Origin: Bifidobacterium actinocoloniiforme DSM 22766
GTDB taxonomy: Bacteria; Actinomycetota; Actinomycetes; Actinomycetales; Bifidobacteriaceae
Reading direction: 5' to 3'
Length of the DNA: 64,000 nt
Assembly: GCF_001263395.1 (NCBI RefSeq)
Contig: NZ_CP011786.1
Coordinates: 1,302,001 to 1,366,000, forward strand
Of the stretch, positions 1-64,000 are shown piece after piece. How positions within the stretch are numbered: position 1 is the first letter of the stretch; every line of letters begins with the position of its first letter. A model generated the notes under the pieces. The model was not told the DNA's origin. It saw nothing but the letters and a program-made list of their open reading frames with translations, and did no database searches. Made by a program: the position numbers and the translations under genes.

Positions 1-157
1 ACCAGAGATATTCACAGCACTAATCCACCCGCGCATGGCCCCGCTGGATGGCATTCCCCACAGGCGGGGCTCACTCTCAAATAGCTCAAAAACGCCAAAG
101 CGATACGATCCATTTGTGTACTCATCTTCAATATCCTTGTCCTTGTAGGCCGAATCC

Positions 158-520
158 TCAGCCGCGAACGGCCCCTGCCACCATGCCGGAAATAACCTGC
201 CTGTTCAGGAAGAAATACAGGATCAGCATCGGCACCATCGACACGACAATGGCGGAATAGGTGGCTCCAAGATCTGTCTGCCCATACATGCCGACAAAAT
301 CGTTCAGGCCGATCGGGAGGGTCTTCATGTCACTTTGCACCATGAGCGTGTTGGCGAAGACGAACTCGTTCCAGATGAAAACGAAGTTATAGGTCGCCAC
401 GGTGACCGTCGTATTGCGAGAAAGCGGCATTACGATCCGGGAGAACACCTGCCAGGTCCCGGCCCCATCGATACGGGCGGCCTCCAGTAGGGAATCCGGT
501 ATCTCCTTCATGTAGCTATA
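158..520 (-). pseudogene. Remnant of MalG-type carbohydrate ABC permease (3' half)
   Basis: The C-terminal half of a sugar ABC-transporter inner-membrane permease (MalG/binding-protein-dependent transport family). The conserved EAA loop that contacts the ATPase is visible (EAARIDGAG), followed by two hydrophobic segments and the typical C-terminal end. Only about 117 residues remain where the family has about 280-300. The frame meets a stop just upstream of the homology, so the first half is missing and no start with a ribosome-binding site is present. I read it as a truncated relic. Solute-binding proteins elsewhere in the window lack permease partners, but this fragment cannot serve them. 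Confidence 0.8.
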
Positions 521-963
521 GTCACGAACGCCTAGACGCCCGCTATGTTAAAAGAAATACTCCTTTCGACCTGCTTAGCCTCTGGCGCCCTACCTTCCTC
601 CAAGACCGGCATTGAGGAAAGCGCAGCCATCGCAGTCCCTTTACGCTAAAGCCAGCATTACAAAAGCCTTACATTCACTTAATACGACATAAGTAGCGTC
701 GCGCCACCGGAAACCAGGAGCACAACGACACGGGAATACAGTTTCGCACGAACCTATAAACAAGCGAAAACAGGTCATATCCTGAACGGTCGACTTCCAA
801 CAAATTGAGCATGGATGCGAGCGGCTGCAGGTAATACGCTCTTGGTGAGGAATAAGTATCTTAGGCAAGAGATTTCGTCTAATAGCAGAATGAATAAAGA
901 ACATATGGTTACACTTAAACTGTTTATTAATATTCGAAATGTGAGAGAAAGGGGGTTGATTGA
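521..963. other. Intergenic stretch without a recognisable gene
   Basis: About 440 bases between the permease relic and the first Cys-tail protein. The stretch is more AT-rich than its neighbours. Short open frames on both strands have no recognisable sequence. It probably carries the promoter of the downstream gene, but I could not pick a convincing -35/-10 pair. Confidence 0.5.
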
Positions 964-1890
964 ATGCCTAGCAAGGAGACACGGGACAAGAAAACAGCAT
1001 CCGCATGGAAACGCTGGGGCGCGCCTGCAACCGTGGTGGTCGTCGTCGCATCATTCGCAAGCGGCTGGGGCTTATACCGCTGGAACGTTGAAAAGCACAA
1101 CGAAGCACTGACCGAATGCCGGCAAGCGGAAACACGGTTGACCACTACGGCCAAAACGGGGGAGACGAAACTACTGGCGGAGGCGCGCATGGTGAGGACG
1201 GACCAGGTGGTCGACGCCGGTACGGTGACCGCCTTCCAAAAAGACGCTTTACCAGCTGAGCCGGTCAAGCCTGCGACCTGCCAAGCCTCCCAAGACGAGA
1301 CCGCTTTGCGGGCGGCAGCTGAGCGAATGGACACTCAAGCCGACTCCCGCAAGGCGGCCATAGCCAAGGCGGAGCGGGCTGCGAAGGCTGTGTTGGCTTC
1401 GCGGGATGCGAAGAGTTTGGCGGACGCTAAGGCCGCGTTGAAAGCGAAGCAGGACGAGGGTTCGGCGCGTTTGGCGCAGACCGACGGGCAGGTGGCCGAT
1501 GACGCCACCCGTGAGCGGCTGCTGCAGGCGTTGGACGCGGCGGGCAAGGTCTCCTCCTCGAAGCCGTCCGACTACCAGCAGGCGCAGGCCGCCATCCAGG
1601 CCGCGCTCGACCAGGTCAACGCCAGCGCGCAGGCGAAGGCCGAGGCGGACGCTCAGGCCGCGCAGCAGCCGGCCCCTTCATACGGTGGCGTCGGGAGCGC
1701 GCCCTCCTACCGGCCTCCTGCCAATCGCGGCGGCGGTGGCGGCGGGTACGCTCCGGCGCCAGCCCCCGCGCCCGCGCCGGCGGCGCACGCCGCGCCACAA
1801 GGCGGCGGATCAAGCGCTCAGAGCCGATTGCCTCCATTAGATACAAATCATCATGGTTGTAACCCGGATGGTTCGTGTGGTATTGGCTGA
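964..1890 (+). CDS. Membrane-anchored Ala-rich protein with conserved Cys tail (copy 1)
   Basis: Function unknown; proteins of this look in bifidobacteria are sometimes loosely labelled colicin transporter, which the sequence does not support. The 308-residue protein has a short basic N-terminus, one membrane segment (about residues 20-38), then an extracytoplasmic Ala/Lys/Asp-rich helical region with a Cys pair (C52, C106). A Pro/Gly/Ala-rich linker (about 236-290) follows, and the protein ends HGCNPDGSCGIG with C299 and C305. The paralogue at 4647-5609 shares this layout, both Cys pairs and the identical end. The start is preceded by an AGAAAGGGGG ribosome-binding site. Polarity predicts the tail outside the cell, where the last two Cys could form a small disulfide loop. 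The downstream neighbour is a (broken) secreted-protein gene, repeated after the second copy. Confidence 0.75.
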   Translation: MPSKETRDKKTASAWKRWGAPATVVVVVASFASGWGLYRWNVEKHNEALTECRQAETRLTTTAKTGETKLLAEARMVRTDQVVDAGTVTAFQKDALPAEPVKPATCQASQDETALRAAAERMDTQADSRKAAIAKAERAAKAVLASRDAKSLADAKAALKAKQDEGSARLAQTDGQVADDATRERLLQALDAAGKVSSSKPSDYQQAQAAIQAALDQVNASAQAKAEADAQAAQQPAPSYGGVGSAPSYRPPANRGGGGGGYAPAPAPAPAPAAHAAPQGGGSSAQSRLPPLDTNHHGCNPDGSCGIG

Positions 1891-1997
1891 TTGATTAAGA
1901 ATGTGCCAGCGGGATTGGCTGGTTTGGACGCTACCTATCCCACTGGCGTTTTGAGGACGACCATAACGGTCATCCCCTTCATAGTAAGGGAAAGCAT

Positions 1998-2503
1998 ATG
2001 AAGAAACTGGAGTTATTAACCAATCCCAGCAGGGCGAGGAAGGGCGTGTCCATCGTTTCGGCGGTGGCGGCTTTGATCGCCGGAGTAGCGCTCGCCTGCG
2101 GCAACAACAATAGCGACGACTCCGAACCTATGGATATCTCGCGACAGCGGACCTACAAGGACAACGATGACAGAACCGATAGCGGTTACGACACATCCGC
2201 TGTCAATATAACTTTCATCGATATGGGTGCAGCTCCTTCGACAACCATTGTCAGCAAGGCCCAGGCCACGCTGAACGCATCCAACACCGATTGTGCCAAG
2301 CGATTCAACACTCCGCGCCTCGAACTAATCGTCCCGGCAGCCTGCCGTGTCATAAAAGTGAGGGCGATGACCGGTCCGAGCAGCCAATTCATCCACCAGA
2401 TGCATCATCTCAGGTCTGGCTGTATGCAAACTCGGGCGAATACAATAAACAGGCGTATCTACAACAGCAACGCCTCTCAATGTGCAATAGCCGACACTTT
2501 TAA
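1998..2503 (+). pseudogene. Frameshifted exported/lipoprotein-like gene following Cys-tail copy 1
   Basis: It begins MKKLELLTNPSRARKG, a basic N-terminus, then a hydrophobic segment ending ALAC followed by a hydrophilic GNNNSDDSEP stretch. This suggests an exported protein, possibly a lipoprotein, although the residue three before the Cys is Ala rather than the usual Leu. A sensible protein-like reading continues to about position 2300, then appears to resume in another frame (ASSQVWLYANSGEYNKQ, AYLQQQ) up to a stop at 2503. That implies a frameshift around 2300-2340. The original frame stays open to 3218, but past about 2630 it runs antisense to a symporter relic and is not real coding. GGGAAAGC precedes the ATG. 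The same start region recurs at 5716. Confidence 0.55.
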
Positions 2504-2633
2504 CGACCAACAAGGCAAGCCCGTTAATCCTTCAGTTCTGAGTTCACATTCCCCAAAAAGCACTTCAGCCATCGAATATTGTGGCTTCATGCGTCTCGGA
2601 ACGTGCGATTGCGCGCCACCAATGGTTCCATTG

Positions 2634-3434
2634 CTACCATGCCCGGTGCACTGCCTCCGCGGTTTCTCCCTCCCCACCCGCGTTCGGAGTGATTCTGGTC
2701 TTGTCCAAGAGCGTGACGAGCAGGTAGGAAATCAAACCAATGGCTATGCCGAACATAATCGGCCAGTTGCCCCCCAAAGCAAAGTCGGCCTTGTGGGTCA
2801 TGCCACCATAGGCCATCGTGCCAGCGACTGTGAACGCGCTCATGACCAACGAGGCGAAACCGGCTCTAGGCGAGATCCTCTTGACCAGGAAGGAGAAAAT
2901 GACGGGGATGAACACACAACCCTACAGAAAAGCGTACGCCAGGTCGAGCGCTTTGAACAGGTCCCCTATGGCCAGCGAGACGTCGATTGTGACCAATCCA
3001 ACCACCAGCGCTATCCCGCGGTTAATCCACGCGTCCTTGCTGCTATTAGCCTGATTCTGCGAGTCATGCGAAATCTCCTCCGAAGGTCCACGACGGATGA
3101 AACGCACATACAAATCGTCGTAGACCACCGTCGAGCAAGCCAGGATGGTCCCGGAGGCCACGGACATAGAAGCCGCAAGCGCCACCGCAAGCAGCAACCC
3201 CACGACTCCCTGCGGTAGGAAAGCTGAGATACCAGCTTCAAACGCCATCGACGGGTCACTGAGCTTAATGCCGGCGGCATACACCGACATACCGAGCATA
3301 ATGGCGGCCAGTGAATAGAAGATGGCGTACACGCCGGCAGTTATGGTACCCCTACGGGCAATCTTCGGAGTTCGAGCTGTGAACATCCGCTGCCAGATGT
3401 CCTGGCCGATCACCAATCCAAGTACCAAGTACAT
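2634..3434 (-). pseudogene. Sodium:solute symporter remnant with in-frame stop
   Basis: The C-terminal two thirds of an SSS-family (PanF/PutP-like) sodium-coupled symporter. Recognisable parts are GQDIWQRMFTARTPKIARRG, the helix containing ALAASMSVASGTILACSTVV, the segment DLFKALDLAYAFL, and then GCVFIPVIFSFLVKRISPRAG. Between AYAFL and GCVFIP lies a single TAG codon (2922-2924) in the same frame, so the gene carries a nonsense mutation. Upstream of about 3434 the homology dissolves and the N-terminal helices are lost. The product would have been an inner-membrane transporter, substrate unknown. It converges with the frameshifted gene at 1998. Confidence 0.8.
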
Positions 3435-3980
3435 ACAGTAGGACCCAGTACAAGGTTCCTGAAGGCCCGCATGTACCCAGATTCCAGTGACTTTGCGGTA
3501 TCTTGCCCATAAACCCCGTAGTGCCCTTATCTTCGGGTCGGGGAGTAGAAAAAACGGTACGAGAAGCATGACTCCCAGAGCCTTAACACGAACTATGACC
3601 ATTCACGAACAGTCACAAAACGGTCAGGCATTGGACCTTCTAAGGGATGAGGTGAAACGTCTCCGGACTGACAACGCAGTGCCAAAAGGAGCGAAATCAC
3701 CGCTCTTTTGAAGCCCAGACCTCGGCATTGGCGGCAGCAGTGGGCCGGGAATCACAACGGCGCGCGTTCGGACCAAGGCCCCGGCCAACCTCAGGATTGA
3801 ACGGCAGGCGCACGATCCCGTCCGAACGCCCGCGCATGATTCATTTCGATGACCACAGGGCTCCCGGCGCAGGCACACAGGGAACACCCCCTCTTACTCT
3901 TCTCGGCCGGGTCTTGCAAGGCGCCCACGCGCGCAAAACCCCTCAAAAAAAGCCTGAAGCAGGCGCCCGGGAGCTAGGCC
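3435..3980. other. Degraded intergenic stretch
   Basis: About 540 bases without a supportable gene. A plus-strand frame near 3610-3710 reads LLRDEVKRLRTDNAVPKGAK, faintly like the coiled coil of an IS3-type OrfA. It stops immediately and nothing else of a transposase can be traced with confidence. Confidence 0.4.
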
Positions 3981-4379
3981 TCAGTAATGCAGCGACATCA
4001 ACAGATCCGCGACCTGATCGCGGGTGGCCTGATCAATGGTGGTAGCCTTATCCAGGATGATTTTGATTTGGCTAGCGACCTCGACAACCTGATCGGAATC
4101 CGAATCATCCACCAAAGCCTTTATCTGAAGCCACTCTGTGAACACTCGGTAAGCTTTGTCCTCGGCCTTGCTCTCATAAGTCAACGGCTTGCCCGAACGC
4201 TCGATGCGGCTGAGGGAATCCAAAGTCTCCGCAATCATGGTCCTCAAGGAGCGAGCTGCGATCCCCCGCTTGCGTTTTTTGTCAAAATAACTCTGATAAA
4301 AGGAGAAGAAGAGAGTGGTCAGCACCGCCGCCATCTCGGCCAACCCCGTGACCCACTCGGCAAGATTTCCTATTTCCAT
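3981..4379 (-). CDS. Small hypothetical protein with N-terminal membrane segment
   Basis: A 132-residue protein of unknown function. Residues about 8-29 form one hydrophobic segment (LAEWVTGLAEMAAVLTTLFF), followed by a basic DKKRKR patch, as in a single-pass protein with the rest in the cytoplasm. The remainder is mainly helical and charged, with no catalytic motif that I recognise. Codon use looks normal for the genome and the frame is intact in a zone otherwise full of broken genes, so I accept it as a probable gene. No partner is evident. Confidence 0.5.
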   Translation of the reverse strand: MEIGNLAEWVTGLAEMAAVLTTLFFSFYQSYFDKKRKRGIAARSLRTMIAETLDSLSRIERSGKPLTYESKAEDKAYRVFTEWLQIKALVDDSDSDQVVEVASQIKIILDKATTIDQATRDQVADLLMSLHY

Positions 4380-4646
4380 GCATCACAGGATACCGGAGGC
4401 CTTCGATACCGCGAATCCCGCCATCCCGGCGCCGTGCCGCGAAACCATCCCCTGAGCACACGGAACCGAGACGCGAGCGGAGACGCCCACCACGCCAGGG
4501 CGAAATCCACGCCTAGAGTGGACTTGCCCATGTTGCACTAGAGGTGTGGAAGTGGGTTTACGCATGACTGGGCATATCACCTGCCAAAATGAATTGTGAG
4601 GCTGCCAGAGAAGCCTAGCTACTCACGTAAAGGGGAGAAGACAATC

Positions 4647-5609
4647 ATGGGAGAAGGGCAACAAACAGAAAACGTTAAACGGCCTGGGAAGCGGTGGGCC
4701 ATTCCTGTCGCCGCCCTCGTCGTCGTGGTTTTGTGCGCTGGCGGTTGGGGGATTCACCGGCTGAAAACCTCTCGTCATGAGGATGCGGTGGCGGCGTGCC
4801 AGAACGCTGCCGGCCGGCTGACCCGCGCGGATAAACCTATAGGTTCGAAGCAACTGACGGAGGCGCGCGGGGTGCAGGCCGGCCAGGTGGCCGACGCCAA
4901 GACCGTTACCGGCTACCAGAGGGCCGTGAAAGCCGTGGCCACGGTCAAGCCAGCGTCGTGCGACGCCTCCCTGGGCACGTCGGATCTGCGGTCGGCTGCG
5001 GATCGGATGGACGCCGCCGCCGCCAAGCGCGAGGACCAGGACAAGTCCATCGAGCGGGCTGCGAAGGCGGTGTTGGCTTCGCGGGATGCGAAAACCTTGG
5101 CGGACGCGAAGTCGGATTTGAATGGGAGGAGGGATGAAGCGGCCAAGCTGTTGGGGGACAGTGATGGGAAGGTGGCTGATAACGCCACCCGCGACGCGTT
5201 GAGCAAGGCCATCGACCAGGCCGGCGGGGTCAAGGGCGATAAGGCAAAGGATTACCAGGACGCGGCTAACGCGCTGCGGTCGGCCATGGATCAGATCAAC
5301 GCTTCGATGCAGGCGAAGGCCGAGGCGGACGCGCAGGCCGCCGGCCAGGCGGCGCCGGCCCCGGTCGTCCAGCAGGCGGCCCCGGTCCAACGGTCGGCCC
5401 CTTCCTACGGCGGGGACGGGTACGCGCCTTCCTACCGGCCTTCCGTTAATCGTGGCGGCGGCTGGTCCGCTCCGGCGCCAGCCCCCGCGCCAGCGCCAGC
5501 GCCTGCTGCGCCACAAGGCGGAGGCTCGAATTGGAGGGAAAGGCTCAACAGCCAAAAACCGATAGGCAATCATGGTTGTAATCCGGATGGTTCGTGTGGT
5601 ATTGGCTGA
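4647..5609 (+). CDS. Membrane-anchored Ala-rich protein with conserved Cys tail (copy 2)
   Basis: Paralogue of the protein at 964-1890 with the same order of parts: basic N-terminus (KRPGKRW), one membrane segment (about 18-36), Cys at 51 and 105, a helical Ala/Asp/Lys-rich region containing ERAAKAVLASRDAK, a Pro/Ala/Gly linker, and the end NHGCNPDGSCGIG. It is 320 residues from the ATG at 4647, which has AGGGGAG at a good distance; an upstream in-frame ATG at 4596 lacks one. The linker and central helices diverge from copy 1, while the tail and some bases after the stop are nearly identical. Function is unknown. The predicted topology puts the Cys tail outside the cell. Confidence 0.75.
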   Translation: MGEGQQTENVKRPGKRWAIPVAALVVVVLCAGGWGIHRLKTSRHEDAVAACQNAAGRLTRADKPIGSKQLTEARGVQAGQVADAKTVTGYQRAVKAVATVKPASCDASLGTSDLRSAADRMDAAAAKREDQDKSIERAAKAVLASRDAKTLADAKSDLNGRRDEAAKLLGDSDGKVADNATRDALSKAIDQAGGVKGDKAKDYQDAANALRSAMDQINASMQAKAEADAQAAGQAAPAPVVQQAAPVQRSAPSYGGDGYAPSYRPSVNRGGGWSAPAPAPAPAPAPAAPQGGGSNWRERLNSQKPIGNHGCNPDGSCGIG

Positions 5610-5715
5610 TTGATTAAGAATGTGCCAGCGGGGCTGAATACTTAGCAGGTTCCCGCCCCGCTGGCTAGGTTGGACGAGCACGTGTGCCCGTCCCCTTCAT
5701 GGTAAGGGAAAGCAT

Positions 5716-5760
5716 ATGAAGAAACTGGGGTTATTCAGCAATCTCGGCAAGGCGAGAATG
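5716..5760 (+). pseudogene. Truncated second copy of the exported-protein gene
   Basis: The leader and first codons (MKKLGLFSNLGKAR) match the start of the gene at 1998 (MKKLELLTNPSRAR), including the upstream sequence CCCTTCATGGTAAGGGAAAGCAT. After about 14 codons the match ends abruptly and the DNA becomes the minus-strand YfcC relic. The frame then closes at 5850. This is a breakpoint scar: the second duplicated unit lost its downstream gene. Confidence 0.75.
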
Positions 5761-5811
5761 CCGTCAGGTGGCGAATACTGGATAGAGCCTGCCCAACTTT
5801 ATCCATCTGGC

Positions 5812-5968
5812 AGGCGCCGCCGGGCGCAAACCACGTCAGCACACCGATGAACGCAATGACGAGAAATAGGATGACGTAGGCGTTCGGCATCGAGTTTTTC
5901 TTAACCTTCCTTTCAGCAGGTTTGCCCGAAGCCACACTCGCCATGAGTGTCTCCATCGACTTATTCAA
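5812..5968 (-). pseudogene. N-terminal fragment of YfcC-type transporter
   Basis: The fragment reads KKNSMPNAYVILFLVIAF, then LTWFAPGG, which is the N-terminal cytoplasmic start and first membrane helix of the YfcC/DcuC-like anaerobic carrier family (normally about 480-500 residues). About 50 residues remain before the sequence joins the truncated copy of the exported-protein gene. It is non-functional, and its reading frame ends near 5735. Confidence 0.65.
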
Positions 5969-6756
5969 ATTCCGGCGATAACGCGGGCCTATACGCTTAT
6001 TAACGGCACCCTACCGACCATGCGGAGGACGTGATAAGCGGTAATAGGTGGTCAAATTGAGGGCGCCTGCAGATCACCCAGAGTAGTGGCCATACCTGCT
6101 TTGATTGTGCGCGCCTGTTCTCGGTCTCCTTAAACTGGTGACCGTATCGAGGGCTACTGTGAAGGCCGAACGGGTTCGCGTAGATGTCTTTTCAAAACCA
6201 TGTTCCTCCCCTTGAAATAGCTGTGGAGAACTCGCCAGCGTTTCAGGCACTTCAACTGAATTGCCAAACGATTAGTCAATTCAGTTCGTCAGCGCTGTAA
6301 TTGCGCGTTAATAATACGGTCCGCCCTTGGGAGTGAGAATGACCTGTCATACGTACCGTCCTTGATCCGCGTATTTCTTCTTCAAAACACTGCAAGCTCT
6401 CCGCAAGCCCGACGGACGACGAATCAAGTAACTCTAGGTCGAAATCCAACCCGAATCATCTTCGGGTCGCCCTCCCCTCCTTGGCTACATTCAGACCATT
6501 ACGGCAGACGCATGTTGCCAAACTCAATGGGGTTCACGATTCAAGAGAACACCTCTCCACAACAGTCCCACTCGACGGCTATGCGTTAAGTGGAGAGCAC
6601 AACCTAGTGTGAGCATTGTCGAAGGTCGCCACGTTCATAGCGAAACCCGCGTTTCGTAGTAGTAGATGACTAATATTGGGCTCCTGGTATGCCCGCAGCA
6701 CCCTGTGCCTGGCGGACGAGCCGGACCACGACCCCCGAAGGAAGACGACAATAACC
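5969..6756. other. Long intergenic stretch without a recognisable gene
   Basis: About 790 bases with only short open frames lacking any family signature. The last part contains the ribosome-binding site (GAAGGAAG near 6737) for the YhgE-like gene. I see no RNA gene, repeat or strong hairpin here. Confidence 0.5.
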
Positions 6757-9357
6757 ATGAGGAACGTGCTTGCCATCGTCAGAAGAGACGCGCTGCGGTT
6801 GTTGCGTGTACCTGCGGCATGGGTGATTATGTTCGGCCTCGTCTTCATCCCGCCGCTCTACGCTTGGTTCAACGTCCTTGGCTTCTGGAATCCGTACGGG
6901 AACACGCTTAACATCCGCGTGGCCGTAGTGAATGAAGACAAGGGCGCCAACTCCGAAATCATGGGCAAGGTGAACCTGGGCGGCCAAATCGTCTCCCAGC
7001 TCAAGTCGAACAAGCAACTGGGCTGGCAGTTCGTGGACCGGGACGAGGCCCTTGACCAGGTCAAGTCGGGCAGGAGTTACGCGGCCATCATCATTCCGCG
7101 TGACTTCAGCAAGCAGCTCTCCAGTGTGGTGACCGACGGATCGGCCCGCCCCCAGCTCCAGTATTACGTCAACGAAAAGGCCAACGCCATCGCCACCAAG
7201 GTGACCGACACCGGCGCCGCCACGGTCGACAAACAGGTGAATAACACCTTCGTTTCCACCGTCTCCAAGGTGGTTTCCAGCGCGGTCGACACCACCAACG
7301 AGAACCTCAACCAGGCAAGTAAAGCGGCCGGCAACCAGGCGGAATCCGATCTCGCGGCCTTGCAGGGCAACATCAACAAAGCCCGCTCGACCATCAGCGA
7401 TGTAAGCGGCCAACTCTCGCAGGTGCCCAACCAGACCCAGCAGGCGCGCATAGCCCTGAACCAAGCCGACAACCTCAAGAGTGACGCCGGCCGGTCGCTT
7501 TCCTCCATGTCCACACTGCTGAGCCAGGCCCAAGGCGAGCTCAACGGGTTCATCGACTCCTCTTCCACGAACCTCGATCAAGCGTCCTCCCAGCTGGGCC
7601 AGGCCAGCGCCCAGGCAAACGTGGCCGTCTCCCAGGCGACCGGCATGCTGGCCGAAGCCAATGGTGGCGTAGGTTCGGCGATCGCCCAAGCCAAACAGCT
7701 CAACCAGTCGAACGCGCAGATCATCAAGGATTTAGAGGACCTAGGCCTGCCGAACACCAGCGGCATCATCAACCAGCTCAAGGCTCAAAACCAGTCCCTA
7801 GGCCAATCAATCAGGGCCCTGGAGCAGCTGAACGCGGACACCGGCGCCACCATCGCCTCCACCGCCTCACTAGCGGACACCCTCAACCACGCCACCCAGA
7901 ACTCCCTGTCCGCCTCAGGCAACGCCCGCAAAAACATCATCGCCGGAACCCTGCCCCAGCTCAACAACGGCTTGAACTCCCTCTCCTCCGCCTCGGGTGG
8001 CCTGGGCGCCAGGCTGAGCTCGCAAGGCACCACCATCGCGCAAGCGAAGGCGATCCTGGGCCAGCTGGATCAGGCCACCTCATCAACCCGCCAGTCCCTG
8101 GCCTCCACCGACTCCTACCTTTCCGGGCTGCAAGGCAAACTGACCACCCTCTCCACCGACATCGACGCGCTGGACACCGCCAACGCCCTGCCCCAAGTTT
8201 TTGGCAAAGACGGAAAGCTCGATGCGGCGAAAGTGGCGGACTTCATGCTTTCGCCCACCGTGCTCGACACTAAGGTGCTCTACCCGGTGGCTTCCTATGG
8301 CTCCGGCATGGCCCCCCTCTTCGTCAACCTCTCGCTATGGGTGGGCGCGTTCGTGCTGATGGTCATCGTCAAGCTGGAGGTGGACGACGAAGGCCTGGAC
8401 GACCCCACGCCCACGGAGCGCTACTGGGGCCGTTGGCTCCTCCTAGCGCCCCTGGCGGCCCTGCAAGGCGTCACCACCACCATCGGGACCATACTGATCG
8501 GCGTGCAGACCATCTCAGCCCCCCTGTTCGTGCTGACCGGCGCAATCACCTCCCTGATATACCTGTCCATCGCCTACGCCCTCTCGACCACGTTCATGCA
8601 CGTGGGCAAGGGCCTGTGCGTCGTGTTGGTCATCCTGCAGATTCCCGGCGCATCCGGCCTCTACCCCATCGAGATGATGCCCTCCTTCTTCCGCCGGCTC
8701 TACCCCTTCTTCCCGTTCACCTACTCAATCAACGCCCTGCGCGAGACGATCGGCGGCTTTTACCGCAACGATTGGGCCATGGACCTGGCCAAGCTCGGTG
8801 TATTCGCCCTTCTCTTCTTCGTCCTCGGCATCTACGGGCGGCCCCGGCTCAACAACCTCAATCGCTTGTTCGCCCGCGAAATCGAGGACTCGGACATGCT
8901 GGTCGGAGAGCCGGTGGAGCGCATCAGCAGCGAATTCTCCTTGGCCCAGGCCCTGGCCGTGCTCGCCAATAAGGACGAATACCGGCAGGCGATCGTGGCG
9001 CGCGCCACCAGCTTCGCCCGGCTGTACCCCCGGCTCAAGCGAGGGGCCCTGATCGCCGGCATCGTCGTGCCCGCCATCCTGGCGGTCACCTTCTCCTTCA
9101 CTTCCGGCACTATGGTGACCGCCCTGGCGGCCTGGGTCATCTGGATTCTGGTCATCATCGCCTTCCTGATGGCGATTGAGATGATGCGAGACCATGTGGT
9201 GCGCCAAATTCGTCTGGGCACTTTGTCCGAGCAGACCATTCGCGGCATGGTCTTCGACTTCGACCGCCCCCGACGCAAGATTCGGCGCAGGCGGCGGGCC
9301 GCCATGCCGGCCCACCTGCCTTCGGACGTGACCAATCCCGCGGCCAAGCGGGATTAA
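6757..9357 (+). CDS. YhgE/Pip-family membrane protein (866 aa)
   Basis: Membrane protein of the YhgE/Pip (phage infection protein) family, related to ABC-2-type permeases and to EsaA of type VII secretion. One N-terminal membrane helix (LLRVPAAWVIMFGLVFIPPL) precedes a long extracytoplasmic Gln/Ala/Ser-rich coiled-coil region. Five or six C-terminal helices follow, beginning near SLWVGAFVLMVIVKLEV and including a YPIEMMPSFFRRLYPFFPF segment. Beyond that it carries an extra two-helix extension (about the last 130 residues) ending in a basic RRKIRRRRR cytoplasmic tail, which the neighbour lacks. The ATG at 6757 has GAAGGAAG upstream, while earlier in-frame ATGs do not. It forms a likely operon with the paralogue 100 bases downstream. 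Role: probable export or envelope function, unproven. Confidence 0.85.
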   Translation: MRNVLAIVRRDALRLLRVPAAWVIMFGLVFIPPLYAWFNVLGFWNPYGNTLNIRVAVVNEDKGANSEIMGKVNLGGQIVSQLKSNKQLGWQFVDRDEALDQVKSGRSYAAIIIPRDFSKQLSSVVTDGSARPQLQYYVNEKANAIATKVTDTGAATVDKQVNNTFVSTVSKVVSSAVDTTNENLNQASKAAGNQAESDLAALQGNINKARSTISDVSGQLSQVPNQTQQARIALNQADNLKSDAGRSLSSMSTLLSQAQGELNGFIDSSSTNLDQASSQLGQASAQANVAVSQATGMLAEANGGVGSAIAQAKQLNQSNAQIIKDLEDLGLPNTSGIINQLKAQNQSLGQSIRALEQLNADTGATIASTASLADTLNHATQNSLSASGNARKNIIAGTLPQLNNGLNSLSSASGGLGARLSSQGTTIAQAKAILGQLDQATSSTRQSLASTDSYLSGLQGKLTTLSTDIDALDTANALPQVFGKDGKLDAAKVADFMLSPTVLDTKVLYPVASYGSGMAPLFVNLSLWVGAFVLMVIVKLEVDDEGLDDPTPTERYWGRWLLLAPLAALQGVTTTIGTILIGVQTISAPLFVLTGAITSLIYLSIAYALSTTFMHVGKGLCVVLVILQIPGASGLYPIEMMPSFFRRLYPFFPFTYSINALRETIGGFYRNDWAMDLAKLGVFALLFFVLGIYGRPRLNNLNRLFAREIEDSDMLVGEPVERISSEFSLAQALAVLANKDEYRQAIVARATSFARLYPRLKRGALIAGIVVPAILAVTFSFTSGTMVTALAAWVIWILVIIAFLMAIEMMRDHVVRQIRLGTLSEQTIRGMVFDFDRPRRKIRRRRRAAMPAHLPSDVTNPAAKRD

Positions 9358-9457
9358 GCGTGGGAAGCGGATGAGGTTGACGGAGCGGATGGAGCGAACA
9401 GTGCTGCCTAAGCAGGTGAAACGGATATGCCAAACCAGGGGAAGGAAGTGAACGGGC

Positions 9458-11620
9458 ATGAAGTCCATGTGGGAGCTCTTCACCGGTGACCTCAAGCGAA
9501 TCACCTCCAACATCGTCTCCATCATCATCGTCATAGGGCTCGTCGTGATCCCAGGCCTGTTCGCGTGGTTCAACGTGGCGGCCAGCTGGGACCCCTTCTC
9601 CAACACCAAAAACCTCAAGTTCGCGGTAGCAAATGTGGATAAAGGCTATAAATCCGACCTCATCCCGGTCAAGGTGACGGTGGGTGACCAGGTGGTCAAC
9701 GAGCTGCGCGCCAACAGCCAGCTGGATTGGACCTTCACCTCCAAGGATGACGCCATCGACGGCACTAAATCCGGCAAGTACTACGCCTCCGTCGTCATTC
9801 CCGAAAACTTCAGCCACGACATGATGACCTTCTTCTCGGCCGACGCCCACCACGCCAAGCTGGCCTACTACTCAAACGAGAAGACCAACGCCCTGGCCCC
9901 TAAGGTCACTGGGCAGGGCGCCGACCAGGTGGCCGGGCAGATCAATGAGATGTTCGCCAAGACCATCACCGGCACCGCGCTGTCCATCGCCTCCCAGCTG
10001 GCGGACGAGATGGATCGGCCTGAGGCCAAGACCATGCTGACCCGGTTCACCGGCAACGTGGACGATGTCGCCAAAGAGCTGAGTCAAGCCAGCGCCATCC
10101 TCAACAACTTCGACTCCCTTTCCCAGGACGCGCAAGGCCTGATGACATCCTCCACCCAGATGGTCGACTCCTTGTCGGACGGAGCCAACCAGGCCGGACG
10201 TGACTTGCAGAACGCCAATCATCAGGTGAGTGACGTGTCCGGCGCGCTCGACTCCACCGCTAAGAGCTTGTCGGATGCCTTGGTCGCCTCATCCTCCTCC
10301 TACGATGCGGTGGGCAGCAGCATCGATTCCACCTTCCAAACTGCTAATCATTCAGTGGCGGACGCGGCCGCCGGCCTCAACCGCGAGTCCCAGCAGGTGA
10401 GCCAGCAGGCCGACCAGTACCAGCGGATCCGCGGCGCTCTGGTCGCTACCACCGGCGAGAACTCGGTCTCCCAGCGCCTGGACGCGGTGATTTTGCAGCT
10501 CCGCCAGCTCAGCTCCTCCCTATCATCCACCGCCGCAAACGTGAGCAACAGGAACGCGCAGTCCGCCCAGCAGCGGCAGCAAATCAAGGATCTGGCCGCC
10601 CAGGCCAAAGCTTCGATCTCCGGCGTTTCCAGCGATTTCAACACCAAGCTCAGGCCGCAAATCAAGCAGATCGCATCCTCGGTCAACGCGACCACCGCCA
10701 CGCTCGGGTCCGCAAGCTCACAGCTCAAGAGCACCTTGAGCGGGTTAAGAACCGACACCAGCGCGGTGAATAAAGACATGGCCGACGTGAACGACATGCT
10801 CAGCTCCATGTCAGCCACGATGGCTAAGACCAGCGACCGCCTGACCGACTTCACCGGCAAACTCAACGCCGCCCTGACCAGCGGCGACATGGACACGGTC
10901 CGCCGAATCCTGGGCTCCAACGACCCGGAGACGCTGGCCGCCACTCTGGCGGCGCCGGTCAAACTCAGCCGCACAACCCTGTACCCGGTGCAGTCCTTTG
11001 GCGCGGCCCTGACCCCCTTCTACACCCTGATCCCCTTGTGGGTGGGCTCCCTGTTGATGGCGGTCACGCTGAAAATCACGGTCTCCCGCCGCACACGCGA
11101 AGCCCTAGGCGATCCAAAGCCCCACCAGCTCTTCCTGGGGCACTTTGGCGTGTTCGCGGTGATTTCCCTCCTGCAGTCCACCTTCTCTTGCGCCGGTTCC
11201 CTCCTCTTCATCAGAGTCCATGCGGCGCACCCCTGGCTGTTCATGGCCACCGGCTGGATCAGCGGACTGGTTTACGCCTTCTTCATCTACACCCTTGTCG
11301 CCTCCTTTGGCAACGTAGGCAAGGCCATAGGCGTGATTTACCTGGTCATGCAGATTTCCGGCTCCGGGGGCGCCTACCCCTTGCAAGTACTGCCAGGCTT
11401 CGTCTCAGCGGTCAACCCGTATCTGCCGGTCTCCCACTCAATACAGGCCATGCGCGCCGCAATCGCCGGCATCTACATGAACGACTATTGGATCGAGATC
11501 AGCAAGCTCCTCCTCTTCGTGCCGCCCATGATCCTGCTGGGCCTGGTCCTACGCAAGCCCCTAGTCAAGTTCAACCAGTGGTATGTATCCAAGATAGAAG
11601 CCACCAAACTCATGGAGTAA
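9458..11620 (+). CDS. YhgE/Pip-family membrane protein (720 aa)
   Basis: Second YhgE/Pip protein, co-oriented with the first and 100 bases after it. It has an N-terminal helix (SIIIVIGLVVIPGLFAWF) with the family sequence FNVAASWDPFSNTKNLKFAV, a large extracytoplasmic coiled-coil middle region (about residues 35-510), and a six-helix C-terminal ABC-2-like block starting near YTLIPLWVGSLLMAVTL. A GGGAAGGAAG ribosome-binding site precedes the ATG. The pair may act as a heteromeric membrane complex; that is inference from pairing and family. No ATPase or TetR regulator, often found beside such genes, is adjacent here. Confidence 0.85.
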   Translation: MKSMWELFTGDLKRITSNIVSIIIVIGLVVIPGLFAWFNVAASWDPFSNTKNLKFAVANVDKGYKSDLIPVKVTVGDQVVNELRANSQLDWTFTSKDDAIDGTKSGKYYASVVIPENFSHDMMTFFSADAHHAKLAYYSNEKTNALAPKVTGQGADQVAGQINEMFAKTITGTALSIASQLADEMDRPEAKTMLTRFTGNVDDVAKELSQASAILNNFDSLSQDAQGLMTSSTQMVDSLSDGANQAGRDLQNANHQVSDVSGALDSTAKSLSDALVASSSSYDAVGSSIDSTFQTANHSVADAAAGLNRESQQVSQQADQYQRIRGALVATTGENSVSQRLDAVILQLRQLSSSLSSTAANVSNRNAQSAQQRQQIKDLAAQAKASISGVSSDFNTKLRPQIKQIASSVNATTATLGSASSQLKSTLSGLRTDTSAVNKDMADVNDMLSSMSATMAKTSDRLTDFTGKLNAALTSGDMDTVRRILGSNDPETLAATLAAPVKLSRTTLYPVQSFGAALTPFYTLIPLWVGSLLMAVTLKITVSRRTREALGDPKPHQLFLGHFGVFAVISLLQSTFSCAGSLLFIRVHAAHPWLFMATGWISGLVYAFFIYTLVASFGNVGKAIGVIYLVMQISGSGGAYPLQVLPGFVSAVNPYLPVSHSIQAMRAAIAGIYMNDYWIEISKLLLFVPPMILLGLVLRKPLVKFNQWYVSKIEATKLME

Positions 11621-11652
11621 TGCGCTCCTCTCCTCTTCCTCGTTGATTTAAA

Positions 11653-11670
11653 TGTACAGATTTTTGTACA
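11653..11670. promoter_or_regulatory. Probable YefM operator: two TGTACA hexamers
   Basis: TGTACA occurs at 11653-11658 and again at 11665-11670, centre-to-centre 12 bases, 43 bases before the antitoxin ATG. In Escherichia coli the YefM-YoeB complex represses its own promoter through TGTACA-core palindromes spaced about 12 bases apart. The match of both motif and spacing next to a yefM-yoeB pair makes autoregulation likely. Confidence 0.75.
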
Positions 11671-11713
11671 ATATCGAACGACACTAGTCTACCGGACTGG
11701 GGAGGAGGACGAC

Positions 11714-11998
11714 ATGCAGGCCGTAGCGTACAGCAACTTCCGCAAGAGCCTTAAGGCGTACATGCATAAGGTCAACGAGGACGCGGATATGCTCCTGGTG
11801 ACCAACACCGACCCAGAAGACAACGTGGTCGTGATGAGCGCCGATGATTACGACTCCCTCATGGAGACCCTACGCATCTACCAAAACCCGTATCTGCGCG
11901 ATAAAATCACCCGCGGTCTGGCAGCGGTAGCTCAGGGCCAGGCCAGCGAACACAGCCTGGTCGACGACGACGAGCCGGAGCGCCGGGCGGCGGCATGA
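11714..11998 (+). CDS. yefM: Antitoxin, YefM/Phd family
   Basis: A 94-residue antitoxin of a type II toxin-antitoxin pair. It neutralises the neighbouring YoeB ribonuclease and represses the operon as a complex. The N-terminal Phd/YefM fold is recognisable (AVAYSNFRKSLKAYMHKV, then NVVVMSADDYDSLMETL). The C-terminal 25-30 residues are acidic and flexible, as expected for the toxin-binding part. Its stop overlaps the toxin start (ATGA), the usual translationally coupled order. GGAGGAGG precedes the ATG. Confidence 0.92.
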   Translation: MQAVAYSNFRKSLKAYMHKVNEDADMLLVTNTDPEDNVVVMSADDYDSLMETLRIYQNPYLRDKITRGLAAVAQGQASEHSLVDDDEPERRAAA

Positions 11999-12252
11999 TT
12001 CTGGGCTGGACCGAAGACGCTTGGGAGGACTACCGCTACTGGCAGTCCCAGGACCGTAAAACCCTCAAGCGCATCAACACCCTGATTCTCGACACCCTCC
12101 GCCATCCCGACTCCGGCATCGGCAAGCCCGAGCCGCTCAAGTGGGGTCTCCAAGGCGCCTGGTCGCGCCGCATAGACTCCGCCAACCGCCTCATATACAC
12201 CTTCACCGCCACCAAACTGACCATCCTCTCCGCCCGCAGCCACTACCAATAA
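11995..12252 (+). CDS. yoeB: Toxin YoeB, ribosome-dependent mRNA endonuclease
   Basis: An 85-residue RelE-superfamily toxin that cleaves mRNA in the ribosomal A site. Every residue reported as catalytic in the Escherichia coli protein is present at the same number: E46, R59, R65, H83 and Y84, with one extra residue (Q85) at the end. The signature GKPEPLKW, then WSRRID and RLIYTF, is clear. Overlap with yefM by four bases ensures coupled synthesis. Nothing suggests inactivation. Confidence 0.93.
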   Translation: MILGWTEDAWEDYRYWQSQDRKTLKRINTLILDTLRHPDSGIGKPEPLKWGLQGAWSRRIDSANRLIYTFTATKLTILSARSHYQ

Positions 12253-12269
12253 GCCGCCCACTGATCGCT

Positions 12270-12289
12270 CCCAGCCCTTATATGCTGGG
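12270..12289 (+). terminator. Weak hairpin after yoeB
   Basis: CCCAGC at 12270-12275 pairs with GCTGGG at 12284-12289, followed by TTTATGG. The stem is short and the T tract is poor, so this is a tentative terminator of the toxin-antitoxin operon. Confidence 0.3.
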
Positions 12290-12292
12290 TTT

Positions 12293-12773
12293 ATGGACGA
12301 GGGTTGGAAGGCTGGACCGGATTGGGGCGGCTCGGCAGAGGCGTAACCCCACGGCGATCGCTGAGTTGCCGAGCGGATTCACGGTTTTTGCGGATATGCG
12401 GTTCCTGCCTGGCTGGCGCATTCTGCTCCCCCACCGGCACGTGGGCTCGCTCAATGAGCTCGGCATGGAAGAGCGGTCTCAATCCCTGCTGGACATGTCG
12501 GTCCTGGGAGACGCGACACTGGCGGTCTGCCAACCCGGGCGCATCAACTACGACATCCTGGGCAACACCGACGAATACCTGCATGCCCACGCCTACCCAC
12601 GCTACGATTAGGAACCGCCCGACCACCAGCCCCTCCCCGCCTGGCTCTACGAAAACCGCTACTGGTCTGACCCCGCCACCGCCTTCAACCCGGTCCGCCG
12701 CTGCCAACTCATGACCGACCTAGGCTCCTCCCTCAGTGCACATACCGAGATTGGCGCCAGGAGTGCGGCATGA
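12293..12773 (+). pseudogene. HIT-family nucleotide hydrolase, broken by frameshift and stop
   Basis: Relic of a HIT-domain (Ap4A-hydrolase-like) protein. ATG at 12293 opens MDEGW, then the sequence must change frame to continue as DRIGAARQRRNPTAIAELPSG and FADMRFLPGWRILLP. The region of the histidine motif reads YLHAHAYPRYD. A TAG at 12609-12611 falls where relatives have Trp, after which the same frame continues with PAWLYENRYWSDPATAF, typical of the family C-terminus, to a stop at 12771. At least one frameshift and one nonsense change make it non-functional. Confidence 0.7.
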
Positions 12774-12881
12774 CTGCCCCGGCGGAAGCAGCGGCCATCG
12801 CCCGGTATAGCAGGGAAAGCTCCACCAGGTTCTCGCCAAGTCGCGCACGTAGATGGAGGTGATCGCGCGCAATAGACGTTA

Positions 12882-13202
12882 TTAGCTTACGGGATTTCCT
12901 TTCCTTTTCACCGCCCACAGTCCGAGCAACACCATCGAAACAGCGAGCCGGGCCAGCAGGTGGGGCGGATTGATGTGGCCATACATGCTGAATCCGTTAA
13001 CGACGGCGGCCGCGATCAAGCCTAACAGGCCGATTGGCAGGAGCCAGTCCCAGCGTAAGGCGGCCAGGAGGCAGCAAGCGAAGAGGAGTGTGGCCAGAAG
13101 CGGCCAGACCGGCACACTCCCCATAAGAGCCAATGCGGAAATAATCATCAGCCCTGCGTATATGACCACCGCACTGACGTAGATGGCATTCAGGATTCTC
13201 AT
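12882..13202 (-). CDS. Small multi-pass membrane protein of unknown function
   Basis: A 106-residue hydrophobic protein with three to four membrane segments (VSAVVIYAGLMIISALALMG, PLLATLLFACCLLAAL, LPIGLLGLIAAAVVNGF, LAVSMVLLGLWAV) and a basic end (KRKGNPVS). The ATG at 13202 follows GAAAGGGGCAG, so it is preferred over the upstream in-frame start. I recognise no family and no functional residues. It is divergent from the broken merR gene and shares its upstream region, which contains a ten-G tract. Confidence 0.6.
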   Translation of the reverse strand: MRILNAIYVSAVVIYAGLMIISALALMGSVPVWPLLATLLFACCLLAALRWDWLLPIGLLGLIAAAVVNGFSMYGHINPPHLLARLAVSMVLLGLWAVKRKGNPVS

Positions 13203-13234
13203 ACTGCCCCTTTCGTGCTTCAATTGAAACATAT

Positions 13235-13244
13235 GGGGGGGGGG
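13235..13244. repeat. Homopolymer tract of ten G
   Basis: Ten consecutive G followed by A and five C, between the divergent starts of the small membrane protein and the merR relic. Such tracts are prone to slippage and could alter promoter spacing. Confidence 0.8.
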
Positions 13245-13293
13245 ACCCCCACAGCAAATTGCGCAGAAAAGTCGGCGCACAGGAAGAGGCGGC

Positions 13294-13650
13294 ATGCAGA
13301 TCGGCGAATTCGCGCACCGGCATCAGACCACCAAGGACACGGTGCGCTTTTACATGGTGGCTGGGCTGCTGCAGCCCAGCCGAGCAGGCCGCAACTAAGA
13401 CTTCGGTCCACCGGAGAAAGAGGCCCTTGAAGAAGACAAATCCTTAAGAGGCATGGGATTCTCGATAGCCACCATCGTCGAAATCCATGGCAGGCATGAG
13501 ACTCAATGCGGCACCCGGGAACAACGGGAAGCCAACCTGGACCTAGTGAATCGGGAATTTGCCTCCATCGCCCAACAGCAGGCCGATCTCGCCCGCCGCA
13601 CCGCCTCTCTCAAAACGGCGAAGAAGGAACTGGAACAGCTCCTAGGCTGA
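13294..13650 (+). pseudogene. MerR-family regulator interrupted by one TAA
   Basis: The frame from ATG 13294 gives a MerR-type helix-turn-helix (MQIGEFAHRHQTTKDTVRFY, then MVAGLLQPSRAGRN), then TAA at 13396-13398 where relatives carry Tyr (typical RNYDF). It resumes in frame as DFGPPEKEALEEDKSLRGMGF and a C-terminal coiled-coil dimerisation helix ending LKTAKKELEQLLG. The reading is 119 codons including both stops. It would be intact but for one base, so the inactivation looks recent, or a sequencing error should be excluded. AGGAAGAGG precedes the ATG. Confidence 0.75.
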
Positions 13651-13770
13651 GCCCTCCATCCACCAGATTCAAGGCCTGCCCGGAAGTGCGACCGCTCGAA
13701 AAATCCGGTTAGAATAGAGAGGACTATATCAGCGGTCAGGGTGGACCGACGAAAACCAAGGAGTCACGCG

Positions 13771-14166
13771 ATGAAACCAATGACGGCGTTTACCACGGAT
13801 TTACAGCACTCGGGCATGATCGCCTGGGACTTGGACGAGACGATCAAGTTCTACACGGAGAAGATGGGCTTCGAGCTGGTGGACACCTTCTTTAACGGAG
13901 GCAACCGCTGCGCCTTCCTGCGCTACGGGCACCTGACGATCGAGACCTGGGAAGGCGAGACCGCGCCGATGACGACGGGCGCCATCAACCACTGGGCCCT
14001 GGACGCCCCCGACATCGAGGCCGCCTGGGCCAACGCCAAGGCGCTGAACCTGAACATCAAGGAGAAGGAGATCCAGTCGATCCCCTCCTTCTGGGACCAC
14101 GGCATCCGCTACTTCAACATCTGGGGCCCCAACAAGGAAACCATCGAATTCTGCCAAATCCTGTGA
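13771..14166 (+). CDS. VOC-superfamily (glyoxalase/bleomycin-resistance fold) protein
   Basis: A 131-residue protein of the vicinal oxygen chelate fold: SGMIAWDLDETIKFYTEKMG and FELVDTF form the first beta-alpha-beta-beta-beta module. DAPDIEAAWANAKALNLN and FNIWGPNKETIEFCQIL form the second. The HSG and final E (IEFCQ) positions fit the metal-ligand positions of the family, though the substrate cannot be read from the sequence. AAGGAG lies at a good distance before the ATG at 13771; an upstream in-frame ATG at 13741 has none. It sits between the merR relic and the dehydrogenase-like gene. Confidence 0.8.
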   Translation: MKPMTAFTTDLQHSGMIAWDLDETIKFYTEKMGFELVDTFFNGGNRCAFLRYGHLTIETWEGETAPMTTGAINHWALDAPDIEAAWANAKALNLNIKEKEIQSIPSFWDHGIRYFNIWGPNKETIEFCQIL

Positions 14167-14482
14167 GCGGGCGCCGAGCCGGCGCACACCCCAAGAAGCC
14201 GAGCCCGATCATCGCGATCGTGGGACGGGAAGAGCCCGCGAAGGCCATTCCATTCCAGAGGGCGACGCCCCCCCCCATCATTGAGGACCATCTGATGCGC
14301 GGCAAGGCTCAGTGACGACCTTAAGCCAGGCGCCTCGAAGATCATGCCGGCGAGGATGTGCGGTTCCATACAATATTGGGGCTATCAGGGGTGGTTTCCA
14401 CGGGGGCGAGCGGATAGATTGGGAAGTGCAGTAGCAGTGAGTCGGCCCAACGTCGGGCCGCTCAACGAAAGGAAGTTCACAG
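14167..14482. other. Intergenic stretch with a nine-C tract
   Basis: About 315 bases without a gene. It contains nine consecutive C at 14268-14276 and the ribosome-binding site of the next gene (AAAGGAAG at 14468). No clear terminator for the VOC gene was found. Confidence 0.5.
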
Positions 14483-15373
14483 ATGAGCTTGGAACATGTG
14501 ACCGTAACCGGCGGGGGCGTGCTGGGTAGCCAGATCGCCTACCAGTCGGCTTTTAAGGGTAAGGCCGTCATCATTTACGACATCAATGACGAAGCCATCG
14601 CGCAGGTCAAGAAACGCGTGAATGGCCTACGTGATTCTTATAAGAACGACATTAAGGCCACCGACGGGCAGTTCGACGCCGGACTCGGCCGCCTGTCGTT
14701 CACTACCGACCTGGCCTCGGCCGTGGCAGATGCGGACCTGGTGATCGAAGCGGTGCCCGAGCGCCCCTCAATCAAGCACGGCCTGTACCAGAACCTGGCC
14801 AAGATGGCCCCTGAGCGCACCATTTTCACTAGCAATTCCTCCACCTACGTGCCCTCCACTTACATGGAGGATACCGGCCGGCCGGACCGCTTCCTCAACC
14901 TCCACTTCGCCAACCAGGTCTGGAAGAACAACACCGCCGAGATCATGGGCTCGCCCAAGACGGACCCGGCGATATACCAGCAGGTCGTGCAGTACGCGCG
15001 CGAAATCGGGATGGTGCCGATCGAGCTGAAGAAGGAGCAGCCGGGCTATGTCCTCAACACCTTGCTGATCCCGCTGCTGGATGCCGGCAGTTACCTCTGG
15101 GGCCAGGACATCGCCGACCCGCACACCATCGATAAGACCTGGATGATCGGCACGGGCGCCCCCATGGGCCCGTTCGGGATCATGGACCTGGTAGGCCTGC
15201 GCACTTGCTACAACATCACCAAGGAGCAGCAGGGCGACGACCCTAAGGCCCAGCCTTACCTGGAGAAGATGAAGGCCATGCTGGACGAGGGCAAACTAGG
15301 CCGCGAGTCGGGTGAGGGCTTCTATCATTACCCCAACCCCGAGTTCGCCGACCCCGCTTTCCTCAAGGCCTGA
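14483..15373 (+). CDS. 3-hydroxyacyl-CoA (3-hydroxybutyryl-CoA) dehydrogenase-like protein
   Basis: A 296-residue NAD-dependent dehydrogenase of the 3-hydroxyacyl-CoA family. The N-terminal Rossmann fold starts VTVTGGGVLGSQIA and ends its second strand with an acidic residue (YDIND), consistent with NAD preference. Near residue 138 NLHFANQVW supplies the expected active-site His. The C-terminal helical domain follows (FGIMDLVGLRTCYNI). No other beta-oxidation or butyrate genes are nearby, so the physiological substrate is uncertain. AAAGGAAG precedes the ATG. It is co-oriented with the MFS transporter 330 bases downstream. Confidence 0.8.
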   Translation: MSLEHVTVTGGGVLGSQIAYQSAFKGKAVIIYDINDEAIAQVKKRVNGLRDSYKNDIKATDGQFDAGLGRLSFTTDLASAVADADLVIEAVPERPSIKHGLYQNLAKMAPERTIFTSNSSTYVPSTYMEDTGRPDRFLNLHFANQVWKNNTAEIMGSPKTDPAIYQQVVQYAREIGMVPIELKKEQPGYVLNTLLIPLLDAGSYLWGQDIADPHTIDKTWMIGTGAPMGPFGIMDLVGLRTCYNITKEQQGDDPKAQPYLEKMKAMLDEGKLGRESGEGFYHYPNPEFADPAFLKA

Positions 15374-15702
15374 CGGTCCGTCCGGCCGCAGCGGCGCAGC
15401 AGCCGCCAATCCGGCCTGCGACCCACACACCTAAGACGTAAGCCCGGCGCGAGGTTCCCCACCAGCGAAATGCTCGGAAAGACGGGCCGCCGGGCTTTGT
15501 CATGCGCGGAAATCCCAGCCCCCAGCCCGGTCCAGTTGGCCATAAGAGCGCGATTCAGACGGCGCAAGCCCTGAGCGAGGCGCAGCGAGCCCCCAGTGAT
15601 AAACTCACACATTATGACATTGTTGTGAAGAAAGATGACAGCCCAGAGGCGAACCAGAGCCAGCAAGACCAAGACCACGGCCGCAGGAGCCGGGAAGAAA
15701 AC

Positions 15703-17352
15703 ATGACAGCCGAGAATACTACGAATACCCACATGAATACGAGCCGCGAGGATGGGGCCAAGCCCAACAGCCCAGCGGCGGAAGCGGACGGAGAGCCCGA
15801 CAGTAAGGGCGGGATGCCCCGCAAGCCAAAGAAACAGACCCCATACAGCTTCCGCAATTGGCGACGGCGCCTACATGTGAGCGATGTGACCGTCGTCGAG
15901 AAAGCCACGCTCAAGCGTGCCGTCGCAGGCACCGTGGTCGGTAACTTCATGGAATGGTACGACGTGGGCGTGTACGGCTACCTGGCCATCACGATCGGCG
16001 TGGTCTTCCTGTCCGACGCCTCGCCCGCCATCCAGCGGCTCTTCTCCCTGGGCGTGTTCGCGGTTACTTTCATAGCCCGCCCCCTGGGCGGCATCGTGCT
16101 TGGACAACTGGGAGACAAGCTGGGCCGCCAGCGCATCCTGGCCTTCACCCTCCTGTCCATGTCGGGCGCAACCCTCCTGATCGGCCTGCTGCCCGGCTAT
16201 AGCGCTATCGGGTTCTGGGCGCCTCTGGCCCTGATCATCCTCAAGCTGGCCCAGGGCTTCTCGACCGGTGGCGAGTACGCCGGTGCCACCACCATGGTCA
16301 CCGAGTACGCGCCCGACCGCCACCGCGGCTTCTTCGCCTCCCTCCTCGACGTAGGCTCTTACTTGGGCTTCGCTTTTGGCGCGGGTTTGGTCTCCCTGAT
16401 CGAGTTCAACCTCAGCCCCGAGGCCATGCAAGCCTGGGGTTGGCGCATCCCCTTCATCCTCGCCCTGCCGCTGGCCGCGATCGCGGTCTACTTCCGTACC
16501 AGGGTGGAGGACACCCCCGCCTTCCAGCAGGCGCAGAACGCCACGACAGAGAAGACCGCGGCCGAGCATAAGGGCGTCATCAGCCTGATCCGCGGGTACT
16601 GGAGGGAGCTGCTCATGGCATTCGTGCTCGTGGCGGCCGCCAACACGCTGGGTTACACGCTGACCACCTACATGCCCACCTACCTGACGACCACCCTGCA
16701 CCAGAACATGGCGCAATCCAATCTGTTGACCCTACCCATCCTGCTGATCGTGGCCGCTTGCATCCCACTCACAGGCGCGCTTTCCGACAAGTTCGGCCGC
16801 AAGAAGATCCTGTTCGCGGGCGCCCTTACCGGCCTGGCGCTGGTCATCCCCGCATTTGAACTGATGGAACAGGGCACCGCGGGCACCACCTTCCTGGGCC
16901 TGCTGCTGATCGCGATTCCAGTCATCTTCTTCGTGGCGAACCTGGCCTCATCGCTGCCGGCCCTCTTCCCCACCGCCTCCCGCTATGGCGGCATGGGCCT
17001 GTCCTACAACCTGGCCGTCGCCATCTTCGGCGGCACCGCGCCCCTAATCATGGAGGCCCTGGTCTCAGCCACCGGACGTGACCTGGCCCCGGCCTACTGG
17101 ATCATGTTCACCTCCGCCTGCGGCCTGGTCACCGTGCTCTTCCTCAAGGAGTCGGCGCGCAAGCCCATGCCCGGCACCCTGCCCACGGTCTCCAGCCAGC
17201 AGGAGGCACGCGACCTGGTCGCCACCCAAGACAAGAACCCGGATCTGGATGTCAAGGCCATCATCAAAGACGCCGAGGCCAACGGCACCCGCCAAGTCCC
17301 CGAAACCATAAAAACCGCCGCCCGGGCCATCCGCGAAACCCAGCAAATGTGA
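15703..17352 (+). CDS. MFS transporter, metabolite:H+ symporter (ProP/KgtP-like) family
   Basis: A 549-residue, 12-helix permease. Family signs include GNFMEWYDVGVYGYLA in the first helix, FIARPLGGIVLG and GDKLGRQRIL (the helix 2-3 loop), QGFSTGGEYAGATTMV in helix 5, and a second GDKLGR-like loop ALSDKFGRKKIL. These are typical of the MHS group that takes up osmolytes or organic acids with protons. A hydrophilic N-terminal extension of about 80 residues and a charged C-terminal tail lie in the cytoplasm. The ATG at 15703 is favoured because GCAGGAG and GGGAAG lie just before it. Substrate unknown. Confidence 0.85.
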   Translation: MTAENTTNTHMNTSREDGAKPNSPAAEADGEPDSKGGMPRKPKKQTPYSFRNWRRRLHVSDVTVVEKATLKRAVAGTVVGNFMEWYDVGVYGYLAITIGVVFLSDASPAIQRLFSLGVFAVTFIARPLGGIVLGQLGDKLGRQRILAFTLLSMSGATLLIGLLPGYSAIGFWAPLALIILKLAQGFSTGGEYAGATTMVTEYAPDRHRGFFASLLDVGSYLGFAFGAGLVSLIEFNLSPEAMQAWGWRIPFILALPLAAIAVYFRTRVEDTPAFQQAQNATTEKTAAEHKGVISLIRGYWRELLMAFVLVAAANTLGYTLTTYMPTYLTTTLHQNMAQSNLLTLPILLIVAACIPLTGALSDKFGRKKILFAGALTGLALVIPAFELMEQGTAGTTFLGLLLIAIPVIFFVANLASSLPALFPTASRYGGMGLSYNLAVAIFGGTAPLIMEALVSATGRDLAPAYWIMFTSACGLVTVLFLKESARKPMPGTLPTVSSQQEARDLVATQDKNPDLDVKAIIKDAEANGTRQVPETIKTAARAIRETQQM

Positions 17353-17680
17353 GACAGCGCGAGGCCACCCAATACACCGCAAGAGACGGAAGGGCGGCCT
17401 CTCGCTGTATGGAACGCGCTCGATTGCGCGCGCAATCGGCCCATTCGACCCCGACCCTGGCGAACGATTCACCTTGGGGCGACGACCTGGCATATCTACG
17501 GACCGCATCAGAGGGATGCCCCCGCTCAAGCTGCTCGACAGGTCCCGGAAGAGGCCGCTGGGAGCGCTCATGCCCATGCCGGCAATAGCCCCCTCCGATT
17601 AATACGGAGTACGGGAAAGCCAACGGCACCCGGAGCCCCAAAACCCCACGGACCGTTAATCTGGATGACCAGCCCTGTCG
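17353..17680. other. Intergenic stretch between convergent genes
   Basis: About 330 bases between the ends of the MFS and glycosylase genes. No gene, clear intrinsic terminator or repeat was recognised. Confidence 0.4.
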
Positions 17681-18349
17681 CTACCTCAGAAAATCCCAGG
17701 AGCCTTCGCGGCGGGCGCGCTTGCCTGCGGAAAGAATCAGCCCATGGTATCCCTGCATCTCAGGCAAGGTGTACTCGTCCACGTTGATGAACTCCCGTTC
17801 GTGTCCGCAAGCGCCCTCGTAGCTGCCCCAATTCGGATACCCAACAGCCGCTAGAAGCCGCCGGGAATAGAGGTCCCAGATAAAGCACTTCTGCCCGAAG
17901 GCGTAGAGACGGATCACGTCAGCGGTCTCAGGTCCGACTCCAGTCACCGTCAGCAGGCTGTCGCGCAGACCAGGGTCCACGCTGGGCTCCACGTCCGCCG
18001 CATCGGTTGCCCGCCCCAGCAGCCACTGGGCGAGCGCTATGCAGGTGCGCGCCTTCGCCGTCATGAAGCCACTCGGGTTGATCAGCGTCTTGACCCGCTC
18101 GTACTCAGCTTCCGCCATGGCGGCGGGATGCAGGAGCCCAGCCTGGCGCAAGGCGTCCAAGGATTTGCCCACGTTCTCCCAGGCCGTGTGCTGGACCAGC
18201 ACCGCGCCCATCATCATCTCGAAGCTGGTCTCGGCCGGCCACCAATCCATCCGGCCGAATGTGCGCTGCAGAGCCTGATAGAGCTCGCGGGAGGTCGGTG
18301 GTGCGGGCGAGCCCGCGGCGAGAGTCGTCTCAAATCGTTGCTTGTCCAT
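17681..18349 (-). CDS. HhH-GPD DNA glycosylase (endonuclease III-like, no Fe-S cluster)
   Basis: A 222-residue helix-hairpin-helix DNA glycosylase for base-excision repair. The hairpin reads LLTVTGVGPETADVIRLYA and the catalytic Asp follows in FIWDLYSRRLL. Where bifunctional endonuclease III has Lys (GxGxKTA) this protein has Glu (GPETAD). The four-Cys iron-sulfur loop at the C-terminus is absent. Both traits resemble the MagIII-type monofunctional glycosylases acting on alkylated bases, so base removal without strand cleavage is the likely activity. The ATG has GGAG almost touching it, an unusually short spacing. It converges with the MFS gene and diverges from feoA. Confidence 0.8.
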   Translation of the reverse strand: MDKQRFETTLAAGSPAPPTSRELYQALQRTFGRMDWWPAETSFEMMMGAVLVQHTAWENVGKSLDALRQAGLLHPAAMAEAEYERVKTLINPSGFMTAKARTCIALAQWLLGRATDAADVEPSVDPGLRDSLLTVTGVGPETADVIRLYAFGQKCFIWDLYSRRLLAAVGYPNWGSYEGACGHEREFINVDEYTLPEMQGYHGLILSAGKRARREGSWDFLR

Positions 18350-18609
18350 ACTCCGTTAGTAGCGCATTACACCCCCTAGGTCAATTCCCGCGCTCCTCGC
18401 CAATCACCCGCACAGTACAGCATCCACAACCACAGTGCGGCCACCGCCGCAGCATTCCCCGCTATGGGTATCGGTCCATTCCACTAAGGCATCCCTGGGC
18501 AGACGAACCTCCCGCTTCCTCTCACCTGCAACCGAAGCATGGGGCAAGTCCTGGGAAAAGTGGACGGCGAATCTTTACATGGGGCGGTTGGGGAACTACT
18601 CTCACAAGT

Positions 18610-18837
18610 ATGACCGAGACATTGCGGACCTGCCCGCTGGGCGTGGACATAGAGATATGTCGCATTGACCTGAGCAGCGCCTATCGGTTCCGGCTAAGGG
18701 AGCTCGGCTTCCGCGAGCACGAGCGGGTCAGGGTCATTCAGAAAGCCAATTTCGGAGGTCGCGTCATCGCCCACGGCTCGGAACGCATCGCCTTGGACGG
18801 GGCTACTGCCAAGCACATCGTCGTGAAAGTAAGCTGA
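18610..18837 (+). CDS. feoA: FeoA, ferrous iron transport accessory protein
   Basis: A 75-residue SH3-like cytoplasmic protein that works with the FeoB iron permease. LRTCPLGVDIEICRID begins the first strand, LRELGFREHERVRVIQKA is the core, and GGRVIAHGSERIALDGATA with a hydrophobic end completes the family pattern. The ATG at 18610 gives the usual FeoA length, though its ribosome-binding site (GGGGA) is weak and distant. The gene lies 40 bases before feoB. I saw no obvious DtxR/IdeR box upstream. Confidence 0.88.
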   Translation: MTETLRTCPLGVDIEICRIDLSSAYRFRLRELGFREHERVRVIQKANFGGRVIAHGSERIALDGATAKHIVVKVS

Positions 18838-18877
18838 GGCAGACAGACCGATCCAGGTTCAAGAGGGAAGGATCACT

Positions 18878-21037
18878 ATGGCTGATGACCTCGCTAAGGA
18901 GGCCAAGCGGCCGAGCGTAGCGACGCAGGAGACGCTGGAATCGCGGGAAATGGAAATGGGGACGCATGAGGCCCACGCCGGCGGCCACCATCACCGCCGG
19001 GGCCTGGCGGTCCTGCTGCCCATGCCCCATCACCATATGCACCCGTCCCAGAATCGGCCCTCCATCGTCTTCGTCGGCAACCCGAACGTCGGCAAGTCCA
19101 CCCTTTTCAACGCGATTCTGGGAACATCGGCCTCGGTCATGAACGCGCCGGGGACGACGGTCCTGGTTGAACGCGGCCAGCTCAACCGAGGCGGAACCAG
19201 CTGGGACTTCATCGACACCCCAGGCACAGCCTCCCTGGACGCGCTCAGCCCCGACGAGCAAGTGGCTTCGGAGGCGGCTATGGGCCGGGCCGGCAACCCG
19301 GAACCAGATGTCATCGTCGCCGTCTTCGACGCCACCTCCCCCTCCAAGTCCCTCTACCTGCTCAGCCAGCTGCTTGACTTGGGCCGACCAATCGTAGCGG
19401 CGGTGACCATGCTGGATTTGGCAGCCAAGCAGGGCTCGTCAATCAGTGTGGACGCGCTCAGCCGCCAGGTGCCTGGCTTGGATTTCATTGCGGTGGACGG
19501 GCGCACCGGCCACGGCAAGGAGGACCTGCTGGAGGCCATCGGGGCCCGTATCGCCGCCGGTGAGCAAGAGGATTCGTCTGGTTCCCTCCAGCTGCTCTCG
19601 CCAGCGACCGACCTGTCAGCTCCCGGGCGCGAAGCCAGCCAGGAGGAAGTCTCCGCCTGGGTGCGCGCCACCGCCGACCAGCGCTTTGATTGGACGGCTC
19701 GCGTGCTGACGGATTTGAATCCTGCGCATCCGGATGCCACTGGGCCTGAACCCACCTTCTCCGACCGCCTGGACAGGGTCCTCCTGCACCCGGTGGCCGG
19801 CATCGTCATCTTCCTAGCCGTCATGTACCTGGTGTTCGAGGCCACAACCGTGGTAGCAGCCCCCATCAACGACTGGTTCGACGTGACCGTGCGCGGCTGG
19901 GCCACGAGCGCGATCGACTGGGTCTTCTCCGCTTTGTCCGGGCCCGGCTCCCTGGACTCCTGGCCCCATTCGCTGCTGGTGGATGGGCTTTTGGACGGCT
20001 GCATCACCGTCCTGACCTTCATAGCGCCGATGGGCATCATCTTCATCGTCCTCTCCCTGCTGGAGGACTCCGGTTACCTGGCCCGCGCCGCCTTCGTGAT
20101 GGACAAAGCCATGCGCTCAATCGGACTGGACGGACGCGCCTTCCTACCGTTGGTGGTCGGTTTCGGCTGCAATCTGCCAGCCCTGGCCTCCACCCGCACC
20201 CTGCCTGACTCCCGCCAGCGCCTGATGACCGGCCTGCTGATTCCGTTCACCTCCTGCTCAGCCCGGCTGAGCGTCTACATCGTGCTGGCTTACGCCTTCT
20301 TCGGGCGCTACGCGGGCTTGGCCATCTTCCTGATGTACGTGTCTTCGATCCTGATCATCCTGGGCGTGGGCCTTCTGCTGCGCAAGACGCAGTTCAGCGA
20401 TTTAAGGACCCAGCCGTTCGCTATCGGCCTGCCCCCCTACCAGATGCCCCGCCTGATCCAACTTGGCAAATCGGTGGCGCTGCGCCTGTGGGCCTTCCTG
20501 ACCGGGGCCAGCTCAATCATCATCACGATGATCGTCATCATGTGGTTCCTGTCCGCCATCCCCGTTTCGGCAGGCGCGGCCGGCGCTAACTCCTTCGGCC
20601 ATGTGGACGACGTGCACGACTCCCTCTACGGGGCGGTCGCCACCTCGGTGGCCCCGGTCTTCAAACCGGCGGGCTTCGACGACTGGCACGCTTCCGCGGC
20701 GCTGATCACAGGGTTCGTGGCCAAGGAGGTAGTGGTCGGCTCCATGTCGCAGTCCTATCAAATCCACTCTTCTGATGACGCCTCCGACCAGGAGCAGGGC
20801 ACCGGCACCTTGGGCCAGGCGGTGCGCGAGTCCTTCGAGGCTTCCAGTCATGGGCATGGCTCGGCAGCGGCGGCGGCCTTCATGCTCTTCGTCCTGGCCT
20901 ACACGCCCTGCCTGGCCACGGTGGCGGAGATGCGCCGCCAGTACGGGGGCAGAATCGCGGCCCAATCCGTAGCTGCCGGTCTCATCATCGCCTACATTCT
21001 GGCCGTCATCGTCTTCCAAGTCGGGCGGTTCTTATGA
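18878..21037 (+). CDS. feoB: FeoB, ferrous iron transporter with G domain
   Basis: A 719-residue polytopic Fe(II) transporter. The N-terminus is His-rich (HEAHAGGHHHRR, then MPHHHMH, about residues 30-54), ahead of a GTPase domain with P-loop GNPNVGKST (about 67-75) and DTPG (about 108-111). The position of the usual NxxD guanine-recognition motif reads TMLD (in AVTMLDLA), so base specificity may be relaxed. Two Gate regions follow (GLDGRAFLPLVVGFGCNLPA, then FTSCSARLSVYIVLAYAFFG), each with the conserved Cys. The protein ends in hydrophobic helices. It overlaps the next gene by four bases. Confidence 0.93.
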   Translation: MADDLAKEAKRPSVATQETLESREMEMGTHEAHAGGHHHRRGLAVLLPMPHHHMHPSQNRPSIVFVGNPNVGKSTLFNAILGTSASVMNAPGTTVLVERGQLNRGGTSWDFIDTPGTASLDALSPDEQVASEAAMGRAGNPEPDVIVAVFDATSPSKSLYLLSQLLDLGRPIVAAVTMLDLAAKQGSSISVDALSRQVPGLDFIAVDGRTGHGKEDLLEAIGARIAAGEQEDSSGSLQLLSPATDLSAPGREASQEEVSAWVRATADQRFDWTARVLTDLNPAHPDATGPEPTFSDRLDRVLLHPVAGIVIFLAVMYLVFEATTVVAAPINDWFDVTVRGWATSAIDWVFSALSGPGSLDSWPHSLLVDGLLDGCITVLTFIAPMGIIFIVLSLLEDSGYLARAAFVMDKAMRSIGLDGRAFLPLVVGFGCNLPALASTRTLPDSRQRLMTGLLIPFTSCSARLSVYIVLAYAFFGRYAGLAIFLMYVSSILIILGVGLLLRKTQFSDLRTQPFAIGLPPYQMPRLIQLGKSVALRLWAFLTGASSIIITMIVIMWFLSAIPVSAGAAGANSFGHVDDVHDSLYGAVATSVAPVFKPAGFDDWHASAALITGFVAKEVVVGSMSQSYQIHSSDDASDQEQGTGTLGQAVRESFEASSHGHGSAAAAAFMLFVLAYTPCLATVAEMRRQYGGRIAAQSVAAGLIIAYILAVIVFQVGRFL

Positions 21038-21423
21038 GCGCCGGGCCTGGGTTCAGGAAAACCAGCCCCAGCGGTGCGTCCAAGCCGGGCGAACCCGGTG
21101 TAGGCGGCGACATGCAAGCCCCAATCGCCGAGCGAATCATCAACGCCCTGACAGCCGGGCAGCCTCCCCAAACCGTGGCGCGGAAAGTAGGGGTCCCCCT
21201 CGATTTCGTCTCACTGGTCACCGAGCAGGCCCGTCGCTCAGGCCGCCTGAACTACTACGAGCTCGCCGCCGGGAACTGTGGCTCCGGCCCGGGCTGCGAC
21301 CCAGACCCGGATTCCCTGGTCTGCGCCTCCTGCCCCATCCTGCCAGCCGCAGTGCGCCGCCAGCAGTCCCCGTGGGCCCGCCTGCGCGCCCGCATTCGCC
21401 AATCCCCCTCAGAAGACCGATGA
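21034..21423 (+). CDS. FeoC-like winged-helix, Cys-rich protein
   Basis: A 129-residue protein translationally coupled to feoB through an ATGA overlap. The middle (IAERIINALTAGQPPQTVAR, KVGVPLDFVSLV) resembles a small winged helix. It is followed by a Cys cluster NCGSGPGC and VCASCP, four Cys that could bind an iron-sulfur cluster or metal, then a basic Arg-rich tail (ARLRARIRQS). This layout recalls FeoC, which in enterobacteria carries a winged helix and a Cys cluster and regulates FeoB. The assignment is by architecture and position, not close similarity. Confidence 0.6.
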   Translation: MSAGPGFRKTSPSGASKPGEPGVGGDMQAPIAERIINALTAGQPPQTVARKVGVPLDFVSLVTEQARRSGRLNYYELAAGNCGSGPGCDPDPDSLVCASCPILPAAVRRQQSPWARLRARIRQSPSEDR

Positions 21424-21523
21424 CCCTTGCCGGCTTTTGAATCCCACCCGTCCCAGGCAGAGACAAGACCGACTGGATGAAACCCTGAGTAACGCTAGAT
21501 TTCTCTCGTCCAGCGGAATTGAC

Positions 21524-21940
21524 TCAAATGGCAGGATGGGCGATCAGGTCGCGTTCAATCCAAGCCATGATTAGGGCAGCTAGACGGTCCACCTCCTGAT
21601 CGGTCAGCTCGCGCCCTTTGGGCACGTGGTGCCAGCGCTCGATGCAGCCCCGGCAGCAGGTGGCCGTAGCGTGTTGGGCCGTAAAGACCGGATGCCCGCG
21701 GTAGGGGGTCTGCTTGCCATCCTTCAAAGGGTTGGCGGCGCCTACGCGCTGACGGAGCATCTCGTGGGCATGCCGGTCTATCGTGGCTTTCCCTTTCGCC
21801 CTGGCATAGGCGCGGTCCTTGGCGGTAAGCGAAAAGGAGGCGCGGAACTCGGACGTTCCCAGCCGTCTGAGCATCTCCTGGACCCATTCCTGGCCCGCGT
21901 ACTCACCTGTGCTTTCACCTGGCTCGCCGCTGTGACCCAT
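21524..21940 (-). CDS. DUF4186 protein
   Basis: A 138-residue cytoplasmic protein of the DUF4186 family, function unknown. Family segments are RLGTSEFRASFSLTAKDRAY, DGKQTPYRGHPVFTAQHATA and CCRGCIERWHHVPKGRELT. The CCRGC group and nearby His suggest a metal-binding or catalytic site, which is inference. The start at 21940 has GGAGAGG at a suitable distance; an in-frame ATG three codons earlier (21949) lies too close to it. It is divergent from cfa. Confidence 0.78.
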   Translation of the reverse strand: MGHSGEPGESTGEYAGQEWVQEMLRRLGTSEFRASFSLTAKDRAYARAKGKATIDRHAHEMLRQRVGAANPLKDGKQTPYRGHPVFTAQHATATCCRGCIERWHHVPKGRELTDQEVDRLAALIMAWIERDLIAHPAI

Positions 21941-22135
21941 CACGTCCATCCTCTCCTCGCCTCGGCATCCGCCTTCTAATATAGGACGGCTACATGGCCG
22001 AACGATGCAGCTTTTCCCGTAAGGCACGGCACGGTAAGCCTACGGGGAGTAGTGTGGAGGGTAGGAAGTGTTAGTGATTTGGCCCCGCTCCTAATTACTC
22101 TCAGGCAGGCGAGGCTTTGAAGAGGAAGAGGCTAT

Positions 22136-23425
22136 ATGAACGCACGCAACATGACGGTCGCGCAGATGGTTGAGGCTTTCCTGGAGCCTGACGCTCCGGT
22201 GCAGGTGAGGGCCTTCGATGGCTCGCGCTTTGGCTCCGACGACGCTCCCCTCCACTTGGATATCAAGAGTTCTCGCGCCATGTACTACATCGCGGAGAAC
22301 CCGAACGACCTGGGGCTGGCCCGCGCTTACCTCCAGGGCGATTTGGATTCCCCTGAGCTCCTGCCCGGCAACCCTTACGAGGTTTTCAAGCAACTGACCG
22401 GCCTTAAGTCCTACCTGCGCAAGCCCGGCAAGGTCGAGCTGGCCCGCATCGCCGCGGCTGTCTTCTCCCACGGCGTGCACGTGCCTGATCCGCCGACCAT
22501 CGAAGGCCCTTCCCTTTCGACGCGCCTGCGCGAAGGCATCCGCCCCCACACCCGCAAGGGCGACGCGGCCACCGTCAGCTACCATTATGACCAGTCCAAT
22601 GACTTCTACAGGCTCTTCCTGGGCCCCTCGATGACGTACACTTGCGCGGTTTTCGACACCCCGGAGACCTCTTTGGAAGACGCCCAGGCCCACAAGCTCA
22701 ACATGGTGCTCGACAAGATGAACCTGAAGAAGGGCGACCGTCTGCTCGACATCGGTTGCGGTTGGGGTTCCATGGAGATAGCCGCCGCAAAGCGTGGCAT
22801 TAACGTAATTGGCGTCACCTTGGCCGATGAGCAGGTTGAGTGGGGCCAGGAGTGGATCAAGCGCGAGGGCTTGGAAGACTTGGCGGAAATCCGTCTGATG
22901 GACTACCGCGATGTGCCGGAGTCCGGTTTCGACGGCATATGCTCAATCGGTATGATGGAGCATGTGGGCTTCAAACAGTACCCGGCCTACTTCCATGAGA
23001 TGATGGAAAAGCTGCGCCCTGGCGGCATCTTGCTCAACCACCAGATCACGCGGACGAATTCGCACGACGGTAAGCGCGCTGGCAGCTTCATTGACCGTTA
23101 CATCTTCCCTGATGGCGAGCTCGCCAGCCCAGCCGAGATCGAGATGACCATCCAAGACAATGGCTTTGAGGTCATCACCCAAGAGAACTTGCGCCAGAAC
23201 TACGCCATCACGCTCAAGCACTGGACCGAGAACCTCCAAGCCCAGTGGGAACAGGCGAAATCAATGGTGGGCGAGCCCAAGGCACGTCTCTGGGGCCTGT
23301 ACATGGCTGGTTCCCGCCTGAACTTCGAAATCAACACGATTCAGGTCCACCAGTTCCAGTGCATCAAGCCCGATCCAGACACCGGCACTAGCACCTACCC
23401 GCTGCGCCCCTGGTGGACGCGGTAG
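22136..23425 (+). CDS. cfa: Cyclopropane-fatty-acyl-phospholipid synthase
   Basis: A 429-residue SAM-dependent methyltransferase that adds a methylene bridge across double bonds of membrane phospholipid acyl chains. A 150-residue N-terminal domain precedes the family signature YHYDQSNDFYRLFLGPSMTY. The SAM site is LLDIGCGWGSMEIAAAKRG, followed by GVTLADEQVEW. Further on come SIGMMEHVG and the C-terminal RLNFEINTIQVHQF. Bifidobacteria are known for cyclopropane fatty acids. AGGAAGAGG precedes the ATG. The gene is followed by a strong terminator and appears to stand alone. Confidence 0.93.
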   Translation: MNARNMTVAQMVEAFLEPDAPVQVRAFDGSRFGSDDAPLHLDIKSSRAMYYIAENPNDLGLARAYLQGDLDSPELLPGNPYEVFKQLTGLKSYLRKPGKVELARIAAAVFSHGVHVPDPPTIEGPSLSTRLREGIRPHTRKGDAATVSYHYDQSNDFYRLFLGPSMTYTCAVFDTPETSLEDAQAHKLNMVLDKMNLKKGDRLLDIGCGWGSMEIAAAKRGINVIGVTLADEQVEWGQEWIKREGLEDLAEIRLMDYRDVPESGFDGICSIGMMEHVGFKQYPAYFHEMMEKLRPGGILLNHQITRTNSHDGKRAGSFIDRYIFPDGELASPAEIEMTIQDNGFEVITQENLRQNYAITLKHWTENLQAQWEQAKSMVGEPKARLWGLYMAGSRLNFEINTIQVHQFQCIKPDPDTGTSTYPLRPWWTR

Positions 23426-23446
23426 CCAGCAGCCAGCCCGAAACGC

Positions 23447-23473
23447 AAAGCCCCGCACTTGGTGCGGGGCTTT
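23447..23473 (+). terminator. Intrinsic terminator after cfa
   Basis: AAAGCCCCGCA (23447-23457) pairs perfectly with TGCGGGGCTTT (23463-23473) around a five-base loop; 11-bp stem ending in TTTCC. Confidence 0.85.
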
Positions 23474-23546
23474 CCTCGTTCAGGCTCGCATGCCATGAGA
23501 CGCTACTGTCTGGACTCGCGCCTTACCCGGGCCTGTCTGGCATGAC

Positions 23547-23570
23547 GAAGCCCTCCGCTTGGAGGGCTTC
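23547..23570. terminator. Hairpin between convergent cfa and pilin genes
   Basis: GAAGCCCTCC (23547-23556) pairs with GGAGGGCTTC (23561-23570) around a four-base loop, 13 bases from the end of the minus-strand pilin-like gene. T tracts are weak on both sides, so it may act in either direction. Confidence 0.6.
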
Positions 23571-23582
23571 GATTAGGTAATG

Positions 23583-24434
23583 CTAGCGGCGGGATTGGGC
23601 CGCGTAAAGGCGTAATGGGCCGGCTGCTATAAGCAGGAGGATGGTCATCGAAGCCAAAGCTTGGACATTGCTGCCGGTCGCCGCCAAGCGACCTGTGACC
23701 TGGGGGGCGGACGATGAGGAGGATGCGTTCGCGGCAGCAGGGGGAGCGTCTCTGACCTGCACCTTCGGCCGGATCGTCACACGGTAGGGGTCCGAGCTAA
23801 CGCCCGTATGGTCAGGTAGTTGCACGACGACTGGATCGCCTGAGGCAATCTTGCCTGTTGGGCCCGAGACAACCTGCACCAGCCAATACGTGCTGTACCT
23901 ATCTAAGTTGAAGGCTGCCGGAGAACCACCGTTCACCTTGTTCTGCGACCGGTCGTAAGTGGCCCCTTGCAGCCATACGCCGTTAGAGGCCGAGGAACCG
24001 ACGGTGATTTGGCCCTGGCCATCGGTGGTGCCGAGGTAAATGGTGCTTTTGCCGCCCGTCTTATCCACGGTATCAGAGAACTTCTCCATCACCTTATCGG
24101 TGACGGCCTTGTTCGCAGCTGTACCTTGACCGTTGGATGTTTGATCATCAACGATGCGCTGCATGACGGAATAGTCCAGTTTTGTGGCGCTGAATATGTA
24201 GCCTGCGCCGACCGGCTTTGCTCCAGCTGGCAGTAGTTGATTGATGTTGCGGGGATCTCCAATGCCAGTGCCCGTGCCGTTCTCTGCCACTTGGAGGGTC
24301 AATGCAGCGTCACTGTGAGGCTGGCCGCTATCAGCCCTGGCCTGCGTAGGGGCAACCCCTATCGCAATAGCTATCAACAGCAGGAAGGACAATAGCCCTA
24401 CCCCAACTGCCGACGATAATCTCTTCAGCCTCAT
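23583..24434 (-). CDS. Sortase-anchored surface protein, pilin-subunit-like
   Basis: A 283-residue secreted protein. The N-terminal signal peptide (hydrophobic core VGLLSFLLLIAIAIGVAP, cleavage after AQARA-like sequence) is followed by a pilin-like domain with repeats of the type seen in fimbrial subunits. The C-terminus has the sorting signal LAATG, a hydrophobic helix (VQALASMTILLLIAAG) and the basic end QSRR. LAATG is a non-canonical LPxTG variant. The gene lies 275 bases downstream of the larger pilin in the same direction, so it is probably the ancillary or basal subunit. No sortase gene follows, unlike typical bifidobacterial pilus operons. Confidence 0.75.
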   Translation of the reverse strand: MRLKRLSSAVGVGLLSFLLLIAIAIGVAPTQARADSGQPHSDAALTLQVAENGTGTGIGDPRNINQLLPAGAKPVGAGYIFSATKLDYSVMQRIVDDQTSNGQGTAANKAVTDKVMEKFSDTVDKTGGKSTIYLGTTDGQGQITVGSSASNGVWLQGATYDRSQNKVNGGSPAAFNLDRYSTYWLVQVVSGPTGKIASGDPVVVQLPDHTGVSSDPYRVTIRPKVQVRDAPPAAANASSSSSAPQVTGRLAATGSNVQALASMTILLLIAAGPLRLYAAQSRR

Positions 24435-24619
24435 GTTGAATACTCCCCGTCAAAAGCTATTCATCGGTTCCGGATTCTTACTCAAGTGTCTCTTCTCTTA
24501 CACCGGAAGCCGTTTGGTAACCCACCGCTCTCTCCTTCAGTGGGTCCCAAGCCCCCTGCCCTAATAGGCAGAAGCCTCGGGAAGCGGACCCTCGCGAGTC
24601 CAAAAGCCATACTGTCGAG

Positions 24620-24659
24620 GTGGGGCTCCGCCCGCCCGTCAAGGCGGACGGAGCCCCAC
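24620..24659. terminator. Long GC hairpin between the two pilin genes
   Basis: GTGGGGCTCCGCCCGCC (24620-24636) pairs with GGCGGACGGAGCCCCAC (24643-24659), 17 bp with one G-T pair and a six-base loop. It lies between the major and minor pilin genes and could terminate or attenuate read-through, lowering the minor subunit. Confidence 0.7.
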
Positions 24660-24709
24660 TGCATGATCACTGCTGGTTACAAGGCAGTGATTGAATCTGA
24701 TTCAATGAA

Positions 24710-26719
24710 TCAGATGTGACGACCAACAGAGGCGTTCTTGCGGTTGCGGGCAACCAGCACACCACCCATGATGGCCAGGCCGATAATCAGGAGCAGGATG
24801 ATGCCCTTGCCACCGGTCAGAGGCAGGCTGATGGGCGCACCGGACTCACCACTCTTCCAGTTCATCATACCCTTGGTGATCTGGTCACCGTTAGCATCCT
24901 TAATGTTAGGGCTAATGGAGACATTGTGAGCAGCAGGGTCATATGAGCCGAAGTTCAGCTTGGACATGTTAGGGTGCAGACCACTGGGGAACGCAGCGAT
25001 AGCATCCGAGACACTGGCCTTGGACACGACATCACCAAAGTCGACGATGTTGAACTTTGTAGAAGCCTGCTGATAGTTCGCCGGGGCCGCGATCTCAACG
25101 AGTTTGAACTGGCCCTGGTCGCTAGAAACACCCACCGGCAGCTTGATGCCAGTGAATGTGACGACACCCTGGTTGTTCGAAGTAGCGGTAATCATCGGGT
25201 TAGCCGATTGTCCATCCGCACCAAAAGTACCGTCTTGCAGCAGGAAAGTACCCGTATCATCGTTCTTCTGCAGAGCGAACTTGGCTCCAGCAAGACCGGT
25301 GCCATCCGTCTTCACCTTTGCAAACTGGAAACCGGCGGAAGGCATGGACGCGTCAGCTTGACTGCCAGGGTTCTGCCTACTGTCGTTGTAGGTATCGGTA
25401 GCGACAGAGTTGGACAGACGGCCGGCCAGGGAACCATCGCCAGCACCGTTCGGAGTCACCGTGGACCTGATGGTAATCACAAAGCGAGGGTCGTTCACGG
25501 TACCGGTCACACCGCTAAGCGAAGAATTCGAGGCCTTCTTGAAGTGGAATACGAGGTACTGCGAGGAACCGTCATCCGTGAACATCTCGTCCGTGCTATT
25601 AATACGGGTGGGAGGAGTCGACAGCTTTTCCATCGTGTAATCGCTATCACTCATCAAGCCTCGGGTATGGTCGCTCGTACCATCGTTATAAGTGAACACT
25701 ACAGAAACGTTGCTAGCAGTGTCAGTGTCAACGCTCAAGGCGCTGGAAACACGATCAACAACCCTCAGGTACTCGCCGGTGTTTCCAGCAGATTGGATGT
25801 AATTCCAGTAGATGTTGTTATCGTTGTTGACCGGGCTAGCTGTACTGATGTTGTTGTTAATCTGCCAAGTGACCGTATTACCGGCAACAGCGGCTTCGCT
25901 CCCAGGAACGTAATCAGAGCCATTGACCTTGGTAATCGACTTCGAAACCTGCTGGGTGTTAACGTTCTTCGGGAAGATGTGCAGGTGATGGATGTAACCC
26001 GTCATGGTCTGCTGGGTACCATTCACGGTGTACTTACCGGTGGTCATGTAAGGCAGGGAGAAGACGGTTGTCTCGGCAGGTGTGTAATGATTCAGGCTTA
26101 CGGGATGAGCAACCTCGGACAGCTCATAGTAGTGCGTGCCAGTTGCTTCGAGCGGCAGGACATCAGCGCTGGTAGCCGGGGCGCTGCCTTGACCCTGAGC
26201 CCAAGCCTTCCAGCTTGCGGCGTCAACAGGATCTGTGGCCGGTGCCTTCATCCAGATACCGACAGCTGGATTACCGCTGGCCAGGTTGGCAATCTTACCG
26301 TTTGCGTCAGTAACACCGGCCCAGGTTTTGCCATCTACATAGTTGTAGTTTTTATTAGCGCCACCGTTAGGGTTCATATCACTCGGGTTATGCGAACCGG
26401 TAGCCACAATCTCACGCAGCTTGAACACAACGCCAACTCCCACAGCGGTACCAGGCTTGGCGTCCAAGGACGAACCAGTGGCGGCATTACCCGCGGCGTT
26501 AGCCAGGTACTTGGTCAGAGTGACCTTGTCATGCTCGCCTGCAGCTGGGTCAACCGAAGTGGAGAACTCGTCATCAGCCGAAATGGTGTCAGGGTCAGCA
26601 GCGTGGGCACCAGGCGCGGCAACCAGGAAAGCCGCCGCGGTGGTGAGCACCGCCACTAGGAGGCCAAGCAGTCTTGCAGCAAGACTACGGCTCCCAGTCT
26701 TATCGTTTTGAATACGCAT
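24710..26719 (-). CDS. Major pilin, SpaA/FimA-type isopeptide-forming fimbrial shaft protein
   Basis: A 669-residue secreted pilin. A signal peptide (LLGLLVAVLTTAAAFLVAAP, ending AHA-ADPD) is followed by several Ig-like CnaA/CnaB modules. Near residue 560 FKLVEIAAPANY matches the E-box whose Glu promotes isopeptide bond formation. The wall-sorting signal is LPLTGG, then the helix GIILLLIIGLAIMGGVLVAR and a basic tail. A Lys for sortase-catalysed polymerisation should lie in the N-terminal domain; I cannot assign it. Codon use is lower in GC than that of neighbours, with many T/A-ending codons, which hints at separate ancestry. The gene is followed by a long hairpin and the smaller subunit. 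Confidence 0.82.
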   Translation of the reverse strand: MRIQNDKTGSRSLAARLLGLLVAVLTTAAAFLVAAPGAHAADPDTISADDEFSTSVDPAAGEHDKVTLTKYLANAAGNAATGSSLDAKPGTAVGVGVVFKLREIVATGSHNPSDMNPNGGANKNYNYVDGKTWAGVTDANGKIANLASGNPAVGIWMKAPATDPVDAASWKAWAQGQGSAPATSADVLPLEATGTHYYELSEVAHPVSLNHYTPAETTVFSLPYMTTGKYTVNGTQQTMTGYIHHLHIFPKNVNTQQVSKSITKVNGSDYVPGSEAAVAGNTVTWQINNNISTASPVNNDNNIYWNYIQSAGNTGEYLRVVDRVSSALSVDTDTASNVSVVFTYNDGTSDHTRGLMSDSDYTMEKLSTPPTRINSTDEMFTDDGSSQYLVFHFKKASNSSLSGVTGTVNDPRFVITIRSTVTPNGAGDGSLAGRLSNSVATDTYNDSRQNPGSQADASMPSAGFQFAKVKTDGTGLAGAKFALQKNDDTGTFLLQDGTFGADGQSANPMITATSNNQGVVTFTGIKLPVGVSSDQGQFKLVEIAAPANYQQASTKFNIVDFGDVVSKASVSDAIAAFPSGLHPNMSKLNFGSYDPAAHNVSISPNIKDANGDQITKGMMNWKSGESGAPISLPLTGGKGIILLLIIGLAIMGGVLVARNRKNASVGRHI

Positions 26720-26878
26720 TGAATGCGCTCCTTTTCTCTTACCTTATCTATAGTGCAGGTCCAACCGATAGTTCCCCATCTTTCACCGCCACGATGCAAG
26801 ATTGCAGTCAGTGCCGGTTAGACCCCGCGCAAGTTTGATTATACGCATAGCCTAGGCAAAAGGGCAAATAAAAAGAGC

Positions 26879-26924
26879 CACAGGAAGCCTACTGCTGTAA
26901 TGGGTTTGTAACTACGCTCCTGTG
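26879..26924 (-). terminator. Putative terminator of the upstream APC permease
   Basis: On the minus strand CACAGGA and TCCTGTG (26918-26924 and 26879-26885) can pair with a long loop, followed by GGCTCTTTTTATTT. Position after the permease stop (26975) and the T run support termination. Confidence 0.4.
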
Positions 26925-26974
26925 ATTACCCGCAGCCTGGCACGCCTGGACGCCGTCAAATGCAACTCACGAAT

Positions 26975-28492
26975 TCAAGCCTTCGCCGCTCCGCGATGCT
27001 TCCAGAGGCATGCGCCGCCGAAAACCAGCAGCCAAATCAGGCCGCAGACGGCGGACGCTCGCGTGTCCTGCGCCAGGAAGAGCGAAGCGTAGACGAACAC
27101 GAAGAAGGCGATGGCCAGCGAGCCAGTCCACCGGTAGGCCGGCATGAGGAAACCATCCGCCACGAAGTCAGCTGAAGCGCGGTAGCGGCGGTGGGTCACG
27201 ATCAGCAAGACATAGATGAAAATAATCACCGCGGAGGACGCTGAGGCGAACAGGACGAACGCGGACGAGAATCCCGGCAGCGAGCGCAGGACGGGTGACA
27301 AGAGGATGAGCAAGCCGGACACCAGGATGGCCCTAGCCGGCACATGGCCCCGCTTGGAGATGACGGCCAAGGAGCGCATGGCAGGGTTCTCAGCCGAGCC
27401 GGCCAGTTGGAAGAGGTTGCGGCCGGCCGAATAGAGCAGGGAGTTCAAGGCCGAGGCCGCGGCCGTTATCACGACGAAGAAGACCAGCGCGGCCGCCCAG
27501 TCCAGCCCGGCGTATCGGAAGACCATCACGAAGGGGGAGGCGAACGTCCCGTCCGACTTGGGCTTGAAGGTGCGCCAGGGGACGATGAGCATGATGGCGA
27601 CCAAAGCGCCCACATAGAAGATCAGCACGCGCACAATAATCTCGTTGATGGCCTTAGGCAGGACCTTGCGCGGATTCTGGGTCTCCGAGACCGTGACGCC
27701 AACGAATTCGATCATCTCGTAGGCGAAGAAGACCATTTGGAAGCTCATGAAGAAGGAGAGCCATCCATTCGGTGCCAAGGAGAAACCGTTCAGGATATTG
27801 TCAATGCCCGCGTGGCCAGCCGGGGAGGCGGGCTCGGAACCGGACATGTGGATTTCCGGATAATGGAAGCCTATGATCACCATGACCACGGCGGTGGCGA
27901 TCATGCCCACAATCAGTGTGATTTTAATCATCGAGAACCAGAACTCGGCCTCGCCGAACACGCGCACCGCAATCAGGTTGATGGCCACCATGGCCAGCAG
28001 GAAGGCCAGCTCAATCAGGAAGCGCCAGGAGGACAGGTCGATGCCGAACGTGTTGAAGAACGTGACGAAATAGGTGCCTACGGCGGTCAGCTCGGACATG
28101 CCTATGAGAATCAGCACGATCCAGTAGGACCAGCCAGCGAAGGAGCCCCAGCCCGGGCCCAGGTAGCGCGAAATGAACGCGATGAAAGTGTGCTGGTCGG
28201 GGTCGGCGTACATCAGCTCGCCAATCGCCCGCATCAGCAGGAACATGATGAGGCCTACTGCTATATAAACGAAAATGATCGATGGACCGGTCAGAGCGAT
28301 TGACTTGCCCGAGCCAAGGAAGAGGCCGGTGCCAATTGTGCCGCCGATGGCGATGAACTGCACGTGACGCTTGCTCAAGCCACGCTCCATCTGGTTGCCT
28401 GCACCAGGCCGCTGACCGGCGCCATCCGTGGATTCGGCCGCAGCCTGCCAGGAGGCCGAGGTCTGCTGATTGTCTTCGTCTGAATTTCGCAT
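26975..28492 (-). CDS. APC-family amino acid permease (CycA/AnsP-like)
   Basis: A 505-residue, 12-helix amino-acid:proton symporter. GLSKRHVQFIAIGGTIGTGL is the characteristic first-helix motif with the GxG substrate-binding break. EMIEFVGVTVSETQNPRKVL is the helix 6 and following loop signature of the amino acid transporter subgroup handling alanine, serine, glycine or aromatic residues. The start at 28492 has AGGTG five bases upstream, while the in-frame ATG at 28516 has no ribosome-binding site. A hydrophilic N-terminus precedes helix 1. It is divergent from the next permease across about 240 bases. Exact substrate not determined. Confidence 0.82.
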   Translation of the reverse strand: MRNSDEDNQQTSASWQAAAESTDGAGQRPGAGNQMERGLSKRHVQFIAIGGTIGTGLFLGSGKSIALTGPSIIFVYIAVGLIMFLLMRAIGELMYADPDQHTFIAFISRYLGPGWGSFAGWSYWIVLILIGMSELTAVGTYFVTFFNTFGIDLSSWRFLIELAFLLAMVAINLIAVRVFGEAEFWFSMIKITLIVGMIATAVVMVIIGFHYPEIHMSGSEPASPAGHAGIDNILNGFSLAPNGWLSFFMSFQMVFFAYEMIEFVGVTVSETQNPRKVLPKAINEIIVRVLIFYVGALVAIMLIVPWRTFKPKSDGTFASPFVMVFRYAGLDWAAALVFFVVITAAASALNSLLYSAGRNLFQLAGSAENPAMRSLAVISKRGHVPARAILVSGLLILLSPVLRSLPGFSSAFVLFASASSAVIIFIYVLLIVTHRRYRASADFVADGFLMPAYRWTGSLAIAFFVFVYASLFLAQDTRASAVCGLIWLLVFGGACLWKHRGAAKA

Positions 28493-28729
28493 AGGACACC
28501 TATCGTAACTCCCCATCTGGGACGAGCGGTAGGGGCATCCATCCAGCGAGACGGAGAGCGCGGGCCGGCGCGGGCCTGGCTAGACTGGCGGATGGACTTT
28601 CCTAAGCCAGGGCCCACAAGGTTTGGCGGGCGGACAGCGTCAAGCGGGCGACGGGACGGCGAACAACGCCTCGCGCGGCCGGTGTAAGCGAGCAGTGACC
28701 ATGAACCGAAAGCAGGAAGCGCGAGCGCG

Positions 28730-30250
28730 ATGAACAAGCAGGATGCCCCGAATCATCAGAACACTGCGGGGCCGATAACAGCACAGGCAGCGACAGGGGC
28801 GGAAGGAAAGAGGGCCAGCGGTGCTCTGCAACGCACCCTCAAAAACCGCCATATCCAGCTGATTTCGCTCGGAGGGGCCATCGGCACTGGCCTCTTTTAC
28901 GGGTCCAGCGAGTCGATCAAACTGGCCGGGCCGGCGATTCTGCTGGCGTATCTGATTGGTGGGGCGGCCATTTTCATGATTGTGCGGGCCCTGAGCGAAA
29001 TGAGCGTGGAAGACGCCCAAGCCGGCGCTTTCTCCTACTACGCGAGTCGCTACTGGTCCAAGCGCGCGGGCTTCGTCTCCGGCTGGAACTACTGGCTCAA
29101 CTACATTCTGGTTTCCATGGTGGAGCTGGCCGTGGTGGGTTCCTTCGTCAGCTACTGGTTCCCCGCGATTCCAGCCTGGGTTTCGGCCGCCGTCTTCCTG
29201 CTGGTGATCACCGCGGCCAATCTGATGGGGGTGGCCCGCTTCGGCGAATTCGAATTCTGGTTCGCGACCATCAAGATAGTAGCGATTATCGCGATGATCA
29301 TAGGCGGCGCTGCGGTAGTCATCATGGCCCTGCCTACCACGGGCGGTATGCGCGCTTCCTTCTCCAACTGGTTCAACGACGGCGGGTTCTTCCCCACCGG
29401 GCTGCTGCGACGCGGGCCCGGCGGGCAGTGGACCGGGCTGCTCATGGCCCTGACCATGGTCATGTTCAGCTTCGGAGGCACTGAGCTGATTGGCATCACC
29501 GCCGGGGAGACCGCTGATCCGCGCAAGACCATACCGCGCGCCACCAACGACATCATCTGGCGAATCCTGGTCTTCTATATCGCCGCCCTGGGCGTCATCA
29601 TGGCCGTCGTGCCCTGGCGCTCGATCGGTCAGCCGGATGCGCGGGGAGTGGTGACTAGCCCGTTCGTGCAGATTTTCGATTCGGTCGGCGTGCACGCGGC
29701 CGCAGGCATCCTCAATTTCGTCTGCCTGACTGCAGTGATGAGCGTGTACAACTCCGCCCTCTACTCCAACTCCCGTATGCTCTACTCCTTGGCCCAGCAA
29801 GGCAATGCGCCCAGCTACCTGGCCCGGGTCTCGCGCGGGGGCGTGCCCTACGCGGGAGTGCTCACCTCGGCCGCGATCACCGCTCTAGCGGTTCTCGTAG
29901 TCTTCCTCTGGCCGCGATTCGCCTTCAACTATCTGATGAGCGTGGCCACGATCGCCACCTTAATCAACTGGACCATCATCATGATCACCGAAATGAAGTT
30001 CCGCAAGGCCGTGGCCGCTGGACGCGGGCCTGGGGCGCTGGCCGGCAGAACCGGCCAACCGGCCCTGAACGCTATCGCCTTCAAACTCCCCTGGCCGCGC
30101 GTGACCCCCTGGGTCCTCCTGGCTTTCATGGCCCTGGTCGTAGCGCTGATGTGCTTCTCTCCGTCCTACCGCGTCGCCGTCATCATCGGCCCCATCTGGC
30201 TGGCCGCCCTGGTGGCCGCCTACCAGCTCACCATGCGGAGGAAGCGCTAG
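28730..30250 (+). CDS. APC-family amino acid permease (AroP/CycA-like)
   Basis: A 506-residue, 12-helix amino-acid permease. LKNRHIQLISLGGAIGTGLF is the first-helix signature. GGTELIGITAGETADPRKTI marks helix 6 and the following loop. GRFSYY-like AGAFSYYASRYWSKRAGFVSGW spans helices 3-4. The protein resembles the general aromatic or neutral amino acid transporters but the substrate is not readable. GCAGGAAG precedes the ATG. It is transcribed away from the permease at 26975 and toward the lysine-permease pair, from which it is separated by 690 bases including a riboswitch. Confidence 0.82.
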   Translation: MNKQDAPNHQNTAGPITAQAATGAEGKRASGALQRTLKNRHIQLISLGGAIGTGLFYGSSESIKLAGPAILLAYLIGGAAIFMIVRALSEMSVEDAQAGAFSYYASRYWSKRAGFVSGWNYWLNYILVSMVELAVVGSFVSYWFPAIPAWVSAAVFLLVITAANLMGVARFGEFEFWFATIKIVAIIAMIIGGAAVVIMALPTTGGMRASFSNWFNDGGFFPTGLLRRGPGGQWTGLLMALTMVMFSFGGTELIGITAGETADPRKTIPRATNDIIWRILVFYIAALGVIMAVVPWRSIGQPDARGVVTSPFVQIFDSVGVHAAAGILNFVCLTAVMSVYNSALYSNSRMLYSLAQQGNAPSYLARVSRGGVPYAGVLTSAAITALAVLVVFLWPRFAFNYLMSVATIATLINWTIIMITEMKFRKAVAAGRGPGALAGRTGQPALNAIAFKLPWPRVTPWVLLAFMALVVALMCFSPSYRVAVIIGPIWLAALVAAYQLTMRRKR

Positions 30251-30640
30251 GCGGTCTTTCGTTCCACCACCCATATCCTGCTATGTGAAAACCGCTCGTA
30301 CGTCGGCTTGTAGCCAGGGCGGCAGGCGTTAACAGCCACATTGAGGTATCCGGCGGCCGCACCTTCTAATCCCCGGTCGCACGGACCGTGGATTGGGGGG
30401 GGGAGCGACTGGGAACCAACCTCATAGGGAAAGACAAGCGCCCCTAGGAATCCCTGCCTGCTCGGATTGGTTTCAAAGACGCTGTCCTGCCCCGAATCCC
30501 GCGACGGAAGAGGCCAGCCCAGGATTTTCGGGGGTTTTAAGGATCGGAACGGGTGAAAACGGGAGTGGGAAAGCCCTTCGCCCGCTTATTGGCGGAAGGA
30601 CGTAACACACTAGCGGCAAGGATGCGGTATAGTGTAGGGC
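30251..30640. other. Intergenic stretch with a nine-G tract
   Basis: About 390 bases without a gene. Nine G occur at 30395-30403. The right part probably holds the promoter for the riboswitch-led transcript (TATAGTG near 30628 is a possible -10). Confidence 0.4.
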
Positions 30641-30654
30641 ACATTACAAGTCAC

Positions 30655-30830
30655 AGAAGAGGTCGCTGAGCTCATCAGTAGCCAGGTGGAGGCGTTGCGG
30701 CGCCGGTGAAACCTGGCGAAAGGGTGGTCAGCCGAAACGTCCAGGAGCCGCTGAGCCTGGGGGTTGGGACTGGGTTCAACAAATCCAGGACTGTCGCAGC
30801 GGATGCGCTGCGGAGCGCTATGGACGGTTC
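30655..30830 (+). promoter_or_regulatory. Lysine riboswitch (L box)
   Basis: The aptamer core can be followed by eye: AGAGGTCGC (30658), CAGTAGCC (30676), GGTGGAGG (30685), GGTGAAACCTGGCGAAAGGG (30705-30724), CAGCCGAAACG (30729-30739), and a CCTGG...CCAGG arm (30756-30788) followed by ACTGTCGCAGCGG. This order matches the lysine riboswitch of lysC and lysP leaders. It sits directly before the first of two LysP-like permeases, so lysine should reduce their expression. The exact borders are estimates. Confidence 0.8.
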
Positions 30831-30908
30831 ATGCGTTAGCCTCAGTCGACGGTTGCCCGGAGGCTTCGCGCCCCCAGCACTACGGCTGCGGTTTTCGTCG
30901 TTTTCACG

Positions 30909-30932
30909 CTCCTTCTTACGTATTGCAAGGAG
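30909..30932 (+). promoter_or_regulatory. Hairpin masking the ribosome-binding site of the first lysine permease
   Basis: CTCCTT (30909-30914) can pair with AAGGAG (30927-30932), the ribosome-binding site for the ATG at 30941. I see no strong U-tailed terminator between the aptamer and the gene, so translational control by this element is plausible. Confidence 0.5.
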
Positions 30933-30940
30933 GATGACTC

Positions 30941-32452
30941 ATGGCCCAACAGGAAGCATCGGGCAATTCAAGCGGAACTGCCGGCTCGTCGGGGGTGCAG
31001 CGCAATTTGAAGGCGCGCCATGTCTCGATGATCGCCCTGGGCGGGTGCATCGGCACCGGCCTGTTCATGACATCCGGGTCCACCATCGCCAAAGCAGGCC
31101 CCGGCGGCGGTCTGGTGGCCTACGCGGCCATGGGCATCATGGTCTACGCCCTGATGACCAGCCTGGGCGAGCTGGCCACCCACCTGCCGGTCTCCGGCTC
31201 CTTCGCCACCTACAACGCCCGCTACGTGGACCCGGCCCTAGGCTTCGCCATGGGCTGGAACTACTGGTTTAACTGGGCGATTACGGTGGCGGTGGACATC
31301 TCGACCGCAGCCCTCCTGATCCAATACTGGCTGCCCAATACGCCAGGTTGGATTTGGAGCCTGCTGGTCCTGGTCATAGTCTTCACCATCAACGCGCTGA
31401 CGGTCTCGGCCTTCGGGGAGACCGAGTTCTGGCTCTCGCTCATCAAGGTCCTGACCGTCATCGTCTTCCTGGTCGTCGGCTTCGCTATGATCTTCGGCAT
31501 CATGTTCCACCCCGCCGTGGGCCTGCGGAACTTCACCTACAAGGGCGGGCCCTTCGTGGGCGGCTTCCCGGCCATCCTCTCCGTCTTCCTCATCGCGGGC
31601 TTCTCCTTCCAAGGCACCGAGCTAGTGGGCGTGACGGCCGGCGAGTCGGACAACCCGAGCAAGGCCGTGCCCAAGGCCATCAACGAGGTGTTCTGGAGGA
31701 TCCTCCTCTTCTACATCCTCTCCATCTTCGTCATCGCCGCCCTGATCCCCTACACCTCCCCCAACCTGCTGAGCGCGGCCGACGGCGATATCGCCATGTC
31801 GCCCTTCACTCTCGTCTTCCAGCGGGCGGGCCTGGCCAGCGCGGCTTCAGTCATGAACGCGATCGTGCTCACCTCGGTGCTCTCCGCAGCCAACTCAGGC
31901 TCCTACGCCTCCACCCGCATGCTCTACGCCCTGGCCAGGGACCACTACGCGCCCCAAATATTCGCGCGCACCACCAAGCGCGGCATCCCGATGGCCTCGC
32001 TGATCGCCACTACAATCGTGGCCCTGGCCACCTTCGCCACCTCGATCTTCGGCCAGCAGGTCTACATGTGGCTGGTGGCCGCCTCGGGCCTGACCGGGTT
32101 CATCGCCTGGCTCGGCATCGCCATCAGCCACTTCCGCTTCCGCCGGGCCTTCGTGCTCCAGGGGCACAAGGTCTCCGAGCTCAAGTATCACGCCAAGCTC
32201 TTCCCCCTGGGCCCTATCTTGGCCCTGGTCCTGTGCCTGGTCGTGATCGCCGGGCAGAACATCGAAGCCTTCATCCAGTGGAATTGGCAGGAAATCGGCG
32301 TGACATACATATCGGTCCCGCTCGTGCTCATCCTCTTCTTCGGATATAAGATTAAGCACCATACCAAGCTGATTCCCTTGAAAGACATCGACGTATCAGC
32401 GGCACAGACAGGTGTGGAAGAGCATGAAGCAGCAGAGCAGGTCCAGGGCTAA
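30941..32452 (+). CDS. LysP-like lysine permease (copy 1)
   Basis: A 503-residue, 12-helix APC permease. LKARHVSMIALGGCIGTGLF, then MTSGSTIAKAGPGG, is the first-helix region shared with LysP. AGFSFQGTELVGVTAGESDN and PSKAVPKAINEVFWRI mark helix 6 and the following loop. The upstream lysine riboswitch argues for lysine as substrate, stronger than sequence alone. AAGGAGG precedes the ATG. It overlaps the start of a close paralogue by 29 bases, forming one translational unit. The last residues are charged and cytoplasmic. Confidence 0.88.
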   Translation: MAQQEASGNSSGTAGSSGVQRNLKARHVSMIALGGCIGTGLFMTSGSTIAKAGPGGGLVAYAAMGIMVYALMTSLGELATHLPVSGSFATYNARYVDPALGFAMGWNYWFNWAITVAVDISTAALLIQYWLPNTPGWIWSLLVLVIVFTINALTVSAFGETEFWLSLIKVLTVIVFLVVGFAMIFGIMFHPAVGLRNFTYKGGPFVGGFPAILSVFLIAGFSFQGTELVGVTAGESDNPSKAVPKAINEVFWRILLFYILSIFVIAALIPYTSPNLLSAADGDIAMSPFTLVFQRAGLASAASVMNAIVLTSVLSAANSGSYASTRMLYALARDHYAPQIFARTTKRGIPMASLIATTIVALATFATSIFGQQVYMWLVAASGLTGFIAWLGIAISHFRFRRAFVLQGHKVSELKYHAKLFPLGPILALVLCLVVIAGQNIEAFIQWNWQEIGVTYISVPLVLILFFGYKIKHHTKLIPLKDIDVSAAQTGVEEHEAAEQVQG

Positions 32453-33959
32453 AGCAAGCGACGACCCCCAGGGCGGGGCGGGCGCAGGGGGCGGCAACGC
32501 CGTGCAACGCTCCCTGCGCACCCGCCACATCTCGATGATCGCCTTGGGCGGGTGCATCGGCACCGGCCTGTTCATGACATCCGGGTCCACCATCGCCAAA
32601 GCAGGCCCCGGCGGCGGTCTGGTGGCCTACGCGGCCATGGGCATCATGGTCTACTTCCTGATGACCAGCCTGGGCGAGCTGGCCACGTACATGCCGGTTT
32701 CCGGCTCCTTCGCCTCGTACTCCGCCCGGTTCGTGGACCCGGCCCTAGGCTTCGCCATGGGCTGGGATTACTGGCTGAATTGGACCATCTCCGGGGCGGT
32801 GGACATCTCGACCGCAGCCCTCCTGATCCAATACTGGCTGCCTAACACACCGGGTTGGATTTGGAGCCTACTGGTCCTGGTCATAGTCTTCCTGATCAAC
32901 GCGCTCGCGGTCTCGGCCTTCGGGGAGACCGAGTTCTGGCTCTCGCTCATCAAGGTGGCAACGATCATCGTCTTCCTGGTGATCGGCTTCGCCATGATCT
33001 TCGGCATCATGTTCCACCCGGCCGAAGGCCTGCGGAACTTCACCTATAAGGATGCGCCGTTCGTGGGCGGGCTGCCGGCCATCATGTCGGTCTTCCTGAT
33101 CGCGGGCTACTCCTTCCAGGGCACCGAAGTGGTGGGCGTGACCGCTGGAGAGTCCAAGGACCCAAGCAAGGCCGTGCCCAAGGCCATCAACGAGGTGTTC
33201 TGGAGGATCCTGCTCTTTTACATTCTCTCCATCTTCGTCATCGCCGCCCTGATCCCCTACACCTCCCCCAACCTGCTGGGCGCTTCGGACGCGAATATCG
33301 CCATGTCGCCCTTCACCCTGGTTTTCCAACGGGCCGGGCTGGCGGGGGCTGCCTCGGTCATGAACGCGGTGGTCCTGACCTCGATTCTCTCCGCGGTCAA
33401 CACCGGCGCCTACGCCTCCTCGCGTATGCTCTACGCCCTGGCCCAGGACCACTACGCGCCTAAGATCTTCGCCCACACCACCAAGCACGGCATCCCGATG
33501 GCCGCACTGATCGCAACGGTATGCATGTCGCTAGCTACCTTCACCACTTCGATTTTCGGCCAGTCCTTCTACCTGTGGCTGGTGACCGCGACCGGGCTGA
33601 CCGGTTTCATCGCCTGGATTGGCATAGCCCTGAGCCACTTGCGCTTCCGCCGGGCCTTCAAACTCCAGGGGCATGACGTGAGCGAGCTCAAGTACCACTC
33701 CAGGCTCTACCCTCTGGGCCCTCTCCTGGCGATGGCGCTCTGCCTGATCGTCATCGCCGGACAGGACATCCCCTCCATGGCAAGTCTGAACTGGTCACAC
33801 ATGGCCATGACCTACTTCAGCGTGGTCCTGGTCCTGGTGCTCTACCTGGGCTACAAGTTCATCAACCACACCAAGATCGTCAAGCTCAAGGACATGGACG
33901 TCTCCGGGACCGACGTAATCCCCGGACATCGAAATCAGACAACCGATATACCGGTGTGA
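32424..33959 (+). CDS. LysP-like lysine permease (copy 2)
   Basis: A 511-residue paralogue of the preceding gene. Most of the protein aligns residue for residue (for example LRTRHISMIALGGCIGTGLF, then AGYSFQGTEVVGVTAGESKD), and stretches of DNA are identical, which indicates a tandem duplication. Differences cluster in helices 3-4, helix 12 and the tail. The ATG at 32424 lies inside the end of copy 1 with GGAAG close by, so translation is probably coupled; an in-frame ATG at 32412 is less likely. It is controlled by the same riboswitch. It may carry a different cationic amino acid such as ornithine, but this is not shown. Confidence 0.86.
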   Translation: MKQQSRSRAKASDDPQGGAGAGGGNAVQRSLRTRHISMIALGGCIGTGLFMTSGSTIAKAGPGGGLVAYAAMGIMVYFLMTSLGELATYMPVSGSFASYSARFVDPALGFAMGWDYWLNWTISGAVDISTAALLIQYWLPNTPGWIWSLLVLVIVFLINALAVSAFGETEFWLSLIKVATIIVFLVIGFAMIFGIMFHPAEGLRNFTYKDAPFVGGLPAIMSVFLIAGYSFQGTEVVGVTAGESKDPSKAVPKAINEVFWRILLFYILSIFVIAALIPYTSPNLLGASDANIAMSPFTLVFQRAGLAGAASVMNAVVLTSILSAVNTGAYASSRMLYALAQDHYAPKIFAHTTKHGIPMAALIATVCMSLATFTTSIFGQSFYLWLVTATGLTGFIAWIGIALSHLRFRRAFKLQGHDVSELKYHSRLYPLGPLLAMALCLIVIAGQDIPSMASLNWSHMAMTYFSVVLVLVLYLGYKFINHTKIVKLKDMDVSGTDVIPGHRNQTTDIPV

Positions 33960-33960
33960 C

Positions 33961-34659
33961 TCATTCAGTAACCATGTGGATGTAACGGTAGGCTGTCGAT
34001 TCAGATATTGCTAGCTGTTTAGCAACCCGCGCAACAGAACCCTTGATGTTGAAACAACCTCGATCATTAAGCCGTTTCATCACATCGAGGCGTCGCTCTG
34101 TACCCAGCTGATCCACACGTAACCCGGTCTCAACACAGACCCCATCAATCACCTGGGAAACGATATCTCCAACTGAGGCAACCAGGTTCTCCTCCTGTTG
34201 ATGGATATTATCATAGTCAGCAGAGGGAAAGTACATCTCTTTGAGCTGCCCTACCATATGCTCAACGGCCACGAGCGGGGTGCGATCACTGTTAATACAC
34301 AAGGCGCCGACTATCCTTCCTTGCCGTCTGAGCAGGCAGGTTGACGAGACTAAGGGGTTCTTGTTGGTGGACGACTTTCCTCTGTACCCCACCATGTAGT
34401 CCTTTCCTCCTTGTGCCCCGTCCCGAAGCAACCGCAACAGGAAATCAGTGGCTGGAGACCCCACACTCCTTGAAGAAACATGACCGTTTGCAATAGCAAT
34501 GATTGAATTTTTCACGTTAGATGCATCGTGTAGAACCACCTCAGTCCTCGGACCCAACACTTCACCCAGGAAATCCACCAAAGGAAAGAACTGTCGAAGG
34601 TAGGCTGCATCATCCGCCGCCTCGGAATCTTTACCAGGGAAGGAAGCTTCTTGAGTCAT
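33961..34659 (-). CDS. YheO/DauR-type transcriptional regulator
   Basis: A 232-residue regulator with an N-terminal PAS-like YheO domain (LGPRTEVVLHDASNVKNSII, SSRSVGSPATDFLLRLL, GRIVGALCINSD) and a C-terminal helix-turn-helix (GSVARVAKQLAISESTAYRY, then IHMV). Relatives include DauR, which represses D-arginine catabolism. It is the third gene of the D-serine operon, 120 bases after dsdA in the same direction, so sensing a D-amino acid or its product is a reasonable inference. The ATG at 34659 follows GGAGAGGTTAGAG; an upstream in-frame GTG is less likely. It ends one base from the end of the convergent lysine permease. Confidence 0.85.
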   Translation of the reverse strand: MTQEASFPGKDSEAADDAAYLRQFFPLVDFLGEVLGPRTEVVLHDASNVKNSIIAIANGHVSSRSVGSPATDFLLRLLRDGAQGGKDYMVGYRGKSSTNKNPLVSSTCLLRRQGRIVGALCINSDRTPLVAVEHMVGQLKEMYFPSADYDNIHQQEENLVASVGDIVSQVIDGVCVETGLRVDQLGTERRLDVMKRLNDRGCFNIKGSVARVAKQLAISESTAYRYIHMVTE

Positions 34660-34781
34660 AACTCTAACCTCTCCATGTTTGGACACGACCTTATCACATC
34701 GAATTCGGCATGAAATCAGGGTGGAAACAGCTTTAGTTTTTATGCTCCCACCCTGTATTCACTCCAACCTGAACCTCCGGT

Positions 34782-36131
34782 CTAGAGTAAGCTCTCACCC
34801 TTACTGATATAACCGGCCATCTCGTCCTTAGGTACCATGGATCCGCCTGTACACCAGGCGATGTGCGTGGCATGCGCCATGCTAACATCATCCAGATTCA
34901 TTTTCTGACGATACTCGTTACCTGCCAGAATTCGCCAAGGACCCACGAATCCAGCGGCAGCCGACGGCTCGATATCGATGCCAGCCTTGTCGTGCAGGTT
35001 GGCTTCGATACGGAAGAGCTCATCGTCATCAATTGTAAAGAACCCATCAACAAGATGCTCCATGGCCTTACCAACGAAGCGCGACGGGCGGCCACAGGCC
35101 AGGCCATCGGCTGCAGTCACGTTGTCAATACCGAAGTCCTGGACGCATATCTTGTCATGCAGACCCGTATAAGTCCCCAGAAACATGGAGGGACAGTGCG
35201 TAGGTTCTGCAAAAATGCAATGGACATCATCACCGAAAACGGTCTTGAGGCCGAAGGCAACGCCGCCAGGCGATCCGCCCACTCCACAGGGCAGGTAGAC
35301 AAAGAGGGGATTGTCAGCATTCACGCGCACGTCGTAGGTCTGCAACTGACCAGCAAGACGTCTGCCAGCAACCGCATATCCCAGGAAGAGGGTTGACGAA
35401 TTCTCATCGTCGACGAAGTACGCTTTCTGATCAGCTTCCGCCTCTTTGCGCCCAGAGGCCACTGCTACCGAATAATCCGATTGATATTCGAACACATGGA
35501 CTCCATTGGCACGAAGTTTGTCCTTCTTCCACTGCCTGGCGTCTGCTGACATATGGACACTGGCGTCGAAGCCCAGGGCAGCACTCATGATTCCGATGGA
35601 CAGGCCGAGGTTACCAGTCGAGCCGACTGCAATTTTGTATTGCCCGAAGAATTTCTTCATTTTTGGGGTAGCAAGTTTACGGTAGTCATCGCCAGGTTCC
35701 AAAAGTCCTGCTTCAATGGCCAGATCCTCGGCATGTTTCAGCACCTCGTAGATACCACCTCGAGCTTTGATGGAACCACTGATGGGCAGTTCACTGTCAA
35801 GCTTGGCCCAGAGTTGCCCCGGAAGCGAGTGCCCATACCGTTCCCCAAGAGCCTTGCTCTGATCGGGAACAGCTACCAGCGGTGACTCAATGATGCCTTC
35901 TGAGGTTTTGATCGACGGAAAGAGATCCATGATCAGGGGGGCGAAACGCTTCAGTCTGTCAGCTGCATCATCGACGTCCTTAATCGTTAACCCTACATGG
36001 GCGATACCTTCCTGAGCCGATTGCAACCGGCTGTTGAACCAGGTGGTTTCCTTTTCATGTCTCAGGTCATCCAACACAGGGAAGTCCTTGACCCATTCGG
36101 ACATTGACTTGCCTTGTATTTCATTGTTCAT
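34782..36131 (-). CDS. dsdA: D-serine ammonia-lyase (D-serine dehydratase)
   Basis: A 449-residue PLP enzyme that converts D-serine to pyruvate and ammonia. The PLP-binding Lys lies in [15 protein letters not shown] and the phosphate-binding loop is [30 protein letters not shown] is the glycine-rich loop typical of DsdA. Length agrees with the family (about 440). It is 60 bases after the GntP-type permease and before a YheO-type regulator, all on the minus strand, which makes an uptake-degradation-control unit. AGGAGTCAAACC precedes the ATG. Confidence 0.93.
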
Positions 36132-36190
36132 GGTTTGACTCCTTTGTTCACAATTGTTGACAACTGCCTTTACTGTTCAGGGTGAGGACC

Positions 36191-37537
36191 TTAGACCACC
36201 AGGCTCAGCAAGAGGGTCATGCAGAGGGCCACCACGGAGGTTATGGTGGTGCCAACTGTCAGGGTCTTATAGGCCTGTGGGACACTGATTTGCAGATACT
36301 CCTTGACCATCCAAAAGAGTGAATCAGTGACATGGGTAAGGCCTATGGCACCCGCACCGATGGCCAAGGCCAAAATTGCTGGAGAAAGATTGGGATTGGC
36401 TGAAAGCATCGGAAGCACGATTCCGGCGGCGCTAATCATGGCAACCGTGGCGGAACCTACCGCGAAGTGTAGGATGAGAGCAATCAGCCAAGCTAGGATT
36501 ACCGGGCTTACAGGTAGGTGAGCGAAAGCCTTTGCCAGTCCTGGAGCCACACCCGAAGCAGTCAGTACTGCGTTGAATGCCCCTCCAGCACCTATAATCA
36601 AGAGAATGCCACCGATAGGTCCGAAGGAGCCGTCGGTGATCTCCTGGAGCTTCTCAATACCAAACCCTCGGTTCAGCCCCAATGAGAAGTACGCAAAGAG
36701 CAGTGCAATTGTGAGGGCAGAGATCGGATTGCCAATAACATTAATCCATTGCATTGCCAAAGTATCAGCTGGAATCAGCCGCTCACAGATGGTGCGGGTG
36801 ACCATGATCAGGAGGGGTAGAAGGATGGTAAGCAAGGTGATACCGAACCCAGGAAGATCCTTCTCATCCTTTTCTACGAAATTACCCAAGCCCCCTTCGG
36901 TGATCTCCTGAAGAGACGAGTCATGTGCAGGTATAGCAAAATGAGCAAAGAGCACACCTCCCACGAGTACGGAGGGGATTGCCACACAAAGCCCCAAAAG
37001 GATAACCATACCGATATCGGCATGCAAGGTCCCGGCAATGGCGGTAGCCGCGGGATGTGGCGGCAGGATGCAGTGAACAACCATTAGAGAGGTGGCGAGG
37101 GGTATTCCTACTTTCAACCGGGATATTCCGGCCTCCTTTGCGACCACAAAGACCAAAGGAACCAAGAGTACGAACCCTACCTCCACAAAGACAGGGATAC
37201 CACAAATCAGACCCAATAAAGCCATGATAATGGTGGCACGTTGTTTGCCGAAAGCCTTGAGCATTGAGTGAGCCAAGCGCTGCGCCCCGCCAGAAACCTC
37301 CAGCAACTTGCCGAGGACGGCCCCAAAACCGATAATCAGGGTCAGAAAGCCCAAGGTATCGCCAACACCTTTCTCAAGGATATCGCTTATTTTCCCCAAA
37401 GGAACCCGCGTAACAAAAGCGACTAAGAATGCCGCAAGCAGTAAGGCAAGCGAAGGATGCATCTTTACCTTAACAATGAGCAGCACAATGACGGCTATGG
37501 CGATCAGGAGGACCACCAGAAGAGGACCGGTACCCAC
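36191..37537 (-). CDS. GntP-family permease, probable D-serine transporter
   Basis: A 448-residue, 12-13-helix gluconate:proton symporter family protein. LGFLTLIIGFGAVLGKLLEV, LICGIPVFVEVGFVLLVPL and VHCILPPHPAATAIAG are the family signatures, close to DsdX and GntP. The GTG start at 37537 follows AAAGGAG at ideal spacing; longer in-frame starts lack one. Being first in the operon with dsdA suggests D-serine uptake; gluconate is the main alternative given the family. An inverted repeat lies just upstream. Confidence 0.82.
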   Translation of the reverse strand: MGTGPLLVVLLIAIAVIVLLIVKVKMHPSLALLLAAFLVAFVTRVPLGKISDILEKGVGDTLGFLTLIIGFGAVLGKLLEVSGGAQRLAHSMLKAFGKQRATIIMALLGLICGIPVFVEVGFVLLVPLVFVVAKEAGISRLKVGIPLATSLMVVHCILPPHPAATAIAGTLHADIGMVILLGLCVAIPSVLVGGVLFAHFAIPAHDSSLQEITEGGLGNFVEKDEKDLPGFGITLLTILLPLLIMVTRTICERLIPADTLAMQWINVIGNPISALTIALLFAYFSLGLNRGFGIEKLQEITDGSFGPIGGILLIIGAGGAFNAVLTASGVAPGLAKAFAHLPVSPVILAWLIALILHFAVGSATVAMISAAGIVLPMLSANPNLSPAILALAIGAGAIGLTHVTDSLFWMVKEYLQISVPQAYKTLTVGTTITSVVALCMTLLLSLVV

Positions 37538-37550
37538 GTCAACTCCTTTG

Positions 37551-37589
37551 TTTACTGAACTCAGTGGTAATAGTATTTTACCACAGTAA
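37551..37589. promoter_or_regulatory. Inverted repeats upstream of the D-serine operon
   Basis: GTGGTAA (37563-37569) and TTACCAC (37577-37583) are a perfect inverted repeat with a seven-base spacer. Outside it TTTACTG (37551-37557) and CAGTAAA (37583-37589) are also complementary. The site lies 14-52 bases before the GTG start, as expected for an operator. The YheO-type regulator is the obvious candidate ligand-responsive protein, unproven. Confidence 0.55.
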
Positions 37590-37686
37590 ATAATTTTTGC
37601 CAATATAAGTATGGGTACGACTCTTCAGAGTACAGCGCTTCCACCACTTAAACGGAAATAGATAATCCGGGTCACACAATAAAAAA

Positions 37687-37713
37687 GGGCCACCGTCACT
37701 TGGACGGTGGCCC
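37687..37713 (-). terminator. Intrinsic terminator left from ilvC
   Basis: GGGCCACCGTC (37687-37697) pairs with GACGGTGGCCC (37703-37713). On the minus strand it is followed by six T. It is 30 bases past the ilvC relic stop and is intact. Confidence 0.85.
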
Positions 37714-37742
37714 TATAGATTACAGACTTAGGAACTTATAGG

Positions 37743-38472
<730 letters not shown>

Positions 38473-38569
38473 TTACCCAATAAGATAGTGCTTCCAAATC
38501 ACCCATATAAATCGAGTGGAGAAGGAGAGCCGGTAAGGCGAAATCGTAGATCCGATGGACTTTTAGCAG

Positions 38570-39310
38570 CTATTTCAACCTGCTTCTTGTAATAGGAATG
38601 AACCTCAATCAGGGTTTCCAGACCGCGCTTCCCAGCCTCCTGCTTGCTGGCTCAAATCAGTTCGAAGGTCTTTGGAGTCATGAAACAGTTGGTGCCGGCT
38701 TGTTTGGCTCCATAACCGACAGCATCTAGCCGGATGTACCGTACACGACTTTCTGCCAGCCTGTCGAGAATCAACATGATATAACCCCACCCCTGCTCAG
38801 TCCCGGTATCAATGTCGACCCGCTGGGGGGTGGAAATGGTCCAGACCAATCTCGTTTTTCCTGCCCAGTCGTACTGGGTAAAGGGCAAACCTGGACAAGG
38901 GCGGTAAATACCCGTCAAATCTTCTTCCGAAGCACCTTCTGAAAAGACAGAAGACATGGTTAGGAACATATTGTGGTAAAGGCTCACCTCGCCTTGGCGC
39001 ATGACATCCTGGAATTCTCTGGATTCCCATGACATGTTGTTGACAATGGTGTCCACCATGATCCCATGGGTACGGCTCAGCTCCCTAATGTCCTCCCAGG
39101 AGCCCAGACGCGAATCCACCTTGGTGTGATCGGTTGGATCGAAACCGGGATCCGCGCCATCGTACGGGGCGAAAAAGGCAATATGTGAATGCCACAATAA
39201 ACACCATCGAACCTGGTTCGCAGCATTTCAGCCAAGGAAGCAGAGTACCGTCTCCGAAACGGTCCGCATAGGCGATGGGCTGACCCTGTTATCCGCAATT
39301 TCTCCTTACA
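38570..39310 (-). pseudogene. GH13 sucrose phosphorylase-like gene, fragmentary
   Basis: Parts of a GH13 (subfamily 18, sucrose or glucosylglycerate phosphorylase-like) enzyme: FAPYDGADPGFDPTDHTKVD, LGSWEDIRELSRTHGIMVD, GKTRLVWTISTPQRVDID and the catalytic-Asp region VRYIRLDAVGYGAKQAGTN. After FELI a TGA interrupts, then the frame continues KRGLETLIEVHSYYKKQVEI before homology ends. At the 5' side MLRTRFDGVYCGIHILPF is in a different frame. At least two lesions plus loss of both ends; non-functional. About 220 of some 480-500 residues remain. Confidence 0.8.
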
Positions 39311-39399
39311 ACGCCTACAGGCCCACTCGGAGCATTTTACCAAACCGATTTTACAAGCATCCGACAAACCAAGGACACTGGACGACACTGACGAATTCG

Positions 39400-39492
39400 T
39401 CAGTCCATCAGGGAGTGAATCTGAACGATCTGGTCGCGGCCGGGGCCCAAGCCGATGGCCGAAATGCGGCAGCCAGAGATGTCCTCCAAAGT
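39400..39492 (-). pseudogene. 3'-end fragment of a second purA
   Basis: The minus strand reads [29 protein letters not shown] and stop. It aligns with the last residues of the intact PurA at 40871 ([29 protein letters not shown]). The two differ at about a third of positions, so this is not a recent local duplicate but a tail from a divergent purA, joined directly to the lysine-permease tail. Confidence 0.75.
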
Positions 39493-39640
39493 GGCGATTG
39501 GCGCGAAATCGCGATGACCTACTTCAGCGTTATCTTAGTGCTCGCCCCGTATTTGGGATACAAAATCAGCCACCACACTAAGATCGTGCCCCCTGGATGA
39601 CATCGACCTGGAACCGAAATCAGTGGCCGTCAGCGACTGA
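39493..39640 (+). pseudogene. 3'-end fragment of a third LysP-like permease
   Basis: DWREIAMTYFSVILVLAPYL, GYKISHHTKIV matches the last helix and tail of the permeases at 30941 and 32424 (for example MAMTYFSVVLVLVLYLGYKF). An extra C near 39591 shifts the frame to a premature TGA. Without it the reading continues as PLDDIDLEPKSVAVSD to a stop at 39640. Confidence 0.8.
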
Positions 39641-40814
39641 GCAGGCTTTGAATCGAGCCCTTCCAACGGGTGGATTCACCAGGCTTGAGCGTCATCGGGA
39701 CCAGCTCGGACTGGGCGGATAGGCCGCCCGGGGCGCCCGAGCCAACGCGAGCGGACCGCGCGGCGTGCTTGGTCCTCGACCTTGCACCAGCCGCGCGCGG
39801 GCTACCGCCCTGAGGCAAAGGGACCTGGCCGTCTCGCCCAGGGATGAGCTGCACGAGGCGCCGGGCCAAGGCGGAGGCCACGCCGTCGAAGTCCTGGAGG
39901 ACGCTGGTCAGCTTGACGCCAGCCAGGTCGGAGACGTAAGTGCCGTCGTAGGCGACGATTTGCAAGTCACCGGGAATCGGACGACCCCGGCGGATGGCCT
40001 CTTGGGCGCAGAAGGCGGCCGCCAGGTCAGGAGCGACGATGGCATCCAAGTCGGGGCAGCGCTCGAAGGCCAGATAGGCTGCGTTGCGGAACTCCTCCAT
40101 CCGCGCGACTGACTCAATCTCGATGTAGTCGTAGCGCACGCCCGCCGCCCGCAGGCTGCGCTCAAAGGCCAGGTGATAGCGGACGGGCGGGAAGGTGGAT
40201 TGACCGGCAATCGTGACGGACCCCAGGGGCACCGAATCGACGCCCGCAGCCGTTTGGTAGTGGATGCGGGGGCCTCCGATCTCGACCACGCGCCGGGCTC
40301 CGGTCTTGATAAACAGGGCTGCCGCCAACTGGCCACCCTGGCTGTGGTCAGAGCCCACCGAGGGAATCGAGGAGCCCAAGTAGCGGTCGAAGGCCACAAT
40401 CGGCCGGTCGATCGAGGACCAGTAGTCGGCCGGATAGACCGTGTGGGCGCCCATGATGATGCCATCCATAGCCCGCCGCCTCAGCATGTCCACATACTGG
40501 CTGACGTCTTGATCCACGTCTGCGGTGGAGCACAAGGCCGTGCGCAGACCCTGCTCGTAGAGGGCTCGCTGCAGGCTGGCGGTCAGCGTGGCGAAAAATG
40601 GGTGGCGTATGGTCGGAACGATGACGCCGACCAGGTTGGTCCGGTTGCGTGAGAGGTTGCGGGCCAACTCGTTGGGCACGTAATCAAGCTGGTCCATGGC
40701 CGCCTGGACGCGGTCGGCCATGGCCTGGGAGACGTAACCATTGCCATTGACGACCAGGGAGACCGTGCTGGTGGAGACGCCCGCCTTCCTGGCCACATCG
40801 CGCATACCTACCAT
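39630..40814 (-). CDS. LacI-family transcriptional regulator
   Basis: A 394-residue LacI/GalR repressor. The N-terminal helix-turn-helix is MRDVARKAGVSTSTVSLVVN and the hinge helix is LDYVPNELARNLSRNRTN. The periplasmic-binding-protein-like effector domain follows (LVGVIVPTIRHPFFATL, VAFDRYLGSSIPSVGSD). A low-complexity Gly/Pro/Ser/Arg-rich stretch follows about residue 320, and the C-terminus is longer than usual. The ATG at 40814 has GGGAGG seven bases upstream. A perfect 20-base palindrome with a central CG lies 27 bases before the gene, so autoregulation is likely. Effector sugar not identifiable. Confidence 0.88.
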   Translation of the reverse strand: MVGMRDVARKAGVSTSTVSLVVNGNGYVSQAMADRVQAAMDQLDYVPNELARNLSRNRTNLVGVIVPTIRHPFFATLTASLQRALYEQGLRTALCSTADVDQDVSQYVDMLRRRAMDGIIMGAHTVYPADYWSSIDRPIVAFDRYLGSSIPSVGSDHSQGGQLAAALFIKTGARRVVEIGGPRIHYQTAAGVDSVPLGSVTIAGQSTFPPVRYHLAFERSLRAAGVRYDYIEIESVARMEEFRNAAYLAFERCPDLDAIVAPDLAAAFCAQEAIRRGRPIPGDLQIVAYDGTYVSDLAGVKLTSVLQDFDGVASALARRLVQLIPGRDGQVPLPQGGSPRAAGARSRTKHAARSARVGSGAPGGLSAQSELVPMTLKPGESTRWKGSIQSLLSR

Positions 40815-40840
40815 TTGAGAGCCTCCCGTCGAATCAACGG

Positions 40841-40860
40841 GGTATCGAACGTTCGATACC
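40841..40860. promoter_or_regulatory. Perfect 20-base palindromic LacI-type operator
   Basis: GGTATCGAACGTTCGATACC is its own reverse complement, centred on CG as in LacI-family operators. It lies in the 56 bases between the purA stop and the LacI gene start. Confidence 0.8.
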
Positions 40861-40870
40861 CTGCGGCCTC

Positions 40871-42187
40871 TCAGTCTACCAGAGAGCGCAGGGAGACGAT
40901 CTGCCCACGACCAGCGCCGGAACCAATGGCGGAAATCCTGCAACCGGAGAGGTCCTCCAGCCGATGGACATAATCCTTGGCCTTGGCTGGGAACTCGTCG
41001 AAGGAGCGAGCGCCCTGGATGTCCTCGGACCAGCCGGGGAACTCCTGGTAGACGGGCTTGGCGGAGGTGAACTCAGCCTGATCGGTGGGCATGTGATCCA
41101 CCCGGGCGGTCGAGCCGTCGGCCATCGTCACGTCGTAGGCCACGCAAACCGGGATGGACTCCAGACCGGTCAGCACGTCGAGCTTGGTGAGCACGATGTC
41201 GGTCAAACCATTCACCTGGGTGGCGTAGCGGGAAACCAGCGCGTCGAACCAGCCGCAGCGGCGGGGCCGGCCGGTGGTGACGCCGAACTCATGGCCGTGC
41301 TTGCGTAGCCATTCGCCGGATTCATTTTCCAGCTCCGTGGGGAAGGGGCCTTGGCCCACACGCGTCACGTAAGCCTTGGCCACGCCGATGACCCGGTCGA
41401 TCTTGGCGGGGCCCACGCCGGTGCCGGTGCAGGCGCCGCCGGACGTGCAGTTGGAGGAGGTGACGAAGGGGTAAGTGCCGTGGTCCACGTCGAGCATGGT
41501 GGCCTGGCCGCCCTCGAAGAGGACGGACTTGCCCGCATCCAAGGCCTCGTTCAACAGCAGGGAAGTGTTGGCCACGTAAGGCTTGAGCCGTTCAGCGGCC
41601 TTCAGGAGCTCATCGACGGTCTGGTCGATGTCTACCGGCGGCAAATCATAGATCTTCTCCAGCATCAGGTTCTTCTGGTGAAGGGAGGCTTCCACCTTGT
41701 TTCGCAAGTGGGCGGCATTAAAGAGGTCATGGACCCGGATACCTACACGGTTGACCTTGTCCACGTACGCGGGACCGATGCCCCGACCGGTGGTGCCGAT
41801 TTTGTGGGAGCCCAGGAAACGCTCCGACACCTTGTCGAGCCGACGGTGGAAGGGGGCGATGATGTGCGCCGCCTCGGAAATCTTAAGCTTGGAGCAGTCC
41901 ACGCCGCGCGCCTGGAGGCCGTCGATCTCGGACAGGAGGGCTTCGGGGTCGATGACCACGCCGTTGCCGATCACCGGGGTCAGCCGGGGGTGGATGATGC
42001 CTGAGGGCAGGAGGTGGAGGGCGTAGGTCTGGTCACCCACGACCACGGTGTGCCCGGCGTTGTTGCCCCCGTTGAAGCGGGCCACGTAATCCATCCTGCT
42101 ACCAATCAAGTCGGTGGCTTTGCCTTTGCCTTCATCCCCCCATTGGGCTCCGACAATCACGATTCCCGGCATGAAATCCTCCTCCAC
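40871..42187 (-). CDS. purA: Adenylosuccinate synthetase
   Basis: A 438-residue (GTG- or ATG-started) enzyme that joins IMP and aspartate with GTP to form adenylosuccinate in AMP synthesis. The start [20 protein letters not shown] at residue 6 onward (GDEGKGK phosphate loop) is diagnostic. [25 protein letters not shown] and [12 protein letters not shown] are further active-site signatures. The most likely start is the ATG five codons in (MPGIVIVG, 42172), as the family normally begins there. Length is typical. The purA-fba order is common in bifidobacteria. Confidence 0.96.
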
Positions 42188-42292
42188 GTCAGACGATCTT
42201 CCGCGCCTCGCGCCGAATCGACCGCCAGCAGCAGCCTACTCCGGAGCGTGGAGCAAGGAGCCCCGCCGCCAGGCTCGGACGCCCGGCTTGGT

Positions 42293-43366
42293 TTACTTCA
42301 GGGCCCGACCCGCTGAGCCTAGCTGCTGGCAAGCCTGGACCACGCGGGCGGCCATCGAGTCCTCAGCCCGCCGACCCCAAGCGCGCGGGTCGTACTCGCT
42401 CTTGGCGCCCACCTCGCCGTCCACTTTGAGGACCTTGTCGTAGTTGGTGAACACATGGTCGGCCACACCGCGAGTGAAAGCGTACTGGGTGTCGGTATCC
42501 ACATTCATCTTGACGATCCCGTGGGTCACCGCTTGGGCGATTTCCTCGGGACGCGAACCTGACCCGCCGTGGAAGACCAGCAGGAAGGGCTTGCTGTCCG
42601 GGGCCTCGGCCGCCGCGCGCGCCGTCCGCTCCGGCAGACCGCCCTGAGCGGCCGCCTCAGCCGTTGCGCTTTGGATGCGGCCCAGGAGCTCCGGGCGCAG
42701 CTTGACCACGCCGGGCTTGTACGCGCCGTGGACGTTGCCGAAGGTGAAGGCCGCCATGTAGCGCCCCTCCTCCCCTAAGCCCAAGGCCTGAGCCACCTTG
42801 ATGCCGTCGGAGGGACTGGAGTAGAGCCGCTCGTCCATCTCGGCCGACTGCCCATCCTCCTCGCCGCCGACCGCCCCGACCTCGATCTCCAGGATGGTAT
42901 GGGCCGCCTGGGATTCGCTCAGGAGCTCGCGGGCTATGCGCAGGTTCTCCTCTAGCGGCAGGGTGGAGCCATCCCACATGTGCGAAAGGAAGAGGGGCTC
43001 CTCGCCGCGCGCCACCTGCTCACGCTCGTAGGCCAGAAGGGGGCGGACCCACCCGTCCAGGTACTGGGGGGCGCAATGGTCGGTGTGGAGGGCGAGCGTG
43101 ACGCCCTTATACCCGGAGATGACCTCGGAGGCGAAACGGGCGAAAGCGATGGAACCGACCACTCGATCGTGGAGCCGCTGGCCGGACAGGTAGTCCGCGC
43201 CGCCTACAGAAATCTGGATGATCCCGTCGGATTCAGCTTGCGCGAAGCCTTGGATGGCCGCGTTCAAGGTCTGGGTGGAGGTCACATTGATGGCCGGGTA
43301 AGCGTAACCGCCGCGCCTGGCCGAGTCCAGCATGAGCGCGTACCGCTCGGGTGTCGCTAAAGTCAT
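42293..43366 (-). CDS. fba: Class II fructose-bisphosphate aldolase
   Basis: A 357-residue zinc-dependent aldolase that splits fructose 1,6-bisphosphate to dihydroxyacetone phosphate and glyceraldehyde 3-phosphate (also used for gluconeogenesis, since bifidobacteria degrade hexoses by the bifid shunt). ALHTDHCAPQYLDGW holds the Asp and a Zn-binding His pair, LEIEVGAVGGEEDG the glutamate region, and LVFHGGSGSRPEEIAQAV and VKMNVDTDTQYAFTRGV the phosphate and sugar sites. The ATG at 43366 begins MTLATPERYALML as in relatives; the longer frame upstream is non-coding. A long leader with two hairpins precedes it. Confidence 0.94.
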   Translation of the reverse strand: MTLATPERYALMLDSARRGGYAYPAINVTSTQTLNAAIQGFAQAESDGIIQISVGGADYLSGQRLHDRVVGSIAFARFASEVISGYKGVTLALHTDHCAPQYLDGWVRPLLAYEREQVARGEEPLFLSHMWDGSTLPLEENLRIARELLSESQAAHTILEIEVGAVGGEEDGQSAEMDERLYSSPSDGIKVAQALGLGEEGRYMAAFTFGNVHGAYKPGVVKLRPELLGRIQSATAEAAAQGGLPERTARAAAEAPDSKPFLLVFHGGSGSRPEEIAQAVTHGIVKMNVDTDTQYAFTRGVADHVFTNYDKVLKVDGEVGAKSEYDPRAWGRRAEDSMAARVVQACQQLGSAGRALK

Positions 43367-44001
43367 GCTTTCATTATCGCCACTGCCACCGATAATGTGG
43401 GGTCCGGGCCACGCGGCGCCCACTTCGGCGGAAGGGGACGCCGGAGGCAGGGGCGCAAGCCTTCGCAATGGTGCGGAATATAGAAAGCCCGGCGGATGGG
43501 GGCCGCCGGGCCAAGAAAGAAGAGAAAAGGAACTTCTACCACCAGTGACCGCCAGACCAAACCACCTCGGTAATCACCCCGTCAGCTATATTCCGCCAAC
43601 AATTCTTAGTTAAGCATCACTTTCTCGGCAAACTTTTAGAGTTTTCTGGGAATTCAATGTGAGCTATGTGAATATTTTGTAACGGTTTTTCTTTTTCGTT
43701 CACACACCCACTCGCCACAATCCCGCTTCCCAGGCAGAGGAAAGAGAGACCCGGCGGGAGAAGAGAGACCGCCGGGCAGAGAAGAGAGAGATTCAACTTA
43801 ACGAGACTTCCACAACTCGGCCGGCATAGCGCACCTCGTGCCGACAGGGACAGTACAACACCTTTATCTTGGAAAGAGGCAGGATTCCCCTGGGAATACT
43901 CTGAGAAACAACCAGCGGCAGGGCGGGAGGCCAGGCTCTTGGGGCCAGGCAGTAGACTGGAGCCAGAACGCCTGGTGACAGCCGATAATAAGGAGAATGC
44001 G
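43367..44001. other. Non-coding region between divergent fba and dcd, with two GC hairpins
   Basis: About 630 bases without a supportable gene. GCCCGGCGG/CCGCCGGGC (43487-43495, 43503-43511) and CCCGGCGG/CCGCCGGG (43750-43757, 43769-43776) form two similar hairpins, each embedded in purine-rich sequence (AAGAAGAGAAAAGG, AGAAGAGAGAG). On the minus strand, toward fba, the first is followed by TTTCTATATT, as in a terminator. The middle is AT-rich. It may hold an fba leader or a small RNA. Confidence 0.5.
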
Positions 44002-44583
44002 ATGCTGCTCAGCGACCATGACATAGAGGCGGCCCGCGAGGCAGGGCACATGTCCCTGGACCCGTGGACGCCCGAAATGGTGCAGCCTGCCAGCGTGGAC
44101 GTGCGCCTGGATAAGTTCTTCCGCCTGTTCAACAACCACGAGTACACCTACGTGGACCCTGCCGAGGACCAAGGCGACCTAACCGAGCAATTCGAGGTGC
44201 CGAACGGGGAGCCCTGGATCCTCCACCCCGGCGAGTTCGTGCTCGGCTCCACCTGGGAGTACGTCAAGCTGGACGGGACAATCGCCGCCCGGCTTGAGGG
44301 CAAGAGCTCCCTGGGGCGGCTGGGCATCCTGACCCACTCGACCGCCGGCTTCATCGACCCCGGCTTCGAAGGCCACATCACCCTGGAGCTCTCGAACGTC
44401 AGCACCCTGCCGGTCAAGCTATGGCCCGGCATGAAAATCGGCCAGATGTGCTTCTTCCAGATGAGCTCCCCGGCGGCTCACCCTTACGGGTCCAAGGGCA
44501 CCGGCTCCCACTACCAGGGCCAGCGCGGCCCCACCCCCTCGCGCTCCTACATCAACTTCTACCGTGCGGACGTCTCCGACTGA
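44002..44583 (+). CDS. dcd: dCTP deaminase (possibly dUMP-forming)
   Basis: A 193-residue trimeric nucleotide deaminase that makes dUTP, or dUMP directly, from dCTP for thymidylate synthesis. [20 protein letters not shown] starts the protein. [20 protein letters not shown] and [20 protein letters not shown] are the family core, with the catalytic Glu in [14 protein letters not shown]. Many actinobacterial enzymes are bifunctional; the sequence here cannot settle that. AAGGAG precedes the ATG at good spacing. It faces away from fba. Confidence 0.94.
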
Positions 44584-44619
44584 CCGGACCGCGGCAATTA
44601 TCGAAACGACGAAACACAG

Positions 44620-45939
44620 CTAGTTGACGGTGAAGCCTTGCTGGCGCCCGTAATCGGATAAGTCTTGGCCCCATTGAATTAAGGCTTGGTTCAATGTGCA
44701 CTTGCCCAGATACGCCTTGCCTACTGAATTAGCGGCAATTTGGGATCCGTAGACCATGTAGGGCAGGTGGGTCCAGCCAGAACTGATTTGGGCCGCAGCG
44801 TCAGAGATGATCTGCCCGGTGCGCTGACCTCCGAAGTATGGGTCAGTCTTGTCTCGGAATTCCGCGCCGTTCAACACTGTGGCGAGCGGCGGAATACCAT
44901 CCTGATTCAAGTTAACCTGGACACCACCCTCGTGCGCAAACCACCGGGCGAAATCGTATGCAGCGTCGACCTTGCGCCGGTCAGCAGCGGCAGGGAGAAC
45001 CAAAGCTCCTCCGCCGTTCTCCGCATTGGCGATAGGCTGGGCTTCATATTGGGGAATCGGCGCTATCCGCCAGTGACCCTCCCCTGCTTTGACGTTCTTC
45101 TTAAGAGACGTGGCCAGCCAAGCTCCGGTAAGTACCGTGGCGATCCGACCATCGTCCAGAGCCTTGTACCATGACTCGTCCCACATCTTGATTTTAGTGT
45201 CCACCAGCCTCTGGTCTAACAACGGTTGCCACATACCAGTGAACCGCCGGGCCCCCTGGTCGGAGAAGCCTATGCTTAGATGAGTCCCATCGACTTTAAA
45301 TGGACGGGAGCCCGCCTGCCACAGCATAGAGGTTAGGAAATTGGCGTCACCGGAGTCTGAAGTAATATGAACACCCGCGTCCAAGTCAGCCAGCTTTCGC
45401 GCTGCTTGAGCGTACGCCTGCCAGGTAGCTGGAGGCTGATTCACGCCCGCACGAGTCAGCAGGTCACTGTTATAGAACATGACCATGGGGCCCGCGGAAA
45501 TCGGCAGACCGTAATGCTTGCCCTGGTAGCTGACATTAGCCAAGGAAGAAAGAGTGAAATCGTCGGAAATCGAATCGAATCCATGCTCATCTACCGAATG
45601 CAGCTGACTTGATACCGCGTACTGTTGGACCGCGTTGTAATCCATGTAAACCAAGTCGGGCACGCCTTTACCAGCAGCGATGGCATTGGTCAACTGCATA
45701 TATTCCTTCTCATTAGAACCCACGTTGACCGCTTTGACACGCACTCCGGGATGAGTCTTTGAATACGCCCGAGTGAAATCGTCAATCGTGGACTGCCAGG
45801 TCCACAGCGTAATCTCAACCGCACCGTCCGCTGGGCCGGACGAGCCACATCCCGCCGCTGCAAGCGCGAACACTATGACCAGCACCGCAGCCATTGCTTT
45901 TGCTATCCCGCCGAATCGGGACCGACACCATCGATACAT
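44620..45939 (-). CDS. Sugar ABC transporter solute-binding lipoprotein
   Basis: A 439-residue family 1 extracellular sugar-binding protein. A signal peptide with lipobox AAAGC (VFALAAAGCGSSGP) gives lipid anchoring. The mature protein shows VEITLWTWQSTIDDFTRAYS, GVPDLVYMDYNAVQQYAV and YGLPISAGPMVMFYNSDLL as in the MalE-like group and resembles the two binding proteins at the right end of the window. The ATG at 45939 has AGGAGG four bases away. It is divergent from the GH2 gene, so it probably captures that locus's glycoside. No permease or ATPase gene is adjacent; MsiK may energise it. Confidence 0.88.
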   Translation of the reverse strand: MYRWCRSRFGGIAKAMAAVLVIVFALAAAGCGSSGPADGAVEITLWTWQSTIDDFTRAYSKTHPGVRVKAVNVGSNEKEYMQLTNAIAAGKGVPDLVYMDYNAVQQYAVSSQLHSVDEHGFDSISDDFTLSSLANVSYQGKHYGLPISAGPMVMFYNSDLLTRAGVNQPPATWQAYAQAARKLADLDAGVHITSDSGDANFLTSMLWQAGSRPFKVDGTHLSIGFSDQGARRFTGMWQPLLDQRLVDTKIKMWDESWYKALDDGRIATVLTGAWLATSLKKNVKAGEGHWRIAPIPQYEAQPIANAENGGGALVLPAAADRRKVDAAYDFARWFAHEGGVQVNLNQDGIPPLATVLNGAEFRDKTDPYFGGQRTGQIISDAAAQISSGWTHLPYMVYGSQIAANSVGKAYLGKCTLNQALIQWGQDLSDYGRQQGFTVN

Positions 45940-46177
45940 GCATCCTCCTGACATCACTGCGTGCCGCGCCCAACACTGCGGCGTGCTCCAGCAAGTACAC
46001 ATACTACCGATGTCAAACGCGCCCCGTCGAAGCGAAGTGCGCGCCTCTGCGCAAGCGTGGAATCCCGCCCATTCAGTCCGTTGCAAATGGCAAAAAATGG
46101 CAAAAAAACCCAGAGGTAGCCTACTGAGAGGCAACCCGGCAGACCGATCAGGGATATACGCAGGAAAGCGAGATGCG
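45940..46177. promoter_or_regulatory. Divergent promoter region between binding protein and GH2 genes
   Basis: About 240 bases separating two divergent starts; it must hold both promoters. I could not identify a clear operator for the LacI regulator encoded at 51860. Confidence 0.5.
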
Positions 46178-49100
46178 ATGGAACTCAATCTCAATGGCAG
46201 CTGGAATTTCTACCCAGATGGCAGCGATGAAGGGCACAAAATTACCGTGCCCACCTGGTGGGATAGCCTTCCGCAGACCACCGGCTACCCAGCCGAGTGG
46301 AGTCAAGGGGTGCGGCACGGGCTTTATCGGAGGAGTTTCCAACTAAGCAAAGAAGACCTTGCCGAGGATTTGTTCGTGCATGTGGGCGCGCTGGCCACGT
46401 TAGGCAAAGTGAGGGTCAATGGGGTGTCCGTTGGGCCCGAGTCTACTAAGGAGTACCTGATGACCCTTCTGCCCTACGATTTGGACATCAACGGGGCGGC
46501 GAGGACCGGGAGCAACGAACTGGAAATCGAAGTTTGGAGCGTCAAGCAACTACCGGAGGACGCGCTGGCACCGGAAGAAGGACCTGACCGCCTGCTCTTC
46601 CCCTTCGGCACCGAAAACATCGTGGGCCGCGTAGGGTTGGGCGGCGATGTTCGGGTGGCGAGCCGACCTAAGCTGCGCATCGACGACATGCAGATAATCC
46701 CTGACCTGAAACGTAATGCCGACCCATCCGACGACGAGTTAACACTCAAAGCCACGCTCGTCAACCACACGCGGCGCATGGCCAAGCTAGCCCTCAAAGC
46801 CCAGGTCCGCCCCTGGACGCGAAACGAGAGAGCAACTGAATCAGCGGAACTGACATTGGAGAGCGGACAGATAGAGCTGGCGGCGGGAGCCAGCCAGGTG
46901 ATTAGCTTGACCGCTGCTTGGCCTGATGCGCGCTACTGGTCGCGGACCGACCCCTTCCTCTACCAAATGGATGCGGAGTTGATCCGAACCACCAGTGGGA
47001 TACCAGTGAACACCGCCAGCGACCGCTTCGGTTTTCGTCAATTCTGGAGGGAAGGCGATCGCTACATGATGAATGGCTTGCCAATCCGTCTACGCGGCGA
47101 CTCCCTCTGCTTACTCAACCAGGGCAACCGCGACCTAATCAACGAAATCGGTGACGCTTACGGGGTGATTCTGGACGACAACCACGCCTCGGATGCGATG
47201 GCAGAAGCATGGATAGACGCCTACCGGCACGCCAACGCCAATATCCTACGCAACCACATCCGTTCCATCCCCTCTGACAGCCTGGAGAACCATGCCGATG
47301 AAACAGGCATGTTGATCGAGGAGGAGACCGCTTTCTGGAATCCGGGTTCGGTCTCAAATGTGTCGTTGGAACCCCCTTACTATATCAACTACAGCGACGA
47401 GACCATAGGCTACTACTGCGAGTGGGTGCAACGCTGGGTGCGCGCTTACCGCAACCACCCATCCATCATCCTATGGTCCACTACCAATGAGGCATGGAAC
47501 CCCAACGACGCCACCGAGCTGATAGGTCCGCTGCAGGAGGCAGCACTAAGGGAAGACCCTTCCCGGCTGGTGATCAATGACGGTTTCAATAAGCCAATCA
47601 CCAATGAGGACTCCCGCCATTACTTCGGGGGATACCCCTCTGGCATGACTTCCGCGCCTGACATCTACTCCCTATATCAGATCGACTCCGACCTGCCGCT
47701 GGCCGCCGGCGAGGAGTTCTCCGTATCCACAGCTGGCATCCCCCGATACAGCGAGGACGGATCCATCCAAGACATCTACCACGGCAGGCTTAATGGCGAC
47801 CCCGACACAATCACCCGCGCGGACTTCGGACGGGAGGTCGGCCGCGTAACTCGAGGTGTACGCACTACGCGTATGGCCGATTGGAAACCATTCTGCCTGT
47901 CCATGTTCATCTATGACAATATCGAGCGCTTCGTACCGCTGGACCAGAAGATGACAAAACATGGACTCAACCCTAAACTGCTGATGCGCCCGCAGTTTGA
48001 CCCGACAAAGAGCGGCGACGAACGATGGATTGAGGGCGGCGGGTACCGGTATTTCGCCAATTCTTACGCGGATGTGGCGGCCTATGACAAGGCATACGAC
48101 AAGGAGCCCCGTCTAGGCCAGCCCCATCGGATTTACCGACCAGGCGAGACCAGCGAACGCATCATTATCGTGCACAATGACGAAGAGCGCCGCGGCACCA
48201 AGCTGGAACTGCAGTGGAGAGTGTCCTACCAAACCGTATCTGACGGTAACTTGTACACAACTGAGGAAGACACACGAATCGTAGAAGTGCCTCACGCTGA
48301 GCACCGAGAAAGCACGATCAATATCCAAGTGCCCGACGCGGATGCCGCCCGAGGCGCCAAGCTTATCCTCACTCTGGCGGTACGCAAAGAGAATCAGGAA
48401 GTATATCGGGAGGAAAACTTCTTAGGCTGGATAGACCGACCTGCGCCAGCCAAGCTAGCTGTACACGGCTCAGAGCGCCACCTAGGAGAGTTGGGCTGGG
48501 AATCGCGCACAGTCAAGCACGTGATTCACTTAGCTCAAGAGGGTGGCACAATGAGCGAGCACTGGACTGCCACAGTCGACGACGATGCCTCGGGAGCCTT
48601 CCAGCTGGAAGCGCGGACCGGCAATCTGCGTCACGAGCAGGACATTTTCTACACGCTCAACACCGCGGCGCTGGAAGCGGGCAGCAAGCATCGCGCAGCC
48701 GTGACCTTTACAGGCGAGAACGGTGAAACAGCTCGGTTCACCGTCGCTTTCACCGTAAACGATGCTCCAGGGAGCGAAGATCCCACGAACCTCGCCGCTG
48801 GCGCACGGGTGAGGGTCTCCTCGACATCCGGAAAGCCGGGCTGGACCGCCGCAGCCTTGGTGGATGGCGTGTTCAACGCCGGTTATGACCGATTCGGATG
48901 GTCCAGCGAAATCAGCGGCGAAAACAAACCACAATGGGCCCAATTGGAGTTCCACAGGCCAGTTAGCCTAGCCCAAGTGGTACTCGTACCACGCGGGGAG
49001 AACCCCGGAGGCACCGTAGCCGAGGCCTTTCACGGCGAAGGTGAGGGAGTGGGCGGCGTGCTGGAGTTCGCGGCCGGTCACAAAGCGTTGGACCCCAACC

Positions 49101-50233
49101 GCGGGCAGGGCTTCCCTCTGGACTTCACAATCTCGGTCTCGGAAAACGGTCACGATTGGCAGGAGGTATCCCGTCACGTGAATTACCCGTTACCAGATAA
49201 TGGTAAACCCAGATCCTTTGATTTTGAGCCGGTACAAGGCGTACGCTTCGTGCGCATTGCCGCCAGCCGACTGCGTCCTAACCCGAATGCTGGTGGGGCC
49301 TACGCCATGCAGCTGACCCAGATTGCGGCCTACGCCGACCACCGAATACCCACTATTCCCACTGCGCCCACCCAGGTACGCGCACAAAGCCGAGGTCACC
49401 AACTGGACTTGAGTTGGAGTTATAACTCCGATGGTCGCTCGCCATTGACTGGCTCCACGCTTAAGCTTGTGAACGAACAAGACCAACTCATCCGGATGGA
49501 GTTGGATGGCGCCCAGCAGCAAACAAGTCTGAGGAACGTGCCGTATGGGTCGTGGATCGTCCTGATTCAAGGTCGAAATACGATAGGAGCCGGCGAACTT
49601 TCCGAACCCTATGAAACCCTTGTTGGAGAGACGCAGTCCGAACAAATCAACAGCACTCTGCCTCGACCGGACCAGCCGAGCGCAGAAGTGGATGTGGATC
49701 GAGCGCAGGTGAACCTGACTTGGAAGGCTAACAATCTTCCTAACGATATCGAGGGATGGAATCTGATACTCTCGCCAATCTCTGGTGACGGCCAGGCCCT
49801 GACCGCATGGGCCCCAGCCAATGAGGATGAGCCCAGCTGGACCTTTGAACAGGTGCCGACAGGGAGCTACCGAGCCTGGTTGGAGGCGACCAGCACGGTT
49901 GGCGCGGTTTCCGAACCCTCCCAGCCGAGCGCCCCAATCATCGTGGCGCACACTCCTGCCAAACCCAACAAGCCCGGAGTCACCTCATCCGGGCGCCGGA
50001 TGAAGGTGACCTGGCAGGTGCCCACCGACGGCGGTACCCCAGTCACCTCCTACGTACTCACCCTGCGCAACTTGACCGAAGGCAAAAGCCAGGTGGTCAA
50101 GGCCGATGCCAGCCAGACGGTGGTCAGCGTGGATGCCCTGGCACCGGGGAACTATACAGTCTCGATCATTGCTGTCAACGCAATTGGCATGTCCCAAGAG
50201 TCCAGCCCCTCTCTGCCTTGCATCATCAAGTGA
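46178..50233 (+). CDS. GH2 glycoside hydrolase with discoidin-like and three Fn3 domains
   Basis: A 1351-residue multidomain enzyme. N-terminal GH2 jelly roll (WNFYPDGSDEGHKITVPTWW, then VHVGALATLGKVRVNGVSVG) and Ig-like domain occupy about 1-290. The TIM barrel follows, with acid/base candidate E438 in STTNEAWNPND and a nucleophile candidate E512 or E513 in AAGEEFSVST. Residues about 868-1033 look like an F5/8 type C (discoidin) sugar-binding domain. Fn3-like modules start near 1060, 1163 and 1260. No signal peptide, lipobox or anchor is present, although such accessory domains usually serve extracellular enzymes. AGGAAAG lies about 10 bases before the ATG. It is followed by a GPH symporter and LacI regulator. 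Specificity (beta-glucuronide, beta-galactoside or other) is open. Confidence 0.82.
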   Translation: MELNLNGSWNFYPDGSDEGHKITVPTWWDSLPQTTGYPAEWSQGVRHGLYRRSFQLSKEDLAEDLFVHVGALATLGKVRVNGVSVGPESTKEYLMTLLPYDLDINGAARTGSNELEIEVWSVKQLPEDALAPEEGPDRLLFPFGTENIVGRVGLGGDVRVASRPKLRIDDMQIIPDLKRNADPSDDELTLKATLVNHTRRMAKLALKAQVRPWTRNERATESAELTLESGQIELAAGASQVISLTAAWPDARYWSRTDPFLYQMDAELIRTTSGIPVNTASDRFGFRQFWREGDRYMMNGLPIRLRGDSLCLLNQGNRDLINEIGDAYGVILDDNHASDAMAEAWIDAYRHANANILRNHIRSIPSDSLENHADETGMLIEEETAFWNPGSVSNVSLEPPYYINYSDETIGYYCEWVQRWVRAYRNHPSIILWSTTNEAWNPNDATELIGPLQEAALREDPSRLVINDGFNKPITNEDSRHYFGGYPSGMTSAPDIYSLYQIDSDLPLAAGEEFSVSTAGIPRYSEDGSIQDIYHGRLNGDPDTITRADFGREVGRVTRGVRTTRMADWKPFCLSMFIYDNIERFVPLDQKMTKHGLNPKLLMRPQFDPTKSGDERWIEGGGYRYFANSYADVAAYDKAYDKEPRLGQPHRIYRPGETSERIIIVHNDEERRGTKLELQWRVSYQTVSDGNLYTTEEDTRIVEVPHAEHRESTINIQVPDADAARGAKLILTLAVRKENQEVYREENFLGWIDRPAPAKLAVHGSERHLGELGWESRTVKHVIHLAQEGGTMSEHWTATVDDDASGAFQLEARTGNLRHEQDIFYTLNTAALEAGSKHRAAVTFTGENGETARFTVAFTVNDAPGSEDPTNLAAGARVRVSSTSGKPGWTAAALVDGVFNAGYDRFGWSSEISGENKPQWAQLEFHRPVSLAQVVLVPRGENPGGTVAEAFHGEGEGVGGVLEFAAGHKALDPNRGQGFPLDFTISVSENGHDWQEVSRHVNYPLPDNGKPRSFDFEPVQGVRFVRIAASRLRPNPNAGGAYAMQLTQIAAYADHRIPTIPTAPTQVRAQSRGHQLDLSWSYNSDGRSPLTGSTLKLVNEQDQLIRMELDGAQQQTSLRNVPYGSWIVLIQGRNTIGAGELSEPYETLVGETQSEQINSTLPRPDQPSAEVDVDRAQVNLTWKANNLPNDIEGWNLILSPISGDGQALTAWAPANEDEPSWTFEQVPTGSYRAWLEATSTVGAVSEPSQPSAPIIVAHTPAKPNKPGVTSSGRRMKVTWQVPTDGGTPVTSYVLTLRNLTEGKSQVVKADASQTVVSVDALAPGNYTVSIIAVNAIGMSQESSPSLPCIIK

Positions 50234-50301
50234 GCCCAAGGCAGCAATCGGCAATGAATGTCCAGCAATAACCAATAAGAAACAGAAGGAGAAAAGCTCA
50301 A

Positions 50302-51687
50302 ATGAGCCAATCGCAAGTCGCGCCTCAGCCTCAAAAGCTAACGCCACTCAACATCATCGGTTACGGGACAGGCGATGCCGCCAACAACGTGGGCTGGCAG
50401 ATGATGAACCTTTTCCTGACCACCTACTACGTCTATATGGGCATCGACCCGATGGTGGTAGCGAACATCTTTCTGGGAGCGCGGCTCTTCCAAGCTGTGG
50501 TCTACCTGTTCGCAGGCAATGTCACTGACAACTTCAAACCCAACAAAAACGGCAAGTTCCGTAGGTTGGTAGTCATCTTCGGTATCCCACTGATGATTTC
50601 TGTGGCGCTGATGTACACGATTCCGCCGAACTCAGCCATGAACATCAAAATCATCTGGGCGATTGTGACCTACCTGCTCTACCAGCTCTTCGGCGCCTTG
50701 GGAGGCGTGCCCTACGGCGCCCTGCTGGGCGCGATGACCGAGGACCCGAACGAGCGGCAGAAGCTGTCCGCAGCCCGCAACTTCGGTTCCGCAGCCGTCG
50801 GGATCATTTTCACCTTCACCCTGGCCACCCGTGTCAACTCGATGGACCCCTCCAAGCTCTTCCTGCCTGTGGTCTCCGTCTTCTGCGTGCTGGGTGCCCT
50901 AGGCTACGTGTTCATGGCCAAGGCCACAATCGAACAGTACACGCCCGCTCCACAGAAGAAAACCTCACCACTGCATAGCCTACAGGTCATGTTCAGCAAC
51001 AAGGCTCTGCTCCTGGTCTGCTTGGCCACACTCTTCATGACCAACCCGGTGGGCTCCATCGCCCCAATCGTGGCCAAAGAAGTCCTCGCCGTAGGCCAGC
51101 CCCACCTAATCAGCCAAGTCACGTTCGCCTTGACCCTGGTATCCGTGCTGGCAGGCGCAGTCATGTCCCCATTCTCCCCTGTCATCGTGCGGCACCTAGG
51201 CAAGAAGACCACTTGGATCACCGGTGCCGCCATCGTGATCATCTCCTCCTTGGCTTTCATCTTCGTGGAGAACGCCTGGTTGGCAGTCTTCTTCATCGCC
51301 ATGAACAGCGTCGGCGTGCAGTTTATCACCCCTTGCGTCTGGGCCATGCAAGCCGACTCGGTGCAGTACCACGAGTGGAAAACCGGTGAGAAAAACACCG
51401 AGGGCGCAGCAATGGGCGCTTTGTCCTTCACCCGCCAGGTAGGTGGCGCCATCAACAGCTGGGCAGGTCCTGCCATCCTCTCCTTCATCGGTTACAAGTC
51501 CGGCATGAACGTGGCGCAAGATCCTTCGATCCAGACCAATATGCGTTTGGCCGTCGGCCTAGTACCGACAATCGTGTTCGCCATCTCCGCCATCCTGATT
51601 TTCTTCTATCCAGTCACTGAAAAGAAGTTCCGGCAGATAACTACTGACTTGAAAGAGCGCCATGCCAAGGAGGCGGCACAAGCCTGA
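50302..51687 (+). CDS. GPH-family glycoside:cation symporter
   Basis: A 461-residue, 12-helix transporter of the glycoside-pentoside-hexuronide family (MelB/GusB/XynB-like). The first helix region GYGTGDAANNVGWQMMNLFL and LGARLFQAVVYLFAGNVTDN carry the cation-binding Asp positions. GALGGVPYGALLGAMTEDPN and EWKTGEKNTEGAAMGALSFT are further signatures. AGAAGGAG precedes the ATG, 69 bases after the GH2 stop, so the two form an operon and the symporter probably brings in the glycoside that the cytoplasmic GH2 enzyme cuts. This agrees with the lack of an export signal on the enzyme. Confidence 0.9.
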   Translation: MSQSQVAPQPQKLTPLNIIGYGTGDAANNVGWQMMNLFLTTYYVYMGIDPMVVANIFLGARLFQAVVYLFAGNVTDNFKPNKNGKFRRLVVIFGIPLMISVALMYTIPPNSAMNIKIIWAIVTYLLYQLFGALGGVPYGALLGAMTEDPNERQKLSAARNFGSAAVGIIFTFTLATRVNSMDPSKLFLPVVSVFCVLGALGYVFMAKATIEQYTPAPQKKTSPLHSLQVMFSNKALLLVCLATLFMTNPVGSIAPIVAKEVLAVGQPHLISQVTFALTLVSVLAGAVMSPFSPVIVRHLGKKTTWITGAAIVIISSLAFIFVENAWLAVFFIAMNSVGVQFITPCVWAMQADSVQYHEWKTGEKNTEGAAMGALSFTRQVGGAINSWAGPAILSFIGYKSGMNVAQDPSIQTNMRLAVGLVPTIVFAISAILIFFYPVTEKKFRQITTDLKERHAKEAAQA

Positions 51688-51859
51688 TACACTACGGACG
51701 CGAACCGCTTCAATGTGACGGACGACCACCGAAGCGTATTACGGAGCGACGCGACCTGCCCGGAATTGAGATTTCGGATAGGCCACGCCGCTCCTGCGCA
51801 TCCAGCGTGCGACCTACACTGGTGCAATAACCATTGGCAGCATTCAACATCGAGGTTTT

Positions 51860-53017
51860 ATGACTGACGGAAGCGGGCATCAGGCCGCTGGCGGCACAGC
51901 TAAAGCCACCGTCCGCGTGCGTTTGGCTGACGTGGCAGCAGAAGCGGGCGTTGCCATATCCACGGTCTCCCGTGTCTTTTCCAAGCCAACACGGGTCAAC
52001 TTCCAAACCGCAGAACGAGTGCGACAGGTGGCGGACCGTCTGGGTTACAGGCCCAGACCAGACCGCACGGCAACAGCCGGGAATCCCTCCGATACCGAAA
52101 ATGACCGGGGAAGAGGCATCATCGCCTTCCTGACCCAAGACACAGCAGACGGCATTTCCTCACAAATCCTCAAAGGCGCGCAAAGAGAGGCCATCGCCTC
52201 AGGCTGTGCGGTATCGGTCATCGAAACAGGGCCGTCCGCTCCCCGTTCGGAGAGCCTGCTGAGGCTCCTGATGGACCGCACGGATGGCATCATCATCGCG
52301 AACAACGAATTGACAGCCGAGTCCATACACCGGACAGCCCGTCGCCTGCCCACGGTTGTGGTCAACAGACCAGTCGAAGGTGTGCCATCAATCGTGCCTG
52401 ACCCGACGATGGGCGTCACCCGCGCCCTACTTGCGCTCAAACGCTTTCACCACCGTTCAATCGTCTACGTGAGCGGCATAGATGGCTTATGGGCCGACCA
52501 CTCCCGATGGGCCTGTCTGGAGACCATAGGCCGGAGCCTAGGCTTCAAGACTCACCGAATCGGGCCTGTAAAAGCCAATGTGGAAGGCGGCGTGCAGGCG
52601 GCTGCGGCGGTGGAGGACCGCCTGCCCGATGCCATCATCGCGTATAATGACTTAATCGCGGCCGGACTGGCACTGCGTCTACAGGCCGATGGGCTACGCA
52701 TACCCGGCGATTTGTCGGTCATCGGGTTTGATAACACGCTCATTGCCCCTGTCGTAAGTCCGTCTATCACCACAATCCGCATACCGCGGGCACAAATCGG
52801 CCAAGCGGCGGTCGATACGTTGTTAGGGCGACAGGTCAGACATGCGCCCTCGTCGCGCGATAACCAACTGAAAATGTGGTTGACTGCGCACGGTCTATCT
52901 CCCCAGGAGGCTTCCCCTGAGCTCATACCAGTGGACACCTCGCTAATCATGCGGCGAAGTACCGGGGAAAGAGGGGCTCAAAGGCATTTGATTTCAAGCC
53001 TACTTGAAGTTGTATAA
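51860..53017 (+). CDS. LacI-family regulator of the GH2-GPH locus
   Basis: A 385-residue repressor. VRVRLADVAAEAGVAISTVS is the helix-turn-helix and ADRLGYRPRPDRTAT the hinge. The effector-binding domain runs from about residue 90 (GIIAFLTQDTADGISSQILK) to the LSVIGFDNTLIAPVVSPSIT segment typical of the family. The C-terminus ends QRHLISSLLEVV. GAGG lies before the ATG. It is 170 bases downstream of the symporter in the same direction and is the natural regulator of the locus. The sugar effector is unknown. Confidence 0.9.
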   Translation: MTDGSGHQAAGGTAKATVRVRLADVAAEAGVAISTVSRVFSKPTRVNFQTAERVRQVADRLGYRPRPDRTATAGNPSDTENDRGRGIIAFLTQDTADGISSQILKGAQREAIASGCAVSVIETGPSAPRSESLLRLLMDRTDGIIIANNELTAESIHRTARRLPTVVVNRPVEGVPSIVPDPTMGVTRALLALKRFHHRSIVYVSGIDGLWADHSRWACLETIGRSLGFKTHRIGPVKANVEGGVQAAAAVEDRLPDAIIAYNDLIAAGLALRLQADGLRIPGDLSVIGFDNTLIAPVVSPSITTIRIPRAQIGQAAVDTLLGRQVRHAPSSRDNQLKMWLTAHGLSPQEASPELIPVDTSLIMRRSTGERGAQRHLISSLLEVV

Positions 53018-53099
53018 GTGGGGCTATACAGCCTTATGGCCGTCGTCTTTTTCTCGCCGCTTCGCGCGAGGGCGGCCGAGGCGGTCACGGAGGCGAGCT

Positions 53100-53747
53100 A
53101 TGAGCAATATCTTGATTCTGGGCGCGTACGGGCAAATAGCCCGGATCGTGCGAGGGCGCATGTTGACTGAGAGCGACGCCCTCCTGAGCGAGTACCTGCG
53201 TCGGTCTGAGCGGCTCAAGCCCATCGACCCCTCGCGTGAGTCCATCATCGAAGGCGACGTCAACGACTACGGCAACCTGCTGTCCGCCATGCGCGGCCAG
53301 GACATCGTCTACGCCAACTTGGGCGGGGAATTCGAACCCATGGCCAAGAACGTGGTGCGGGCCATGGACGCCGTTGGCGTGAAGCGCCTGATTTGGGTGA
53401 CTGGCCTGGGGCTCTACCATGAGGTGCCCGGCAGGTTCGGGCAGTGGGTGGAGGACAGCATCGGCAGCGAGGTTATGGACGACACCCGACGGGCAGCCCA
53501 GGTCATCGAGGAGTCCGACGTGGACAGCACAATCATCCGCGCCGCCTACATGGACGATGAGCCTGACCTGGATTACGAGCTGACACGCAAGGGGGAGCCG
53601 TTTAAAGGTACGACCGTCTCCAGGGCCGCCATCGCCGACTTAATCGTGGATATCCTCAAGAACCCGAGCGAGTACAGCGGGGAGAGCCTGGGCATAGCCC
53701 GACCCGGTACCGAGGGGGACCACCTGATCTGGAAGTCCCAGGGCTGA
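53100..53747 (+). CDS. NAD(P)-binding (atypical SDR/NmrA-like) protein
   Basis: A 215-residue Rossmann-fold protein. MSNILILGAYGQIARIV is the glycine-containing nucleotide site, IIEGDVNDYGNLLSAMRGQD the next strand, and VKRLIWVTGLGLYHEVPGRF the strand carrying the conserved Thr or Ser. It belongs to the short atypical SDR group; the catalytic YxxxK is not evident, so it may bind cofactor as a redox sensor or reduce an unknown small molecule. CACGGAGG precedes ATG 53100. The frame is open to 53004 but that part overlaps the end of the lacI gene and has no ribosome-binding site. Confidence 0.82.
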   Translation: MSNILILGAYGQIARIVRGRMLTESDALLSEYLRRSERLKPIDPSRESIIEGDVNDYGNLLSAMRGQDIVYANLGGEFEPMAKNVVRAMDAVGVKRLIWVTGLGLYHEVPGRFGQWVEDSIGSEVMDDTRRAAQVIEESDVDSTIIRAAYMDDEPDLDYELTRKGEPFKGTTVSRAAIADLIVDILKNPSEYSGESLGIARPGTEGDHLIWKSQG

Positions 53748-53891
53748 AGGAACCGCCGGCATGCCGCACCGGCGGCACGCCCCCAAGAGCGGCACCGCGC
53801 GGCATCTCCCATCGCCCGCTGCGGCTTTCCGCAACAGCAATACCAGTAACAGCAGCAATGTCAGCAGAGTATGAATTATAAGGAGCCGATC

Positions 53892-54644
53892 ATGGCAATC
53901 AAACAGACCGCTGGGCACGACCGACTGGGCGACTTCGCCCCAGAGTTCGCCCACCTGAACGATGATGTGCTCTTCGGGGAGGTGTGGTCGCGCGAGCGCG
54001 AGATGAGCGCTCATGACCGCTCCCTCATCACGTGCGCCGGACTCATGTCGATGGGGCTCTTCCCCCAGCTCAAGAGCCATATGGAACTCGCCAAGCGCAA
54101 CGGCGTGACCAAGACCGAGATGGTGGAGCTGATCACGCATTTAGCCTTCTACGCGGGCTGGCCCAAGGCCTGGTCCGCTTTCGGCCTGGCTAAGGAGACT
54201 TTCGGGGCCGACGAGTCCGACGCGGCGGCGGCGCCCACAGCCGAGCCCATCGCCAACCATGGCCCCTACCCGCTGGGCGACCCGGCGGACGGCCCCAACT
54301 TCACCGGGCACGCCTGGGTGCAGTACCTGACCGACCCCGGCGCTGAGTGCAGCGCAGGCAACGTGACCTTCGAGCCGGGCTGCGTCAACCGCTGGCACAC
54401 CCACCCGCACGGGCAGCTGCTGATGGTGACCGCCGGCCGTGGCTGGGAGCAGGAAGAGGGCCAGGAGCCCCGCGAGCTCAAGCCCGGCGACGTGGTCTTC
54501 TGCCCGGCGGGCGTCCGTCACTGGCACGGTGCCGCTCAGGACTCTTCGATGACCCACGTGGCCGTGACCCCCGCCGCCCCCGGCGAGCAGGTAGTCGATT
54601 GGCAGGAATTCCCCGGCCCCGCCGCAGTCGCCCAACTGGGCTGA
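53892..54644 (+). CDS. Carboxymuconolactone decarboxylase-like / cupin fusion protein
   Basis: A 250-residue two-domain protein. Residues about 10-105 form a carboxymuconolactone decarboxylase (AhpD-like) domain (SAHDRSLITCAGLMSMGLFP, ELITHLAFYAGWPKAWSAF). Only one Cys is present, so the AhpD CxxC redox pair is lacking. Residues about 150-235 form a cupin with the metal motif VNRWHTHPHGQLLMVTAGRG and a second His in CPAGVRHWHGA. Such fusions are common in bacterial detoxification or aromatic metabolism loci, though function is unproven. AAGGAG lies six bases before the ATG at 53892; an ATG at 53871 lacks it. Confidence 0.85.
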   Translation: MAIKQTAGHDRLGDFAPEFAHLNDDVLFGEVWSREREMSAHDRSLITCAGLMSMGLFPQLKSHMELAKRNGVTKTEMVELITHLAFYAGWPKAWSAFGLAKETFGADESDAAAAPTAEPIANHGPYPLGDPADGPNFTGHAWVQYLTDPGAECSAGNVTFEPGCVNRWHTHPHGQLLMVTAGRGWEQEEGQEPRELKPGDVVFCPAGVRHWHGAAQDSSMTHVAVTPAAPGEQVVDWQEFPGPAAVAQLG

Positions 54645-54730
54645 CCAAAGCGCGGCAGTAACCCGCAACCGCCCTGGACCGCGACGAGCGGAGCCCATGG
54701 CGGTTGCGGGTTGCCCGTAAGATAAGGCTT

Positions 54731-55729
54731 ATGGCACAGAAGAAAGGCCCGACCAAAGGTTCGGGCGGTAAGCATCGGGGGAAGTTGCGCGGCAGGGGCC
54801 CCACCCCAAAGGCCGAGGACCGCGTGTATCACAAAGCGTACAAGGCCAAGCAATCAGCGATCAAGCGGCAGGCGGCTGACCCAAGGCTGGCGGCCCGGCG
54901 GCGGGCGGACCGCTTCGCCACCGACCCCAGCGACCTGGTGATCGGGCGCAACGCCGTCTTGGAGGCCCTGCGAGTCGGCGTGCCCTCCAGTCAGCTCTAC
55001 GTCGCCGCTCGGCTTGAGCACGACGACCGTACCCGGGAGATCATCCGCTTGGCCGGGCAGGAGGGACTGAACCTGTTGGAGGCGGACCGCCTGGAGATGA
55101 ACCGAATCGCGCACTCCAGCAACCATCAGGGCGTCGCGCTGAAAACCCAGCCTTACCAGTACGCTACCCTGGCCAACCTGGTTGAGCAGGCCGAGCGGCA
55201 CTCAGCCGCCATGAGGGCCGTACAGGGAGCCGCAGCCTTGGCCGCCCGCCCGCTCTTCATCGCTTTGGATGGGGTGACCGACCCGCAGAACCTGGGCGCG
55301 GCGATTCGTTCCGCTGCCGCTTTTGGCGCTTCGGGCGTCATCCTGCCCGAACGGCGGTCGGCCTCGGTCACCGCTGCGGCTTGGAAAGTCTCAGCCGGCG
55401 CCGCCGCCCATCTGCCGGTAGCCCGGGTCGTGAACCTGACCAGGGCGATTGAAGCCCTGCGCGAGCGCGGATACTACGCGGTCGGCCTGGACGGCGGCGG
55501 CAAGGCCCTGGTCGGCGAGACCGGTTTCGAGACCGACCCCCTGATTGTGGTCCTCGGATCCGAGGGCAAGGGTTTGAGCCGGCTGGTGAGGGAAGCATGC
55601 GATGTGATCGCCAGCATCCCAATCTCCTCCACCGTGGAGTCACTGAACGCCTCGGTGGCTGCGGGCATCGCCCTCTATTCGGTCGCCAACGCCCGTCGCC
55701 TGGCAGGGCTGGCTCAGGAGAAGCAGTGA
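54731..55729 (+). CDS. rlmB: 23S rRNA 2'-O-methyltransferase (TrmH/RlmB family)
   Basis: A 332-residue SPOUT methyltransferase that probably methylates G2251-equivalent ribose of 23S rRNA. A basic N-terminal extension (KKGPTKGSGGKHRGKLRGRG) precedes the substrate-binding domain (DLVIGRNAVLEALRVGVPSS). The SPOUT knot carries all three motifs: DGVTDPQNLGAAIRSAAAFG, VVLGSEGKGLSRL and IPISSTVESLNASVAAGIAL. Gene naming follows family and length, as several paralogues of similar sequence exist in a genome. It is followed by a strong terminator. Confidence 0.88.
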   Translation: MAQKKGPTKGSGGKHRGKLRGRGPTPKAEDRVYHKAYKAKQSAIKRQAADPRLAARRRADRFATDPSDLVIGRNAVLEALRVGVPSSQLYVAARLEHDDRTREIIRLAGQEGLNLLEADRLEMNRIAHSSNHQGVALKTQPYQYATLANLVEQAERHSAAMRAVQGAAALAARPLFIALDGVTDPQNLGAAIRSAAAFGASGVILPERRSASVTAAAWKVSAGAAAHLPVARVVNLTRAIEALRERGYYAVGLDGGGKALVGETGFETDPLIVVLGSEGKGLSRLVREACDVIASIPISSTVESLNASVAAGIALYSVANARRLAGLAQEKQ

Positions 55730-55764
55730 TCCGGCGCTGACGAACCGCCCGCCGCCGCAAAAGG

Positions 55765-55801
55765 AAAGCCCGACGTTGGGTACTCTCAGTCGTCGGGCTT
55801 T
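55765..55801 (+). terminator. Intrinsic terminator after rlmB
   Basis: AAAGCCCGACG (55765-55775) pairs with CGTCGGGCTTT (55791-55801) with a 15-base loop; it may also serve the convergent DUF4032 gene. Confidence 0.8.
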
Positions 55802-55831
55802 CCCGCGCTTTACGCAGGCTCGGACGCAGCG

Positions 55832-57292
55832 TCAGCTGGCCCAGACCGAGGCGTCCTGATCATCGCGGTAGTCGTCGTCAACGTCATCCGAATCGGCGGA
55901 ATCGTCGCGCTCGTCGGCCGCCTCGCCCTGCGTGCCATCCTGCGCCCACCGTCGGTCATCGTCCACGACCGCCGAGTCGGCCTCGTCGTTGATCGTCTTC
56001 ATATCCGCGGCATCCAGCTTGTACTCGGGCAGGGACTCGTCGATGTAGTCGCGTACAGCCTCAGCCAGGGGGACGTCGTGACCGGCCTGCTCAGCCAGCA
56101 GCCACCGTTTGGTCAGGACCTCGTGGAAGAACTGGGCCGGCTCGATCCGCGATCGGTACTCGGGGGGAATCATGCGCACGGTCGGCTCGAACACCTCCCG
56201 CATCCAATCAGTGGCGACAATCTCCAACTCCTCGCCCTGCCGCCAGGTGGAGGTACGGTAGACATCCAAATCGTTGAGCAAGCGCCGGGCCTGGTTCTCC
56301 TGCACGTCCAAGCCGGTGAGCCTGAGCAGCTTGCGTGAGGCGTAGCCGGCGTCGACCACGCGGGGACGCACCAGCACCCGCTTGCCATCCTCGTCGGTCT
56401 TCATCTCCAGCTCGTCCACGTCGAAACCCAGGTCATTGAGCTTGTTGACCCTCTGCTCAATCTTCCACATCTCGTCCGGGCTGAAGGACTCCGCCTCGGT
56501 CAGGGCGGCCCATAGGGAGCGATACCGACCGGCCAAGCGGTTGCCGACGGCCACCTCGTCCACATCGGGCGAGAGCAGGTCGCCGGAGTTCAGGTCCATC
56601 AGCTCGCCGATGATGTTCGTGCGAGCCAGGTCGATGTCGTATTCGCGCTGGCCGTCGGTCAGTGACGGGTAAAGGGCGCCAGTCTCCGCATCCACCAGGA
56701 AGGCGGCGAAGGAGTCGGCGTCGCGCAGGAAAAGCACGTTCGACAGGGATACGTCGCCCCAGTAGAACCCGCCCAAGTGAAGGCGTACCAGCAGCACAGC
56801 CAGGGCGTCAATCAGGCGTTCGGCGGTGTCGGGGCGCAGGTTGCGCGCGAAAAGGGCCCTGTAAGGCAGGGAGAACTTCAGGTGACGGGTCACCAGGATG
56901 GCTTCCAAAGGCTGGCCGGAGGCATCCCTGCGACCGGTAACAACCGCGATCGGCGTGACCGCCGGCAGGTCGAGCTTGACCAGTTTGCGCAGGAGCTCAT
57001 ACTCGCGCTCGGCCATGCGCTGGGTGATCTCCTTCATGGCGTAAACCTCATCGCCCACACGGACGAAGCGGACCACGTGCCGGGAGATGCCGCGCGGAAG
57101 GTTGGCCAGGAGCTCCTTGGGCCAGGTGGCCAGCGGCTTCTCCCAGGGCAAAGTGAACATCTTGGGGTTGGATGAGGCCGCGGTAATCCTCAGCGCCTCG
57201 GGCTCCCGATCCGCGCCGGACCCGCTCGGCACCTGCACCGACGTGGCCTTGAGGGCCCTGGGGTCCAGGCTCAACTGATCTGTCGAATCCAT
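55832..57292 (-). CDS. DUF4032 protein with kinase-like domain
   Basis: A 486-residue cytoplasmic protein typical of actinobacteria. The first half is kinase-like (lipopolysaccharide-kinase type): VRFVRVGDEVYAMKEITQRM carries the conserved Lys, LHLGGFYWGDVSLSNVLFLR the catalytic-loop Asp and Asn, and FLVDAETGALYP a metal-binding-like Asp. The second half (RLAGRYRSLWAALTEAESFS onward) is the DUF4032 region. The end is very acidic (DDSADSDDVDDDYRDDQD). Substrate unknown. GGAGG is only one base from the ATG, an unusually tight spacing. It is insulated upstream by a terminator and convergent with rlmB. Confidence 0.82.
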   Translation of the reverse strand: MDSTDQLSLDPRALKATSVQVPSGSGADREPEALRITAASSNPKMFTLPWEKPLATWPKELLANLPRGISRHVVRFVRVGDEVYAMKEITQRMAEREYELLRKLVKLDLPAVTPIAVVTGRRDASGQPLEAILVTRHLKFSLPYRALFARNLRPDTAERLIDALAVLLVRLHLGGFYWGDVSLSNVLFLRDADSFAAFLVDAETGALYPSLTDGQREYDIDLARTNIIGELMDLNSGDLLSPDVDEVAVGNRLAGRYRSLWAALTEAESFSPDEMWKIEQRVNKLNDLGFDVDELEMKTDEDGKRVLVRPRVVDAGYASRKLLRLTGLDVQENQARRLLNDLDVYRTSTWRQGEELEIVATDWMREVFEPTVRMIPPEYRSRIEPAQFFHEVLTKRWLLAEQAGHDVPLAEAVRDYIDESLPEYKLDAADMKTINDEADSAVVDDDRRWAQDGTQGEAADERDDSADSDDVDDDYRDDQDASVWAS

Positions 57293-57375
57293 GCCTCCAA
57301 CCTACCTTCGGGACCAGAGAAAGAGCGGACGCGAATCGCCGCCTCCACGCCGCCAGCGAGCGCGGCCAGGGAAAA

Positions 57376-57412
57376 CCAGTGGCCCCGCCCTGGATGGGGG
57401 TGGGGCCACTGG
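57376..57412 (-). terminator. Intrinsic terminator after the MsiK-type ATPase
   Basis: CCAGTGGCCCC (57376-57386) pairs with GGGGCCACTGG (57402-57412). On the minus strand the stem is followed by TTTTCC. It separates the ATPase gene from the DUF4032 gene. Confidence 0.8.
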
Positions 57413-57493
57413 AGGAGCGCGCAGAGAAGAAGAGGAAAAAAGACGCGCTCAGGGGGCAGCGCCAGGATGGACCCGGCGCGCCTGGATTCATTA

Positions 57494-58621
57494 TTAGTTC
57501 AGACGCAGCTCCGTAGACGGGGAGAACAGGTGCATCTTAGCCGGGTCGATGTGAATCTTGACCACATCGCCCACCTTGGGCAGCTGGCGGGGGTTGACCC
57601 GGATGGTGGTCAGCTTGTTCTGGTCGGACATGACCGTCGCCTTCTCGGCGGGGCTGTCGTCGGTCAGAATGTTGCCATAGATGTAGCCATCCGAGCCCAA
57701 GTCCTCGACATTCGCCACCGACAGGGAGAAGGCGTCAGGCTCGCCAGCGCCGGCCAGGGTTGCGTCCTCGGGGCGGAAGCCGACCACGATGCGGCCATTG
57801 TCCTCGGCCGTGAGCTTGTCGACGGCCTCGCGCGGCAGACTGACCGTATCCTCGCCGATCTTGGCATGGCCATCCACTACCGGATGGATGTTGATGTTCA
57901 TCGACGGGGAGCCGATGAAGCCAGCCACGAACACATTGTCGGGGTGATCGTAGAGCTCGGTCGGAGCGCCCACCTGCTGGAGGACGCCCAGCTTGATGAC
58001 GGCGATCCTGTCGCCCATCGTCAGGGCCTCGGTCTGATCGTGGGTCACGTACAAGGTGGTGACGCCGAGTTGGCGCTGGAGGGCCGCGATCTGCGTACGG
58101 GTCTGCACGCGCAGCTTGGCGTCCAAGTTCGACAGGGGCTCGTCCATCAGGAAGACCTTGGGCTGGCGCACGATGGCGCGGCCCATTGCCACGCGCTGGC
58201 GCTGACCACCCGAGAGGGCCTTAGGCTTGCGGTCAAGGAACTCGGTCAAATCAAGAATCTCGGCCGCCTTCTCCACCCGCTGGCGAATCTCATCCTTGGG
58301 GGTGCCGGCGATCTTCAAGGCGAAGCCCATATTGTCCGCCACCGTCATATGGGGGTAGAGGGCGTAGTTCTGAAAGACCATCGCGATGTCGCGATCCTTG
58401 GGCTGCATGGTGGTGACATCCTTGCCACCGATCATGATCCGGCCCTTGTTGACCTCCTCCAGGCCGGCCAACATGCGCAAAGTCGTCGACTTGCCGCAGC
58501 CGGAGGGGCCCACCAGGACCAGGAACTCGCCGTCTTTGATGTCCAAACTGAGGTCATCCACCGAGGGCTCGTCATTGCCCGGGTAGATGCGAGTCACATG
58601 CTCGAATACCACTTCTGCCAT
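57494..58621 (-). CDS. msiK: Shared sugar ABC transporter ATPase, MsiK/UgpC type
   Basis: A 375-residue ATP-binding subunit of carbohydrate ABC importers. Walker A is VGPSGCGKSTT, the Q-loop FQNYALYPHM, the ABC signature LSGGQRQRVAMGRAIV, Walker B FLMDEPLSNLDAKLR, and the H-loop VTHDQTEALTMGD. The C-terminal regulatory (TOBE-like) domain is intact. In actinobacteria MsiK serves several separate binding-protein/permease sets. That fits this window, where three binding proteins occur but no complete permease. AAAGGATG precedes the ATG. It lies 320 bases after a binding-protein gene and has its own terminator. Confidence 0.92.
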   Translation of the reverse strand: MAEVVFEHVTRIYPGNDEPSVDDLSLDIKDGEFLVLVGPSGCGKSTTLRMLAGLEEVNKGRIMIGGKDVTTMQPKDRDIAMVFQNYALYPHMTVADNMGFALKIAGTPKDEIRQRVEKAAEILDLTEFLDRKPKALSGGQRQRVAMGRAIVRQPKVFLMDEPLSNLDAKLRVQTRTQIAALQRQLGVTTLYVTHDQTEALTMGDRIAVIKLGVLQQVGAPTELYDHPDNVFVAGFIGSPSMNINIHPVVDGHAKIGEDTVSLPREAVDKLTAEDNGRIVVGFRPEDATLAGAGEPDAFSLSVANVEDLGSDGYIYGNILTDDSPAEKATVMSDQNKLTTIRVNPRQLPKVGDVVKIHIDPAKMHLFSPSTELRLN

Positions 58622-58940
58622 TGTTCATCCTTTCATCGGCAGGTACGTGCCGAACGATCCGTAGTGAAGGGGTTCCACTGTGGTACCGCCTCGAGCCCAG
58701 CCATCAACGGAGGGGCCGCGGAACGGTCTTGACTTATCGCTTAAGAGAAACTCTCCCTTGAGCCAAAATCCAGTATATACCTCAAAGCTCCCGATTCCAC
58801 CCAAGCCCCACCTCACACACTGCCGGCGCCTGGTTCCCTCTCCTTGGTCGGCGCGACGCCAAGCAGGAAAACCCAGCGGCCTTCGCGCGCACGCGCCCAG
58901 GCAGCGGCGAGGCAAAGCCGCACCTGCCTGGGCCACGCGC
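58622..58940. other. Intergenic stretch before msiK
   Basis: About 320 bases; presumably the msiK promoter. No gene, repeat or clear hairpin recognised. Confidence 0.4.
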
Positions 58941-60290
58941 TTACTCAACCTCGAAACCTTGCCCCTTGGCGTAGGTTTTCAGGTCATTCTGCCAGGCTGC
59001 GATGCCATCGGACAGCTTGATCTCGCCTCCGAAGGCCTTGCCCACGAAGTCCCCGTACTTTCCGCGAGCGTAGACCTCGAAGGGCAGGAACTGGTAATTG
59101 GTGGACACCTGGGAAGCCCCCTGGGCGAGGACCTCGTTGAACTTCTGGCCACCGAAATACTGCACATCCTGGCCTTGGGCATTCTTGACCGTTGTGGTAT
59201 CCAGGAACTCCTTGGACTTGAGCGTCTTAGGGTCAGCTGGGAAGGCGCCGCCCTCGACGCGGGTCTTGATGCCCTCGGAGTCGTGGTTGGCGAACTCGAT
59301 GAACTTCCAGGCTGCGTCAGCCTTCTTGGTCGGGGCCATGATCGCCAGCGAAGAACCGCCCAGCTCCGAGTTCGTGGGCTTGCCGTCAGGGGTAGGCATG
59401 GGGGCCACACGCCACTTGCCGGCAGCTCCAGCAGCGGAATTAGCGAAATTGGCTGGCATCCAGGCGCCGGTCAACAGGCCGGCGATCGAACCGTCGGAGA
59501 AACCCTTGAACCATTCCTCTGTCCAGGGGGCGGTCTTGGTATCCATGAGCCCCTCGGAGATCATCTTCTGCCAGAACCTAGTAAACTCCTTGGTCTTGGC
59601 ATCACCGGTCAAGTTAATCGTCACCCGGGACCCATCGTTCGAAGTCTTGAAGGGTTGCCCCCCTGCCAACCAGGACATGGCATCGTAAACACCGGCATCG
59701 CCGTAGTCAACCATAATCACGGAACCGGTGGCCTTCACTTTCTTGGCCGCCTCGTAATACTCGTCCCAGGTCTTTATTTGGGTGGCGTCCACACCAGCCT
59801 TGTCGAAGACCTCCTTGTTGTAGAAGAAAGCCATAGGGCCAGAATCCATCGGCAGACCATACACTTTGCCGCCCCAGTGGACCGAGGACCAGGTGCCGGG
59901 AGTGTAGAAGCCCTTGTAATCATTCGTCTTGTCGGTAATATCAGTCAGGTGCTTGCCGATGGCATACTGCGGGATAGCCATGTATTCTATCTGGGCCACA
60001 TCGGGCACGCCGGAGCCTGCCTGTAGTGCATTATCCAAGGCGGTGTAAGCCTTGTTGCCAGTGCCAACGTTCTGCAACTTGATTTTGATGTTCGGGTTCT
60101 TGGCCTCGAACTTCGGGACCACGCCCTTGAGCGTAGGCTCCCAGGCCCACACGGTCAGCTCGGTCTTCCCGCCGGACTCGAAGGAGCTATTAGAGGCTTG
60201 AGATCCTCCGGAACCGCAGGCCGCCAAGCTGGAGACCATAGCGAGACCAGTTACCAGTGCCAGGGTTTTGCGTGTTGTCATGGACTTCAT
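58941..60290 (-). CDS. Sugar ABC solute-binding lipoprotein (paralogue A)
   Basis: A 449-residue family 1 binding protein. The signal peptide has lipobox SLAACG (VTGLAMVSSLAACGSGGSQ). The mature part starts GKTELTVWAWEPTLKGVVPK and continues GVPDVAQIEYMAIPQYAIGK, YGLPMDSGPMAFFYNKEVFD and GGSSLAIMAPTKKADAAWKF. It is very similar to the next gene upstream, so they arose by tandem duplication. GAAGGATGTGGGAAC precedes the ATG at 60290. The nearby GH42 gene suggests a galactoside, but the ligand is not known. Confidence 0.92.
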   Translation of the reverse strand: MKSMTTRKTLALVTGLAMVSSLAACGSGGSQASNSSFESGGKTELTVWAWEPTLKGVVPKFEAKNPNIKIKLQNVGTGNKAYTALDNALQAGSGVPDVAQIEYMAIPQYAIGKHLTDITDKTNDYKGFYTPGTWSSVHWGGKVYGLPMDSGPMAFFYNKEVFDKAGVDATQIKTWDEYYEAAKKVKATGSVIMVDYGDAGVYDAMSWLAGGQPFKTSNDGSRVTINLTGDAKTKEFTRFWQKMISEGLMDTKTAPWTEEWFKGFSDGSIAGLLTGAWMPANFANSAAGAAGKWRVAPMPTPDGKPTNSELGGSSLAIMAPTKKADAAWKFIEFANHDSEGIKTRVEGGAFPADPKTLKSKEFLDTTTVKNAQGQDVQYFGGQKFNEVLAQGASQVSTNYQFLPFEVYARGKYGDFVGKAFGGEIKLSDGIAAWQNDLKTYAKGQGFEVE

Positions 60291-60488
60291 CGTTCCCACA
60301 TCCTTCCCGGCCGCCCCATAGCGGCCACGGGCGAAACAGCGACGCCATCAAGAGCCATACACCCCCACGGCCAATACACCTAAAGCTCATTGCTCTGCAA
60401 CCTCGCAGACCAACGGCTACATGTCTCTCCAGTCGTCGCAACGGTGCTCACTATGATACACGTCACGCAAGAGCCTGAGACGACAAAA

Positions 60489-60533
60489 CCGTCGCGGCCC
60501 ATGCATCCATAGAAATTGCAAGGGCCGCGACGG
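60489..60533 (-). terminator. Intrinsic terminator between the two binding-protein genes
   Basis: CCGTCGCGGCCC (60489-60500) and GGGCCGCGACGG (60522-60533) pair perfectly (12 bp). On the minus strand it is followed by TTTTGTCG, giving a separate end to paralogue B. Confidence 0.85.
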
Positions 60534-60598
60534 CACTGGCTGAATGGTTCTTCAGTCAATGGGCTGCGCGTATGCTCACTGCTACACACAGCGCTTCA

Positions 60599-61942
60599 TC
60601 ACTTGACCTCGAAACCCTGTCCCTTGGCGTAGGAGGACATGTCCGCCTGCCAAGCGGCGATGCCGTCGGATAGCTTGTCGCTGCCAGTGAAGGACTTGCC
60701 AACGAAATCGCCGTACTTACCACGGGCGTAGACCTCGAAGGGCAGGAATTGGTAGCCGGTGGAGACGGAGTCAGCCGCCTTGGCGAGGACCTCGTTGTAT
60801 TTCTGCCCACCGAAGTAATCCACGTCCTTGCCGTCGGAGTTCTTGACGGTAGTGGTGTTGAGGAAGTCACTGGACTTCATGGTCTTGGTATCGGCCGGGA
60901 AGGCGCCGCCCTTGACGCGGATGGAAATGCCCTTGGAGTCGTGGTTGGCGAACTCGATGAACTTGTAAGCGGCATCGGCCTTCTTCGTAGACGAGATGAT
61001 GCCCAGCGAGGAACCACCGTTCTCAGCGTCCGTGGTCTTACCGTCGCGGGTGGGCATGGGGGCCACACGCCACTTGCCAGCGCCGCCAGCAGCGGAGTTA
61101 GCCAGATTGGCGGGCATCCAAGCGCCGGACAGGAGGGAGGCGATTGAGCCGTCGATCATGGCCTTGAACCAATCCTCGGACCAGCCGGCGGTCTTGGTGT
61201 CGACCAGACCTTCGGAAATCATCTTCTGCCAGAACTCAGTGAACGCTTTGGCGTTCTCGTCTCCTGTCAGATTCAGCGTGACATTCTTGCCATCAGCCGA
61301 GGTCTTGAAGGGGTGGCCGCCAGCCAGCCAGACCATGGAATCGTAGAAGCCGGCATCGCCCGAGTCGGATGTGATGTAGGAACCGGTGGCCTTAATCTTC
61401 TTGGCCGCCTCATAGTAGTCATCCCAGCTCTTGATCTGGGTGGCGTCCACGCCAGCCTTATCGAAAACGTCCTTGTTGTAGAAGAAAGCCATAGGGCCAG
61501 AATCCATCGGCAGGCCGTAAACCTTGGAATCCCACTGGACCGAAGACCAGGTGCCGGGAGTGTAGAAGCCCTCGTAACCGCTAGTCTTATCCGTGATGTC
61601 CATCAGGTGCTTGCCAATCGCGTACTGCGGAATGGCATAGTACTCGACCTGTGCCACGTCAGGGGCACCGGAGCCGGCCTGGATGGCGTTATCCAGAGCA
61701 GTGTACTCCTTGGTGTTGGTGCCCACATTCTGCAGCTTAACTTTGATGTTCGGATTCTGGGCTTCAAACTCCTTGACCACGCCCTTGAGCGTAGGCTCCC
61801 AGGCCCACACGGTCAGCTCGGTCTTCTCACCGCTCTTGCTGGAGTCGGATGAGCTGCCGGAACCACCGCAGGCCGCCAAACTGGACAGCATAGCGAGGCC
61901 CGCCACCAAGGCCAACCCCTTCTTCACCGCTGTAAACTTCAT
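60599..61942 (-). CDS. Sugar ABC solute-binding lipoprotein (paralogue B)
   Basis: A 447-residue binding protein with lipobox SLAACG (VAGLAMLSSLAACGGSGSS) and Ser-rich spacer. GEKTELTVWAWEPTLKGVVK, GAPDVAQVEYYAIPQYAIGK, YGLPMDSGPMAFFYNKDVFD and FLPFEVYARGKYGDFVGKSF align with paralogue A almost throughout. AAGGAG precedes the ATG at 61942, and the long open frame upstream of it is not coding. It is downstream of the GH42 gene on the same strand, 270 bases away, and closed by a strong terminator, so it probably has its own promoter. Two paralogues may bind related oligosaccharides with different preference. Confidence 0.92.
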   Translation of the reverse strand: MKFTAVKKGLALVAGLAMLSSLAACGGSGSSSDSSKSGEKTELTVWAWEPTLKGVVKEFEAQNPNIKVKLQNVGTNTKEYTALDNAIQAGSGAPDVAQVEYYAIPQYAIGKHLMDITDKTSGYEGFYTPGTWSSVQWDSKVYGLPMDSGPMAFFYNKDVFDKAGVDATQIKSWDDYYEAAKKIKATGSYITSDSGDAGFYDSMVWLAGGHPFKTSADGKNVTLNLTGDENAKAFTEFWQKMISEGLVDTKTAGWSEDWFKAMIDGSIASLLSGAWMPANLANSAAGGAGKWRVAPMPTRDGKTTDAENGGSSLGIISSTKKADAAYKFIEFANHDSKGISIRVKGGAFPADTKTMKSSDFLNTTTVKNSDGKDVDYFGGQKYNEVLAKAADSVSTGYQFLPFEVYARGKYGDFVGKSFTGSDKLSDGIAAWQADMSSYAKGQGFEVK

Positions 61943-62212
61943 CGTTCTTAGTCTCCTTCCTTCAGCCGCCGGATGACGGCTGCCTACACTTGCATCCGCG
62001 ACCCTTGCCGCTCCTCTATGGCTTCCGCGAAATGCCTCGCCGCTGAGGACCGACCGTTCCCGCCGAAGCCAGCGTCGGTCGGAGAGAATGGTTGCGATAA
62101 CATAATTTATTATACACGTCTGTAAGTGAAATACCGAGGAAAACCCTAGTGTCTTTCTGATATCGCAATCGCAAGGCCCGGAGCGATGATCCACCCCTGG
62201 ATGAACCTCCGC
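61943..62212 (-). promoter_or_regulatory. Probable promoter region of binding-protein gene B
   Basis: The minus strand contains TATAAT (62109-62114), a consensus -10, in an AT-rich patch within otherwise GC-rich DNA. No good -35 is evident at 17 bases. No clear terminator of the GH42 gene was found here. Confidence 0.4.

Positions 62213-64000
<1,788 letters not shown>

Follow-up and report, generated by a model that had tools for sequence, protein, structure and literature searches.

The question raised by this locus is why two membrane proteins encoded in one stretch of DNA should end in exactly the same twelve residues. In this study we focus on 64,000 nucleotides (hereafter the window) of Bifidobacterium actinocoloniiforme DSM 22766, a bacterium of the bumblebee gut with a genome of 1,830,060 bp (PMC4582582). 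An earlier note on this DNA had described two paralogues whose identity was restricted to their extreme C-terminus, and had ascribed it to selection on the tail or to recombination; our analysis points to the action of both. The best reading is that both genes are orphans, copies from a family of Bifidobacteriaceae surface proteins that has multiplied in bee-gut species, and that their tails would be identical because purifying selection acts on the tip and short 3' cassettes have been exchanged between copies.

The two window genes and the stretches behind them

The features on which the argument rests are the following, in window coordinates:

964..1890, + strand: orphan copy A, a predicted signal-anchored surface protein of 308 aa with the C-terminal tail HGCNPDGSCGIG
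1395..1663, + strand: stretch of ~270 nt, 100% identical to a third copy of the gene (L033 ~6188-6462), with flanks 50-70% identical
1850..1913, + strand: 64-nt tract, probably a recombination tract, shared with 5569..5632 of copy B with one silent mismatch (AAC/AAT)
1852..1887, + strand: tail codons of copy A, encoding HGCNPDGSCGIG
1891..1997, + strand: structured intergenic stretch with three predicted hairpins, the first terminator-like (z = -2.8)
1998..~2540, + strand: truncated adhesin remnant, N-terminal domain only (tblastn 2e-30)
4647..5609, + strand: orphan copy B, 320 aa from the ATG, with the tail HGCNPDGSCGIG
5571..5606, + strand: tail codons of copy B, encoding HGCNPDGSCGIG
5610..5715, + strand: second structured intergenic stretch, again with three predicted hairpins (z = -2.5)
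5716..5757, + strand: start of a second adhesin remnant (MKKLGLFSNLGKAR), beyond which homology ends

An alternative GTG start at 4596 would extend copy B to 337 aa. Over their whole length copies A and B are 52-55% identical, so the sharing of the final 12 residues stands as first described, whereas the claim that identity is restricted to them does not. Both ORFs do encode a single hydrophobic segment close to the N-terminus, the one membrane helix that had been predicted, and the Cys pair noticed at about 51 and 105 is invariant across the 18-member alignment (C51 and C105, numbering of the 4647 protein). In the AlphaFold model of copy B, long helices run from residues ~18 to 235, with pLDDT mostly >90 from ~40 to 230, and are followed by a disordered Pro/Gly/Ala linker and a low-confidence tail. 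Searches of Pfam, NCBIfam, PADLOC and PDB sequences returned no family for the window proteins, and no curated family covers either of them, in line with the earlier remark that no named family was known. The stalk gave no significant fold match with Foldseek against the PDB. In distant members it resembles FIVAR (PF07554), a helical surface-protein module, with a best match of 2e-5 and 25.5 bits that lies below the gathering cut-off of 29.2 bits, whereas the window proteins have 0 matches at E<=1; membership of FIVAR is not established.

The remnant at 1998, which lay in the window and had been overlooked, is 36% identical to the intact adhesin of the same genome, and its frame then enters the antisense strand of a broken symporter-like gene. 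The window holds just the truncated 5' ends of two adhesin genes and no intact one. The intergenic hairpins look like terminator and leader structures in the predicted folds, and the layout of 1891..1997 matches that of the stretch before the intact adhesin gene in L033; Rfam returned nothing in window positions 500-6700.

Distribution of the family and its adhesin neighbours

Matches to the protein query are present in 25 of the 27 genomes of the genus, and profile matches in 172 of the 189 Bifidobacteriaceae genomes searched. Outside this family occurrence is minimal, with good matches in a single genus from a different family within the same order and also at one Scrofimicrobium locus. In the literature, the terms tried led to no earlier description of the family. 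Its genes also occur in tandem arrays, some of which are adjoined by RCC1-repeat LPXTG arrays.

At 36 of the 150 family places listed, coming from 34 genomes, a gene with an AgI_II_C2 domain lies 1.2-4.7 kb downstream on the same strand, compared with ~0.2 expected by chance; this following gene had been overlooked by the earlier note. The downstream proteins contain AgI_II_C2 and Antigen_C domains (Pfam, E 1e-65 to 1e-89), and their C-terminus is wall-sorting-like, a combination found at loci L033, L094, L097, L101 and L109. For the linked adhesin of L097, the nearest solved structures in a PDB sequence search are PrgB (7e-45) and SpaP (3e-17). The N-terminal domains of these adhesins have two invariant Cys in common and a predicted fold with pLDDT mostly >80; Foldseek found no significant solved-fold match for this domain, and the scans run found no Pfam family.

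The organism itself contains a complete unit. Its third copy of the family gene (G000:C1:25744-26700, equivalent to L033:5751-6704), located far from copy A on the chromosome, ends in CQKGQACGIG and is followed by a 106-nt intergenic stretch, then by an intact adhesin of 1,311 aa that contains AgI_II_C2 and Antigen_C domains and ends in a wall-sorting-like sequence.

Conservation, topology and exchange of the tail

We defined the tail motif as C-x(3-9)-C-x(0-3)-[ILV]-[GD] at the C-terminus. It ends 38 of 89 distinct family ORFs, whereas none of the 2,312 other ORFs of the same loci has it, which excludes chance. The 38 motif-bearing members have 22 distinct tails, among them CNPDGSCGIG, CNSAGVCVLG, CQKGQACGIG, CVKGGACPIG, CTDPNKFCPIG and CDPVTGRCGIG, and the commonest tip form is C-x(4-8)-C-x-[IL]-G. 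The remaining members end differently: many have two Cys close to the C-terminus, and some have none. Across the 12 members of the GCNPDGSCGIG class, tails have pS 0.46 and pN 0, the latter being partly built in because the class is defined by its residues, against pS 0.59 and pN 0.33 for the bodies. Since silent sites have diverged to this extent across species, the tail is more than a recent duplicate, and the idea that everything here is recent duplication is largely ruled out. The tail is thus kept in homologues from other species with changed silent sites, and the refuting outcome proposed earlier, conservation among recent duplicates only, did not occur. In the best explanation the tip is under purifying selection, which would contribute to the identity of the two window tails.

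Tail and adhesin are not strictly coupled, because 17 of the 34 motif-bearing copies with enough flanking sequence are unlinked, the other 17 being adhesin-linked, and because the tails of some adhesin-linked members are of another kind or lack Cys; the same even split rules out the motif as a mark of adhesin-linked copies only.

Exchange between copies A and B probably contributed as well, because the 64-nt tract passes 23 nt beyond the stop codon while its flanks on either side are only ~50-65% identical. Near-identical repeats flanked by distinct gene ends, as expected of variable surface genes that work by inversion or cassette exchange, are present, both in the ~270-nt stretch shared with the third copy and in an 828-bp repeat of another bee-gut species. 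The ~270-nt stretch is either a signature of gene conversion or a short-read assembly artefact; identical tracts may be artefactual because the published genome was obtained from short reads with reference mapping (PMC4582582).

How far recombination alone accounts for the tails can be judged from the rest of the family. The extension of the shared tract into non-coding DNA with one silent difference, together with the body stretch identical to the third copy, would suit recent gene conversion or duplication with no selection at all, but other species have the same residues despite many silent changes, and adhesin-linked members of several genera bear the motif on bodies that are just ~30-50% identical; this account is improbable. 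A variable display of tips deserves more weight, though we still consider it rather unlikely as the main explanation. According to it, the common stalk of the family presents short Cys-loop tips of different kinds, tails are swapped by homologous recombination, possibly for recognition or for antigenic or phage-receptor variation, and the link to adhesins is ancestral or incidental. Bodies that are closely related can bear tails of several unrelated classes, and tail class changes 17 times on the body tree compared with 20-27 times in shuffles (41 rows), so that tails are strongly mixed but still partly inherited. The genome G006, of one bee-gut species, has at locus L038 a divergent gene pair whose bodies are covered by an inverted repeat of 828 bp, 100% identical, with different N-termini and wholly different tails, and at what is apparently the same locus in three other genomes (G002, G011 and G019, three species) two linker-tail ends stand back to back with the bodies missing. 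The tandem arrays would also fit such a display. However, tail classes partly track the body tree, the C-x-I-G end is conserved rather than diversifying, and no recombinase was recognised beside the L038 pair, where the one flanking ORF scanned gave no Pfam match.

The two remaining explanations depend on where the tail lies. Positive charge is higher before the helix than after it (mean K+R 3.45 vs 2.03; 26 members vs 2, among the 38 with the motif), and 19 of these 38 contain exactly four Cys, each of them C-terminal to the helix; an N-in/C-out topology is therefore favoured, in keeping with the extracellular tail predicted earlier, and closure of the tail as a disulfide loop is plausible. 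A likely extracellular C-terminus with two Cys and a small conserved end would also suit a tail that is cleaved to give a free cyclic peptide with a signalling or antimicrobial role, a form of the released peptide that the earlier note had suggested. This proposal gained no support and is, to our mind, about as improbable as conversion alone: in the neighbourhoods listed, of which part of the neighbours were scanned, we recognised none of the protease, exporter, receptor or immunity genes that would accompany a pheromone or bacteriocin precursor, the residues preceding the tail are variable in the 18-member alignment, with no conserved cleavage site, and the linked partner is an adhesin. If instead the C-terminus were cytoplasmic, CGIG or CPIG could be a CaaX-like lipid-modification signal or a metal-binding signal, given that the last Cys is fourth from the end in most motif tails. 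Charge bias and Cys placement point the other way, however, and other tail classes end differently; moreover, prenylation of a bacterium's own proteins is, to our knowledge, not an established process. We regard this explanation as very improbable, and its CaaX-like form as ruled out on topology.

A putative adhesin partner and its known counterparts

The explanation that we prefer, with a probability of roughly 0.45, is that the family protein belongs to an adhesin unit as its signal-anchored accessory or tip-display protein, and that the window contains orphan copies with exchangeable 3' tail cassettes. The characteristic unit would consist of two genes, encoding this membrane protein and then a large adhesin of LPXTG type whose C-terminal domains are of the antigen I/II kind (PrgB/SpaP-like). 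From its predicted layout (a short cytoplasmic N-terminus, one helix, a helical Cys-pair stalk, a disordered Pro/Gly/Ala linker and a C-terminal tip), the membrane-anchored stalk could carry the tip through the wall, and the tip, closed as a disulfide loop outside the cell, may dock or display the adhesin encoded by the next gene, for example by holding the conserved two-Cys N-terminal domain of the adhesin during anchoring. We infer this biochemical role from sequence and gene order. The orphan copies might cooperate in trans with the intact adhesin that the genome encodes elsewhere or, alternatively, present tips in their own right. The adhesin-partner explanation and variation of the tips are compatible.

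Few bacterial attachment factors have been studied as thoroughly as the antigen I/II-type adhesins. PrgA, a surface exclusion protein encoded beside one of them, has an LPXTG anchor and a protease domain and blocks conjugative entry. The nearest known arrangement appears to be PrgA-PrgB of the enterococcal plasmid pCF10 (PMC7726212), where a surface protein likewise shares an operon with an antigen I/II-type wall-anchored adhesin. The bifidobacterial protein has the corresponding position at the 36 linked places, the window copies having only adhesin remnants behind them. It is not classed as PrgA, because it lacks the LPXTG anchor and any recognisable protease domain of PrgA's description (no such Pfam domain was found), and it ends in a short Cys tail rather than a sorting signal. 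The downstream partner belongs with SpaP, BspA and PrgB by Pfam and PDB sequence matches, but this kinship is the neighbour's and not the tail protein's, and the neighbour's own two-Cys N-terminal domain falls outside it, matching no Pfam family or fold. In Galliscardovia (L101), the unit adjoins the conjugation genes TrbL, TraG-type ATPase and ParA, and a replication-type HTH protein lies near the unit in L101 and L094; no conjugation genes were recognised beside it in the bee species examined. The RCC1-repeat LPXTG arrays of bee bifidobacteria (PMC3447821, PMC4449606) are comparable as tandem, expanding and recombining surface genes, but they encode other proteins, and the tail-protein family is not described in the parts of these papers that deal with them.

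Literature searches with the terms tried found nothing on antigen I/II-type adhesins in bifidobacteria. More tentatively, and with doubt, the family may represent an undescribed bifidobacterial surface system, an adhesin-paired stalk with an exchangeable Cys-loop tip, in which bee-gut arrays and body-less cassettes would swap tips by recombination and so change the specificity of adhesion or recognition. An uncharacterised membrane family this widespread, often encoded directly before an adhesin, could provide a handle on adhesin display in gut symbionts, and the tail cassettes of the bee-gut species would be a simple system in which to test surface variation in a commensal.

Loci with body-less or differing tails

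Body-less pairs of tail cassettes, at about 1140-1515 of three loci: L149, L154 and L160 (genomes G002, G011 and G019)
Divergent pair of family genes in L038 (genome G006, a bee-gut species): 4953-6047 (-) and 6969-8006 (+)

At L149, L154 and L160, one cassette of the GNCIADCYGWTGSN type and one of the C-x5-C-x-IG type lie back to back, and neither is accompanied by a body. These cassettes may be either deletion remnants or silent donor cassettes. In L038, the two bodies share an inverted repeat of 828 bp that is 100% identical (5149-5976 and 7031-7858), but the tails are wholly unlike; the pair is a candidate invertible switch.

Neighbouring genes

RCC1-repeat surface protein genes adjoining family arrays: L037:3-1296 and L039:12752-15004

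Proteins of this kind have been reported from bee bifidobacteria (PMC3447821, PMC4449606).

The window opens with ~6.6 kb that look like a graveyard of gene remnants, among them the first two entries below. By eye, the following were noted in the window:
158-511 (-), putative truncated sugar ABC permease
2634-3602 (-), putative broken solute symporter
6676-9357 and 9458-11620, tandem putative YhgE/Pip-like membrane proteins
11714-12252, putative YefM-YoeB type toxin-antitoxin pair

Adhesin-linked units

Adhesin N-terminal domain: L097:10952-11710 and equivalents
Adhesin-linked family member: L121:6390-7454
Tail protein and AgI/II adhesin unit in Galliscardovia: L101:6333-20645

The N-terminal domain of the adhesin is conserved, spans ~150 residues and contains two invariant Cys; it matched no Pfam family and no fold among solved structures. 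In L121, the tail frame is shifted relative to a near relative in L120, which may reflect a sequencing error, decay or phase variation. Conjugation genes (ParA, TrbL and a TraG-type ATPase) surround the tail protein and adhesin in L101, which suggests that this unit has spread on mobile elements.
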